Shown: positions 1-44,169 of the stretch, piece by piece | Layout of the letters: the number at the start of each line of letters is the position of its first letter | Numbering within the stretch: the stretch's first letter is position 1 | Assembly (NCBI GenBank): GCA_016217925.1 | Contig: JACRFK010000005.1 | Location: 1-44,169, forward strand | Source: Candidatus Kaiserbacteria bacterium | Lineage (GTDB): Bacteria; Patescibacteriota; Minisyncoccia; Phycocordibacterales; UBA2100 | DNA length: 44,169 bases | Direction: 5' to 3' | Made by a program: the position numbers and the translations under genes | The notes under the pieces: generated by a model | Databases searched by the model: none | The model's input: the letters and a program-made list of their open reading frames with translations, nothing else | What the model was told of the DNA's origin: nothing

Positions 1-290
1 ACCTCCAAGCAGTCCCCGCACTGGTCCGCGGAGGCGAGACGGTCCGCATCTACTGGAACACCGTGAACGCACGTACCTGCACGATACTCGGAAGCAACGG
101 CGACGGCGCCGAGGGGAGCCCGACCGGCGTCTGGAACACCGCATTCTCCGGAGCTTCCGGCAAGACCACGAGCCCCATCTCAAGCCAGACGACCTACACA
201 CTGCTCTGCCACGCCTTCGCGGGCGTCATTCCCCCCATCGTACGGGAGTCCGCAATCGTGAACATCATCCCGAGCTTCCAGGAGTTGTAG
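1..290 (+). CDS. C-terminal end of a secreted Ig/PKD-like surface protein (5' truncated by window)
   Basis: Open in frame from base 3 (LQAVPALVRGGETVRIYWNTVNARTCTILGSNG...); resembles Ig-like repeats of the surface proteins elsewhere in the window. Confidence 0.6.
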   Translation, partial: LQAVPALVRGGETVRIYWNTVNARTCTILGSNGDGAEGSPTGVWNTAFSGASGKTTSPISSQTTYTLLCHAFAGVIPPIVRESAIVNIIPSFQEL

Positions 291-296
291 CGGGTT

Positions 297-324
297 TTGA
301 CTTTTGAGAGTGCTTCTGTATACT
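297..324 (+). promoter_or_regulatory. Candidate promoter for rplC operon (TTGACT-16 nt-TATACT)
   Basis: TTGACT 297-302, TATACT 319-324. Confidence 0.6.
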
Positions 325-369
325 GGCCCTTCACCCACGTCCCCATAGGGACCAATGGCAGGCTAGATA

Positions 370-397
370 CAGCCCGCTATTGCGGGCGTTTCATTTT
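370..397 (+). terminator. Terminator/attenuator-like hairpin in rplC leader
   Basis: GCCCGC-tatt-GCGGGC followed by GTTTCATTTTTT just before the rplC ATG. Confidence 0.5.
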
Positions 398-405
398 TTA
401 TCTGT

Positions 406-1047
406 ATGACAAGCAAATTCAGCAATAAGTTTATGTTGGGCACCAAAGGAAGGATGACCCAGGTCTTCGATGAGAAGGGCGTTGTTTCTGCTGCGACGGT
501 CGTCACTGCCGGCCCTCTTACGGTGACTCAGGTCAAAGGCAAAGAGGCTGACGGATACGAGGCTGTTCAAATCGGTTTTGGCGCCAAGAAAGAATCCAAG
601 ATCAACAAGGCGCAAACCAACAAACCGTTCAAGGTCTTGCGGGAATCCCGACGCGATGGTCGGGACTCCGACCCTGCTTCGCAGGCGTCGGAGTTTCAAG
701 TCGGCCAAATTATTGATGTGTCTGTCTTCGCGCCGGGCGACGTCGTCGCTGTCTCCGCTGTTTCAAAAGGAAAAGGGTTCCAAGGTGTCGTGAAGCGACA
801 CGGTTTCCATGGAGGTCCGCGCAGTCACGGTCAGAAGAATAGGGAACGCAGCCCCGGCTCTATCGGCGGAGGCGGTCGCGCGGGCGGTCGCGTCGTCAAG
901 GGTATGCGCATGGCCGGCCGTATGGGAGGCGACCGCATCACCGTCAAGAATCTCAAGGTCTTGCAAGTAGACGTTGCCACCAATACACTCGTCATCTCAG
1001 GCGCAATTCCGGGGAAGCCGGGCACATTAGTTGAAATACGGGGATAA
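406..1047 (+). CDS. rplC: 50S ribosomal protein L3
   Basis: L3 motifs (GKGFQGVVKRHGFHGGPRSHGQ, GRMGGDRITVKNLKV); first gene of rp cluster. Confidence 0.97.
   Translation: MTSKFSNKFMLGTKGRMTQVFDEKGVVSAATVVTAGPLTVTQVKGKEADGYEAVQIGFGAKKESKINKAQTNKPFKVLRESRRDGRDSDPASQASEFQVGQIIDVSVFAPGDVVAVSAVSKGKGFQGVVKRHGFHGGPRSHGQKNRERSPGSIGGGGRAGGRVVKGMRMAGRMGGDRITVKNLKVLQVDVATNTLVISGAIPGKPGTLVEIRG
646..693 (+). repeat. 48-nt in-frame double-hairpin insertion inside rplC
   Basis: TCCCGAC-gcgatg-GTCGGGA followed by CTCCGAC-cCTGCttcGCAGgc-GTCGGAG; excision restores LRE|FQVGQ. Confidence 0.75.
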
Positions 1048-1048
1048 T

Positions 1049-1153
1049 ATGAAATTTTCAATTCACAATTTGCAATTTTCAATCAATGACCAAATGTTTG
1101 GAAATTTTCAAATTGAAAATTCAATGAAAATTGAGAATTAAAAATTGAAAATT
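1049..1153 (+). repeat. AT-rich imperfect inverted-repeat element between rplC and rplD with 30-aa ORF
   Basis: AATTTTCAATT (1053-1063)/AATTGAAAATT (1143-1153), AATTTTCAA (1074-1082)/TTGAAAATT (1113-1121), centre CCAAATGTTTGG; ORF 1049-1141 MKFSIHNLQFSINDQMFGNFQIENSMKIEN*. Confidence 0.65.
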
Positions 1154-1840
1154 ATGGAATCTACAATTTACAACTCGCAAGGTAAAAAGTCCGGGACGGT
1201 AAAACTTCCCGAGAATGTTTTCAATGTTGCCTGGAGTGATGCTCTGATACATCAAGTCGTGACAGCAATGCAGGCCAACGCGCGTCCGACCGTCGCTCAC
1301 GCAAAGACGCGCGGCGAGGTGCGCGGGGGAGGAAAGAAACCGTGGGCGCAAAAAGGTACGGGCCGCGCTCGTCACGGTTCGAGCCGTTCTCCTATATGGA
1401 AAGGCGGCGGCGTCACGCATGGACCGCGTTCGGACAGAGACTATTCGCAAGTGATACCGAAAAAGATGCGCGCCAAGGCGCTTTTCATGGCACTTTCGCG
1501 CAAGCTCAAAGACGGCGAGATACTCTTCGTGGATTCATTCGGCATATCGGAGCCAAAAACCGCAGCCGCACAGAAGGCGCTCGCGATGCTCTCAAAAGTT
1601 TCCGGATTCGGAAAGCTCGGCACCAAGCGCAAGAACGCAGCCCTCATCGCATTTGCCGACCCGACGGCAGCGACACAGAAAAGTTTCCGCAATATCGGCA
1701 ATGTAACAGCCGTTGCGGTGCGGAATCTGAATCCTGTCGCCGTCTTGGGGAACACCTACCTGATTCTCGAAAATCCGGAAGCAGCTATCGCTATCGTTGC
1801 GAGCCGTTCCGGCAAGAAAATAGTTGAGGCACAAAAATAA
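1154..1840 (+). CDS. rplD: 50S ribosomal protein L4
   Basis: L4 motifs (GGGKKPWAQKGTGRARHGSSRSPIWKGGGVTHGP); start ATG 1154 preferred over TTG 1145. Confidence 0.96.
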   Translation: MESTIYNSQGKKSGTVKLPENVFNVAWSDALIHQVVTAMQANARPTVAHAKTRGEVRGGGKKPWAQKGTGRARHGSSRSPIWKGGGVTHGPRSDRDYSQVIPKKMRAKALFMALSRKLKDGEILFVDSFGISEPKTAAAQKALAMLSKVSGFGKLGTKRKNAALIAFADPTAATQKSFRNIGNVTAVAVRNLNPVAVLGNTYLILENPEAAIAIVASRSGKKIVEAQK

Positions 1841-1841
1841 T

Positions 1842-2240
1842 ATGGGACTCTTCACAAAAACAAAAAAGTCCGCCGGAGGCGGATCCTCCTCCGGAGGAAA
1901 GAATACAGAAGCAAAGCAGATGGCAGTCGCTACGCCTGCGAGCACATCTCCTTCGATGGGCCGTGATATTTCCACGATTCTGAAACACGCGCGCATCACC
2001 GAGAAGGCGAGCATGCACCAAGCAGGCGGCGTGTACACATTTGATATTGCCCGGGCGGCGACGAAGCGAGATGTGATACAGGCCGTGCGTGCTCTCTATG
2101 CGGTGACGCCACGTACCGTGCGAATCGTTACAGTTCCGACAAAAGTACGCCGCAACGCGCGCACGGGAAAGCTCGGCATGACCGGGGGTGGCAAGAAAGC
2201 GTACGTGTACCTTAAAAAGGGTGAGACGATAACCTTCTAA
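1842..2240 (+). CDS. rplW: 50S ribosomal protein L23 with N-terminal low-complexity extension
   Basis: YTFDIARAATKRDVIQAVRALYAVTPRTVRIV; position between L4 and L2. Confidence 0.95.
   Translation: MGLFTKTKKSAGGGSSSGGKNTEAKQMAVATPASTSPSMGRDISTILKHARITEKASMHQAGGVYTFDIARAATKRDVIQAVRALYAVTPRTVRIVTVPTKVRRNARTGKLGMTGGGKKAYVYLKKGETITF
1869..1901 (+). repeat. 33-nt coding palindrome (SAGGGSSSGGK) copy 1
   Basis: TCCGCCGGAGGCGGATCCTCCTCCGGAGGAAAG; same-frame relatives at 9780 and 38005. Confidence 0.7.
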
Positions 2241-2244
2241 ACGT

Positions 2245-2358
2245 ATGAATCCCGTTAGAAATTTACTTATGACATCAATACAGGCACAGGGGTTGTCAGG
2301 CTTACTTTCTACCGCATATGCGGAGCAGGATTATTCAGTAAATTTCTAACGGGATGAA
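2245..2358 (+). mobile_element. MITE-like inverted-repeat element at rplB start codon with 34-aa uORF
   Basis: 19-bp perfect stem 2249-2267/2337-2355; ATGAA direct repeats 2245-2249 and 2354-2358; uORF 2245-2349 MNPVRNLLMTSIQAQGLSGLLSTAYAEQDYSVNF*. Confidence 0.7.
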
Positions 2359-3196
2359 AACATACAAACCCACATCAAAATCGCAGCGGCAGCACACGAG
2401 CATCGAATACCGCAAGCTGCTCTCCGGTCACAAGCCGACGAAGTCGCTTATGAAAGGCGCTCGTAGCTATGCGGGTCGCAACAGTCATGGTCGCATCACG
2501 GTGCGTCATCAGGGCGGAGGGCACAAAAAGAGCTATCGCCAGGTGGATTTCAAGTTCAATAAGAAAAACATCCCCGCCAAGATTACATCCATTGAATACG
2601 ACCCGTTCCGCTCTGGCTTTATCGGGCTTGCCGTGTACAAAGATGGCGAGAAACGCTATGTCGTCCTTCCGCAAAAGGTGAAAGTCGGCGATTCGTTCGT
2701 CGTTTCCGAGACTGCACCCGTTACGCTCGGCAATCGTTTGCCACTCGGGGCCATGCCGGTCGGTACGTTCGTCTACAATATTGAACTGAAACCGGGAGAA
2801 GGTGGCGTCATCGCACGCTCCGCAGGTAATTATTGCGAGATCGTCGCACAAGATGCCGGCTATACGCACATCAAAATGCCTTCGACCGAAGTGCGCCGCG
2901 TCATCTCGACCGCATGGGCGTCCGTCGGCGAAGTTTCCAACGAAGAGCATCATCTCGTCAATCTCGGCAAGGCAGGCCGCAGCCGCTGGCTGGGCCGCCG
3001 TCCAACCGTCCGCGGTACTGCGATGAACCCGGTAGACCATCCGCACGGAGGAGGTGAAGGCAAACAGGGCCGCGGACTGCGCCGCGCCAAGACCATGTGG
3101 GGCAAACCCTCTGGCAAGGGTCAGAAAACGCGCCGCCCGAAGAAATACAGCAACGTTTTCATTGTTAGTCGACGTAAAGTTGGAAAACGTAAGTAG
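2354..3196 (+). CDS. rplB: 50S ribosomal protein L2
   Basis: L2 motifs (GRITVRHQGGGHKKSYRQVDF, NPVDHPHGGGEGK). Confidence 0.98.
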   Translation: MKTYKPTSKSQRQHTSIEYRKLLSGHKPTKSLMKGARSYAGRNSHGRITVRHQGGGHKKSYRQVDFKFNKKNIPAKITSIEYDPFRSGFIGLAVYKDGEKRYVVLPQKVKVGDSFVVSETAPVTLGNRLPLGAMPVGTFVYNIELKPGEGGVIARSAGNYCEIVAQDAGYTHIKMPSTEVRRVISTAWASVGEVSNEEHHLVNLGKAGRSRWLGRRPTVRGTAMNPVDHPHGGGEGKQGRGLRRAKTMWGKPSGKGQKTRRPKKYSNVFIVSRRKVGKRK

Positions 3197-3258
3197 CAAA
3201 GCCTGCCTCGTTAGAACGCGAAGCGTTTCTAATGGGGTTGGGAAAAGGAAGTAGCAAA
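3179..3258 (+). repeat. Imperfect 22-nt direct repeat of the rplB 3' end flanking a CTCGTTAGAA...TTTCTAATGGG hairpin
   Basis: GTTGGAAAACGTAAGTAGCAAA (3179-3200) vs GTTGGGAAAAGGAAGTAGCAAA (3237-3258); both read VGKRK*. Confidence 0.6.
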
Positions 3259-3285
3259 CCGCGGCCCTTAGGCCGCGGTTTGCTA
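3252..3285 (+). terminator. Strong hairpin downstream of rplB
   Basis: TAGCAAACCGCGGCC-ctta-GGCCGCGGTTTGCTA, about 15-bp stem, no long T tract. Confidence 0.5.
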
Positions 3286-3295
3286 TGATGTCGGT

Positions 3296-3652
3296 ATGGA
3301 GATTCTCATCGTTCGTGAGCCGGTTCCGGAAGAAACACTGGACGCTCTTGCCGAGGCTTGGCACGGTACGCTGGTGAAGGGCGCCGCGGATATTGAGCGC
3401 GATATTGTGGCCTTGGGTGGTGACTGGCACATGGATGCCAACAACGTTCTTATTGCCGACGGCTCGCAGCAAGAAAATGTATGGGGTTTCAATATCTACC
3501 CGAAAGAGCGTAGCGGCTCCGCTCTTGAATATATTTCCCTCATCAACATCCGCCCGGCGCAAGGCAACAAAGCGATGGAGCTCGCGGACGAGACATTGCG
3601 GGAGAAAATCAAGGAGATAGTTTCGAAATTGGTGCCCCACCTCAATCTATGA
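3296..3652 (+). CDS. Hypothetical protein (118 aa)
   Basis: ORF preceded by TATGAT-6nt-ATG; overlaps next ORF by 4 nt. Confidence 0.6.
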   Translation: MEILIVREPVPEETLDALAEAWHGTLVKGAADIERDIVALGGDWHMDANNVLIADGSQQENVWGFNIYPKERSGSALEYISLINIRPAQGNKAMELADETLREKIKEIVSKLVPHLNL

Positions 3653-3918
3653 ACGATGCAAAGTTTTACTTCGCGAATCTCGGTGCTGATGTTACGCGGT
3701 GCGTTTCCGCGCTCCAATCGGGCAATCTCGCTCGGTACGAAGATTCACTCGCACGAGCACGAAAGACGCTCTCACGCCTGCGCGGTGCAAATCGACCGGA
3801 AGCATATGAGGAAGGTTTACTTCTTTTGTCCGGTTTGGAATATGCGCGCCAGAGTAACACGCTTCAATCTTTTGGAATAAACGTAAGCGCATTGAGCGCA
3901 ACGTTCTCGCCTCTATGA
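3649..3918 (+). CDS. Small hypothetical protein (89 aa)
   Basis: ATGA overlap with upstream ORF and 4-nt overlap with GNAT gene suggest an operon. Confidence 0.55.
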   Translation: MNDAKFYFANLGADVTRCVSALQSGNLARYEDSLARARKTLSRLRGANRPEAYEEGLLLLSGLEYARQSNTLQSFGINVSALSATFSPL

Positions 3919-4466
3919 ACGCACACCTCCGGCTCGCTCGAAAAAGCGACCTTGTTGCATACACCGCTCTTCTCCAGCGGACGTGTGAAGTCGCGTTCCC
4001 GAACCCCAAGATAGGCCTAACCAAAGAATGTTTCCCCAAAGAAGTTTTTGCCACTGCTGACACGCAAGCGTATCTTCTAAAGTCGAATCTAACAATAAGT
4101 TCGAATCAAAAAACGTGGCTTGTGGTCGAGAAAAAGAAGCTTATCGGGGCAATCACCACCGAAAAGAAGGGAAAAGTGAGTGACGTAAGGGGTTTTTATG
4201 TTGCACCAGAAAGACAAGGACAAGGTATCGGAAAGATTGTCTGGGAGCGCGCATCGAAGTTTGCAGACGGTCGGCCGGTTACCCTTGAAATCTACGCGCA
4301 CAATAAGAAATCCATTGCTCTCTATAAGAAGCGGGGATTTGTAGTCGACACGACCAAGAGACAGGCATGGTCACACTGGCCGGAATGGCCGAAAGGTGTA
4401 CGTGCGAGAAAATTGTATATGCGGCGCGGACCACAGCGTCCCGGGAAGGTAGGGAAAAAGAAGTAA
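3915..4466 (+). CDS. GNAT family N-acetyltransferase
   Basis: VRGFYVAPERQGQGIGKIVWERASKFA...ALYKKRGF acetyl-CoA binding motif. Confidence 0.85.
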   Translation: MNAHLRLARKSDLVAYTALLQRTCEVAFPNPKIGLTKECFPKEVFATADTQAYLLKSNLTISSNQKTWLVVEKKKLIGAITTEKKGKVSDVRGFYVAPERQGQGIGKIVWERASKFADGRPVTLEIYAHNKKSIALYKKRGFVVDTTKRQAWSHWPEWPKGVRARKLYMRRGPQRPGKVGKKK

Positions 4467-4662
4467 AAATCGGGATTTCCAGAACGGAGCATATCCCCAC
4501 GCCGCGGTTTTGTTGTTGGGAAGGGGTGTAAGATAAAGACATTATCTTTAGAGGTCGCGTCACGTCCCGTTTCAGTCGACAATACGGGACACGATTCTGC
4601 GGAATCGAGTACGCGACATGCGAATTAGCAAATTCGAAACTTGGTAATTTTGACAAAATCAC

Positions 4663-7269
4663 ATGCTTAAAAAAATCACGTTCGCAGGTGTCGGCATCGC
4701 ATTACTCGCTTCTCCTCTTCTCGCCTCGGCCGACATGGTCTCCGACCTCCAAGCCCAGATTCAGGCCCTCATGGCGCAGGTCGCTGCTCTGCAAGGACAG
4801 TTGAACCCCGCACCTGCCACTCCCGTCGGCCCGACCGACGACTACGGGACAACTCAGACCACTCCCGCCTGCCCGAATCTTTCCGTCACCATGCAACGCG
4901 GCGCACGCGATGCCACCACAGGCGGACAGGTCATCGACCTCCAGACGTTCCTCGCCGACTACTTCAATTTGCCTGAAGAAGGACTCGTCACCGGGTACTT
5001 CGGGAAAAACACCGAAGCCGCCGTCATCCGCTTCCAGAATCAGTACAGTCTCCCCGCCTTCGGCATCGTCGGCTCGCTTACGCGGGCGAAGATTGCGGGG
5101 GTGTGTGGGGGAGGGGCGGTGCTACAGCCGGGGCCAGTATGTATCGCCGAGGCACTCCGGACAGCATGTCCCACAGGCCAGCATTATGAATCGGCAGGTC
5201 CCGATACCATCGACGCCAACGGATGCCGTCACGACAATCTGAGGTGCGTTCCAGATTCAACCTCCACCGCGACGTTCTCTGCTGCGCCAATGTCGGGCCA
5301 GGCACCGCTCAACGTCACGTTTACGATTGGCGAAGCCAAGCCGGGCGTCACGTACAATTTCAGTTACGGCGACGGCGCGACGGGATCGGCAACGTGCGTG
5401 CAGGACGGCGGCAAAGGCGATCCGAGATGTGGAGCAGCGTGGACGACTGCACATACCTACGCATCAGCTGGCACGTATACCGCGACACTCTCCAAGCAAG
5501 AGTCGTACTCCTGCCCGCCCGGTGCGTACTGTCCAATGCTATACCCGGCTCCAGTCACGGTCGGCACCGTGACGATTACGGTGACCGGCAACCCGACCCA
5601 AACTCTCGTAATTACCGATGTCCAGTATTCACCGGCGCATCCACACGTCAACGATCTCATAACGACGACAGTTACCATCATGAACAAGAGCTCGAGTGAC
5701 CGCACGACAACATTCCAGGTCAACGTGGGGGGTACAACGGTAGATGTTCCATATTTGGCGGCGGTGACCTCAAGAACGGTCATCGTGCCGAACGCCTTCA
5801 CATTCGCGGACCCTGGCCAGAAGACTCTACACACGCACCTGATAAATCCACTGGGTGGCGGGCTTGGTGGCACCATCGACACATATACGAATACACTCAC
5901 GTTCGATGCGGGTAGCAACAGCAGCGGCGTCACCATTACGGCGCCCAACGGCGGCGAGCAGTGGGAGACTGGCATCACCAATACCGTGACGTGGACGCCC
6001 TACCAGTACAATCCGGACATCAATCCTTCGAGAGACGTAACCGCCTTCTTGGAGACCAAGAACTCGGACGGATCGTTCAACATCTTCGGCAGGGTGGAAG
6101 AAAGCGGCAAGGCATCCATTCACTGGGTGACAGGCCAGCTTTATGCGGCATCACAGAGCAACAACTTTATACCGCAAGGTCCGGGCTATTACATTCGCGT
6201 TGTCAACAATGTGACCGGCGCATGGGATCGCTCTGACGCGCCGTTCACCATCTTGCCGCGATCCGTAGACGTAAAAGTCGACGGGTCTGATGGTCCGCTC
6301 ACTATCGACCCGAGTCAGAAGGTGTGGGTGGAATGGACTTCAACCAACAAAACCTCATGCACTTTGTATGGCGTGATGGATAGTCTGACCTCCACACAGA
6401 CGTACATTGGAAACCTGCCGACGAGCGGCAAGCGCGAAGTGTATGTATGGTTCTATGACCCCTCGTCCGGGACTACCATCTCGGCACAGTGCGTTGACGC
6501 GGCAGGGAATGTCGTCACTGATTGGGTCGTAATAAATCCGACGTCTCAACCAGCCGCCATTCGAATCACAAGTCCCAACGGCGGTGAGCAAATATCAATC
6601 GGGAGCGAGTATGTTGTCCGGACTTCCTACTCCGGTGTCTCGGCGGTCTCGGTGGCGCTCTACAAGAACGATCAATGGATGAAGTGGCTCTACAAGGACG
6701 TGCCGGTCTCAAGTTCGCCGCATGATTGGTACTGGACGCCGTCTACTGAAGAAGCGGCCGTAGCGTCACAGGGTAGCGTCTTCAAAATATATGCTACGGG
6801 GCAAAGGACGGACGGCACCGGATACGTCGACGACAAATCCGACGCGCCGTTCTCGTTTAGCGGAATCACAGTAAGTCCTCCGACGTGTTCCATCTCCGGA
6901 ACCCCGGGGAATGAAGTGGTTTCCGGTACGGGCGGCTACAATCTCAGCTGGGTAACAACCAATGCGTCGACGGCGAATCTGACGGGAGGCGCGATGAACC
7001 TCAACACCGGCGTTCCGGTCACGGGCAATCCGTACGGTCAGCCGACACAGATGTGGGTCTCGCAGCCCGGTACCTACACGCTCACCGTCACGGGCACTTA
7101 CGGGCTCGCACCAGGCGGGGGTCTAGTTACCGGAACCTGCAGCACAACGGTCGGTGCCGGGGTGTTGGGCGGAACTGATTCATCGTCAGGTACGAATGCA
7201 TATCTGGCGAGCGCTCTCAGCGCACTTGAATCTGCTCTCAAGGCGTTGATTTCAAAGCTGGGACAATAA
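4663..7269 (+). CDS. Secreted peptidoglycan-binding (PG_binding_1) / PKD / Ig-like surface protein
   Basis: Signal peptide MLKKITFAGVGIALLASPLLASA; IDLQTFLADYFNLPEEGLVTGYFGKNTEAAVIRFQ; PKD-like FSYGDGATG..AHTYASAGTYTATL. Confidence 0.85.
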   Translation: MLKKITFAGVGIALLASPLLASADMVSDLQAQIQALMAQVAALQGQLNPAPATPVGPTDDYGTTQTTPACPNLSVTMQRGARDATTGGQVIDLQTFLADYFNLPEEGLVTGYFGKNTEAAVIRFQNQYSLPAFGIVGSLTRAKIAGVCGGGAVLQPGPVCIAEALRTACPTGQHYESAGPDTIDANGCRHDNLRCVPDSTSTATFSAAPMSGQAPLNVTFTIGEAKPGVTYNFSYGDGATGSATCVQDGGKGDPRCGAAWTTAHTYASAGTYTATLSKQESYSCPPGAYCPMLYPAPVTVGTVTITVTGNPTQTLVITDVQYSPAHPHVNDLITTTVTIMNKSSSDRTTTFQVNVGGTTVDVPYLAAVTSRTVIVPNAFTFADPGQKTLHTHLINPLGGGLGGTIDTYTNTLTFDAGSNSSGVTITAPNGGEQWETGITNTVTWTPYQYNPDINPSRDVTAFLETKNSDGSFNIFGRVEESGKASIHWVTGQLYAASQSNNFIPQGPGYYIRVVNNVTGAWDRSDAPFTILPRSVDVKVDGSDGPLTIDPSQKVWVEWTSTNKTSCTLYGVMDSLTSTQTYIGNLPTSGKREVYVWFYDPSSGTTISAQCVDAAGNVVTDWVVINPTSQPAAIRITSPNGGEQISIGSEYVVRTSYSGVSAVSVALYKNDQWMKWLYKDVPVSSSPHDWYWTPSTEEAAVASQGSVFKIYATGQRTDGTGYVDDKSDAPFSFSGITVSPPTCSISGTPGNEVVSGTGGYNLSWVTTNASTANLTGGAMNLNTGVPVTGNPYGQPTQMWVSQPGTYTLTVTGTYGLAPGGGLVTGTCSTTVGAGVLGGTDSSSGTNAYLASALSALESALKALISKLGQ

Positions 7270-7291
7270 CCAGGGGCTCTCTCTTCAGCAA

Positions 7292-7320
7292 CAAAAAGCC
7301 CGCTTGTGCGGGCTTTTTGT
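7292..7320 (+). terminator. Rho-independent terminator between surface protein and rpsS
   Basis: AAAAAGCCCGC-ttgt-GCGGGCTTTTTGT. Confidence 0.8.
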
Positions 7321-7346
7321 TGACATCCCCCCTCATTTCCTATACA
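7320..7346 (+). promoter_or_regulatory. Candidate promoter for rpsS operon
   Basis: TTGACA 7320-7325 and TATACA 7341-7346 (short 15-nt spacer). Confidence 0.45.
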
Positions 7347-7383
7347 TTGTGCGAACGCCCGAGAGGCGTTTTTAATTGAAACC

Positions 7384-7734
7384 ATGACACGCTCACTTAA
7401 GAAAGGTCCGTATGTGGACGTCAAATTGATGAAAAAAGTATCTCTGCGCAAAGCCACGCAGGGGACTATCAAGACGTGGGCACGTTCAAGCCAGATAGCA
7501 CCGGAATTTGTGGGCTACACCTTCGCCGTACACACAGGCAAGAATTTTGATGATGTATTCGTGACGGAAGACATGGTAGGTCACCGGTTGGGCGAATTCG
7601 CGCCGACGACCAAATTCATCAAGCACGGCGGTAAGATGCAGAAGGAGACGGAGATGGCCGCCAAGGCCGCGGAAATCGCTGCGGCAACAGCCGCAAAGGC
7701 GACGGCCTCCACGACGGCCGCCGCAAAGAAATAA
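7384..7734 (+). CDS. rpsS: 30S ribosomal protein S19
   Basis: [19 protein letters not shown]...[18 protein letters not shown]. Confidence 0.97.
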
Positions 7735-7735
7735 T

Positions 7736-8161
7736 ATGAAAGCACTTCTCACCAATTATCACCAGTCACCGCGCAAGGTCCGCCTCGTCGCGGACCTCAT
7801 ACGCGGCAAGTCCGTATCCGCCGCACGCGCAGCGCTTTTGTACTTGCCCAAGAAGTCTTCTCCCGCCATCGGCAAGCTTTTGGACTCTGCTATCGCAAAC
7901 GCGAGTTCGGGCGGTGCCTCCGCGGAGAATCTTTTCGTCAAGACCATTACCGTCAACAAAGGTGCCATGATGCGCCGCGCACGACCGTTCGGCCGCGGAC
8001 GCTCGGGAACACTCCGCAAGACCATGAGCATCGTATTCCTCGAGCTTGGCGTTTCAGCAAAGAAAGCTGCGAAGGCCGCAAAGGTTGCCAAAAAGACGAC
8101 GGCAAAGAAGGCGAAAGCCACAAAACCCGCCTCCGCCAAGGCTTCAGGCGAGGCAAAATAA
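7736..8161 (+). CDS. rplV: 50S ribosomal protein L22
   Basis: SPRKVRLVADLIRGKSVSAARAALLYLPKKSS...MMRRARPFGRGR. Confidence 0.96.
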   Translation: MKALLTNYHQSPRKVRLVADLIRGKSVSAARAALLYLPKKSSPAIGKLLDSAIANASSGGASAENLFVKTITVNKGAMMRRARPFGRGRSGTLRKTMSIVFLELGVSAKKAAKAAKVAKKTTAKKAKATKPASAKASGEAK

Positions 8162-8162
8162 T

Positions 8163-8849
8163 ATGACACATACCGTACATCCATACGCACACCGACTCGG
8201 CATCATCCGCGACTGGAAGTCGCGTTGGTTCTCGAAGTCGCCGGCAAAATACCGGCAGAATGTCTGTGTGGACGCCGCTATCCGCCGTTTCCTCAAGAAG
8301 CGCCTGCGCGGAGCATACGTCACTTCGGTGGAGATTGAGCGCAACGAAAAGTCCGTCCGCGTCATCGTGAAGACCTCTCGGCCGGGATTGGTCATCGGCC
8401 GTGGTGGCGAGGGCTCAACGAAGCTGAGCAAAGAGATCGAGGCCGTTATGCGCACCGTGCCGCACGCGGAGCGCAAAGCCGTCCGTATCGACATCGAAGA
8501 GGTGCGTAGCCCGGAAGCGCAGGCCCCAGTCGTTGCATACATGGTCGCCGAAGGCTTGGAGAAGCGTCAGACGTTCCGCCGGGTACTCAAGCAGACCGTC
8601 GAGAAGGTGATGGCCAATCGCGATGTGCAGGGCGTGCGTATCGCCATCGCCGGACGCCTCGGCGGCGCGGAAATGTCTCGCACCGAAGAGATAAAGCGCG
8701 GCCGCGTACCGCTCCAGACGTTGCGCGCTGATATCGATTTCGCGCGCGAACAAGCGTATCTTCCGTACGGTGTCATCGGCGTCAAGGTATGGATATACCG
8801 CGGCAACATCTTCGCCGACGAAAAGCAATCCGCGAAAAGCGCACAATAA
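8163..8849 (+). CDS. rpsC: 30S ribosomal protein S3
   Basis: HRLGIIRDWKSRWF; KH-domain RPGLVIGRGGEG; AGRLGGAEMSRTE. Confidence 0.97.
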   Translation: MTHTVHPYAHRLGIIRDWKSRWFSKSPAKYRQNVCVDAAIRRFLKKRLRGAYVTSVEIERNEKSVRVIVKTSRPGLVIGRGGEGSTKLSKEIEAVMRTVPHAERKAVRIDIEEVRSPEAQAPVVAYMVAEGLEKRQTFRRVLKQTVEKVMANRDVQGVRIAIAGRLGGAEMSRTEEIKRGRVPLQTLRADIDFAREQAYLPYGVIGVKVWIYRGNIFADEKQSAKSAQ

Positions 8850-8852
8850 AAT

Positions 8853-9275
8853 ATGCTCGCACCCAAAAAAGCAAAATATCGCAAGTGGCAATCAGGACGC
8901 CGGGGCACAAAGCGCCTCAATACTCCGGAGACCCGTGGCGTCACGGTGGCTTTCGGCTCGCACGGCCTGAAGGCGCTTACGCAGGCGAGGGTCACTTCCA
9001 ATCAGATAGAAGCCGCGCGCCGCGCACTTACGCGTGCCGGCGGAAAAAGCGCAAAGATATGGATACGTATTTTCCCGGACAGACCGTTCACCAGGAAAGC
9101 CGCGGAAGTGGGCATGGGTAGCGGAAAGGGTGATGTCCAGGGCTATGTATTTGATGTGCGTCCGGGCCGGGTGATTTTTGAAATAGACGGAGCGACGGAT
9201 GCGGTAGCCCGCGAAGCGCTCCGCAAGGCAGGTACGAAATTGCCGCTCAGTGCACGCGTCGTCGTCCGCAATTAA
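8853..9275 (+). CDS. rplP: 50S ribosomal protein L16
   Basis: MLAPKKAKYRKWQSGRRGTKRLNTPETRGVTVAFGSHGLKAL; MGSGKGDVQGYVFDVRPG. Confidence 0.96.
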   Translation: MLAPKKAKYRKWQSGRRGTKRLNTPETRGVTVAFGSHGLKALTQARVTSNQIEAARRALTRAGGKSAKIWIRIFPDRPFTRKAAEVGMGSGKGDVQGYVFDVRPGRVIFEIDGATDAVAREALRKAGTKLPLSARVVVRN

Positions 9276-9280
9276 CGCAT

Positions 9281-9505
9281 ATGACTGATTTTTCAAAACA
9301 AGAAGTTTCTGAGCTGCAAAAAATCGTCGCGGATAAACGCGAGGCGCTTCGCGCGTTCCGCTTCGGCGGCGCAGGCAGCAGGGCTCGCGACGTGCGCACC
9401 GGCCGTACATTACGCCGGGAAATTGCGCAGATATTGACCGAATTGCGCGCGCGGCAATTGTCCGCACAGAAGACCGCAATTGCGTCTAGGGCCAAGAAAG
9501 CGTAG
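9281..9505 (+). CDS. rpmC: 50S ribosomal protein L29
   Basis: Position L16-L29-S17; LREFRF-like and RREIAQILTELRARQ. Confidence 0.88.
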   Translation: MTDFSKQEVSELQKIVADKREALRAFRFGGAGSRARDVRTGRTLRREIAQILTELRARQLSAQKTAIASRAKKA

Positions 9506-9524
9506 TATTCGCACTCATATTTGT

Positions 9525-9818
9525 ATGGAACCAGAACTCAAACAAGGAAAAACATTCGAAGGCATCGTCGTAAAATCGGCGATGAAAGACACGGCTACGG
9601 TCCAGGTGGAACGCTACGTAAAGCACCCGAAGTACAAGAAATTCATGCGTCTCTCGAAGAAGTTTTTGGTACACGATGTCGGTAATACTGCGCAGATAGG
9701 GGAGAAAGTGACTATCCGTGAGACTCGTCCCATCTCAAAGCGTAAGCGTTTTGTACTCGTTTCCCGCGACACGCAGGTGTCCGCCGAGGGCGGATCCTCC
9801 TCCGGAGGAAAAGAATAA
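9525..9818 (+). CDS. rpsQ: 30S ribosomal protein S17
   Basis: KTFEGIVVKSAMKDTATVQVERYVKHPKYKKFMRLSKKFLVHD...GEKVTIRETRPISKRKRF. Confidence 0.96.
   Translation: MEPELKQGKTFEGIVVKSAMKDTATVQVERYVKHPKYKKFMRLSKKFLVHDVGNTAQIGEKVTIRETRPISKRKRFVLVSRDTQVSAEGGSSSGGKE
9780..9812 (+). repeat. 33-nt coding palindrome (SAEGGSSSGGK) copy 2
   Basis: TCCGCCGAGGGCGGATCCTCCTCCGGAGGAAAA at the C-terminus of S17. Confidence 0.7.
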
Positions 9819-9822
9819 CTAT

Positions 9823-10203
9823 ATGATACAAGACAGAACTCTCGTGAAAATAGCGGACAATTCAGGCGGCATCATCGGCCGTGTCTTCAAGATATTGGGT
9901 GGTTCCAAGAGGCGCTACGCCGGCATCGGTGACGAGATAGTCATTTCGATACAGACAGCGCAGCCACGCAAATCGGTAAAAAAGAAAGAAGTGCACCGTG
10001 CGGTCATCGTACGTCAGCGCAATGCCTTCCGCCGAGCCGACGGTTCGTACGTACGCTTCGACGAGAATGCCGTCGTCCTCATCGCCGGCTCGGGCAAGGA
10101 GCCGAAAGAACCGAAGGCAAATCGCGTATTCGGTCCCATCCCACGCGAAGTCGTCGAACGGGGATATCAGCGCATCGGCTCGCTCGCGCCGGAAATCGTC
10201 TAA
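9823..10203 (+). CDS. rplN: 50S ribosomal protein L14
   Basis: MIQDRTLVKIADNSGG...FDENAVVLI...VFGPIPREV. Confidence 0.97.
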   Translation: MIQDRTLVKIADNSGGIIGRVFKILGGSKRRYAGIGDEIVISIQTAQPRKSVKKKEVHRAVIVRQRNAFRRADGSYVRFDENAVVLIAGSGKEPKEPKANRVFGPIPREVVERGYQRIGSLAPEIV

Positions 10204-10204
10204 T

Positions 10205-10516
10205 ATGAAATTGAAAAAAGGAGATAAGGTCCTCGTTATTGCGGGGAAGAACAAAGGTCAAAGCGGCGCCATCGTACGTGTCCTCACTGCCGAGAACAAA
10301 GTATTGCTCGACGGTATCAATCTCGTGAAGCGCCACCGCAGGCCGTCGGCCCAGAACCGCAAGGGGCAGATAATCGACAAGCCGATGCCGATACACGCGT
10401 CCAACGTTATGCTCATGGACCCGAAGACAGGCAAGCCGACGCGTATCAAGATTGTCCGCGATGCGGACGGCTCACGCGAGCGCGTAGCGGTTAAGAGCGG
10501 CGAAACACTAAAGTAG
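10205..10516 (+). CDS. rplX: 50S ribosomal protein L24
   Basis: MKLKKGDKVLVIAGKNKGQSGAIVRVL; KOW motif. Confidence 0.96.
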   Translation: MKLKKGDKVLVIAGKNKGQSGAIVRVLTAENKVLLDGINLVKRHRRPSAQNRKGQIIDKPMPIHASNVMLMDPKTGKPTRIKIVRDADGSRERVAVKSGETLK

Positions 10517-10526
10517 GGTATATCGT

Positions 10527-11066
10527 ATGAATGCAACAAAAACACATAACAAAACATTTGATGCGCTCAAGAGCGAATTGGGCTACACCAATGTCATGCA
10601 GACGCCGAAGATCGCAAAGATTATCGTCTCGACGGGTGTCGGCAAAACCAACAAGGATAAGAAGCGTCTTGAGCTCGTCGTAGACCGCCTCGCGCGCCTG
10701 ACCGGCCAGGCACCCGCAGTGCGCGGGGCCAAGAAGAGCATTGCGAACTTCAAATCACGCATCGGCGATATCGTCGGGTATCAGGTGACACTCCGCGGAG
10801 CGCGCATGCAGTCATTCCTCGACAAGCTCATCCACATCGTCTTGCCGCGCGTAAAGGACTTCCGCGGCATTAAGACCTCCGCCATCGACGAGATGGGCAA
10901 CATCTCCATCGGGTTCAAAGAGCACATCGTTTTCCCCGAAACTTCCGACGAAGACTCAAAAGACATCTTCGGCCTTGCGGTCACCATCGTCACGACAGCG
11001 AAGTCCAAGAAAGAAGCCGAAGCCTACCTCCGCCACCTCGGCCTTCCTCTGCAAGAAAATACATAG
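10527..11066 (+). CDS. rplE: 50S ribosomal protein L5
   Basis: PKIAKIIVSTGVGKTNKDKKRLE...FKSRIGDIVGYQVTLRG...DFRGI. Confidence 0.97.
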   Translation: MNATKTHNKTFDALKSELGYTNVMQTPKIAKIIVSTGVGKTNKDKKRLELVVDRLARLTGQAPAVRGAKKSIANFKSRIGDIVGYQVTLRGARMQSFLDKLIHIVLPRVKDFRGIKTSAIDEMGNISIGFKEHIVFPETSDEDSKDIFGLAVTIVTTAKSKKEAEAYLRHLGLPLQENT

Positions 11067-11148
11067 TCTACCATTTGCCCGTGCGGCAAAGGGTTCATAT
11101 TCCTAAAGTCAGTCTATAGCGAGGAATAGGAATATTTGGCACCTCGCT

Positions 11149-11733
11149 TTATTTTGAGAGGCCAAAGTGTTTTTTAATCCATCCGTCGTTCTCAATCGAC
11201 TCAACGATTGCATATAGAATGTCCTTCCCGATTCTCATGTCCGCCTTGAGAAGCACTATAAGGTCTTCGCAGTCGTAGGGGAATACCCATACACTGTCTT
11301 GAAGTCTCAAGAATCCGCACGCTCGCATCTCGCTGCGTAGGTGGTCTCGATCCTGCCTACGTTGTTGTGGTATGTCGAACATAACCAACCGCCACCGCTT
11401 GTCCCACCGTTTGCCCTGCTGTGCCGCGAGTGCAGCCTTCTGTTCTTCAAGTGCAATTGCCCGTCTGCCCGCCTCGGTAATTTCCATGCGCTTCTTTCCG
11501 TTTTTCTCAACGAAACGTACGTAGCCCTTGATGGCGAGTCGGCTCGCCGCAGTACGGGCTTGGAACGCGAGCTTATACCGCTTCTTCCCCATGATCCCCG
11601 GCAAGGCCGAAAATATATTCGGCGCAAGCATTGCGACGGCGAGCGTCCCGGTAACAGCAACCGTGGCGAGCACGGCTTTCTGTATATTTTCCTTCTTCCG
11701 CCGTTTCCTCGTCTCCTCTTCCATCTTTCCCAT
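11149..11733 (-). CDS. PaaX-like / Cas2-fold C-terminal transcriptional regulator
   Basis: WDKRWRLVMFDIPQQRRQDRDHLRSEMRACGFLRLQDSVWVFPYDCEDLI. Confidence 0.75.
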   Translation of the reverse strand: MGKMEEETRKRRKKENIQKAVLATVAVTGTLAVAMLAPNIFSALPGIMGKKRYKLAFQARTAASRLAIKGYVRFVEKNGKKRMEITEAGRRAIALEEQKAALAAQQGKRWDKRWRLVMFDIPQQRRQDRDHLRSEMRACGFLRLQDSVWVFPYDCEDLIVLLKADMRIGKDILYAIVESIENDGWIKKHFGLSK

Positions 11734-11767
11734 ATTCCTATCTTACACCACCGCGAGAGATAGGAAT
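11734..11767. promoter_or_regulatory. Operator-like palindrome overlapping PaaX-like promoter and start
   Basis: ATTCCTATCT (11734-11743)/AGATAGGAAT (11758-11767), with minus-strand TAAGAT 6 nt from the ATG. Confidence 0.5.
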
Positions 11768-11811
11768 GTCTGATTATGCACAGACGGCTGGGTTGGGAAT
11801 CAACATACAAG

Positions 11812-11868
11812 GACAAAAAAGCAGAATCCTTCCTCCGCAACCGCGGCCTCCCGCTCCAAGACAATTAA
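11812..11868 (+). pseudogene. Displaced rplE 3'-end remnant
   Basis: DKKAESFLRNRGLPLQDN* parallels the L5 tail KKEAEAYLRHLGLPLQENT*. Confidence 0.7.
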
Positions 11869-12323
11869 GGCTCTTTTTGCATAAGCGCTTCTTGGGGTAT
11901 TTCCTGCAAGTTCTTAACTTTGATAGCAGTTTGATTTTCTATCACGGCCTTTGCTAGTCGGTGCATACCATCGATGATACTTCCCTGATAAAGAATGATA
12001 GGGAAAGAGTAATCCGCGATTTGGATTTGGTGGATGTGATGACTGAGACTCGGGTAGCGTGAGGTCGACCGCTCAAATCCTTCTTCTCGAAGGATCTGCA
12101 CAACAAATTCCGGCGTTATCTTTCCAAGTTCATCTGTCCAACAAAAATCTCCCATTTGCGGTAATAGATTACTGATTGCCATTTCTTCCGCGGCTACGTT
12201 CTCAGCCAAGTGTATCAGTCGATACACATCGATGTTCATGCCTCGATGTTCCGCCGAATGAGTATTCCCCGGAACGCTACGTGCAGGTATAATCCGCTGC
12301 TGCGGTCTCAGTTGCTTCTCCAT
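11865..12323 (-). CDS. ParB/sulfiredoxin-like nuclease-fold protein
   Basis: VYRLIHLAE...YSFPIILYQGSIIDGMHRLAKAVIENQTAIKVKNL. Confidence 0.6.
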   Translation of the reverse strand: MEKQLRPQQRIIPARSVPGNTHSAEHRGMNIDVYRLIHLAENVAAEEMAISNLLPQMGDFCWTDELGKITPEFVVQILREEGFERSTSRYPSLSHHIHQIQIADYSFPIILYQGSIIDGMHRLAKAVIENQTAIKVKNLQEIPQEALMQKEP

Positions 12324-12344
12324 GCAGCCAGTATAACCTCACCG

Positions 12345-12373
12345 TTGACTTCTAGGGTCATCTCGCGTATATT
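12345..12373 (+). promoter_or_regulatory. Near-consensus promoter for rpsN-spc segment
   Basis: TTGACT 12345-12350, 17-nt spacer, TATATT 12368-12373. Confidence 0.65.
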
Positions 12374-12535
12374 TCCTCTGCCTCGTAGGGGGCTTTGTTT
12401 TTTAGCCTGATCCCGCCCTTTCTGAATAAAGAGCGGGATATCGTAAGAAACCGAAGCCACGCGAAGCTTTCGTAACCAGGTGCCGCAAGGCGGGGTGCAG
12501 AAGCTTCAAACTCTCCTTACTCGGCGCATATCTCT

Positions 12536-12721
12536 ATGGCAAAGAAATCAATGAAAATAAAGGCGCGACGGACGCCGAAATTCTCAAGCCGCACCGTGCG
12601 ACGCTGCTTCAAGTGCGGTCGCCCGCGCGGGTTTATGCGCGATTTCAATCTGTGCCGCATCTGTTTCCGCGAAGAAGCATTGGAAGGAAATATCCCGGGA
12701 ATCAAAAAATCTTCATGGTAA
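12536..12721 (+). CDS. rpsN: 30S ribosomal protein S14, zinc-binding type Z
   Basis: 61 aa, [25 protein letters not shown]. Confidence 0.95.
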
Positions 12722-13110
12722 ACGATACAATCGGTGACTTCATAGTGCGTCTCACGAATGCCGGTGCCATCAAGAAGGCGTCGGTCTCGATCCCGTACTC
12801 TGCGTTCAAGATGGCCGTCGCGGAAAAGTTGAAAGACATGGGTTACATACAGGACATCGAGAAAAAAGGAAAGAAGGTCAAGAAGACCCTCGACGTTACC
12901 CTCAAGTACGACGGAGCCGGAGAGCATGTCATCCGGGGCGTGAAGCGCGTCTCGAAGCCCGGTCGTCGTCTGTACAAGAGCACGCGCGAAATAATGCCGG
13001 TGCGCTACGGACACGGGGCATTGGTACTTTCGACACCGAAGGGTGTTCTCTCCGATAAGGAAGCACGTAAACAAAATGTTGGCGGCGAGGCCTTGTTCGA
13101 AATTTGGTAA
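12715..13110 (+). CDS. rpsH: 30S ribosomal protein S8
   Basis: [17 protein letters not shown]...[26 protein letters not shown]. Confidence 0.97.
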
Positions 13111-13115
13111 ATAAT

Positions 13116-13664
13116 ATGAGCAGAATAGGAAAAAGAGCAATAACGATACCCACCGGCACTGATGTGTCCGTCGCTTCGAGCGAACTGGTAGTGAAAGGGA
13201 AGGGCGGGACCTTGAAGCGCATGGTACACCCCGCAGTGTCTATCTCGATAGCAAATGGGGAGGTCACCGTCACACCCAAAGAAAAGTCACGGCTCGGCCG
13301 CGCGCTCTGGGGCACGTACGCAGCGCATGTCCGCAATATGATAGGTGGAGTAAACACTCCGTTCGTAAAGAAGCTGCAAGTAGAAGGCATCGGGTACAAG
13401 GCCGAACTTTCAGGCAAACAACTCAAGCTCACCGTCGGGTTCTCGCATCCTGTGGTACTTGCTATTCCCGAGGGCATCACCGCGGCCGTCGAAAAGAATA
13501 TCATCACTGTCTCGGGCGCCGACAAAGAGGCTGTCGGCGAATTCGCCGCTTCGATCCGGGCACAGAAGAAACCGGAGCCGTACAAGGGCAAGGGAATACG
13601 GTACGAAGGCGAAGTCGTACGCCAGAAGCAGGGCAAAAAAGCCGCTGCTGCAGCAACCGCATAA
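13116..13664 (+). CDS. rplF: 50S ribosomal protein L6
   Basis: MSRIGKRAITIPTGTDV...VEGIGYKAELSGKQLKLTVGFSHPV. Confidence 0.97.
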   Translation: MSRIGKRAITIPTGTDVSVASSELVVKGKGGTLKRMVHPAVSISIANGEVTVTPKEKSRLGRALWGTYAAHVRNMIGGVNTPFVKKLQVEGIGYKAELSGKQLKLTVGFSHPVVLAIPEGITAAVEKNIITVSGADKEAVGEFAASIRAQKKPEPYKGKGIRYEGEVVRQKQGKKAAAAATA

Positions 13665-13666
13665 AC

Positions 13667-13790
13667 AGAGTATGGATAAAAAACTCATCTACTTCGTTAC
13701 AGGGCCCCAGCACCGCTCTCGCCGTATTTCCAATACGTCTCGAGCGTTGCCTTCCCCGTGCCTCGTATCTGAGCTTTTTATCCACACTCT
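13667..13790. mobile_element. 124-nt near-palindromic element between rplF and rplR with ORFs on both strands
   Basis: 21-nt arms 13667-13687/13770-13790 (19/21 paired); + ORF 13672-13797 [41 protein letters not shown]; minus frame from GTG 13785 reads [40 protein letters not shown]. Confidence 0.7.
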
Positions 13791-13799
13791 AAAATAAGT

Positions 13800-14144
13800 A
13801 TGGCGCTCTCTAAAACACAGCAAAGAATCCGCCGCCACAAGCGCGTGCGCGCGAAGGTAATCGGGACGGAAACCCGTCCTCGACTTTCGGTATTCAAATC
13901 CAATACACGCCTCGTGGCGCAGATCATCGACGACACGAAGGGCGTCACTATCGCAGCTGTTTCATCGGGAAGCGAAAAGGGGAAGACTCCGCGCGAACGA
14001 GCAGAAGCAGCGGCTACGACTATCGCAAAACTCGCGAGCGGGAAAGGCATCAAAGCTGTCGTGTTCGACCGCGGTGGTTTCCAATACCTTGGCACGGTAA
14101 AAGCCTTTGCGGACGCTGCACGCGCTGCGGGATTAGAATTTTAA
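13800..14144 (+). CDS. rplR: 50S ribosomal protein L18
   Basis: [37 protein letters not shown]. Confidence 0.96.
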
Positions 14145-14167
14145 CCCCATGAGAAAATAAATATTGT

Positions 14168-14860
14168 ATGACCGATAAAAATCCAAAAGACTCGACAGAT
14201 AAAGTTCTCACTACGCCACAGACGTCTTTTTCTCACGGGGTGGCAGATGAAAATACAAAAGAAATAAAACCGACCGAAGTAGCAGCGGCCGAGGTGTCAT
14301 CGCAGGCTCCGACTGACACGCGCACACCGAAGGCGGGGTTTGCTGGCCGAGGCAATCGCGATCGTCGCGGGGGCGGGAGAGGTGGCCGACCGGGCGGAGG
14401 ACGCCGTGGGGGAGATGAACGCCGCAGCGAGTTCGCACAAAAGTTGATCGGTATTCGCCGCGTCGCGCGCGTCATGGCAGGAGGTCGTCGCTTCAATTTC
14501 AGCGCAGCACTCGTCTTGGGCGACAAGAAGGGGCGTGTGGGCGTCGGATTGGGCAAAGCGGCGGATACGGCACAGGCGATAGAAAAAGCCACTCGCGCAG
14601 CGAAGCGTGCGATGATACAGGTCAACCTCACGAAGAGCCGCAGCATTCCCCACAACATCGAAGCGAAGTTCTGCGCATCACGCGTGGAGATCCGTCCGAG
14701 TGCCGGTCGCGGGCTCGTCGCGGGCTCTTCGGTGCGTACTGTTCTTGAACTTGCAGGTGTAACCGACGTGACCGCGAAGTTGCTCTCGCGCAGCAAGAAT
14801 CCGGTGAACAACGCGCGCGCAGCAATCGAAGCTCTTAAGAAAATATCCATCGGAAAATAA
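14168..14860 (+). CDS. rpsE: 30S ribosomal protein S5
   Basis: EFAQKLIGIRRVARVMAGGRRFNFSAALVLGDKKGRVGVGLGKA. Confidence 0.96.
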   Translation: MTDKNPKDSTDKVLTTPQTSFSHGVADENTKEIKPTEVAAAEVSSQAPTDTRTPKAGFAGRGNRDRRGGGRGGRPGGGRRGGDERRSEFAQKLIGIRRVARVMAGGRRFNFSAALVLGDKKGRVGVGLGKAADTAQAIEKATRAAKRAMIQVNLTKSRSIPHNIEAKFCASRVEIRPSAGRGLVAGSSVRTVLELAGVTDVTAKLLSRSKNPVNNARAAIEALKKISIGK

Positions 14861-14865
14861 CTTAT

Positions 14866-15309
14866 ATGGCATCACTCAATTCACTCAAACGCACGACTGC
14901 ACGCAAAGAGCTGCGCGTCGGACGCGGAGGCAAGCGCGGCAAGACCTCCGGCCGCGGCACCAAAGGTCAGAACGCGCGCGCAGGTCGCAAAAAGCGTCCG
15001 GAAATGCGCGACATAATCAAGAAGTTGCCGAAGCGCCGTGGATACGGAAAGAATCGTGGGCGCAGCGTTGACGGTACCCGATTGGACGCCGTTGTTATCT
15101 CCCTCGATCGCCTCGAGAAGCTTTTTGATAGCGGTGCCGAAGTCACGTCGAAAACGCTCGCAGAGAAGCATGCGATCTCTACTCGTGTTATGCCGCCTGT
15201 TAAGATAGTGGGGACCGGCAGCCTAAGCAAGAAGCTCTCGGTCAAGGGTATCGCAGTCTCAGCAGGAGCGCGTGTCGCGATAGAGAAGGCGGGAGGTAGC
15301 ATAGCCTAA
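14866..15309 (+). CDS. rplO: 50S ribosomal protein L15
   Basis: KELRVGRGGKRGKTSGRGTKGQNARAG; directly follows S5 with no rpmD. Confidence 0.95.
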   Translation: MASLNSLKRTTARKELRVGRGGKRGKTSGRGTKGQNARAGRKKRPEMRDIIKKLPKRRGYGKNRGRSVDGTRLDAVVISLDRLEKLFDSGAEVTSKTLAEKHAISTRVMPPVKIVGTGSLSKKLSVKGIAVSAGARVAIEKAGGSIA

Positions 15310-15322
15310 ACGAACCAGATAT

Positions 15323-16597
15323 ATGATGGAATCATTTCTTCGCAAAATAAAGCTTGTCTTCGAAGATGAGACTCTACGCACACGCATTCTCTTCATCCTC
15401 GGCGCTCTCGTCGTTTTTCGTCTTCTCGCCGCGATTCCCATTCCGGGTATTAATGCGGCGCAACTTGATTCTTTTTTGAACAGCAATCAATTCCTCGGAC
15501 TCCTCAACATCTTTTCCGGAGGTGGTTTCTCAAACCTATCGATCATGATGATCGGTGTCTCTCCGTACATCACCGCATCTATCGTGATGCAGCTCATGAC
15601 GATTCTCATTCCGCGACTGAAAGAGATGTACCAAGAAGAGGGAGATGCGGGCCGTATGCGCTTCATGCAGTACTCGCGTTACCTCTCGGTGCCTCTGGCG
15701 TTCATCCAAGGTTTCGGGTTCCTTCTTCTCCTACAGCAGAACGGTATTGTTTCGCAGCTCTCCCCGCTCGGCTTTGTCACCAATGTGGTTGTGATCGCAG
15801 CGGGCGCGATGCTCATCATGTGGATCGGTGAGCTCATTTCCGAGTTTGGTGTCGGCAACGGCATCTCGCTTATCATCTTCGCCGGTATCGTTGCTGGTTT
15901 ACCATCCTCTCTCGCACAACTGATCTTCAGTTTCGACGTCTCGCAGGTCCCTGTCTATCTCGGATTTACCATCGCTGCCGCGGTCATCATCGCGGGAGTC
16001 GTCTACATCACCGAAGCAGAGCGCCCGATCCCGGTCACGTATGCGCGGCGCGTACGAGGGACAAAGGTCCTCGGCGGCATCTCTACGTATTTACCCCTGC
16101 GCGTGAATCAAGCGGGTGTCATTCCGATTATTTTTGCGCTCTCCATTCTTCTCTTTCCGCAGATGATCGCCACATTCCTCGCACAGAGCGCCATTCCGTT
16201 CATCGCATCAGGCGCTTCGGCGGTCGTTGCGGCACTTGCCAATCAATGGGTCTACGGCGCGCTCTATTTCTTTTTGGTCGTCGTCTTCACATACTTCTAC
16301 ACTGCTATCACGTTTGAGCCGAACCAGATCGCAAAAAACCTCCAGAAGAACGGCGCCTTCATTCCGGGTGTACGTCCGGGAGGCACGACGAGCGAGTACC
16401 TCGGCAACATCATCACCCGCATCACCCTCGTCGGCGCGCTTTTCCTCGGAGTGCTTGCGGTCTTGCCGATAGTCCTACAAGGGATTACCGGCATCACCGT
16501 AATAACCATCGGCGGTACCGCCCTTCTCATCGTCGTCTCCGTTGTGCTTGACCTGGTGAAAAAGATTGACGCACAGACCTCCATACGGGAGTATTAG
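15323..16597 (+). CDS. secY: Preprotein translocase subunit SecY
   Basis: Polytopic; RLLAAIPIPGIN...GVSPYITASIVMQL...GNGISLIIFAGIV. Confidence 0.97.
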   Translation: MMESFLRKIKLVFEDETLRTRILFILGALVVFRLLAAIPIPGINAAQLDSFLNSNQFLGLLNIFSGGGFSNLSIMMIGVSPYITASIVMQLMTILIPRLKEMYQEEGDAGRMRFMQYSRYLSVPLAFIQGFGFLLLLQQNGIVSQLSPLGFVTNVVVIAAGAMLIMWIGELISEFGVGNGISLIIFAGIVAGLPSSLAQLIFSFDVSQVPVYLGFTIAAAVIIAGVVYITEAERPIPVTYARRVRGTKVLGGISTYLPLRVNQAGVIPIIFALSILLFPQMIATFLAQSAIPFIASGASAVVAALANQWVYGALYFFLVVVFTYFYTAITFEPNQIAKNLQKNGAFIPGVRPGGTTSEYLGNIITRITLVGALFLGVLAVLPIVLQGITGITVITIGGTALLIVVSVVLDLVKKIDAQTSIREY

Positions 16598-16600
16598 CGG

Positions 16601-16723
16601 ATGAATCCCGTTAGAAATAGCGGACTGTCACTCATTTCCTCACACATGGTCGTTTTTATCACTCATAACAAAATAGGGCGTGTACCCAGTATCCGGTCCG
16701 CGTCCTATTTCTAACGGGATGAA
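16601..16723 (+). mobile_element. MITE-like inverted-repeat element at cmk-like start codon with 37-aa uORF
   Basis: 16-bp stem 16605-16620/16705-16720; ATGAA direct repeats 16601-16605 and 16719-16723; uORF 16601-16714 MNPVRNSGLSLISSHMVVFITHNKIGRVPSIRSASYF*. Confidence 0.7.
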
Positions 16724-17282
16724 AAAAGAGTTGATAACCATCGCAGGTTCGCTCGGATCGGGAAAATCTTCAACCGCGAAAGAAGTTGCGCGCGCTCTCG
16801 GCTATCGGCACTTTTCTTCAGGCGACCTTTTTCGTCAAATAGCGGCGCAGCGCGGAGAATCCGTCGAAGCGACGAATATCTCCGCGGAAGCAAAGCGGGA
16901 TATTGATTACCAAGTCGATGAATTGCTCCAGCAAATGGGGAAGACGGAAAATAAGCTCGTCATCGATTCGCGCATGGCATGGCACTGGATGCCGGGTTCT
17001 TTCAAAGTGTTTCTTAGCGTTGACCTCGATTCGGCTGCGCAGCGTATTTTCCAGGATGTGCTCACAAAAAGTCGTGTGAGCGAACACGCCGAATCGGTAG
17101 AAGATGTGCGGGCGAGCATCGAGCGAAGGTTCGCGAGCGAGCAAAAACGATACTTCTCTCTATACGGCGTGAATCCAACTGATCCGAAAAATTTTGATCT
17201 CGTCATTGATACCAAGGACAACAGCCTAAGCGGGGTCACTGATATCGTTCTGGAAAAATACAAGGAATGGCGTAATAGCTAG
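16719..17282 (+). CDS. Cytidylate kinase-like nucleotide kinase
   Basis: MKKELITIAGSLGSGKSSTAKEVARALGYRHFSSGDLFRQIAAQRG (P-loop). Confidence 0.8.
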   Translation: MKKELITIAGSLGSGKSSTAKEVARALGYRHFSSGDLFRQIAAQRGESVEATNISAEAKRDIDYQVDELLQQMGKTENKLVIDSRMAWHWMPGSFKVFLSVDLDSAAQRIFQDVLTKSRVSEHAESVEDVRASIERRFASEQKRYFSLYGVNPTDPKNFDLVIDTKDNSLSGVTDIVLEKYKEWRNS

Positions 17283-17328
17283 ACAGGATAGAGTATAGTC
17301 GCTTCGCTCGTTTACCCGTCGCTCGCTC

Positions 17329-17358
17329 GGAAGTCCCAAAGCAAGCTTTGTGACTTCC
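17329..17358 (+). terminator. Hairpin between kinase and adk
   Basis: GGAAGTC-c-CAAAGC-aa-GCTTTG-t-GACTTCC. Confidence 0.45.
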
Positions 17359-17386
17359 CTCGCTCCGCTAGGGTATAATCATCGCT

Positions 17387-17986
17387 ATGAAACCACTCAC
17401 CGTCGCATTCTTCGGCATATCCGGCTCCGGCAAAGGGACGCAATGCGAGCTTCTAGAGAAGTACTTGCAGAAGAACGACCCTACACGTGCCGTCGTACGT
17501 CCCGAGATGGGCAACCTCTTGCGCGATTTTATGAAGACAGGCACGTCGCTTGCCAAGCGCACGGGCGCCATCCTTGCTGCGGGCGGTCTCGTGCCTTCTT
17601 TCATGCCCATTTATATGCTTACCGGTATGCTCAACACTTCTTTTGACGGCACGCAGCACCTCATACTCGACGGGACCTGTCGGAGGCCCGACCAGTCGCG
17701 CGCGGTCGACGACATGATGAAACTTTGGGAAAGAGAAAATTTGCAGGCGGTCGTCCTCACGCTCTCGCAAGCATCCGCAAAGAAAAGACTCATTGCTCGT
17801 GGCCGCTTCGACGACGCCAAAGACGAAGCGCTTGCGAGCCGGTTCGCATGGTACGAGGAGCATGTAGTGCCGTCCATTGAAGAACTTCGAAAACTTGGAT
17901 GGACCGTTCACGAGATCGAAGGTGAAGCCAATATTGATGAGGTGTTCGCAGAAATAGTTACGGCGCTCAAGATCCAAAATACTTAA
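17387..17986 (+). CDS. adk: Adenylate kinase
   Basis: FFGISGSGKGTQCELLEKYL...LILDGTCRRPDQSRAVD. Confidence 0.88.
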   Translation: MKPLTVAFFGISGSGKGTQCELLEKYLQKNDPTRAVVRPEMGNLLRDFMKTGTSLAKRTGAILAAGGLVPSFMPIYMLTGMLNTSFDGTQHLILDGTCRRPDQSRAVDDMMKLWERENLQAVVLTLSQASAKKRLIARGRFDDAKDEALASRFAWYEEHVVPSIEELRKLGWTVHEIEGEANIDEVFAEIVTALKIQNT

Positions 17987-17991
17987 TTAGC

Positions 17992-18762
17992 ATGATAGCA
18001 AAGACGAAAGCCGAAATAGACGCGCTCCGCGAAGGCGGCAGGCGCTTGGCGAGCCATGTGCGGATGCTGAGTCAGATGGTGAAGCCGGGGCTCGTGGCGC
18101 GTGAACTTGAGTACAAAGCGCGCGAAATGGTGAAAGCTGATGGCGACATACTCGCGTTCCACGGACACAAGGAGCGCAAGACCGACGTGCCGTATCCTTC
18201 GGGACTGTGCCTTTCCATCAACGACGTCATCGTGCACTCGCCCGCGAGTCAGAATAACGCCGTCATTCAAGAAGGGGATGTGGTGTGCCTCGACTTCGGT
18301 ATCAAACACAAGGGACTCTACACCGACCATGCGGCGACCGTCATCGCCGGTAAACCGACGAGCCCGCATGACGAAGAGTTAGTGCGCGGTACGTACGAGG
18401 CACTCGCGGCCGGTATCAAGGAGGCGCGGGTCGGCAACACGACCGGCGACATCGGCTACGCGGTGCAGCGTGTCGCAGAAAACTACGGATTCGGTTACCC
18501 GAAAAATCTCTCAGGTCATGGTGTGGGACTCAAGGTACACGAAGAGCCTCATGTGCCGAATTTCGGGACGCCGGGCAAAGGCGTGAAGCTCGTCGAGGGG
18601 CACGTGATAGCGATAGAGCCGATGATGACGCTCGGAAGCGGCGAGCTTTTCATCGATGACGACGGCTACTCCTACCGCACAAAAGACGGTTCACGTACCG
18701 CGCACGCCGAGCACACTGTTTTGATAACAAAAGACGGACCTGAGATTCTCACGAAAGAATAA
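17992..18762 (+). CDS. map: Type I methionine aminopeptidase
   Basis: GLCLSINDVIVHS...VVCLDFGIKHKGLYTDHAATV...GHGVGLKVHEEPHVPNFG. Confidence 0.96.
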   Translation: MIAKTKAEIDALREGGRRLASHVRMLSQMVKPGLVARELEYKAREMVKADGDILAFHGHKERKTDVPYPSGLCLSINDVIVHSPASQNNAVIQEGDVVCLDFGIKHKGLYTDHAATVIAGKPTSPHDEELVRGTYEALAAGIKEARVGNTTGDIGYAVQRVAENYGFGYPKNLSGHGVGLKVHEEPHVPNFGTPGKGVKLVEGHVIAIEPMMTLGSGELFIDDDGYSYRTKDGSRTAHAEHTVLITKDGPEILTKE

Positions 18763-18776
18763 GTTACAATCACGGC

Positions 18777-19310
18777 ATGAACATCTGCATCTTTTGCTCC
18801 GCGAGTGATGTAGACAAGAAATACACAGACACGGCGCGGGAGCTTGCGATCCTCATCGCCCGCGGTCAGCACACGCTCGTGTGGGGAGGTTCGAATAAAG
18901 GAACGATGAGGGTCATCGCAGACGCGGCACAAGGCGCTGGCGGGAAAATCGTCGGCATAACCATGGAACTATTGAAGGTAAACGCACGCTCCAATGCCGA
19001 TGAGATGCACGTAATGAAAAACTTGCCGGAGCGGAAAGCGAAATTGCTCGAACGCTCGGACGCGATAATAGTGTTACCGGGTGGTCTGGGGACAATCGAT
19101 GAAATTACTGAAGTTCTCGAATTGAAAAAACATAAGGTACATAACAAAGCAATCGTTTTTCTCAACACGGCGGATTTTTATGCCGGCTTCAAGATGCAAC
19201 TTGAACGCATGGATGCGGAGGGCTTTCTACCGCGCCCATTATCCGAGCTTCTTTTCTTTTCGGATACACCCGAGGACGCAATGCGGTATATTACTGAGTA
19301 TGGCAATTGA
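18777..19310 (+). CDS. LOG family protein (TIGR00730-like)
   Basis: VWGGSNKGTMRVIADAA...ERKAKLLERSDAIIVLPGGLGTIDEITEVL. Confidence 0.85.
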   Translation: MNICIFCSASDVDKKYTDTARELAILIARGQHTLVWGGSNKGTMRVIADAAQGAGGKIVGITMELLKVNARSNADEMHVMKNLPERKAKLLERSDAIIVLPGGLGTIDEITEVLELKKHKVHNKAIVFLNTADFYAGFKMQLERMDAEGFLPRPLSELLFFSDTPEDAMRYITEYGN

Positions 19311-20580
19311 CGTTCTCATCGTTGGTAGCGGGGCGAGGGAACACGCGCTTGCATGGAAAATCGCACAGTCGCCGCGCGTGGGCAAGCTCTACGTGGCTCC
19401 GGGCAATGGCGGGACGGCCGCACTTGCAGAAAATGTGCCCATCGGCGTCATGGAGTTCGAAAAATTGGCGGCTTTCGCCAAAGAAAAGAAAATAGGCCTC
19501 ACGATTCCCGGGCCCGACGACGCGTTCGTCGGCGGCATCGTCGATGTGTTCAAAGCACACAAGTTGCGTGTGTGGGGTCCCACCAAGGAAGCCGCGCAGA
19601 TCGAAGGCTCAAAGGCATTCTCCAAGCAGTTGATGGATGAATCGAAGATACCCACCGCAAAATTCGCCGTATTCACGGCGGCCGCGCCGGCGCTCGCATA
19701 CGTACGTGCGCGCGGTGTCCCCATCGTGATAAAGGCGAGCGGGCTCGCACTGGGAAAGGGGGTATATGTATGTACGACACTTGAGGAAGCGGAGAAGGCT
19801 ATCAACGAGATCATGATAGAGCGCGTACATAAAGATGCCGGAAGTGAGGTCGTCGTCGAAGAGTTTCTTGATGGACCTGAACTCTCTATTCATGCGCTTA
19901 CCGACGGGAGCGCATACGTACTTTTTCCACCGTCGCAAGATCACAAAGCCGCCCTCGACGGGGATGAGGGGAAGAATACCGGCGGCATGGGCACCATCGC
20001 TCCCGTGCCGTGGGCAAAGCCGGAAATAATGGCAAGCATCGACGTCAAAGTCGTTGTACCGACATTCGAAGCGCTGAAAAAACGGGGCGTCCTGTTCCAG
20101 GGCCTCTTGTTTCCCGGCCTTAAATTGACGCTCGATGGTCCCAAGGTGCTCGAATACAACGCCCGTTTCGGCGATCCAGAATGCCAAGTGTATATGCGTT
20201 TGCTCAAGACCGATGTCCTAGACCTTTTTGAGGCTTCCATTGATTGCACTCTGGATGCGGTGCGCCACTCAGTCGAGTGGAATCGTGGATTTGCGGCAAA
20301 CATCGTCATCGCTTCCGGCGGCTATCCCGAAGAGTACAAGACAGGATTTCCCATTACGGGAATCGACGAAGCGCGGAACGTCGAAGGGGTTATCGTATTC
20401 CACGCTGGCACAAGACTAGAAAATGACCAACTCATGACCGCGGGTGGCCGCGTACTCAGCGTCTCCGCAGTCGGCGGCTCGCTCAAAGATGCGCTCGACC
20501 GCGCCTATGAGGCCGTCGGCAAAATCCATTTCGAGGGCCTGCACTTCCGCCGCGACATCGGTCAAAAAAGCCTTGGCTAA
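19300..20580 (+). CDS. purD: Phosphoribosylamine--glycine ligase
   Basis: MAIDVLIVGSGAREHALAWKIAQSPRVGKLYVAPGNGGTA; ATP-grasp core; overlaps LOG gene by 11 nt. Confidence 0.95.
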   Translation: MAIDVLIVGSGAREHALAWKIAQSPRVGKLYVAPGNGGTAALAENVPIGVMEFEKLAAFAKEKKIGLTIPGPDDAFVGGIVDVFKAHKLRVWGPTKEAAQIEGSKAFSKQLMDESKIPTAKFAVFTAAAPALAYVRARGVPIVIKASGLALGKGVYVCTTLEEAEKAINEIMIERVHKDAGSEVVVEEFLDGPELSIHALTDGSAYVLFPPSQDHKAALDGDEGKNTGGMGTIAPVPWAKPEIMASIDVKVVVPTFEALKKRGVLFQGLLFPGLKLTLDGPKVLEYNARFGDPECQVYMRLLKTDVLDLFEASIDCTLDAVRHSVEWNRGFAANIVIASGGYPEEYKTGFPITGIDEARNVEGVIVFHAGTRLENDQLMTAGGRVLSVSAVGGSLKDALDRAYEAVGKIHFEGLHFRRDIGQKSLG

Positions 20581-20598
20581 TCATAGTACAAGTTTCTT

Positions 20599-21621
20599 AT
20601 GGTTGAGAGGATAAATCCAAAGAGGACTCAGGACCGTGGTGGCAAAACGTCACAAGAGGTTCAGTCGAGACAAAGATCTGAGGCACCGGCGTATATTAGG
20701 AATGGTTGGAATACTGATTCTTTTGAAGTCAAGGGAAAGAAGATCGATTTCCAGGGTGTCATACACGATCCTATGACACTCAACTATTACGGGGCAGAGT
20801 TGGAGAGAATGATAGGAAAGGCCTCAATTGTACTCTTGGAAGCTGCTCCCACATCATCGAGACTTTTTTCGGATGATTCTATAGCCGCGTACCGTGAATG
20901 GATGAAATCCCACGGGGGTGGCGACCAACTTCTTTCCGAGGATATACGCAATCAGCCGGGGGTCATATTTTTCAAGGTCGTTGAGGAGATGGCCCTTCGG
21001 GCGAATGTGCCCGTTGCGTGTGCCGACCCCGTATCCCATGATTTAGTCGAAAATGCGACACTGGAGGCTCTCGGGGAGAAAATACCGGATATTAAACTTT
21101 TTGGACTTGCAGGAGCAGGTGCAGCACTTCTTCTATCCGGCCTGGGGGAACTTTCTTCAAGCGAGTCAACCGGTTCTAGAATTACCCGGCGCGGGTTTCT
21201 TGGGGGGACGGTGGCCGCAGGGATTGCAGGCGCAGCCTCTCTCAAAGCTGATCAATTTGATCGCCACCCAACTCTTGGGTCTGGTCTCGCGTCTCCTGGA
21301 GGCCGTGTCGCAAACCCGCTCGGGGCAGCCTTATATAACCAGACAGACTACAGAGATGTCGTGACCGCGGCGGCCTTGCAGCGGCTTGCAGAAAGATTCT
21401 CGTCCAAACAAGGAAATATCGTTGTCATATATGGCAATAGGCACCGATTACCGATACGGCATTACAGCGAGCATCCTCAGGAGCGTGATATCAAATTTCA
21501 ACTCTATCGTCCCCTCTGGCTTGCCGCAAAACCGGAGCTGACCATATCCGAGCCGCATACCGAAGGAAAAGGGAGAGGGAGCAGATCTTCTTGGAAGCAA
21601 GTCTCACGCGAACATTTGTAG
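20599..21621 (+). CDS. Hypothetical protein with TraB/ChaN-like flavour and internal Tat-like hydrophobic segment
   Basis: IDFQGVIHDPMTLNYYGAELERMIGKASIVLLEAAP...VVIYGNRHRLPI; internal SRITRRGFLGGTVAAGIAGAASL. Confidence 0.55.
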   Translation: MVERINPKRTQDRGGKTSQEVQSRQRSEAPAYIRNGWNTDSFEVKGKKIDFQGVIHDPMTLNYYGAELERMIGKASIVLLEAAPTSSRLFSDDSIAAYREWMKSHGGGDQLLSEDIRNQPGVIFFKVVEEMALRANVPVACADPVSHDLVENATLEALGEKIPDIKLFGLAGAGAALLLSGLGELSSSESTGSRITRRGFLGGTVAAGIAGAASLKADQFDRHPTLGSGLASPGGRVANPLGAALYNQTDYRDVVTAAALQRLAERFSSKQGNIVVIYGNRHRLPIRHYSEHPQERDIKFQLYRPLWLAAKPELTISEPHTEGKGRGSRSSWKQVSREHL

Positions 21622-21673
21622 TTTTGTTGATATCGGAGCGAGAGAATGTGTTTGTGAGGTGTATACTTTCTGC

Positions 21674-24526
21674 ATGCCTCCCACGCTGGAGAAGTTGCGC
21701 GTTGCAACGCCGGAAAAATTCAGATCACCTGAAGAAGAGTTGGCCTATTTGCGCGAGCGGGTGCGCGAGAAGGAGGCCGAGATGGAAACGCCCGACAATC
21801 GTTTCGAAAAAGACCGCATCGCCCGTCGCGAAGTCGCGGCCTACGCAGAGCTCACTCCGACGACCATTCTTCACGAGACGGTCGTTATGGCCGAGCCAGA
21901 AATCCTTAAAAATGTCCTCAAGCTCGAACCGGAAACGCATGACAAGCAGGTGGATGAAATATTGCGCATTGTCCAACAGAACGGTATCCGGAACGCACTC
22001 TCGGTCGCCGCGCGGATGAAGAACCCGCATCTCGAAGACGATATCCATCGTGCCCTGGTGCGCTACATCGCCGAGGGCCTGCCCGATAAAGGCATGGGAG
22101 TGCCCGAGAAGGTCCGGCGTGCTCTCAACATGGTGCTTTTTGAGATACAGCCACAGGCACATGGCGAAGACATGACGCGCAGTCGCGATCAGTACAGGCT
22201 TGAGCAGATGCTCTCGTCCACAGAGCAACTCTACGCGGGACTCACCTCGCTTATTGATTCGCACGAGGGATTCTCGCTCGAGATCGCCGTGCAAGAGGGG
22301 ACAGAAGAAGCACTTTTGTATCTCGGAGTCCCGCGCGCCAAAAAGGTACTTGCTGAGCGTCTCGTCTCATCCGTCTTCCCGAACGCACACATGTCGGAGT
22401 CGCGCGGGGATTACAACATTTTCAATTACGAGGGGCAGCATGCCGCCGCCTATGCGACCCTCGCCGATCATCCCTCCTTACCACTCAAGACCCCAGAGCT
22501 CTTCGATCACGATCCGATGAACGTGCTTCTGGCGGCATTCGCGAAGATCGCGAAGCACGGTGAAGGTGCTGCGCTCCAGATAACGGTCTCGACCGAAGGC
22601 GACCGCTACAATCACCACTACAAAAAAATAATCCGTCAGCTCGAGAAGGGAAAACATTTCCGCAAGGCCATCAAGGTGCCGGAGAGTGAGCTCGGCGAGG
22701 CGGTCTACACGATGGCCAAGAAAATTTTCATGGCAAAAGAATATGAAATGGAAGTCGAGAAACAGTTCCGGCGCTCCAGCGACCAGGTGATGACCGAAGA
22801 GTTGACCAAGAAGATAAAAAGCCGCATCGCGCCCGTCTCCATTCGCCTCGTCACCTCTGCGGCGACGAAAGTGCGCGCGGAAGAACTTCTCGAGAATCTC
22901 GAAACCCCATTCAACCAATACGACGACCCGAAAGGCAATCATCTCATCTTTAAACGCGTCGGGAGTTGGAGCCTCGCGGATTTCATCCGCAGCTTTACGT
23001 ACCGCGAGTTCGACTATTCGATTTCTATCCCGCTTTCCCTCGCCGAGGTCACTTCAATATTCCACTTCACCGCCGAGCGACTCACGACATCGCGCGAGTT
23101 GAAGCGCAGTTTTGCCAAACAGGCACCCGCTCCGGTCGCGACGCCAAGCGACGGTATCATCGTCGGCGTCAACAAGTACGGGGCCGACGAGACCCCCGTC
23201 CGGTTCGGCACCAGTGATCGTCTGCGCCACGCGTATGTCATCGGACAGACCGGTACGGGGAAGACGGGGCTTATCAAGAATATGATCATTCAAGACATCA
23301 AGAACGGAGAAGGAGTGGCTTTCATCGATCCGCACGGCAACGACATCGAAGACGTGCTCGCCTGCATTCCGCCGGAGCGCATGAAGGACGTGATTTACTT
23401 TGACCCCGCATACACCGCACGGCCGATGGGACTCAACATGCTCGAATACGACCGCACGAAGCCCGAGATGAAGACCTTCGTCGTGGACGAAGTGTACGGC
23501 ATCTTCCGCAAGCTCTATGCGGACGTGCCGGAGGCATTCGGTCCGATGTTCGAGCAGTACTACCGCAATGCCGTGCAGCTTGTCGTTGAAGACCCCGATA
23601 CGGGCTCGACGTTCGTGGAGATTCCGCGGGTATTTGCCGATACCGCATTCCGCAATCTCAAGCTCTCGCATTGCAAGAATCCCATCATCGTGCAGTTCTG
23701 GCGAAAAATTGCCGAGCAAGCGCAAGGCGATCCGTCGCTGGAGAACGTCGCGCCGTACATCACGAGCAAATTCGACGTCTTTCTCACCAACGACATCATG
23801 CGCCCTATCGTTAGCCAGGAAAAATCCGCCTTCAATTTCCGCGAAATCATGGACAAGAAAAAAATATTCCTCGCGAATCTTTCCAAAGGCCGCTTGGGTG
23901 ATAGAAATACCTCGCTTCTCGGCCTCATCCTCGTATCCAAATTCTTGCAGGCCGCATTCTCGCGCGTGGATACCCGCGGCGACACGCTTCCTGTCTTTTA
24001 CCTCTACATCGACGAATTCCAAAACTTCGCGACGCCCTCTATCGCGACCATTCTCTCGGAGGCACGTAAATACAAACTTTCACTCACGATTGCTCACCAG
24101 TTCATCGCGCAGCTCGAAGAAGATATCCGCGATGCGGTCATCGGCAACGTGGGCACGAAGGCCTCGTTCCGCATCGGCACACAAGACGCCGAATTCTTGG
24201 AGAAACAATTCACGCCGATTTTCACACAGCAAGACCTCGAAAACCTTCCCAACAGAACCGCAGTGCTTTCATTGCTAGTGAACGGCGTCCCGGCGCGGCC
24301 GTTCACCGTTCAGACGCAAAATCTCCCGACGATGGATTACGGCCCCGTAGATGCTCTCAAGGAGCTTTCGTACAAGACCTACGGCAAGGACAGGCAAGAG
24401 GTAGAAGACGACATCAACCGCAAATTTGATGCCGCCTACGGCCGCAAGCCTGCAATCGAACCAAACCCGTTCGCCCCGCCGGAGGCGGGGCTCGACCTCC
24501 CGAACCCCGCATCGTTGTATCAATAA
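21674..24526 (+). CDS. VirD4/TraG/HerA-like conjugative coupling-type ATPase
   Basis: HAYVIGQTGTGKTGLIKNMIIQDIKNGEGVAFIDPHG (Walker A), FYLYIDEFQNFATPSIATILSEARKYKLSLTIAHQF (Walker B/TraM-recognition-like). Confidence 0.85.
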   Translation: MPPTLEKLRVATPEKFRSPEEELAYLRERVREKEAEMETPDNRFEKDRIARREVAAYAELTPTTILHETVVMAEPEILKNVLKLEPETHDKQVDEILRIVQQNGIRNALSVAARMKNPHLEDDIHRALVRYIAEGLPDKGMGVPEKVRRALNMVLFEIQPQAHGEDMTRSRDQYRLEQMLSSTEQLYAGLTSLIDSHEGFSLEIAVQEGTEEALLYLGVPRAKKVLAERLVSSVFPNAHMSESRGDYNIFNYEGQHAAAYATLADHPSLPLKTPELFDHDPMNVLLAAFAKIAKHGEGAALQITVSTEGDRYNHHYKKIIRQLEKGKHFRKAIKVPESELGEAVYTMAKKIFMAKEYEMEVEKQFRRSSDQVMTEELTKKIKSRIAPVSIRLVTSAATKVRAEELLENLETPFNQYDDPKGNHLIFKRVGSWSLADFIRSFTYREFDYSISIPLSLAEVTSIFHFTAERLTTSRELKRSFAKQAPAPVATPSDGIIVGVNKYGADETPVRFGTSDRLRHAYVIGQTGTGKTGLIKNMIIQDIKNGEGVAFIDPHGNDIEDVLACIPPERMKDVIYFDPAYTARPMGLNMLEYDRTKPEMKTFVVDEVYGIFRKLYADVPEAFGPMFEQYYRNAVQLVVEDPDTGSTFVEIPRVFADTAFRNLKLSHCKNPIIVQFWRKIAEQAQGDPSLENVAPYITSKFDVFLTNDIMRPIVSQEKSAFNFREIMDKKKIFLANLSKGRLGDRNTSLLGLILVSKFLQAAFSRVDTRGDTLPVFYLYIDEFQNFATPSIATILSEARKYKLSLTIAHQFIAQLEEDIRDAVIGNVGTKASFRIGTQDAEFLEKQFTPIFTQQDLENLPNRTAVLSLLVNGVPARPFTVQTQNLPTMDYGPVDALKELSYKTYGKDRQEVEDDINRKFDAAYGRKPAIEPNPFAPPEAGLDLPNPASLYQ

Positions 24527-24544
24527 CCATGCTATCATCTGGGC

Positions 24545-24781
24545 ATGAATTCATTGAAGAATCTAGTATCAGTCGTAGACGCGATAGTTATTTTATGGTT
24601 CATCTGGCTCTTGATAGACGACCCTAGCGAGGCACTTATTTTAGGTGGTCTAATACTTCTTTTTGGTTTGCACATATATCTTCTTTCTTTTTCAAATAAC
24701 GAGAGCGACTGGTTCGGTCTCTTTCTTAAAAGAAAGGCGCTTGAGGAAAAGAAACGGATAGCAGCTTTGGAGACCAAATAG
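24545..24781 (+). CDS. Small membrane protein (78 aa)
   Basis: Two hydrophobic segments; TATCAT-6nt-ATG. Confidence 0.5.
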   Translation: MNSLKNLVSVVDAIVILWFIWLLIDDPSEALILGGLILLFGLHIYLLSFSNNESDWFGLFLKRKALEEKKRIAALETK

Positions 24782-24903
24782 ATTGACTCTGCAGAGCCAA
24801 ACCACAACCGCTCAAATCCGGACTCCTATAAAACTCCGGAGGTTTAACCTCCCAACTTCTCAGGCTATAGCGTGGCTTTTCCGCAGATGGTATGATTGTC
24901 CGC

Positions 24904-25155
24904 ATGGCAAAAAAGACCAGTAAGAAAGGCGTGACCACCGAGAAGATTCTCGAAGTCGTACTCGATATGAACGAACGGATGGCAACCAAAGATGATCTTG
25001 AAAAAGTGAAGAACCAACTTAACTTGAGAATAGAGGAAGTTCTTGAGGAGATGGAACCGATACGCAAGGCGGTTGATAAAGATGCCGAAATGGTCGTGAA
25101 CCACGGAAAGCGCATTACTGTTCTCGAGCGGAGGATGGGAGTAGCAACAAAATAA
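24904..25155 (+). CDS. Small coiled-coil hypothetical protein
   Basis: MAKKTSKKGVTTEKILEVVLDMNERMATKDDLEKVKNQLNLRIEEVLEEME; TATGAT-7nt-ATG. Confidence 0.6.
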   Translation: MAKKTSKKGVTTEKILEVVLDMNERMATKDDLEKVKNQLNLRIEEVLEEMEPIRKAVDKDAEMVVNHGKRITVLERRMGVATK

Positions 25156-25156
25156 T

Positions 25157-25759
25157 ATGGAACATCCAAAAGAAGAACGCACCTTTGTCATCGTGAAGCC
25201 CGATGGGGTACAGCGCGGGCTTGTCGGCGAGATAATCAAACGCTATGAACGCACGGGCCTCAAGCTTGTGGGGATGCGTTTCGGCGTTGCCGACGAGAAG
25301 AAATTTTGGGAACACTACAACAAAGACGACGCTTGGTTTCTGCAGAAAGGAACAAAAATCCTCGAGGACAAGAAAAAGAACGGGCTGCCGGCGGACAAAG
25401 AGCCGATGGAATACGGCAAAGACATCATCCGCCAACTCGTGAAATTCATGACCTGCGGGCCCGTCCTCATGATGGTCTGGGAAGGGAATCAGGCGGCCGC
25501 AGTCGTGAAGAAAATTACGGGAGGCACTGAGCCCTCGACGTCGGATGTTGGTACCATCCGCGGCGACCTCACGGTGGATTCGTACAATATCGCAGCGGTG
25601 GATGACCGTGCGGTGCGCAATCTTATCCACTGCTCCGAATCGGCTGATGAAGCGAAGCGCGAGATTGCCATATGGTTTACCGACGCCGAAATGACCGAAT
25701 ACCGCCTTGTCGGCGAGCAGATACTCTATGACGTCAACCTTGACGGTATTTTGGAATAG
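25157..25759 (+). CDS. ndk: Nucleoside diphosphate kinase, with insertions
   Basis: ERTFVIVKPDGVQRGLVGEIIKRYERTGLKLVGMRF...GTIRGDLTVDSYNIAAVDDRAVRNLIHCSESADEAKREIAIWF. Confidence 0.92.
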   Translation: MEHPKEERTFVIVKPDGVQRGLVGEIIKRYERTGLKLVGMRFGVADEKKFWEHYNKDDAWFLQKGTKILEDKKKNGLPADKEPMEYGKDIIRQLVKFMTCGPVLMMVWEGNQAAAVVKKITGGTEPSTSDVGTIRGDLTVDSYNIAAVDDRAVRNLIHCSESADEAKREIAIWFTDAEMTEYRLVGEQILYDVNLDGILE

Positions 25760-25801
25760 TGCGTGAACGTGTTTCTTCACTTGCGCTTTTTACGCTGGTG
25801 G

Positions 25802-25962
25802 TATACTTATACGTAGCGGTTAGGTACGAAAACCTGCTGGTGCGAATAAGGGTAACCCAAATTGCTCTGCGCCTTGGTGTAGACGCTGAGGGCTCCCACC
25901 TGGCTCCAATACCAGGCTCACCGTACTTGCCGCCCCCCTGAACCCCGCCTATGGCGGGGTTT
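25802..25962 (+). ncRNA. Unassigned structured ncRNA candidate with own promoter and terminator
   Basis: TATACT 25802-25807; GCGG 25816-25819 + GGTACG 25823-25828 pairing with CGTAC 25922-25926 + CCGC 25930-25933; internal hairpins; terminator AACCCCGCC-tat-GGCGGGGTTT 25941-25962; no convincing ORF. Confidence 0.55.
25941..25962 (+). terminator. Rho-independent terminator
   Basis: AACCCCGCC-tat-GGCGGGGTTT. Confidence 0.75.
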
Positions 25963-25981
25963 GGAGTGCTAGAATCCTCCG

Positions 25982-27376
25982 ATGAGCGCACACATCACAT
26001 TTCATGGGGGCGCGGGGACGGTGACCGGAGCAAATTTTCTTTTGGATACTGGTGAGAAGAAAATACTTATCGATTGTGGGATACTCCAGAGAGAACAAGT
26101 TTGCGATACGGCCAACAGCGCGCCGTTTCCCTACGATGTAAAAAAAGTAGATACGCTCATCGTGACACACGCGCATCAAGACCACATCGGGCGTATCCCG
26201 CGCCTTGTCCGGGATGGATTTCGCGGCGCGATACATTCGACCGGTGCGACGAAGGAACTCGCTGCCCTCATGTTTGCGGACGCTCTGCGGGTGATGCAGG
26301 AAGACGCATTGAAACGGGGATGCGAAGTGCTATACGAGGCGCAAGATATCGAACAGGCGCTCTTGCTTTGGCACGCGCATGAATATCACGAGCCGTTTGA
26401 AATCCACGAGGCGTCGCCTTCAAATCCCAAAGGCGACGCCTCCGGAATAACGGTTGAGTTTCTTGACGCGGGACACGTCCTCGGCTCGGCACTCGTGAAG
26501 CTCACACGGCATGGCCGCACCATCGTATGTACGGGCGACATTGGCAATTCTCCCGAGCCTCTCTTAAAGGACACTGAATTTCCCGCGGGCACGGATTATC
26601 TGGTGATGGAGAGTGTGTACGGCGACCGTGTGCACGAGGACCGGGCGGAGCGTCGCGAGAAGCTCCGGCAGTGTGTCGAAGACACGCGTGCACGCAAAGG
26701 AGTCCTGCTCATTCCGTCCTTCTCGCTTGAGCGCACGCAGCTGCTGCTCTTTGAGCTCAATGTGATGATGGAGGAGGGGACGCTCGCGCCAATACCCGTG
26801 TATCTCGACTCGCCACTCGCAATAGAAATTACCGATGTATTCCGCAAATACAGACAGCTGCTCAATCCCGCGGCGCAAGAGCATTTTTCGGAGCACGGCG
26901 ACCCCTTCTCGTTTAGGAGCTTGAAGCTCACCCGCGGGGTCAGTGAATCCCGCGCAATCCACGCCGCACCGAGCCCTAAAATCATCATCGCGGGCGCGGG
27001 GATGTCTCACGGCGGGCGCATTCCCATACACGAAAAATACTATTTGAGCGACAAGCACGCGACCATTCTCTTCGTTGGCTATCAGGTGCCGGGCTCACTC
27101 GGGCGGCGTATAGAAGACGGTGAGAAACGAGTCGAAATAGACGGCGAGCACATCCGCATCTATGCCAAGCGGGAGACGCTCACGGGATATTCGGGGCATG
27201 CCGACCGCGAGCAGTTGCTCACCTTTGTCGAGAAAGCGAGGGAGAGTCTTGAGCGCGTCTTTGTGACAATGGGTGAACCGAGATCATCCCTCTTTCTCGC
27301 GCAGCGCATCCAAGATTTTCTCGGAGTTGATGCAATTGTGCCCGAAGCGACACAATCGTTCGACATTAACTGGTAG
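25982..27376 (+). CDS. MBL-fold beta-CASP ribonuclease (CPSF/YsnS-like)
   Basis: ITFHGGAGTVTGANFLLDTG...VTHAHQDHIGRIPRL...DAGHVLGSALVKL...GYSGHADREQLL. Confidence 0.92.
   Translation: MSAHITFHGGAGTVTGANFLLDTGEKKILIDCGILQREQVCDTANSAPFPYDVKKVDTLIVTHAHQDHIGRIPRLVRDGFRGAIHSTGATKELAALMFADALRVMQEDALKRGCEVLYEAQDIEQALLLWHAHEYHEPFEIHEASPSNPKGDASGITVEFLDAGHVLGSALVKLTRHGRTIVCTGDIGNSPEPLLKDTEFPAGTDYLVMESVYGDRVHEDRAERREKLRQCVEDTRARKGVLLIPSFSLERTQLLLFELNVMMEEGTLAPIPVYLDSPLAIEITDVFRKYRQLLNPAAQEHFSEHGDPFSFRSLKLTRGVSESRAIHAAPSPKIIIAGAGMSHGGRIPIHEKYYLSDKHATILFVGYQVPGSLGRRIEDGEKRVEIDGEHIRIYAKRETLTGYSGHADREQLLTFVEKARESLERVFVTMGEPRSSLFLAQRIQDFLGVDAIVPEATQSFDINW
26408..26443 (+). repeat. 36-nt in-frame coding palindrome inside beta-CASP gene
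   Basis: GAGGCGTCGCCTT-caaatccca-AAGGCGACGCCTC, 13-bp perfect stem; codes EASPSNPKGDAS. Confidence 0.65.
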
Positions 27377-27398
27377 CGGGATGGTATAATCGCTCTCA

Positions 27399-28082
27399 AT
27401 GGCGAAAAGGAATCTACATCCGAATCACACTGCGGTCCCGCTGAATTTCTGCCGGCTGCCCGATGGCTACGGTGTCGTGAAGATCGCCGTCTCGGGCGCG
27501 GCCGAGACGGGTGCGTGCGGGCTCGATGCGTATGAAAAAGCAAAAGAGGTCGGGCGCGAGATAGCAAAACACGGCGGCATCATCACGACGGGCGCCACGA
27601 CCGGATTTCCCATGTACGCCGCGATGGGGGCCAAGGATGAATGCGGTTTTTCTATCGGTTTCTCTCCGGCTTCCAACGAGCGCGAGCATGTAGAAACCTA
27701 CAAATTACCACTCGATTTTATGGATGTCGTCGTCTACACAGGTTTTGGGTATTCGGGCCGCGACCTCCTCTTGGTGCGCTCATCGGACGCCATCATCATC
27801 GGGTGTGGACGCATCGGCACGCTCAACGAATTTTCCGTCGCGTTCGAAGACAGGCGGCCGATCGGGATCCTCGAGGGCTCGTGGGGAACCGATGAACTCC
27901 TTAAACAGATCATCGAGGCGGCACATCGGCCCAATGCGAAGATCGTGTACGACTCCGATCCCAAGGCAATGGTAGAGCGTCTTATCGAAATGGTGACGAA
28001 GGAAAAAGAGAAGACGATGCTCGTCTACAACAATCACGACAGCCGCAGCGCGACAGGGAAGAACGAAGAGGTAATCTTCTAG
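27399..28082 (+). CDS. LOG/lysine-decarboxylase-like Rossmann protein
   Basis: GAAETGACGLDAYEKAKEVGREIAKHGGIITTGATTGFP...IIGCGRIGTLNEFSVAFEDRRPIGIL. Confidence 0.75.
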   Translation: MAKRNLHPNHTAVPLNFCRLPDGYGVVKIAVSGAAETGACGLDAYEKAKEVGREIAKHGGIITTGATTGFPMYAAMGAKDECGFSIGFSPASNEREHVETYKLPLDFMDVVVYTGFGYSGRDLLLVRSSDAIIIGCGRIGTLNEFSVAFEDRRPIGILEGSWGTDELLKQIIEAAHRPNAKIVYDSDPKAMVERLIEMVTKEKEKTMLVYNNHDSRSATGKNEEVIF

Positions 28083-28092
28083 GATTTGAGCC

Positions 28093-28131
28093 CCGACGTA
28101 AAGTCGGGGTCCCGACCAAAGCGTCGGGACT
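28093..28131. repeat. Tandem palindromes between convergent genes (bidirectional terminator-like)
   Basis: CCCCGAC-gtaaa-GTCGGGG and TCCCGAC-caaagc-GTCGGGA; second resembles the palindrome inside rplC. Confidence 0.55.
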
Positions 28132-28132
28132 G

Positions 28133-28480
28133 CTAGCCCTGTAGTTTTTTCGTCAGTCGCTCGAACGCTTCGGGGTGGTTCATCGCGAGCGCGGCGAGGG
28201 ATTTGCGGTCCAGCGTGATGTTGGCCTTCTTGAGAGCATCAATGAATCGCGAGTACGAAAAGCCGAGCGGGCGAACCGCTGCGTTGATGCGGAGCGTCCA
28301 GAGGTTGCGGTATTCGCGCTTTTTGCTGCGGCGGTGGCGGAACGCGTGCGCGCCCGCGTGATGAATAGCTTCCTTGGCGACGCGCTCTTTCCTGGAACGG
28401 TCAAAGCGGTAGCCCTTGGTCTGCGCCAATACGTTGCGGCGGCGCTTCAGTTTTGTGACTCCTCGTTTTACTCGTACCAT
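28133..28480 (-). CDS. rplT: 50S ribosomal protein L20
   Basis: MVRVKRGVTKLKRRRNVLAQTKGYRFDRSRKERVAKEA. Confidence 0.95.
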   Translation of the reverse strand: MVRVKRGVTKLKRRRNVLAQTKGYRFDRSRKERVAKEAIHHAGAHAFRHRRSKKREYRNLWTLRINAAVRPLGFSYSRFIDALKKANITLDRKSLAALAMNHPEAFERLTKKLQG

Positions 28481-28665
28481 ATCTTAGATTTGGTTAGTGA
28501 GCGAAGCGAGCTTAGCAAATCTTAGACCCGCCCATCCGCCATCTGGTGAATAACGTACTTGAGGTGTTTCTGACATGGTGATTTTCATATTATGTGTTGA
28601 TTATGTTGTTGCAAGCGGCGGATAGGCGGGTTGTGAAAATTATAGTCGCTTAGCTCCTTAATTTT

Positions 28666-28848
28666 CTACAAAAATCGGCTCTTGGCGGTGTTGTCCATTG
28701 CGGGGTGGAAAGCGACGGCTCGGTTGCGGCGCATCTGGTGCGACCTGCCCTCCTTTGCGTTGAAGTGGTTCTGGCCAGGAGCGCGGGCAATGATCTTGCC
28801 GTGCTTGGTCACGCGGAGGCGCTTTGTGTAGGATTTGTTGGTTTTCAT
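28666..28848 (-). CDS. rpmI: 50S ribosomal protein L35
   Basis: MKTNKSYTKRLRVTKHGKIIARAPGQNHFNAKEGRSHQMRRNR. Confidence 0.92.
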   Translation of the reverse strand: MKTNKSYTKRLRVTKHGKIIARAPGQNHFNAKEGRSHQMRRNRAVAFHPAMDNTAKSRFL

Positions 28849-28983
28849 ATAGAAACCGCGCTTTGCGCGGTCGGACCATTATGCCCGAAAAAGGGGAGAT
28901 TGCAAGCTGAAAGCGGCGGGCAGAATTTTGCCGTCTGCGGGACTTTCGCACAAGGTCCTCGTCGTCAAAATCCCGCCCGCCGC

Positions 28984-29604
28984 TTATTCCGCTTGGGGAG
29001 GAGGGGGTTGCTGAAGAACTGCCTTTTCCTGCCTGGGTTGCTTCTGCTGTTGCGGTTTCTTGGACGGGTCGCGCTCAAGGGTGATGGAGAGCCCTTTAGG
29101 GCCCTTTTGGATAGGTTCGGCGACCTTGAAACCCTCCGGAATGACCGCAAGGAATCGTTCGAGGCGCTCTTTGAGGAACTCGAATTCCATGTATTTGTAG
29201 CGTCCCCACAAAAAGAGGTCCACCTTTACGCGGTGGCCTTCTTTGAGCCACTCGGCGGCCTTGCCGGCCTTGATTTGCATGTCGCGCTCCGAGGTGCCGA
29301 TCTTCACCTGCGTTATCTTGGTCTCCGTCACATGCGCTTTGGATTTTATCTCCTTGTCTTTTTTCTTTTGCTCGTATTTGAATTTACCGTAGTCGGTAAT
29401 TTTGCACACTGGCGGCTGCGCGTTGGGTGATACTTCGATGAGGTCGAGTCCGAGCTCAGCCGCCTTTGCGAGTGCCTCGCGGATAGGAAGGACGCCGAAA
29501 TTCTCGGCATTGGGGCCGATGACGCGCACTTCAGGGGCCCTGATGCCCTCATTCATGCGCGCGCGCTCTTTTTCAGCCTGCGATGTGTATTTGGTGAATC
29601 CCAT
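28984..29604 (-). CDS. infC: Translation initiation factor IF-3
   Basis: IRAPEVRVIGPNAENFGVLPIREALAKAAELGLDLIEVSPNAQPPVCKITDYGKFKYEQKKK. Confidence 0.97.
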   Translation of the reverse strand: MGFTKYTSQAEKERARMNEGIRAPEVRVIGPNAENFGVLPIREALAKAAELGLDLIEVSPNAQPPVCKITDYGKFKYEQKKKDKEIKSKAHVTETKITQVKIGTSERDMQIKAGKAAEWLKEGHRVKVDLFLWGRYKYMEFEFLKERLERFLAVIPEGFKVAEPIQKGPKGLSITLERDPSKKPQQQKQPRQEKAVLQQPPPPQAE

Positions 29605-29727
29605 CCCGTTAGAGGCAGGAAGCTTGCGCTTCCGCGGCGAATTTTGATGTTGTTACAAATTTCATTTTTTAAATGACGTCACCGTATGGTACCACGACGA
29701 ACTTCCGTAGCCTCTAACGGGACCCAT
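29600..29727 (-). mobile_element. MITE-like inverted-repeat element at infC start codon with two overlapping uORFs
   Basis: 13-bp stem 29604-29616/29710-29722; ATGGG direct repeats (minus) at 29727-29723 and 29604-29600; uORFs 29662-29727 MGPVRGYGSSSWYHTVTSFKK* and 29609-29665 MKFVTTSKFAAEAQASCL*, ATGA overlap. Confidence 0.7.
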
Positions 29728-29774
29728 TTGGTCCGCGCATTATGGCATTTCCGGCTTGATGTTTCAACCGCGTC

Positions 29775-30986
29775 TCATTCCGAGACGGTACCGCCGGGCG
29801 CTCCCCCGAACGGCCTCAGGTAACTGAGCGCGAGCAGCAGTGTCTTTTTCATCGAATTAAGTATCTGGAGTGCGAACGTATTTTGTCCCCCGACGAACGT
29901 CGGAATGAAATTATTCGCCAAGTCGCCCGACGTGAATGTCTGCGGGACGCTCAGTGATTGAGAGTTGGTGAGAGTACTAGTGGCACCCGACAAAGTTGAA
30001 GTCGGTCTCCGACCGATGAGAGATATCGCATCGTTCGTGTCTGGATTGAGGTCGATAGCGACCGCTTTTCCGATATCTATCGAACCGCTCACCGGATCAG
30101 ACTCCAAGAAGGCGTCGATGAGGTCGAATGCTGATGTGGCGGTCGAAGTGTCCTTGGTATTTTTGTTCGTGTTCGTTGCCGCGTTCGCATTGATGATATC
30201 CGAGACCGACGGTATCTTCGACATATCAGGGGAAACATATGTTTGCGTTGTTGTATTTATCTGGCCCGATATGGTCGGTTGAGTTGGGGTGGGGGGTGTT
30301 GGCTGTGAAGGAAGTGTTGGCTGTGGCGGCATCGGAGGCTGTTGCTGCATGCCGAGTGCCTGGCGGATCTGACCTGATAGCCCACCTGAGCCGCCAGGCG
30401 GTTCGGCGAGCGTGCCATCTCCTTTGTAGTTCGAACACTTGCCGCACTGACCGAATCTCCCGCGCGCATCCTGGAAGTGATTGGGGTCCCACGCGCCGAT
30501 GATATTAATGCCGTAGCCCTGAGAATTCGCGCGCATCCATGAGATTCGTGATGTGTTGTTGAAGTCTACTGCGAGGCCATAATTATGATACGACTGGCAT
30601 GGTCCCGCTTTTGACGCACCACTTTTAACGAGAGCGACTTGCGCCTCAGGTGGTCTATACGCACTGATGATCGTTGGCGGTCCGCCCGGGACGGCTTCCA
30701 TGAATTTCTTTAACTTTTGGGCGAACTCCGCATCAAGACAGGATATGATCGAACCCTTTGATGCATGTTGCCGCAGCCATTCCTTGGCGGATTCCGCCGC
30801 CTGTCCTATGATATCGTCGTCCGGGTTGTAGCAAGCACCTTTCTCTACTCTGCCATTTATTACTGCTGCGTCGGCAGCGGTCGCAGGTCTCGTCCCGGGG
30901 ATTGAAGAACAATCTACTGCCGATGCGGACAGGGGAACAAAGAACGCCAAGAGAAGCGCGAACGTAGTAATCGCTCTTTGTGTCAT
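29775..30986 (-). CDS. Secreted VanY/M15-like D,D-carboxypeptidase with low-complexity C-terminal region
   Basis: Signal peptide MTQRAITTFALLLAFFVPLSASA; YRPPEAQ...CQSYHNYGLAVDFNN...DPNHFQD. Confidence 0.75.
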   Translation of the reverse strand: MTQRAITTFALLLAFFVPLSASAVDCSSIPGTRPATAADAAVINGRVEKGACYNPDDDIIGQAAESAKEWLRQHASKGSIISCLDAEFAQKLKKFMEAVPGGPPTIISAYRPPEAQVALVKSGASKAGPCQSYHNYGLAVDFNNTSRISWMRANSQGYGINIIGAWDPNHFQDARGRFGQCGKCSNYKGDGTLAEPPGGSGGLSGQIRQALGMQQQPPMPPQPTLPSQPTPPTPTQPTISGQINTTTQTYVSPDMSKIPSVSDIINANAATNTNKNTKDTSTATSAFDLIDAFLESDPVSGSIDIGKAVAIDLNPDTNDAISLIGRRPTSTLSGATSTLTNSQSLSVPQTFTSGDLANNFIPTFVGGQNTFALQILNSMKKTLLLALSYLRPFGGAPGGTVSE

Positions 30987-31042
30987 GTTCGAAGTATACA
31001 GGACGACACTACGTCGTGAGTCAACTGCTGTGGACGCGTTCT

Positions 31043-31639
31043 TCATAATGCCGTTGTAGTTTTCGAAGTCTTGCCCGCGCATGCGTCGTCGGCCCACAGG
31101 CCTTTCTTTTGCTCGCGCGCGCTTTTCTCGGCCGCTTTGAATTCTCTCTGATATTTGTAGGGCAGATTATACGTATATTCGTGTCCATAGCCTTCCGCTA
31201 TCATATATTCATTGAAATTTGCTCCGTCCTTCATGAACACGTATGCAAGTGTGCGTCCGTACTTATCCAACATTCCTTGCGAAGCGTCGTACTCAAGCCG
31301 CACTATTTTGCCAGCGAGCATCTCCCTCGCTTTATCAGACGCCGCTTGGCCGAAGCACTGCACCGGCTTACGCGGGTCGACCGTTTCCGGCGTATCAAGT
31401 CCAATGAGTCGCAAGCGGATGGTCTTCCCCTCTTTCAAAACATCGAGAGTGTCGCCGTCGACGACCTTCACGACCGGATAGATGTTTTGTGGGAGCGCCG
31501 GTGTTGTTGTCGCGTCGGTCATCACCGCGGCGACATCGGCGAGCTGCGATGGCTGAAGAGGAGTGGCATCCTGTGGTTCCAAAACGTAGCCAATAAGCGC
31601 CACGAGAATGGCTGCGATGAGCACCAGCGCTTTTTTCAT
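31043..31639 (-). CDS. Staphylococcal-nuclease-like thermonuclease
   Basis: VVKVVDGDTLDVLKEGKTIRLRLIGLDTPE...VRLEYDASQGMLDKYGRTLAYVF. Confidence 0.92.
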   Translation of the reverse strand: MKKALVLIAAILVALIGYVLEPQDATPLQPSQLADVAAVMTDATTTPALPQNIYPVVKVVDGDTLDVLKEGKTIRLRLIGLDTPETVDPRKPVQCFGQAASDKAREMLAGKIVRLEYDASQGMLDKYGRTLAYVFMKDGANFNEYMIAEGYGHEYTYNLPYKYQREFKAAEKSAREQKKGLWADDACAGKTSKTTTAL

Positions 31640-31660
31640 GCATGCATTATACTGTTGCAT

Positions 31661-32362
31661 ATGAAGCGCGTTATCGGATATATATTCACCCTCCTCATTC
31701 TCGTCGGTATTGCCTATGCCGTCTATCTATTCGCGCCGCGAGCACCTGAGACCTCAATATCATCGAGTACCGGCACGAGTTCCACGATGGAGCAAGGGAC
31801 CGAGATACAGGTTACAGATGTCTACGATTCGACTGCCGCGTACCGCGTCGAAGCGCGTTATCCGCAGTTCGGCATTCCCGCGGCCGACGAGAAAATAAAA
31901 GAGGTCGTGGATAAGACAATCGCCGAGTTCAAGGCTTATCCGACAAACCCACCCGATTCGAGTACGTCGCAAAATGAATTCATCGGCTCCTTCAACTCCG
32001 TTTATGTGGGACCCGATATCGTGAGTGTGGCCCTCTCGTTTTCCGCAGATACGGGTGGTGCGCATCCGAACACGAACATCGTCAGTGTGAGCGTCAACGT
32101 GCGCACCGGCAAGGAGCTTACACTCGACGACGCGCTCGCGCTCATCGGAAAGACGCTGCCACAAGTCACGAACGACTCCCTCGTGCAACTGAGGACGGAG
32201 CTCGGAGCGGATTTGATATTTCCCGATGGGGCGAAGCCGGTGGCTGAGAACTACGGCACCTTTCTCGTGAGCGCAGACAAAGTGACGTTCGTTTTCAACA
32301 ATTATCAGGTTGCCCCGTATTCGGCGGGGCAGCAGCAGGTGTGGTTTAAGCGGGTGAAGTGA
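31661..32362 (+). CDS. Membrane-anchored DUF3298/DUF4163-like (RsiV-type) protein
   Basis: N-terminal TM MKRVIGYIFTLLILVGIAYAVYLF; SFSADTGGAHPNTNIVSVSVNVRTGKELTLDD. Confidence 0.75.
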   Translation: MKRVIGYIFTLLILVGIAYAVYLFAPRAPETSISSSTGTSSTMEQGTEIQVTDVYDSTAAYRVEARYPQFGIPAADEKIKEVVDKTIAEFKAYPTNPPDSSTSQNEFIGSFNSVYVGPDIVSVALSFSADTGGAHPNTNIVSVSVNVRTGKELTLDDALALIGKTLPQVTNDSLVQLRTELGADLIFPDGAKPVAENYGTFLVSADKVTFVFNNYQVAPYSAGQQQVWFKRVK

Positions 32363-32440
32363 CCTCCGGAAGGTCTCTATCTTGCACTTCTCGGAGAGCG
32401 GTGGGACACTGGAGGTGTTACCCATAACTAACAGCTTTTT

Positions 32441-32953
32441 ATGCCGGAAGGAAATACACCCTCCACGTCGGGCTCGAACAAGATGTGGTACATTATCGGC
32501 GGCATCGTAATCCTCGCGCTTGTGGGCTGGTTCCTTATGCGCGGTGTAGGCTCTCTCACGGGTGTCGACGTCGACCAGGCGGGGAACGGTGCGACGACAT
32601 ACAGCAATGAAGAAGGAAGCGTGACGGTCGGCAGCGGCGCATCGATGCCATCGAATTGGCCGTCGGATGCCCCCGCAAATTATGCAGGCGCTTCAATCGT
32701 TTACTCAGGCACATCGAATCCGCAGACAGGCCAGAGCGGTTCGGCTGTTTCGTACACGGTGCGTGCGTCGGCGACTAGCGTTGCCGATTACTACAAACAA
32801 CAGCTCACTTCGGCAGGCTGGACGATAGAAAGTACCGCCAATATAGCAGGCGCTATGGTCGTTGCTGCGAAGAAAGATACACGCACGATGGGTGTCTACA
32901 TCACCGACACGGCTGATGGCAATGTCACCGTGGTTGCGGGAATAGAGTTGTAA
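32441..32953 (+). CDS. Membrane-anchored hypothetical protein
   Basis: Single TM MWYIIGGIVILALVGWFLM; C-terminal SVADYYKQQLTSAGWTIES. Confidence 0.65.
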   Translation: MPEGNTPSTSGSNKMWYIIGGIVILALVGWFLMRGVGSLTGVDVDQAGNGATTYSNEEGSVTVGSGASMPSNWPSDAPANYAGASIVYSGTSNPQTGQSGSAVSYTVRASATSVADYYKQQLTSAGWTIESTANIAGAMVVAAKKDTRTMGVYITDTADGNVTVVAGIEL

Positions 32954-32970
32954 TTGATTCGTTCGCACAA

Positions 32971-33003
32971 CAGAAGCCGCCGCGTCAGACGCGGCGGCTT
33001 CTG
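32971..33003. terminator. Bidirectional terminator hairpin
   Basis: CAGAAGCCGCCGCGT-cag-ACGCGGCGGCTTCTG, 15-bp perfect stem. Confidence 0.8.
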
Positions 33004-33009
33004 TATTTG

Positions 33010-33394
33010 TGGAGATGGCGAGAATTGCACTCGCGTCCAGAGAAGAGAATATGAGTGACTCTACACAACGTAGACCATCTTGTGATTTAAGCACCTCATC
33101 TTAAAGATGAACGAAACGATGCGATGCCGAACTCTCTTTCTTTAGATTTTTATCCGGAGTGAGATAAGAATCGAACCCGAATTTTATGACACGCCAACTA
33201 CCTCATCGGACGTCGAGCAGCGGCATGGTCGCTTAGGCTAACGCGTAAGCGAACTGAAGGTCTTTCATCTGAATCGGTGAAAGAACTCCACGTGCAGTTT
33301 TATTTGCACTTAGATTTTGAGGCAGTTGAAAAGGTGCCTCAGCTTTGTTGTGCACAAACATATTCCTATTTCCCTGTCGAAACTGATCATCCCC
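33010..33394 (-). ncRNA. ssrA: tmRNA, tag ANKTARGVLSPIQMKDLQFAYALA
   Basis: 5' GGGGATGATCAGTTTCGACAGGG; 3' GCGAGTGCAATTCTCGCCATCTCCA; acceptor GGGGATG/CATCTCC; tag frame 33307-33233 ending TAA; no encoded CCA; next to smpB. Confidence 0.92.
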
Positions 33395-33398
33395 CGGG

Positions 33399-33428
33399 GC
33401 TACTTTGCTGTTTCCCGCGCAAAGTAGC
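33399..33428 (-). promoter_or_regulatory. Hairpin directly 5' of tmRNA (smpB terminator or processing site)
   Basis: GCTACTTTGC-(10 nt)-GCAAAGTAGC, 10-bp stem. Confidence 0.5.
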
Positions 33429-33448
33429 TTCGGGGAGGGACCAACAGG

Positions 33449-33889
33449 CTATTTTTTCAAGGTTCTTTCTATCTTGCGTTTCTCCTCGCGTGCCCGGATA
33501 GTATGACGCTTATCTTCCTTTTTCTTACCGCGGGCTATCGCGATAGCGAGCTTCAATTTTCGCCCTTTATTATACACCTTAAGGGGCACTACTGTCAACC
33601 CTTTTTCGCCCTCTGCCGAGGCTACATGAGCTATCTGCTTGCGAGAAAGGAGGAGCCGGCGGGTCCGCTCCGGGTCATAGGCCTTTGGGGCATTGGCGGG
33701 CTGCCATGCAGGGATGGTGGCGCCGACGAGGTATGCCTCGCCGCCGCGCGCGACCACGCGCGCGCCCTTCAAAGAGCCGTGTCCGGCCCGCAAAGATTTC
33801 ACCTCAAAGCCGAACAATTCCAAACCCGCCTCGATGGTTTCGAGGATTTCGTAGTCAAATCCGACACGTTTATTCTCGACAATAGTCAT
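33449..33889 (-). CDS. smpB: SsrA-binding protein
   Basis: YEILETIEAGLELFGFEVKSLRAGHGSLKGA...VVPLKVYNKGRKLKLAIAIARGKKKEDKR. Confidence 0.96.
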   Translation of the reverse strand: MTIVENKRVGFDYEILETIEAGLELFGFEVKSLRAGHGSLKGARVVARGGEAYLVGATIPAWQPANAPKAYDPERTRRLLLSRKQIAHVASAEGEKGLTVVPLKVYNKGRKLKLAIAIARGKKKEDKRHTIRAREEKRKIERTLKK

Positions 33890-33922
33890 ACGCGCTCAGT
33901 ATCTCACGAAGTGCTGTAATCG

Positions 33923-34465
33923 TCAGTGCGTCTCAAATATCCCGCAGTGCGGGTCGATCTTTATTTTTTTACCGTTCACTTCCAACGATATCCATTGGTG
34001 GATGAAAAATATTGGAAAGAATGTTCTTTTGATGGCCACTTCTCCCTCACTGAAGTCTCCGGTGTTCACCAGGATGGATTTAAGCAGTCTATTCTGAGTA
34101 TGACACCAAAGAAACTGCTTCTTGTTCAGTAGTTCTCTTGTAGAAAAATCACCAAATTGAAAGACGGTCAACAAGCTTCGTATCCTGAAAGCGTCTGTGT
34201 ATCCGGTATACGTTCGTCGCATGTATGCATACGCGTTTCTGGCGGTCTGGAGAGCGTCGGCACCCCGTAGTTTGGACGACAGCTCTACCAATTCCGGATA
34301 CCGTTCAATTCTCGACCTCAGAAAATAGTTTGGATACAAGAAGTAGGGCCAAAGCTTGCAGAACAGTATGTATGTGGCAAAGAGATAAAGAATCGCTACT
34401 GCAAATTCCATATACAATGCAGACACTATACACCGACCCCGGGTTCTTTCATTCGGGGTTTCCAT
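33923..34465 (-). CDS. Membrane protein with transglutaminase-like C/H/D region
   Basis: N-terminal TM FAVAILYLFATYILFCKLW; FLWCHTQNRLLKSILV...FIHQWISLEVNGKKIKIDPHCG. Confidence 0.5.
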   Translation of the reverse strand: METPNERTRGRCIVSALYMEFAVAILYLFATYILFCKLWPYFLYPNYFLRSRIERYPELVELSSKLRGADALQTARNAYAYMRRTYTGYTDAFRIRSLLTVFQFGDFSTRELLNKKQFLWCHTQNRLLKSILVNTGDFSEGEVAIKRTFFPIFFIHQWISLEVNGKKIKIDPHCGIFETH

Positions 34466-34484
34466 ATGTATAATGCGCCTTTGT

Positions 34485-36425
34485 ATGGTTAATCCTGATA
34501 AACAAACACGCAAGCCCCGCGGGGGAGACGAGATGCCGAAGCCCGCAGGGGGCCCTTCGCTGTGGGTGCAGTTGGCGGCGGCCTTTGCCGTTTTTCTCGT
34601 GCTTTCGGTCGGATACTCATATGTCCGCCAATACATTGCTGCACAGGATGAGACAGTGCCGCTCTCGCAAATAGCGCAGGACATCACGGCGGGGACTATC
34701 ACATCGCTCGACGTTGCCGGCGATAAAATAACGGCGACGTACGCGGACAAGTCGACTAAGACCTCCCGCAAGGAAACGGAGAGCTCGCTCACACAGACGC
34801 TCTCCGACTATGGCATCGCTCCGGAAAAGATGGCGGCGGTAAAGATCGAAATAAAAGACGAAGGCGGGGTGCGCTTTTGGGCGCTCACGCTTCTGCCGAT
34901 ACTGGTACCAATCATGTTTCTTTTCGGCGTCATCTGGTACCTCTCGCGGCAGCTCCGCGGCGGCGCCGGCGGCATGCAGGCGTTTTCTTTCGGCAAATCA
35001 ATGGCGCGACTCGTGAATCCTGAAGATGAGGTGCAAAAAGTGACGTTCAAGGATGTCGCCGGCGCAAAGGAAGCGAAGAGTGAGCTTCTTGAAATAGTAG
35101 ACTTCCTCAAGAATCCCAAAAAATTCATACAGATAGGTGCGCGTATTCCGAAAGGCGTACTTCTCATGGGCGCACCGGGTACGGGCAAGACCTTGCTCGC
35201 GCGCGCGGTCGCGGGCGAAGCGGGCGTGCCGTTCTTCTCCATCTCCGGTTCGGAGTTCGTCGAGATGTTCGTCGGCGTGGGTGCATCGCGTGTGCGCGAC
35301 CTCTTCCTCACCGCAAAGAAAGCAGCGCCCGCGATAGTATTTATCGATGAGATCGACGCGGTGGGCCGCGTGCGCGGCACGGGTGTCGGCGGCGGCAACG
35401 ACGAGCGCGAGCAGACGCTCAATCAAATACTCGTCGAGATGGACGGCTTCGAGCCGAATGAAAAGGTCATCGTCATGGCGGCTTCCAACAGGCCTGATGT
35501 GCTTGATCCAGCGCTGTTGCGCCCCGGCCGATTCGACCGGCGCGTCATGATAGACCTGCCGGATCGCAAAGACCGCGAAGAAATCCTCAAGGTGCATGCG
35601 CGCCAGAAGCCGCTCGGTGCAGACGTGAAGCTCGTCGTTATCGCCGAGCGCACGCCTGGATTTAGCGGCGCCGACCTCGCGAGCCTCATGAACGAAGGCG
35701 CCATTCTTGCCGCCCGCGAAAATAGGAAAGAAATTACCCAATACGACCTCATCCGCTCAATAGAGAAAGTGATGCTCGGACCCGAACGCCGCTCGCACGT
35801 GCTCAACAAGAAAGAAAAAGAGATAACTGCGTATCACGAAGCGGGGCACGCGCTCGTCGCTTCGGTCTTGCCGTATGCCGACCCCGTGCACAAAATCTCC
35901 ATCATCTCGCGCGGACGTGCGGCGGGCTACACGCTCAAGCTGCCTTTCGAAGACCGCAAAATGCAGTCGCGCAAAGAATTCTTGGACGACATCGCGGTAT
36001 CGCTCGGCGGCTTCGTCGCGGAGAAAATGATATTCGACGACGTGACGACAGGCGCTTCGAACGACCTGCAGGTCCTCTCCGCTCTCGCGCGCAACATGGT
36101 TGCCCGCTACGGCATGTCAGACAAAATGGGCCCCATCGCCTTTGCGGCGTCAGCCCAGCGTGCGATATTCGGCGAAGGCGTCGAGAACGACCAGTCCTCG
36201 CAAGTCGTCGTCGCGGAGATTGATGCGGAGGTGAAGAAAATAATTTTGGCTGCACACAAAAAAGCGGAAGGCGTCCTCACAAAGAACCGCGCGGCACTCG
36301 ACGCCATCGCGCAGAAATTAGTGGAAGTGGAGACCCTCGAGCGCGCGGAATTTGAAAATATCCTGATAGCGAACGGCATCACACCCAAGAAAAAGGAGGA
36401 TATAGAACACGCCCCGTTGGCCTGA
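34485..36425 (+). CDS. ftsH: ATP-dependent zinc metalloprotease FtsH
   Basis: [56 protein letters not shown] zinc site. Confidence 0.98.
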
Positions 36426-36470
36426 TAGCAAGCACCCGCGAACGGATGCCGCTCGCGGGACGATAGAGAC

Positions 36471-36662
36471 TCATAGGCGCGCCCCGTGGTCCTCTGGGAC
36501 GACGGGAAGCGAAGCCTCGACGAGGTAGTAGAAGCAGATAATGCCGGCGATGATAAGCAGTGTCAGCAAAAGCAGACCTAGCAGCTTTTGCCATATCGGC
36601 ACGTATTTTGCCCTCGCATGACTTTCGTCATGTGCATCAAGCAACGCCTTTGTTGTGGCCAT
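36471..36662 (-). CDS. Small single-TM protein (63 aa)
   Basis: QKLLGLLLLTLLIIAGIICFYYLVEA hydrophobic segment. Confidence 0.5.
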   Translation of the reverse strand: MATTKALLDAHDESHARAKYVPIWQKLLGLLLLTLLIIAGIICFYYLVEASLPVVPEDHGARL

Positions 36663-36720
36663 GAATACCCCCGTGATTGAACCGGGTCATACTGTAGCCG
36701 TACTTCGACGGCGCGTCAAT

Positions 36721-37827
36721 CTATCCCTTTATCTGCCAGTGTATCGTTTCGTTGCCGAGGCCGTGGACCGTGTTGCAGATAGGCCAGACTTTGACGCCCT
36801 CATCGGTCACGACAGGCTCGGTGGTTTGCCAGTCCTTTTTTACAAGTGTAATTGTTTCCGCGCTCGGCTCGACGCCGTAGAAGCGCGGGCCGTTTACTGA
36901 TACGAAGCTCTCCAGTTTATCGAGTGCGCCAAGCTCATCAAAAATCTGTGTGTAGAGCTCGAGTGCGACGGGGGAGTTGAAGACGCCAAATACGCAACAT
37001 GAAGAAAATTTCTTTGACTCCGGATGGGGCGCCGAGTCAGTACCCGCGAAAACAAAGGGAAGACCTTTCGTCGCGATGTCGCGCACGCGCTCGCGGTCGT
37101 CGCTCGTTTTCACAAGCGGCTTCATATGAATGAGCGTGCGATAGCCGCCGGAAAACGCCTGCCGTCGGTCGTACATAAGGTGTGTCGGCGTCACTGTTGC
37201 GACGAGACGGCCCTCTTTGCCGTTCTTCTCGATGAAATCCACCGCCTGTGCCGAGCTCATGTGTTCGAGCGAGACTTTGAGCTTCGGATATGTTTCCAAT
37301 AGTCGCGGCAAAACGTCGGCAATAAAAAGCCGTTCGCCGTCGTACGGGTCCTCTTCCTCGCCATGCTCGTTGAGGTGTACTTCTCCGTGAAGCAAAAGCG
37401 GCATGCCCACGCGCTCCATTTCTTTAAGCACGTCTTTTGCTTCGAGGATGTCGCGGTAACCCCATTGCGAATTTGTCGTCGCGCCATACGGATATGATTT
37501 CACCGCATAGATCTTCGTACCTTCTGCACCGATGGCGGCACGCTCAATTTCCTGCGGCGTAAGACCTTTGGTTAGATACATCGTCATCAACGGTTCAAAC
37601 AACGTTCTAACATTTTGCAAAACGTTTGAATGTTGCAGAGCCGCTAAAATTTCATTTTTGTACTCAATGGCCGCATCAAGTGTATCAATCGGCGGATCGG
37701 TATTCGGCATTACGATCGCTTTATCGAAACGTGTTGCAGTGTACGGCGTTACGGCCCGCAGCATGGCTCCGCGGCGCAGATGCACATGCGCGTCGAACGG
37801 TTTCTTGATGGTTATTGTGTCAGTCAT
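36721..37827 (-). CDS. pyrC: Dihydroorotase (PyrC type)
   Basis: FDAHVHLRRGAMLRAVTPYTATRFDKAIVMPNTDPPIDTLDAAI; GTDSAPHPESKKFSSCCVFGVFNSPVAL. Confidence 0.95.
   Translation of the reverse strand: MTDTITIKKPFDAHVHLRRGAMLRAVTPYTATRFDKAIVMPNTDPPIDTLDAAIEYKNEILAALQHSNVLQNVRTLFEPLMTMYLTKGLTPQEIERAAIGAEGTKIYAVKSYPYGATTNSQWGYRDILEAKDVLKEMERVGMPLLLHGEVHLNEHGEEEDPYDGERLFIADVLPRLLETYPKLKVSLEHMSSAQAVDFIEKNGKEGRLVATVTPTHLMYDRRQAFSGGYRTLIHMKPLVKTSDDRERVRDIATKGLPFVFAGTDSAPHPESKKFSSCCVFGVFNSPVALELYTQIFDELGALDKLESFVSVNGPRFYGVEPSAETITLVKKDWQTTEPVVTDEGVKVWPICNTVHGLGNETIHWQIKG
37600..37635 (-). repeat. 36-nt coding palindrome (QHSNVLQNVRTL) inside pyrC
   Basis: CAACGTTCTAACATTTTG|CAAAACGTTTGAATGTTG near-palindrome; excision leaves EILAAL|FEPLMT. 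Confidence 0.7.
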
Positions 37828-37834
37828 GCCGAAA

Positions 37835-37973
37835 GTATACCCCGATAGTAGATGTTGGCGAGGCGCGAAGCGCAGTCGCTAAGGAATGCTAGATTTGAAA
37901 ACCATTGTCAGCGTTCGCGGTCCGTACCCTCGCTCCAGAGAAGACTATCGCCAACATTCACTACGGGGTATAC
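37835..37973. repeat. Inverted-repeat element in divergent pyrC/malic enzyme promoter region
   Basis: GTATACCCCGATAGTAGATGTTGGCGA (37835-37861) vs TCGCCAACATTCACTACGGGGTATAC (37948-37973). Confidence 0.65.
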
Positions 37974-37983
37974 ACTGTCGGAC

Positions 37984-39189
37984 ATGGCAAAAAAGGATGT
38001 CTCATCCGCCAAAGGCGGACCCCCCTCCGGCGGGAAACTTGCTCAAACAGCTCTCGCACTCCACAAAAAGCTCGGCGGCAAAATCCGTATCATGCCCGCG
38101 GCACCTGTGCGCAACCGTGCTGACCTCTCCCTCGTCTACACACCCGGTGTCGCGGCGGTCTCTTCGTACGTTGCGAAATATCCGCAGGAAGCCCGCGACT
38201 ACACGATAAAAGGTCGCATGGTCGCCGTTATCTCCGACGGCTCCGCCGTGCTTGGTCTCGGCAATATCGGTGCCCTGGGCGCCTTGCCGGTCATGGAAGG
38301 GAAGTGTGCGCTTTTCAAGACGTTTGCCGGAGTTGATGCGTTTCCCATCGTCCTCGACACTACTCCGCTAAAGCTTCGAAGTGCAAGCACACAGGAGGAA
38401 ATAGATTTTATCGTTCAAACAGTTATCGCCATTGCCCCCGCGTTCGGCGGCATCAATCTTGAAGACATCGGCGCACCGAAGTGTTTTGAAATAGAAAAAC
38501 GCATCTCTGATGCACTCGACATCCCGGTCATGCACGACGACCAGCACGGCACCGCTATCGTCGTCTTGGCGGGTATGATAAATGCGCTCAAAGTCGTCGG
38601 CAAGAAAATGTCTTCGGCGAAGTTCGTAATCCTCGGCGCGGGGGCCGCGGGGACGGCGACCGCAAAGCTTCTGCATGTCGCGGGAGCAAAAAACATCGTC
38701 GTGCTCGATAGTAAAGGCATCGTTGACTCCAAACGCCCCGAGCCGCACAAACGCGAGCTTGCAAAATTCAATACGAGAAACGTGAGAGGAGGATTGCGCG
38801 AGGCACTCACCGGTGCCGACGTCTTGCTCGGCGTTTCTGGTCCCAATCTGGTGAAAGCGGAAGATATCCGGCTCATGGCGAAGAAGGCGATAGTCTTCGC
38901 GATGGCGAATCCGACACCTGAGATCATGCCGGACGAGGCGAAGCGAGGGGGAGCGATGGTCGTCGGTACCGGCCGCTCGGATTTCCCGAACCAGATAAAT
39001 AATTCGCTCGCATTTCCCGGCATTTTCCGCGGTGCGCTCGACCACGGCGTAACGAAAATTACCGATGAGATGAAAGTGAAAGCGGCAAAAGCGATAGCCG
39101 CACTCGTCAAAAAGCCGACCGCCAACTACGTCATTCCAGACATGTTCGACAGACGCGCTCCTCTCGCGGTCGCCAAAGTGATACGCTGA
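37984..39189 (+). CDS. NAD-dependent malic enzyme
   Basis: ADLSLVYTPGVAAVS...AVISDGSAVLGLGNIGALGALPVMEGKCALFKTFAGVDAFPI...VMHDDQHGTAIVVLAG. Confidence 0.93.
   Translation: MAKKDVSSAKGGPPSGGKLAQTALALHKKLGGKIRIMPAAPVRNRADLSLVYTPGVAAVSSYVAKYPQEARDYTIKGRMVAVISDGSAVLGLGNIGALGALPVMEGKCALFKTFAGVDAFPIVLDTTPLKLRSASTQEEIDFIVQTVIAIAPAFGGINLEDIGAPKCFEIEKRISDALDIPVMHDDQHGTAIVVLAGMINALKVVGKKMSSAKFVILGAGAAGTATAKLLHVAGAKNIVVLDSKGIVDSKRPEPHKRELAKFNTRNVRGGLREALTGADVLLGVSGPNLVKAEDIRLMAKKAIVFAMANPTPEIMPDEAKRGGAMVVGTGRSDFPNQINNSLAFPGIFRGALDHGVTKITDEMKVKAAKAIAALVKKPTANYVIPDMFDRRAPLAVAKVIR
38005..38037 (+). repeat. 33-nt coding palindrome (SAKGGPPSGGK) copy 3
   Basis: TCCGCCAAAGGCGGACCCCCCTCCGGCGGGAAA in N-terminus of malic enzyme. 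Confidence 0.7.
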
Positions 39190-39195
39190 TTTGGC

Positions 39196-40983
39196 ATGGG
39201 ATCTGAAGCACCGCGTCCCAGACAGCACGACAGACGGGATACACTTGCCGCCAAGTTTCTTGATATTCACGACCTCAGCGCGAATCTAAATTTCTCGGTT
39301 GAAAACGCGCCGGGTTCGCCTGCCGCACTTCCAAGAGCGATATCCCTCCACATGCTTCCGATGAAGGATGTTCCGCTTCTTGCGAAGAGGAGGGAATTTA
39401 GAGCAGGACTCGCGAAGTTGGCAGAACGATTGACTTCGGATGACCGATTCCGCAATGTTGAACGTATCGATGCAACCTCGTGGGCGGTCACAATGAGTCC
39501 TGAACTGCTTGAACAACTTGGTTTTAGCGTTGATAGAGAGAGTACTAAGCAATACAGCCAAAAAAAAGTCGCAGATTACGACAAACTCCACAAGCGGCTC
39601 ATCAGACTGTTTCTTGTGGAGAAGCAAAACAGAGGAGTCAAAGCAACGCATGCATGGATGACCCGCGAAGATTTGCTCGCCAATGAGAAATATAATCCGA
39701 TCGGAACGACTACGGAGGAGGGCGGGGACAGTTTGGAAAGATTGACGGAGAAAAATCAGAATTTTTTGGAGCAAATTTCTTCCGCACGCACCTTTCAGCA
39801 ACTTATTTGGGGTGTCGAAGCAGCTGCCGTAGAGTCCGGAGACGGCGCAAAAGTTTTGAATGACAACGGCGGGACTGTTTCAGCCGGGAAGTTGTTGCGG
39901 GAACTCACACGTGTTGATACTGAGGAAGAGCGGGGGGACCCCAACGACTTGGAAACGGTACGTCAGATAAAACCGCTTCAGAGAAAAGTATTGGATATCC
40001 GTTCAGCTCGCGCTTCGCTCAATGCGATATACAGAGATGCGCGCACGCAGTGGCAGACGCCGATAAGCGACGAGTACTTTTCTATCCACGCCATCAATAG
40101 GAAAGAGTTTAACGAAAAGAACGGGCTTCCGGCGCCTGAAGATACGATACCCATCTGGATTGCGCCCGGATTCAGGGTTGGCGCCGAGGCATTGAGAAGA
40201 AATGCGGTCGGCATGTCCGAGCTCGACCACTCCGTTGCTACGTATGTCGTAGATCCTCGCAACGAAGCCACCGATTCCCGATATACATTCCCGCCCAACA
40301 TCCCTGCACTGACTAAAATGCATGCCAGCGCTCTCCTTACGGCAATAGAAGCCGGCAGTAAAAATATATTTAGAGGAGAAGAAAAGGTGAATGTTTTGGG
40401 GTATTCGAACGGTGCCATCAATGCGATCGTCGCTGCAATGGCACTGCCGGAAAGATTTAATAAAATAATTCTGGTCAATCCGGCGGGGCTGACGGATCTC
40501 AATGACCCGTACTTACTGCGATTCTTGAAACTTTCGGCGAAATCATTTACGCACGGAAAACAGGTTTTAACAGAGGCGGGTCTGAAGCCGGCTCAATCAC
40601 GACTCACACAACTTGCGGATATGGGCGGGCCTGATATGGAAGTCGATAAACCGCGTGACCTGTATGAAGAGTTTTCTGCAGAGATGAATGAAATTGGCAA
40701 AAAAGGCGGACTAAGAGCTGCAATTGATACGGCGAGCGCCATCAGCCAAGCAGACCTCATTCCCATGATTCAATATCTCACCGAGCGTGGCGTGAAAATA
40801 GAGATACTTGCGGCGGAGGGTGATCCGATGTTTTCCGAAAAACAAATTGAAGAGTCCGGAAGAAAAGCCGGTGTCCCTGTCGTTACGCTTGCAGGGGCAC
40901 ATGCAAATGTCGGCTTCAGTCCGGGAGCGATGGCCGAGATATATATCGACGCATTTAAGGATATGGACGAGCAGGCCGCATAG
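39196..40983 (+). CDS. Large hypothetical protein with C-terminal alpha/beta-hydrolase fold
   Basis: KVNVLGYSNGAINAIVAAMALPERFNKIILVNPAGL nucleophile elbow; catalytic-His candidate LAGAHANVGFSP. Confidence 0.65.
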   Translation: MGSEAPRPRQHDRRDTLAAKFLDIHDLSANLNFSVENAPGSPAALPRAISLHMLPMKDVPLLAKRREFRAGLAKLAERLTSDDRFRNVERIDATSWAVTMSPELLEQLGFSVDRESTKQYSQKKVADYDKLHKRLIRLFLVEKQNRGVKATHAWMTREDLLANEKYNPIGTTTEEGGDSLERLTEKNQNFLEQISSARTFQQLIWGVEAAAVESGDGAKVLNDNGGTVSAGKLLRELTRVDTEEERGDPNDLETVRQIKPLQRKVLDIRSARASLNAIYRDARTQWQTPISDEYFSIHAINRKEFNEKNGLPAPEDTIPIWIAPGFRVGAEALRRNAVGMSELDHSVATYVVDPRNEATDSRYTFPPNIPALTKMHASALLTAIEAGSKNIFRGEEKVNVLGYSNGAINAIVAAMALPERFNKIILVNPAGLTDLNDPYLLRFLKLSAKSFTHGKQVLTEAGLKPAQSRLTQLADMGGPDMEVDKPRDLYEEFSAEMNEIGKKGGLRAAIDTASAISQADLIPMIQYLTERGVKIEILAAEGDPMFSEKQIEESGRKAGVPVVTLAGAHANVGFSPGAMAEIYIDAFKDMDEQAA

Positions 40984-41032
40984 TTCGCTCTCACTCTCGA
41001 AAGTCATCTTTTAGCAAGATATACTGGAGGGT

Positions 41033-41269
41033 ATGGACCCGATGCAGCTTGCCCAGTTGAAACGTCAGGCCGAATGGTACGCCGAACAGACGCGACACAG
41101 CGAACAGGATTTTCAGACCGCCGAGCTTGCCCTGGAGAACGCGAAGAAGAAAGTGGAAGAGGCAAAAAAGAAACTCGCGGAGAACAAGCGGAAGCTCAAC
41201 GTCTTTCATCAGGATGTAGCGCGCGGGGAAGCGGAGATGCGTAAGAGTATAGCGGACGCCCGCCACTAG
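41033..41269 (+). CDS. Small coiled-coil protein (78 aa)
   Basis: Heptad-like FQTAELALENAKKKVEEAKKKLAENKRKL; TATACT-7nt-ATG. Confidence 0.6.
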   Translation: MDPMQLAQLKRQAEWYAEQTRHSEQDFQTAELALENAKKKVEEAKKKLAENKRKLNVFHQDVARGEAEMRKSIADARH

Positions 41270-41306
41270 CATTGCATAGCGTGTACGTTCTATAATCGAG
41301 CTTCAT

Positions 41307-41377
41307 GCGCCCATAGCTCAATGGTAGAGCGATCGTCTTATACACGATTGATCCAGGTTCGATCCCTGGTGGGCGTA
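41307..41377 (+). tRNA. tRNA with UAU anticodon by loop position (tRNA-Ile candidate)
   Basis: GCGCCCA/TGGGCGT acceptor, GCTC..GAGC D arm, ATCGT-CTTATAC-ACGAT anticodon arm, CCAGG-TTCGATC-CCTGG T arm; CCA not encoded. Confidence 0.88.
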
Positions 41378-41440
41378 CAAAGATGAATCCCGTGTGCATT
41401 TCGGAGTTGCGCCGTTTAGGTGCCGTGCAACAATGTCCCC

Positions 41441-43162
41441 ATGACACATGCCTTCAGGTCTTCTGTGTTACTAGCCTTCGCATTTGTCGCAGGGCTTGTT
41501 CTTCTCCCACACATAGGTTTCGCGGCGCAGGTCACGGTAACGATGGCGAATGGTTCGTTCTATCCTCCCAACATAACGGTCAATGCAGGGGATGCCGTGA
41601 CGTGGGTGAACAACGACAGCCGACCGCATACCGCGACATCCAATTCCGGGAATTTTGACAGTGGCACGATACCATCGGGCCAAAGCTACGGAGCCATCTT
41701 TAATACCCCAGGAACGTACCCGTACCGCTCGACGCTTGATGTCGCACCGAACGGCCCAAGCATGACAGGCACCATAACGGTTCTTGCCTCCGGGGCGACC
41801 TATACCAACACGACGGGAAACCCCACTTTGGAGGCTCAATTGCGGGCACAGGCGCAGGCATTGCTTGCACAAGTTACGGCGCTTCAAGCCCAGTATGGAG
41901 GGAACGCCACAGCCTATCCAGGCACGGTTACTGTGGACTCGAGTGCGTGCCCGAATATCGGCAGGACGTTGCGTCGCGGCATTTCGGGAGACGACGTACT
42001 TCGTCTGCAAAAGTTCCTCGCACGCGACCCGTCTGTCTATCCAGAGGCTGTCGCGAGCGGATATTACGGAGCCCTCACTGAACGAGCAGTACAAAGATGG
42101 CAAGTGAAATACAATATCGTTTCATCGGGTACGCCGACGACGACCGGGTATGGAGTCGTCGGTCCGCGTACCGCCGCGGCCATCGCGCTCCTGTGTTCAA
42201 CGGGAGGTTACGGAGGAGTCGTCGGCCCCGGTGGACAAGGGCCCGTCGGCGGATTTATTACCGTCTCTCCGATCTCAGGCGCCGCTCCACTTACGGTGAA
42301 TGTGACTGCAACGGTCAATACCGCAAATTCATGCGGTGGTGCTATCTATACACTTGAGTTTGGTGACAACACCCCTCCGCAGCAGATACCGGTATCAGCC
42401 GGCAACTGCGGACAACTCAACCAGACCTACCCGCACACATACCAGTACGGTGGCACGTACCAGATCAAACTTTCCGCCGGCACGCATTCGACGACGGCGA
42501 CTGTTACCGTGACGGGCCCGGCGGCCCCTCCTCCACCGGTCTTTACACCCGGACTTCCTAGCGAGACCTTCGGCGCTAGCCCCACGTCGGGCTCGGCACC
42601 GCTCACGGTCACCTTCGCGGGGGTCGTAAACAGCAACGACGCGGGCTTCTGCATTGGCGGCTGCGCGTCGGCCTTGGATTTCGGTGACGGCACTATGGCT
42701 TCCGTCAAGTTGCCCGCATCAATTGGCGGTTGGCTCAACTACAGCGTGACACACACATACACGCAAAGCGGCGGGTACCGCGCGACCCTCTATCAGGGAG
42801 GGGCGGGTTCTGCTCAGCCGAAGGTGGGGACGGTGACTATCACCGTCACTCCGCCTCCGCCTCCGCCTACACCGGGCGATTATACATATAGTCCACCGAC
42901 CCCGACGTCGTCAGGTGGCGACCCGCTCGCGTTCAGTATCCAATTCGACCTTCCCGCTCCGTGCACAGGCTACCAGGTCTCGTGGGGGGATGGCTCGCCT
43001 AATTCCGTACAACAAGACGGAGGTGCCACGTGCACACAACAGGCACCGCTCATCAAAACACTCTCGCATACCTATGCGGTGGGCGGGAATTACACCGTCG
43101 TCGTGAAGCGTGGGGCCACGCTCGCGCGCACCGACGACCTCTCCTTCAGGATAGTGAACTAA
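41441..43162 (+). CDS. Secreted surface protein: cupredoxin-like + PG_binding_1 + PKD-like domains
   Basis: Signal peptide; VTMANGSFYPPNITVNAGDAVTWVNNDSRPHTATS; LRRGISGDDVLRLQKFLARDPSVYPEAVASGYYGALTERAVQRWQ; repeated FGDGT..HTY. Confidence 0.82.
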   Translation: MTHAFRSSVLLAFAFVAGLVLLPHIGFAAQVTVTMANGSFYPPNITVNAGDAVTWVNNDSRPHTATSNSGNFDSGTIPSGQSYGAIFNTPGTYPYRSTLDVAPNGPSMTGTITVLASGATYTNTTGNPTLEAQLRAQAQALLAQVTALQAQYGGNATAYPGTVTVDSSACPNIGRTLRRGISGDDVLRLQKFLARDPSVYPEAVASGYYGALTERAVQRWQVKYNIVSSGTPTTTGYGVVGPRTAAAIALLCSTGGYGGVVGPGGQGPVGGFITVSPISGAAPLTVNVTATVNTANSCGGAIYTLEFGDNTPPQQIPVSAGNCGQLNQTYPHTYQYGGTYQIKLSAGTHSTTATVTVTGPAAPPPPVFTPGLPSETFGASPTSGSAPLTVTFAGVVNSNDAGFCIGGCASALDFGDGTMASVKLPASIGGWLNYSVTHTYTQSGGYRATLYQGGAGSAQPKVGTVTITVTPPPPPPTPGDYTYSPPTPTSSGGDPLAFSIQFDLPAPCTGYQVSWGDGSPNSVQQDGGATCTQQAPLIKTLSHTYAVGGNYTVVVKRGATLARTDDLSFRIVN

Positions 43163-43165
43163 CCT

Positions 43166-44169
43166 ATGCACCTGAGGCACGCTCTCATGGTCATAATTCT
43201 CGGCGTTCTTTTTCTGTCCACTGCAAGCATGCCTGCGCAGGTAGGCGCGCTCTCCGTCGACGAGCTCCAAGCACAGATCGCGAACCTTCTCGCACAGGTC
43301 GAGAAGCTTCAGGAGCAACTGCCATCAGTGCAGGTACCCATGCCGTCGAAGTCCAGACCGTGCCCGCAACTTCCCAGGGTACTATCTCGCGGCTACCGCG
43401 GTGATGATGTTTCAAGTTTACAAAGGTATCTCGACGTGCAAGAAACGGGCTACTTTGGGGCGATTACCGAACGTGCTGTACAAACGTTCCAAACGTACAT
43501 TGGACTGATGTCGTCCTCAAGTAGTGCCGCATCCGGTTACGGAGTTGTTGGCACGAAGACGCGCTCGGCAATATATGCAGCCTGTGACAGTTCGGTACCC
43601 GTTAATGACGTACTGTCGGTTTCGGCGAGAGGTCTTTCAATATCTGTCGACGTTACCGTCAACGGCAAGGGCTCGTGCCTTGCGCGACAATACATTCTCG
43701 ATTTTGGCGATGGTTCTGCGTTGCCTATCATTCCCATTTCAGCCAACACCTGCAGCGCGATCAAAAAGACGATGCCGCATACATACGCGAAAAATGGCGC
43801 CTACACCGTGACGCTCTCTTCAGATGGGGGAAAGATATCGGTGCCACTAACGGTGGAAGGAAAAGCCCTGCAAACGGCGCCAACAACACCGTCATGCTAC
43901 GCCCCGATGTTCCTTCCCGTAAGCTCGATACCGGCAGCATTTCTTGGAGTACGGTGGACGCTCCCCATCTTTTCAGTATCCACCACGAGTGATGCTGCGT
44001 CTGTTACCGCGGACGGCCTTCCCCCCGGTGTTACGCTCCGGGGTCAGGGATCAAGCTCTGTGGGTACCAGTACTACGTGGATTCTTGATGGCGCACCGAG
44101 CGTTTCCGGCACGTATTCGCTCACGCTCTCCGCGAAGAATCTCTGCGGCACAGCAGTCCGCACGATATC
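43166..44169 (+). CDS. Secreted PG_binding_1/PKD surface protein, truncated by window end
   Basis: Open frame from ATG 43166 to window end (MHLRHALMVIILGVLFLSTASMPAQVGALSVDELQAQIANLLAQVEKL...LSRGYRGDDVSSLQRYLDVQETGYFGAITERAVQTFQ). Confidence 0.8.
   Translation, partial: MHLRHALMVIILGVLFLSTASMPAQVGALSVDELQAQIANLLAQVEKLQEQLPSVQVPMPSKSRPCPQLPRVLSRGYRGDDVSSLQRYLDVQETGYFGAITERAVQTFQTYIGLMSSSSSAASGYGVVGTKTRSAIYAACDSSVPVNDVLSVSARGLSISVDVTVNGKGSCLARQYILDFGDGSALPIIPISANTCSAIKKTMPHTYAKNGAYTVTLSSDGGKISVPLTVEGKALQTAPTTPSCYAPMFLPVSSIPAAFLGVRWTLPIFSVSTTSDAASVTADGLPPGVTLRGQGSSSVGTSTTWILDGAPSVSGTYSLTLSAKNLCGTAVRTI

Follow-up and report, generated by a model that had tools for sequence, protein, structure and literature searches.

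A probable MITE-like insertion that rebuilds the start codon at a secY–kinase junction in Candidatus Kaiserbacteria, with a candidate GIY-YIG nuclease-coding partner

Between secY and the cytidylate-kinase-like gene that follows it in a Candidatus Kaiserbacteria genome lies a hairpin-forming sequence bounded on both sides by the same few nucleotides, which a first-pass annotation had described as a mobile or structural module. The locus raises the question of what this sequence is, where it came from, and how the kinase gene behind it can still be read. We examined it within the window, the whole 44,169-nt stretch of DNA analyzed here, which opens contig 3 of a genome of 980,822 bp, and then across related genomes.

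The secY gene (15323–16597, plus strand; Pfam SecY, E = 2.7e-101) ends in TAG, which is followed by CGG and, from 16601, by ATGAAT. The junction can be read as an insertion, A / TGAA / T-CCCGTTAGAAATAG ... CTATTTCTAACGGG-A / TGAA, in which an element TCCCGTTAGAAATAG…CTATTTCTAACGGGA on the plus strand at 16606–16719 (114 bp with the terminal T/A pair counted) is flanked by 4-bp direct repeats TGAA at 16602–16605 and 16720–16723. The left terminal inverted repeat, TCCCGTTAGAAATAG, occupies 16606–16620 on the plus strand; its partner, CTATTTCTAACGGGA, occupies 16705–16719 on the minus strand and supplies both the TAA stop of an upstream open reading frame (uORF) and the A that opens the kinase start codon. 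The two ends form a perfectly paired 16-bp stem (ATCCCGTTAGAAATAG/CTATTTCTAACGGGAT), the hairpin is strong (z = −3.0), and the element matches no Rfam model. The start codon of the kinase gene (16719–17282, plus strand; Pfam Cytidylate_kin2, E = 3.5e-17) is split by the element between A and TGAA, and the final A of the element restores the ATG. The uORF (16601–16714, plus strand; MNPVRNSGL...SASYF, 37 aa) begins at the old start codon and crosses the element, and it has the same length and frame in the closest relative, G050. The first-pass annotation had the ATGAA-bounded feature at 16601–16723 and its 16-bp stem correct to the base, and its placement of the uORF, which begins 3 nt past the secY stop and leaves a gap of 4 nt to the kinase ATG at 16719, agrees with ours. 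It had also matched the termini to those of a copy at rplB, where we find identical ends at 2250–2354. A TGAA repeat next to a paired terminal T/A describes the junction better than an ATGAA repeat next to an unpaired T, because other copies carry C/G in place of T/A and keep a 4-bp repeat.

Comparison of the region downstream of secY among relatives, which the annotation had proposed as a check, found the site empty in six (G059, G044, G048, G051, G056 and G036), with the secY stop, a spacer of 3–4 nt and the kinase ATG, and occupied in G050. No other genome of the genus with a readable rplB junction has the copy at rplB. This includes G050, in which the junction reads TAAACAT-ATGAAAACATACAAACCC as against TAAACGT-[element]-ATGAAAACATACAAACCC here, and the absence indicates that the copy is recent. 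At one further start codon, this genome (L041) and G050 (L324) carry two different elements, their interiors being 46% identical, which is the background level; such double occupancy is as expected of a recurrent target or of replacement.

Within the window, the rplB copy (2250–2354, plus strand) lies in the start codon of rplB between TGAA repeats at 2246–2249 and 2355–2358 and carries a uORF at 2245–2349, and a third copy (29604–29722, minus strand) splits the start codon of the ORF at 28984–29604, also on the minus strand, with the target-site duplication CCCA/TGGG at 29600–29603 and 29723–29726. The 0.98-Mb genome as a whole holds 43 dispersed inverted-repeat pairs of this family. The outermost base pair is complementary in all 43 (T/A in 14, C/G in 29); a perfect 4-bp target-site duplication flanks 32 pairs, with about 0.2 expected by chance, and 11 copies have no perfect duplication. 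TNNA is the prevailing form of the duplicated 4-mer when all data sets are taken together. One copy is nested inside another (L037). The terminal motif CCCGTTAGA occurs 50 times on each strand of the genome, compared with 5 and 4 for a reversed control, and the gapped pair CCCGTTAGA-N60..90-TCTAACGGG occurs 22 times, whereas the reversed gapped pair was found neither in this genome nor in 292 other genomes of the class; counts that so far exceed the control argue that the shared ends are not due to chance. Three features place the family among MITEs and insertion-sequence derivatives: terminal inverted repeats common to dispersed loci, a constant duplication length, and relatives in which the site is empty. 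The target-site duplications, the empty sites, the nested copy and the roughly 43 dispersed copies bear out the mobile side of the annotation's 'mobile or structural module'. There are also hairpins of 27–30 bp that consist almost solely of the two ends (CCCGTTAGAGGCGAYGCCTCTAACGGG) or have one end decayed (CCCATTAGA), at L012:1564–1590, L017:1588–1614, L010, L028 and L043; these are possibly minimal or dead copies.

Most copies sit at start codons. In about 31 of the 43 the right end forms the ATG or GTG that opens an ORF of at least 90 codons, and the cut always lies between the A and the TG. A rough null derived from the window, which counts TNNA sites in non-coding DNA together with ATG starts, predicts such placement for ~9% (about 4 copies; P about 3e-23). 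This bias may in part reflect selection against insertions elsewhere, which must contribute, and targeting is not separable from selection. At the level of sequence, both the mobility of the family and its insertion into start codons are established. By eye, many target start codons are preceded by leaderless −10 boxes, and sites other than starts show −35 or extended −10 boxes; the position profile shows A at −11 as its sole standout, and for this reason we do not claim promoter recognition. Copies away from start codons often sit, again by eye only, on promoter-like boxes rebuilt by the duplication (TTGAC 16–17 nt before a TATACT-like box, or TGATATAAT), as at L006, L008, L011, L020, L243, L023:1535–1611, L036:1909–1986 and L242.

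What the element carries between its ends appears to matter less than that it can be crossed. In the orthologous secY–kinase copies of the two closest genomes, identity is 100% in each 20-nt arm and ~88% in the flanks, whereas in the interior it is ~65% when gapped. Among the orthologous copies compared between G000 and G050, the arms are mostly identical and the interiors reach 65% (secY–kinase), 70%, 72% and 94%, against a baseline of 47–57% for paralogues and an average of 46% for shuffles. This agrees with the annotation's view that the uORF is not a conserved peptide; the interior is not conserved as ordinary coding sequence, and the start of the kinase gene, which might have mapped elsewhere, is itself conserved. 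The uORF is nevertheless not noise: among 43 start-codon copies tested in this genome and its genus, the frame is open in 25, compared with 12.4 in shuffles (P = 4.5e-5). We read the open frames as selection for ribosomes crossing the element, not for a particular peptide. Three outcomes are seen, namely a TAA 4 nt ahead of the new start, an in-frame fusion (…PISNGM…), and a stop that overlaps the start; the first, found at both secY–kinase and rplB, is the commonest. Because the frame is closed in the other 18 tested copies, translational coupling is not general.

Nuclease-coding relatives change what the secY–kinase element is. On contig 8 of the same genome, a 275-bp member (L045:1526–1800) is filled end to end by a 94-aa GIY-YIG ORF (Pfam GIY-YIG, E = 2e-15) that begins at a host ATG (MIPVRD...) and finishes (...GFLSLTG) inside the right repeat. 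With CCCGTTAGA-type ends, up to one mismatch and a spacing of 274–281 bp, we counted 41 distinct elements of this type across the class, the L045 member and 40 homologues. Each consists of the terminal repeats and a single GIY-YIG ORF of 86–95 aa, nothing else, and the ORF usually borrows its ATG from the host gene and terminates within the right repeat. The terminal pair is complementary in 41/41, a target-site duplication is present in 24/41, and a start codon with a downstream ORF of at least 60 codons lies at the right end in 30/41. Read inward, the right arm of the secY–kinase copy at 16.6 kb is CCCGTTAGAAATAGGA; it agrees at 15 of 16 positions, in the same orientation, with the right end of the L045 nuclease element (CCCGTTAGAGATAGGA). 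A profile built from five of the proteins finds relatives in 147 of the 293 genomes of the class (E ≤ 1e-20), and short elements occur in 34 of 44 genomes with a strong nuclease match and in 61 of the 249 others (Fisher p = 3.5e-11, with phylogeny ignored).

The Pfam domain and the conserved Y, Y-x-G, R and E assign the protein to the GIY-YIG superfamily. Ten residues are invariant in 37 diverse nucleases, among them Y11, Y13, Y24, G26, R34 and E70, and since these include the GIY-YIG tyrosines, the Tyr-x-Gly, the Arg and the Glu, the nuclease appears to be maintained in an active form. The predicted structure reaches a pLDDT of 89.9 with 37 sequences (64.5, poor, with 5); the modeled fold is closest to the UPF0213 protein 1zg2 and to SLX1, and profile matches to the PDB rank UPF0213 1zg2 first (E = 4.6e-12), followed by SLX1 and I-TevI. 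SLX1 is a nuclease of branched DNA, and the predicted likeness to it is suggestive given that the ends of the element are able to form a hairpin or cruciform. A scan of viral contigs found no relatives of the nuclease, and PADLOC gave no match, leaving an anti-phage defense role without support. A second family of GIY-YIG ORFs is associated with other inverted repeats (CCC[C/G]CACAC...; L060/L272, L057, L089/L274 and L095), some of them with short direct repeats TGTG, GATAA or TATG, suggesting that a nuclease with terminal repeats is a general design.

We conclude, with a probability of roughly 0.7, that the secY–kinase feature is a non-autonomous, MITE-like copy derived from an insertion element that carries a GIY-YIG gene and restores the start codons it enters, and that the kinase would be read by coupling to the uORF. 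The element inserts inside a start codon, after its A and ahead of its TG, the 4 bp TGNN (here TGAA) are duplicated, and the terminal T/A or C/G pair turns the new right junction into ATG or GTG. The nuclease, expressed from the invaded gene, may make 4-nt staggered cuts at TNNA sites that resemble start codons, or process the folded ends, and repair of the resulting gap would leave the duplication. It is likely, judging from the shared ends and the co-occurrence of the two forms, that the nuclease mobilizes its own element and, in trans, the short copies; we know of no GIY-YIG enzymes that give insertions with target-site duplications. The upstream signals and old ATG of the gene would then drive a short uORF across the element to the TAA of the right terminal repeat; with 4 nt separating this stop from the rebuilt start, ribosomes could pass to the downstream gene by re-initiation, and the invaded gene would stay alive.

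The chief alternative is an ordinary MITE moved in trans by an unrelated DDE transposase, with the GIY-YIG ORF either picked up as a passenger or arriving in the element as a homing gene in its own right. Terminal inverted repeats with a 4-bp duplication are typical of DDE insertion sequences, and several draft genomes that have short elements, such as G050 and G038, give no match to the nuclease profile. We nevertheless consider this unlikely: DDE_Tnp_1, the single DDE family searched, is missing from this genome, which also has no longer element with the same ends (unpaired ends resembled decayed short copies), and the nuclease elements keep their ends, their length of 274–281 bp and their start-codon target in dozens of families, unlike a passenger. 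Far less probable still is a REP/REPIN-like palindrome moved by a Y1 (HUH) RAYT transposase. It would account for short palindromic copies at many loci, and this genome has four Y1_Tnp matches, as 47 of the 53 genomes of the genus have matches; however, HUH transposition leaves no target-site duplication, whereas 32 of the 43 copies here have one, the Y1 places listed for this genome adjoin no copy, Y1 and element counts are uncorrelated (rho = 0.10, p = 0.47), and G055 and G060 have copies without a Y1 match. A non-mobile regulatory leader that evolved in place, an attenuator-like hairpin with a leader peptide, would suit the strong hairpin, the uORF open above chance, the perfectly kept arms of orthologous copies and the location in a ribosomal protein operon, but it is excluded for practical purposes by the empty sites in close relatives, and the same ends with duplications at ~43 unrelated genes and the lack of an Rfam match also speak against it. 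A role may still have been acquired after insertion. A homing endonuclease element, with one cognate site and homologous alleles, was ruled out by the dispersal over unrelated genes with 4-bp duplications.

Like bacterial MITEs, the start-codon-rebuilding element is short, has terminal inverted repeats and a short duplication, is present in many copies and is apparently mobilized in trans; unlike them, it inserts base-exactly in start codons, rebuilding ATG or GTG, and its full-length partner encodes a GIY-YIG nuclease in place of a transposase. Rickettsia palindromic elements are likewise small palindromes able to continue a gene's reading frame, but here the site is a start codon with a duplication, and we know of no nuclease-coding partner for the Rickettsia elements. 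REPIN/RAYT and IS200/IS605 (HUH) systems share the multi-copy short palindromic repeats, yet lack target-site duplications, and the copies here lack a linked Y1 transposase. Homing endonucleases such as I-TevI, and the UPF0213 and SLX1 nucleases, share the GIY-YIG domain but are free-standing, intron-borne or cellular repair enzymes, whereas the ORF here fills an element with terminal repeats and duplications that is spread over many sites. In the excerpted text of a study of CPR rRNA genes, insertions include GIY-YIG ORFs independent of group I or II introns, and many others, shorter than 200 bp, lack an ORF and are of unknown nature (PMC11270868). These share with our elements a Patescibacteria host and GIY-YIG or short ORF-less insertions; the excerpts, however, report no ends, target-site duplications or start-codon insertion (PMC11270868).

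Searches of PMC open-access text found no published description of the element family, nor of an insertion sequence driven by a GIY-YIG nuclease. Taken simply as a MITE, the element represents a new family of a familiar type; the GIY-YIG partner makes it a new variant at the least, and proof of the enzyme's role would make it a new class. We regard as somewhat better than an even chance the wider proposal that these are a new class of mobile DNA: ~280-bp, single-gene elements whose GIY-YIG nuclease would be the transposition enzyme, which make 4-bp duplications inside start codons, borrow host start signals and return the ribosome through a stop in the terminal repeat, parasitize essential operons without inactivating them, and spawn MITEs like the 16.6-kb copy. 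If the nuclease is the mobility enzyme, this would be an element with terminal repeats and duplications outside all known transposase classes and among the smallest possible autonomous elements, with one ORF of ~90 codons and a borrowed start codon. The family would also be the source of recurrent 'NPVRN...' N-terminal and 'ISNG' or 'SLTG' junction peptides in Patescibacteria gene models, which are likely artefacts of gene-start annotation, and may shed light on the insertions in CPR rRNA genes, both short and GIY-YIG, that have been left unclassified. It offers a test case of a parasite persisting in essential operons (rplB, secY–kinase) of a streamlined genome.

A broad scan of named genomes (264 Gb), for which ~100 chance matches to the 18-base gapped pattern are predicted, found target-site duplications in 67 of 127 pairs among the matches listed, which indicates that many of these are real; on counts alone we do not claim occurrence outside Patescibacteria. 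In Jorgensenbacteria and Omnitrophota, pilin-like genes carry in-frame copies placed precisely on the prepilin peptidase motif (GFTPLE...SLTGFTLIE/FTLVE), with the cleavage site duplicated and rebuilt by the element end (L116:6122–6199, L116:3027–3104, L134 at minus-strand coordinates 7782–7862, and L154:6335–6424 and 6919–7020). These are seen to follow the logic of the start-codon copies, the mature N-terminus being rebuilt by the preceding element's own end. Elsewhere the interior is a complete tRNA gene (L226:96–185, with tRNA-Thr UGU at 103–176; L238:1501–1608, with tRNA-Ala CGC at 1519–1590), and tRNA-like interiors are listed also for G087, G118, G188, G189 and G227. The window further contains a different 33-bp dispersed repeat with internal palindromes (GTCCGCC...GGCGGATCCTCCTCCGGAGGAAA) at 1868–1900, 9779–9811 and 38004–38036, and, at 1051–1153, AT-rich inverted and direct repeats with 35-nt arms that are 80% complementary.

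Follow-up and report, generated by a model that had tools for sequence, protein, structure and literature searches.

REP sequences and REPINs with their RAYT (TnpA-REP) proteins, and the IS200/IS605 elements, are short palindromic hairpin elements mobilised by a separate small nuclease or transposase, and in this resemble the element described here, whose own mobilising enzyme is inferred. The REP/RAYT and IS200/IS605 enzymes are Y1 HUH proteins, their elements feature GTAG-type motifs, and no target duplication is formed. Rickettsia palindromic elements are 100-150 bp palindromic inserts compatible with translation of the host gene; they reside inside coding regions, whereas the present elements occupy start codons, duplicate the ATG, and include a nuclease-coding form. 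No earlier description of the present element was found in Rfam, in NCBIfam or in the open-access literature searched, the last being weak evidence as preprints were not included; term searches of PMC12455944 and PMC1564403 yielded no description either. The family is widespread and apparently undescribed.

An insertion at the infC start codon

The window analyzed is the 44,169-nt stretch at positions 1-44,169 of contig JACRFK010000005.1 of a Candidatus Kaiserbacteria bacterium (GenBank assembly GCA_016217925.1). Its infC gene codes on the minus strand for a translation initiation factor IF-3 of 206 aa (28984-29604), matched by IF3_N (PF05198, 1e-31) and IF3_C (PF00707, 5e-8), the latter scoring slightly under the curated cut-off. 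Minus-strand residues 29727 to 29600 read ATGGG-T-CCCGTTAGAGGC...GCCTCTAACGGG-ATGGG, in agreement with a preliminary description of the locus. The inserted DNA (T-CCCGTTAGAGGC...GCCTCTAACGGG; 29605-29722, minus strand) is 118 nt long, and is flanked by an upstream ATGGG copy (29723-29727, minus strand), which keeps the original position of the start codon relative to the promoter, and a downstream copy (29600-29604, minus strand), which is the infC start codon. The ends form a perfect inverted repeat of 12 bp, the left arm being made up by CCCGTTAGA plus GGC (29710-29721, minus strand; 9 invariant and 3 covarying nt), the right arm by GCC plus TCTAACGGG (29605-29616, minus strand). A predicted hairpin, GGAAGC-GCAA-GCTTCC (29618-29633, minus strand), adjoins the right arm, and its CTTCC has an alternative partner in a GGAAG near the left arm, giving an inner stem.

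Two small ORFs cover the element on the minus strand. The first, uORF1, reads MGPVRGYGSSSWYHTVTSFKK from the upstream ATG to a stop codon (29662-29727); the second, uORF2, reads MKFVTTSKFAAEAQASCL, overlaps the first through ATGA, and ends at a TAA located 4 nt before the infC ATG (29609-29665). This layout, also noted in the preliminary description, held, and is chained alike in the two other filled infC sites found (genomes G012 and G020): in all three the first ORF ends few bases from the second ATG, and the second ORF at the TAA 4 nt before infC. A -10-like box, CATAAT (29739-29744, minus strand), begins 17 nt before the upstream ATG. A box of this type begins 16-17 nt before the ATG in most infC loci, empty or filled (TATAGT at -16/-17 in most empty relatives), and the infC transcript is therefore probably near-leaderless.

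Within the genus, 23 infC loci were compared; 20 lack the element and 3 are filled. The insertion reading is supported because empty sites exist in these relatives: DNA was inserted at the infC start codon with duplication of the target site. The preliminary description had proposed a true target-site duplication, to be refuted if the infC 5' region were identical in distant relatives with no empty alleles; the outcome was the opposite, and the claim held on the empty infC alleles and on the 5-mer repeats of the 207 elements described below. The elements at the three filled sites differ from one another (67-79% identity); all are inserted at the identical base, and all have ATGGG duplicated. 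On the infC tree, well-supported branches require three independent changes of occupancy, which rules out a single fixed ancestral insertion at this gene. Empty sites were also found in close relatives for the rplB and cmk copies, and for the gene located behind the GIY-YIG copy (see below).

An RNA leader or riboswitch is ruled out by the empty sites and by the lack of an Rfam match, since an Rfam 15 scan of the window returned above gathering score only a tmRNA and one tRNA, leaving the element unmatched. The tmRNA gene resides at 33007-33394 on the minus strand.

Other copies in the window and in the genome

The window contains three copies, the infC element being the third, as had been claimed. 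A copy of 104 nt (2250-2353, plus strand) is found at the start codon of rplB, coding for L2, between ATGAA repeats at 2245-2249 and 2354-2358, and the site is empty in genome G017. A copy of 113 nt (16606-16718, plus strand) is found at the start codon of the cytidylate kinase gene cmk, behind secY, between ATGAA repeats at 16601-16605 and 16719-16723; here the site is empty in five genomes (G010, G007, G003, G009 and G025). The end sequence CCCGTTAGA occurs 6 times in the window vs. 0.33 expected, a number never reached in shuffles, and the RNA fold compared with shuffles has a z score of -5.2 for the infC copy, of -5.3 and -4.6 for the other two. A chance palindrome is ruled out by both measures.

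Pattern searches, on which all genome-wide counts depend, identified 14 paired copies and one degenerate copy in the 980,822-bp host genome. Nearly all are flanked by a 5-mer repeat starting with ATG, and they are 67-119 nt long, one copy of 276 nt excepted. The genes downstream code for a pseudouridine synthase, a protein with a weak S21-like match, SMC, FtsK, RecO, NusG, L2, cytidylate kinase, IF-3, a glycosyltransferase, a NUDIX protein and a cytidylyltransferase-like protein. The family is thus not confined to translation genes. A suggested link to the autoregulation of infC failed for this reason, the same element being found at the SMC, FtsK, RecO, NusG, L2, Cmk, glycosyltransferase and NUDIX genes, and ATGGG, which had been taken to match the start context of infC itself, is one among many duplicated five-mers. 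The full-length form described below is situated elsewhere in the genome, and was beyond the view of the preliminary description.

A second family of short palindromic repeats, GTCCGCCGGAGGCGGATCCTCCTCCGGAGGAAA, has three copies in the window (1868-1900, 9779-9811 and 38004-38036), two of them 79% and 94% identical to the first.

Target duplication and start codons

A total of 207 elements was collected. The 5-mer repeat is perfect in 117 of them, and matches at 4 of 5 bases in 28 more. The duplicated five-mers include ATGAA (71 elements), ATGGA (16), ATGAG (13), ATGCG (6) and ATGGG (2), others being found besides; the consensus is ATGRR, and the right-hand copy is the real start codon. Among 163 elements with a right-hand ATG and sufficient flank, this ATG opens an ORF of at least 60 codons in 151, the other frames in 3 and 10. 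One of the collecting patterns, used on genome contigs, forced the ATG, and only searches not demanding it are a fair test of the start-codon rule: ATG was found in 13 of 14 cases in the own genome, in 11 of 13, and in 11 of 14 for a sister family. Palindromic elements were oriented to favour ATG, which introduces a small bias.

Pyrimidines are rare at position +4 of the duplicated five-mer (3/114 elements vs. 47% of ordinary starts; p = 4e-27). The five-mers of the elements are ATGAA in 62% of cases, vs. 20% of ordinary starts. With a purine at +4, the U of the downstream AUG gains a possible pairing partner, and the stem can grow by two pairs. By rough gene calls, 344 ATGRR sites are found in the window, 65 outside genes and 16 at starts. 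No sequence feature beyond ATGRR accounts for the preference for start codons. Copies flanked otherwise (GCCCG..., CCCCG...) lie in some cases away from start codons. The enzyme may select start codons, or insertions there may merely be tolerated.

At one locus (L372) the element is inserted at an ATGAA immediately after CTACGGG, the apparent end of another element; a single start codon may have been hit more than once, by nested or serial insertion. Paired elements on the same strand, their starts no more than about 260 nt apart, were observed at L105 (6578-6699 and 6790-6911) and L066 (5898-6020 and 6159-6281).

Ends and interior

The inverted repeats are at least 12 bp long and perfect in 104/123 elements. 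The nine invariant end bases are built into the search pattern; the next three vary, yet pair between the ends in 94-99% of the elements. These changes nearly always keep Watson-Crick pairs and seldom give G-U, for which reason pairing of the ends at the RNA level is not favoured; matched DNA ends, or a DNA hairpin, would fit better, an inference resting on sequence alone. Inner stems of at least 5 bp are found in 45/106 elements, vs. 12.6 after swapping ends between elements. A single RNA fold for the interior was tried and rejected, the alignment of 99 elements of 108-124 nt giving the terminal stem as sole consensus. Several subtypes of interior can be distinguished, a few interiors appearing inverted relative to the ATG. 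In four loci (L064, L072, L073 and L085) the hairpin adjoins the left arm rather than the right one, as would be seen if the interior had been flipped with respect to the target ATG.

Inferred translation through the element

The right end, TCTAACGGG-ATG, offers three exits depending on the frame: fusion to the gene (...SNG-M), a TAA 4 nt before the ATG, or a TGA within ATGA. Reading from the upstream ATG meets no stop ahead of the exit in 47/106 short elements vs. 18.3 in dinucleotide shuffles (maximum 28); the other forward frames are open in 4 and 0 of 106. An excess of open frames through short elements is thereby shown. A chained path, with reinitiation within 25 nt, reaches the gene in 77/106 elements vs. 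43.8 (maximum 56), and no such path exists in the remaining 29. That ribosomes pass through the element and reinitiate is inferred, in the absence of expression data.

A full-length form coding for a GIY-YIG nuclease

The 276-nt copy of the host genome (G000:C8:58824-59100) codes for a GIY-YIG protein (PF01541, 2.2e-15) reading MIPVRDKESFYTYILRS...KGFLSLTG, translated from the upstream, host-derived ATG and terminated by a TGA that overlaps the restored start codon as ATGA. Many other genomes of the order have copies of 270-281 nt organised alike and with the same ends, in which the ORF usually terminates in such an ATGA overlap. The protein has about 92 aa, and its alignment conserves Y-x-Y, YTG, R and RE. 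The median dN/dS is 0.14, indicating purifying selection. The nearest solved structures, and best solved relatives of the nuclease domain, are UPF0213/GIY-YIG proteins (PDB 1zg2, 1ywl) and SLX1 (7wme), for which no mobile context was found in this analysis; NCBIfam has no model matching the nuclease. In the fetched loci, with elements up to about 430 nt, the ends were found to enclose no coding content but GIY-YIG, with DDE, tyrosine and serine transposase genes all lacking.

GIY-YIG genes of like size are also found between other inverted repeats, of the GTACGA, GTTCCA, GTTAAAT and GTAGTAG types, and short copies of the GTACGA family reside at start codons too. Several terminal types have each their own GIY-YIG clade, and terminal type tracks the nuclease tree (10 changes vs. 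50 when shuffled) with hosts spanning many families. Ends and nuclease therefore behave as one mobile unit; because they are linked on the same DNA, the agreement is no proof that the nuclease recognizes the ends. In one clade (L253, L262, L277, L282 and L291) the genes are bounded by CCCGTAGTAG...TCACTACAGGGA, with more inverted repeats inside. In another (L244, L252, L256, L259, L269, L275 and others) the ends are ACCC(T/A/C)GTTAAATAA...TTATTTAACAGGGT, often with TGATG or TAAATG after them, possibly reflecting a different target rule.

Distribution among genomes

The end motif was detected in 99/297 genomes of the order, the reversed control being nearly absent. It is further found in MAGs labelled Saccharibacteria, Kerfeldbacteria, Levyibacteriota, Doudnabacteria, Kazan, Omnitrophota, Nitrospirae, Planctomycetes and Desulfobacterales, binning errors being possible. 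Two viral contigs carry one. A GIY-YIG match at E<=1e-20 is present in 31/43 genomes with at least 5 end motifs vs. 26/198 genomes without the motif (Fisher 3e-14; counts tallied by hand). Two genomes, G109 (17 motifs) and G300 (20 motifs), have many short copies and no close GIY-YIG gene; these copies may be relics, contigs may be missing, or another mobiliser may exist.

Proposed model and alternatives

The infC feature is likely a short, non-autonomous copy of a mobile element inserting at start codons, a reading given a probability of about 0.7. Insertion, duplication, location at start codons, the GIY-YIG form, recurrent occupancy and the excess of open frames are shown; the GIY-YIG protein as mobilising enzyme, the cut, mobilisation of short copies in trans, a DNA intermediate and reinitiation are inferred, there being no transposition data. 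In the model, the element would target the start codons of genes, duplicating five bases of ATGRR type. The full-length form, about 276 nt, would consist of inverted-repeat ends and one GIY-YIG nuclease gene, which starts at the ATG of the host gene and would therefore borrow the host promoter and ribosome entry. Short copies, which retain the ends and a structured interior, would probably be moved in trans by such a nuclease. The protein would most likely make a staggered cut at ATGRR, the element, possibly folded into a hairpin, would enter as a copy or by relocation, and filling of the gaps would yield the 5-bp repeat, the duplicated start codon restoring the host gene and keeping it alive. 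Ribosomes starting at the upstream ATG would translate the element and reach the downstream ATG via fusion, the TAA at 4 nt or the ATGA overlap, at infC via the two chained mini-ORFs; translation would also open the stem, in which the downstream start codon otherwise has its A and U paired.

A bolder reading, held by a narrow margin, is that these elements are a new class of minimal mobile DNA, about 276 bp long, with a GIY-YIG nuclease as the only gene, inverted-repeat ends, 5-bp duplications and no classical transposase, several families being start-codon specialists which are expressed from the host start and pass ribosomes on.

The alternative that survives best is survivorship, according to which insertion occurs at any ATGRR and copies away from starts are nearly all lost by selection. 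In its favour, most ATGRR sites lie inside genes, where an insertion would break the gene; against it, intergenic ATGRR sites are about 4 times commoner than start sites, and own-genome copies are almost all at start codons. Survivorship is a little more doubtful than credible, and is compatible with the main reading, as both can be true.

An ordinary MITE, moved by a conventional transposase encoded elsewhere in the genome, with GIY-YIG as a passenger of the long copies, is unlikely. Inverted repeats and a 5-bp duplication are the usual marks of MITEs, and the many short copies of G109 and G300 without a close GIY-YIG gene would fit. Against this, GIY-YIG is the sole gene found between the ends across many families, at a near-constant 270-300 nt, and evolves under purifying selection; genomes rich in copies tend to have a close GIY-YIG gene, and several terminal types have separate nuclease clades. 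Looping, by which the stem lets initiation complexes skip the element, host promoter and ribosome site acting directly on the downstream ATG with the uORFs untranslated, is also improbable: the stem does put the upstream flank within few bases of the downstream ATG, and 29/106 elements have no open path, but looping would not select the strong excess of open frames seen in one frame only. A riboregulator, in the form of a conserved structured leader that infC shares with other genes and that ends at start codons by chance, has in its favour the strong predicted stem and the covarying arms, and is all but excluded by sporadic presence, empty close relatives, exact 5-mer duplication, unrelated genes and no Rfam match.

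If the start-codon element is what the main and bolder readings propose, it would be among the smallest autonomous transposable elements known, and would survive in compact genomes by hitting the sole position where insertion plus duplication restores the gene, the genes affected including the presumed essentials infC, rplB, nusG and smc. These data raise the questions of how a 92-residue protein could bring about DNA insertion when no known transposase is involved, and of what singles out start codons. Many proteins annotated in these genomes may carry false N-termini (MNPVRN...SNG-M), or be false small genes.

Comparison with known systems

The 5-bp duplication and the GIY-YIG enzyme set the element apart from REP/RAYT and IS200/IS605, whose defining traits, a Y1 HUH transposase and no target duplication, are not met. 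Homing endonuclease genes of the GIY-YIG type (I-TevI, the seg genes, group I intron endonucleases) are likewise selfish GIY-YIG nucleases in a mobile unit, often in conserved genes, and the domain with conserved tyrosines, arginine and glutamate is present here. The single cognate-allele site of homing genes is not, 14 sites being found at unrelated genes in one genome; the element differs by inverted repeats, 5-bp duplications and many unrelated sites per genome. It also differs in being without intron or intein, its coding frame beginning at the host start codon. No self-splicing RNA or protein-splicing element within a coding sequence, as in group I introns and inteins, is found; the element has no Rfam match to an intron, and the insert stands before the restored start codon.

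MITEs and bacterial insertion sequences are likewise short, with inverted-repeat ends, a fixed-length duplication and a sporadic distribution, and feature non-autonomous copies alongside full-length ones. The element has the inverted repeats and the fixed-length duplication with empty sites, while among elements up to about 430 nt none was found that shares its ends and encodes a recognised transposase, as an autonomous partner would. The element thus behaves like a MITE/IS pair, yet fails the transposase criterion as far as tested; it differs in that its gene codes for a GIY-YIG nuclease of about 92 aa, with no DDE, tyrosine or serine transposase found between the ends, in that its target is a start codon, and in a full length of just about 276 nt.
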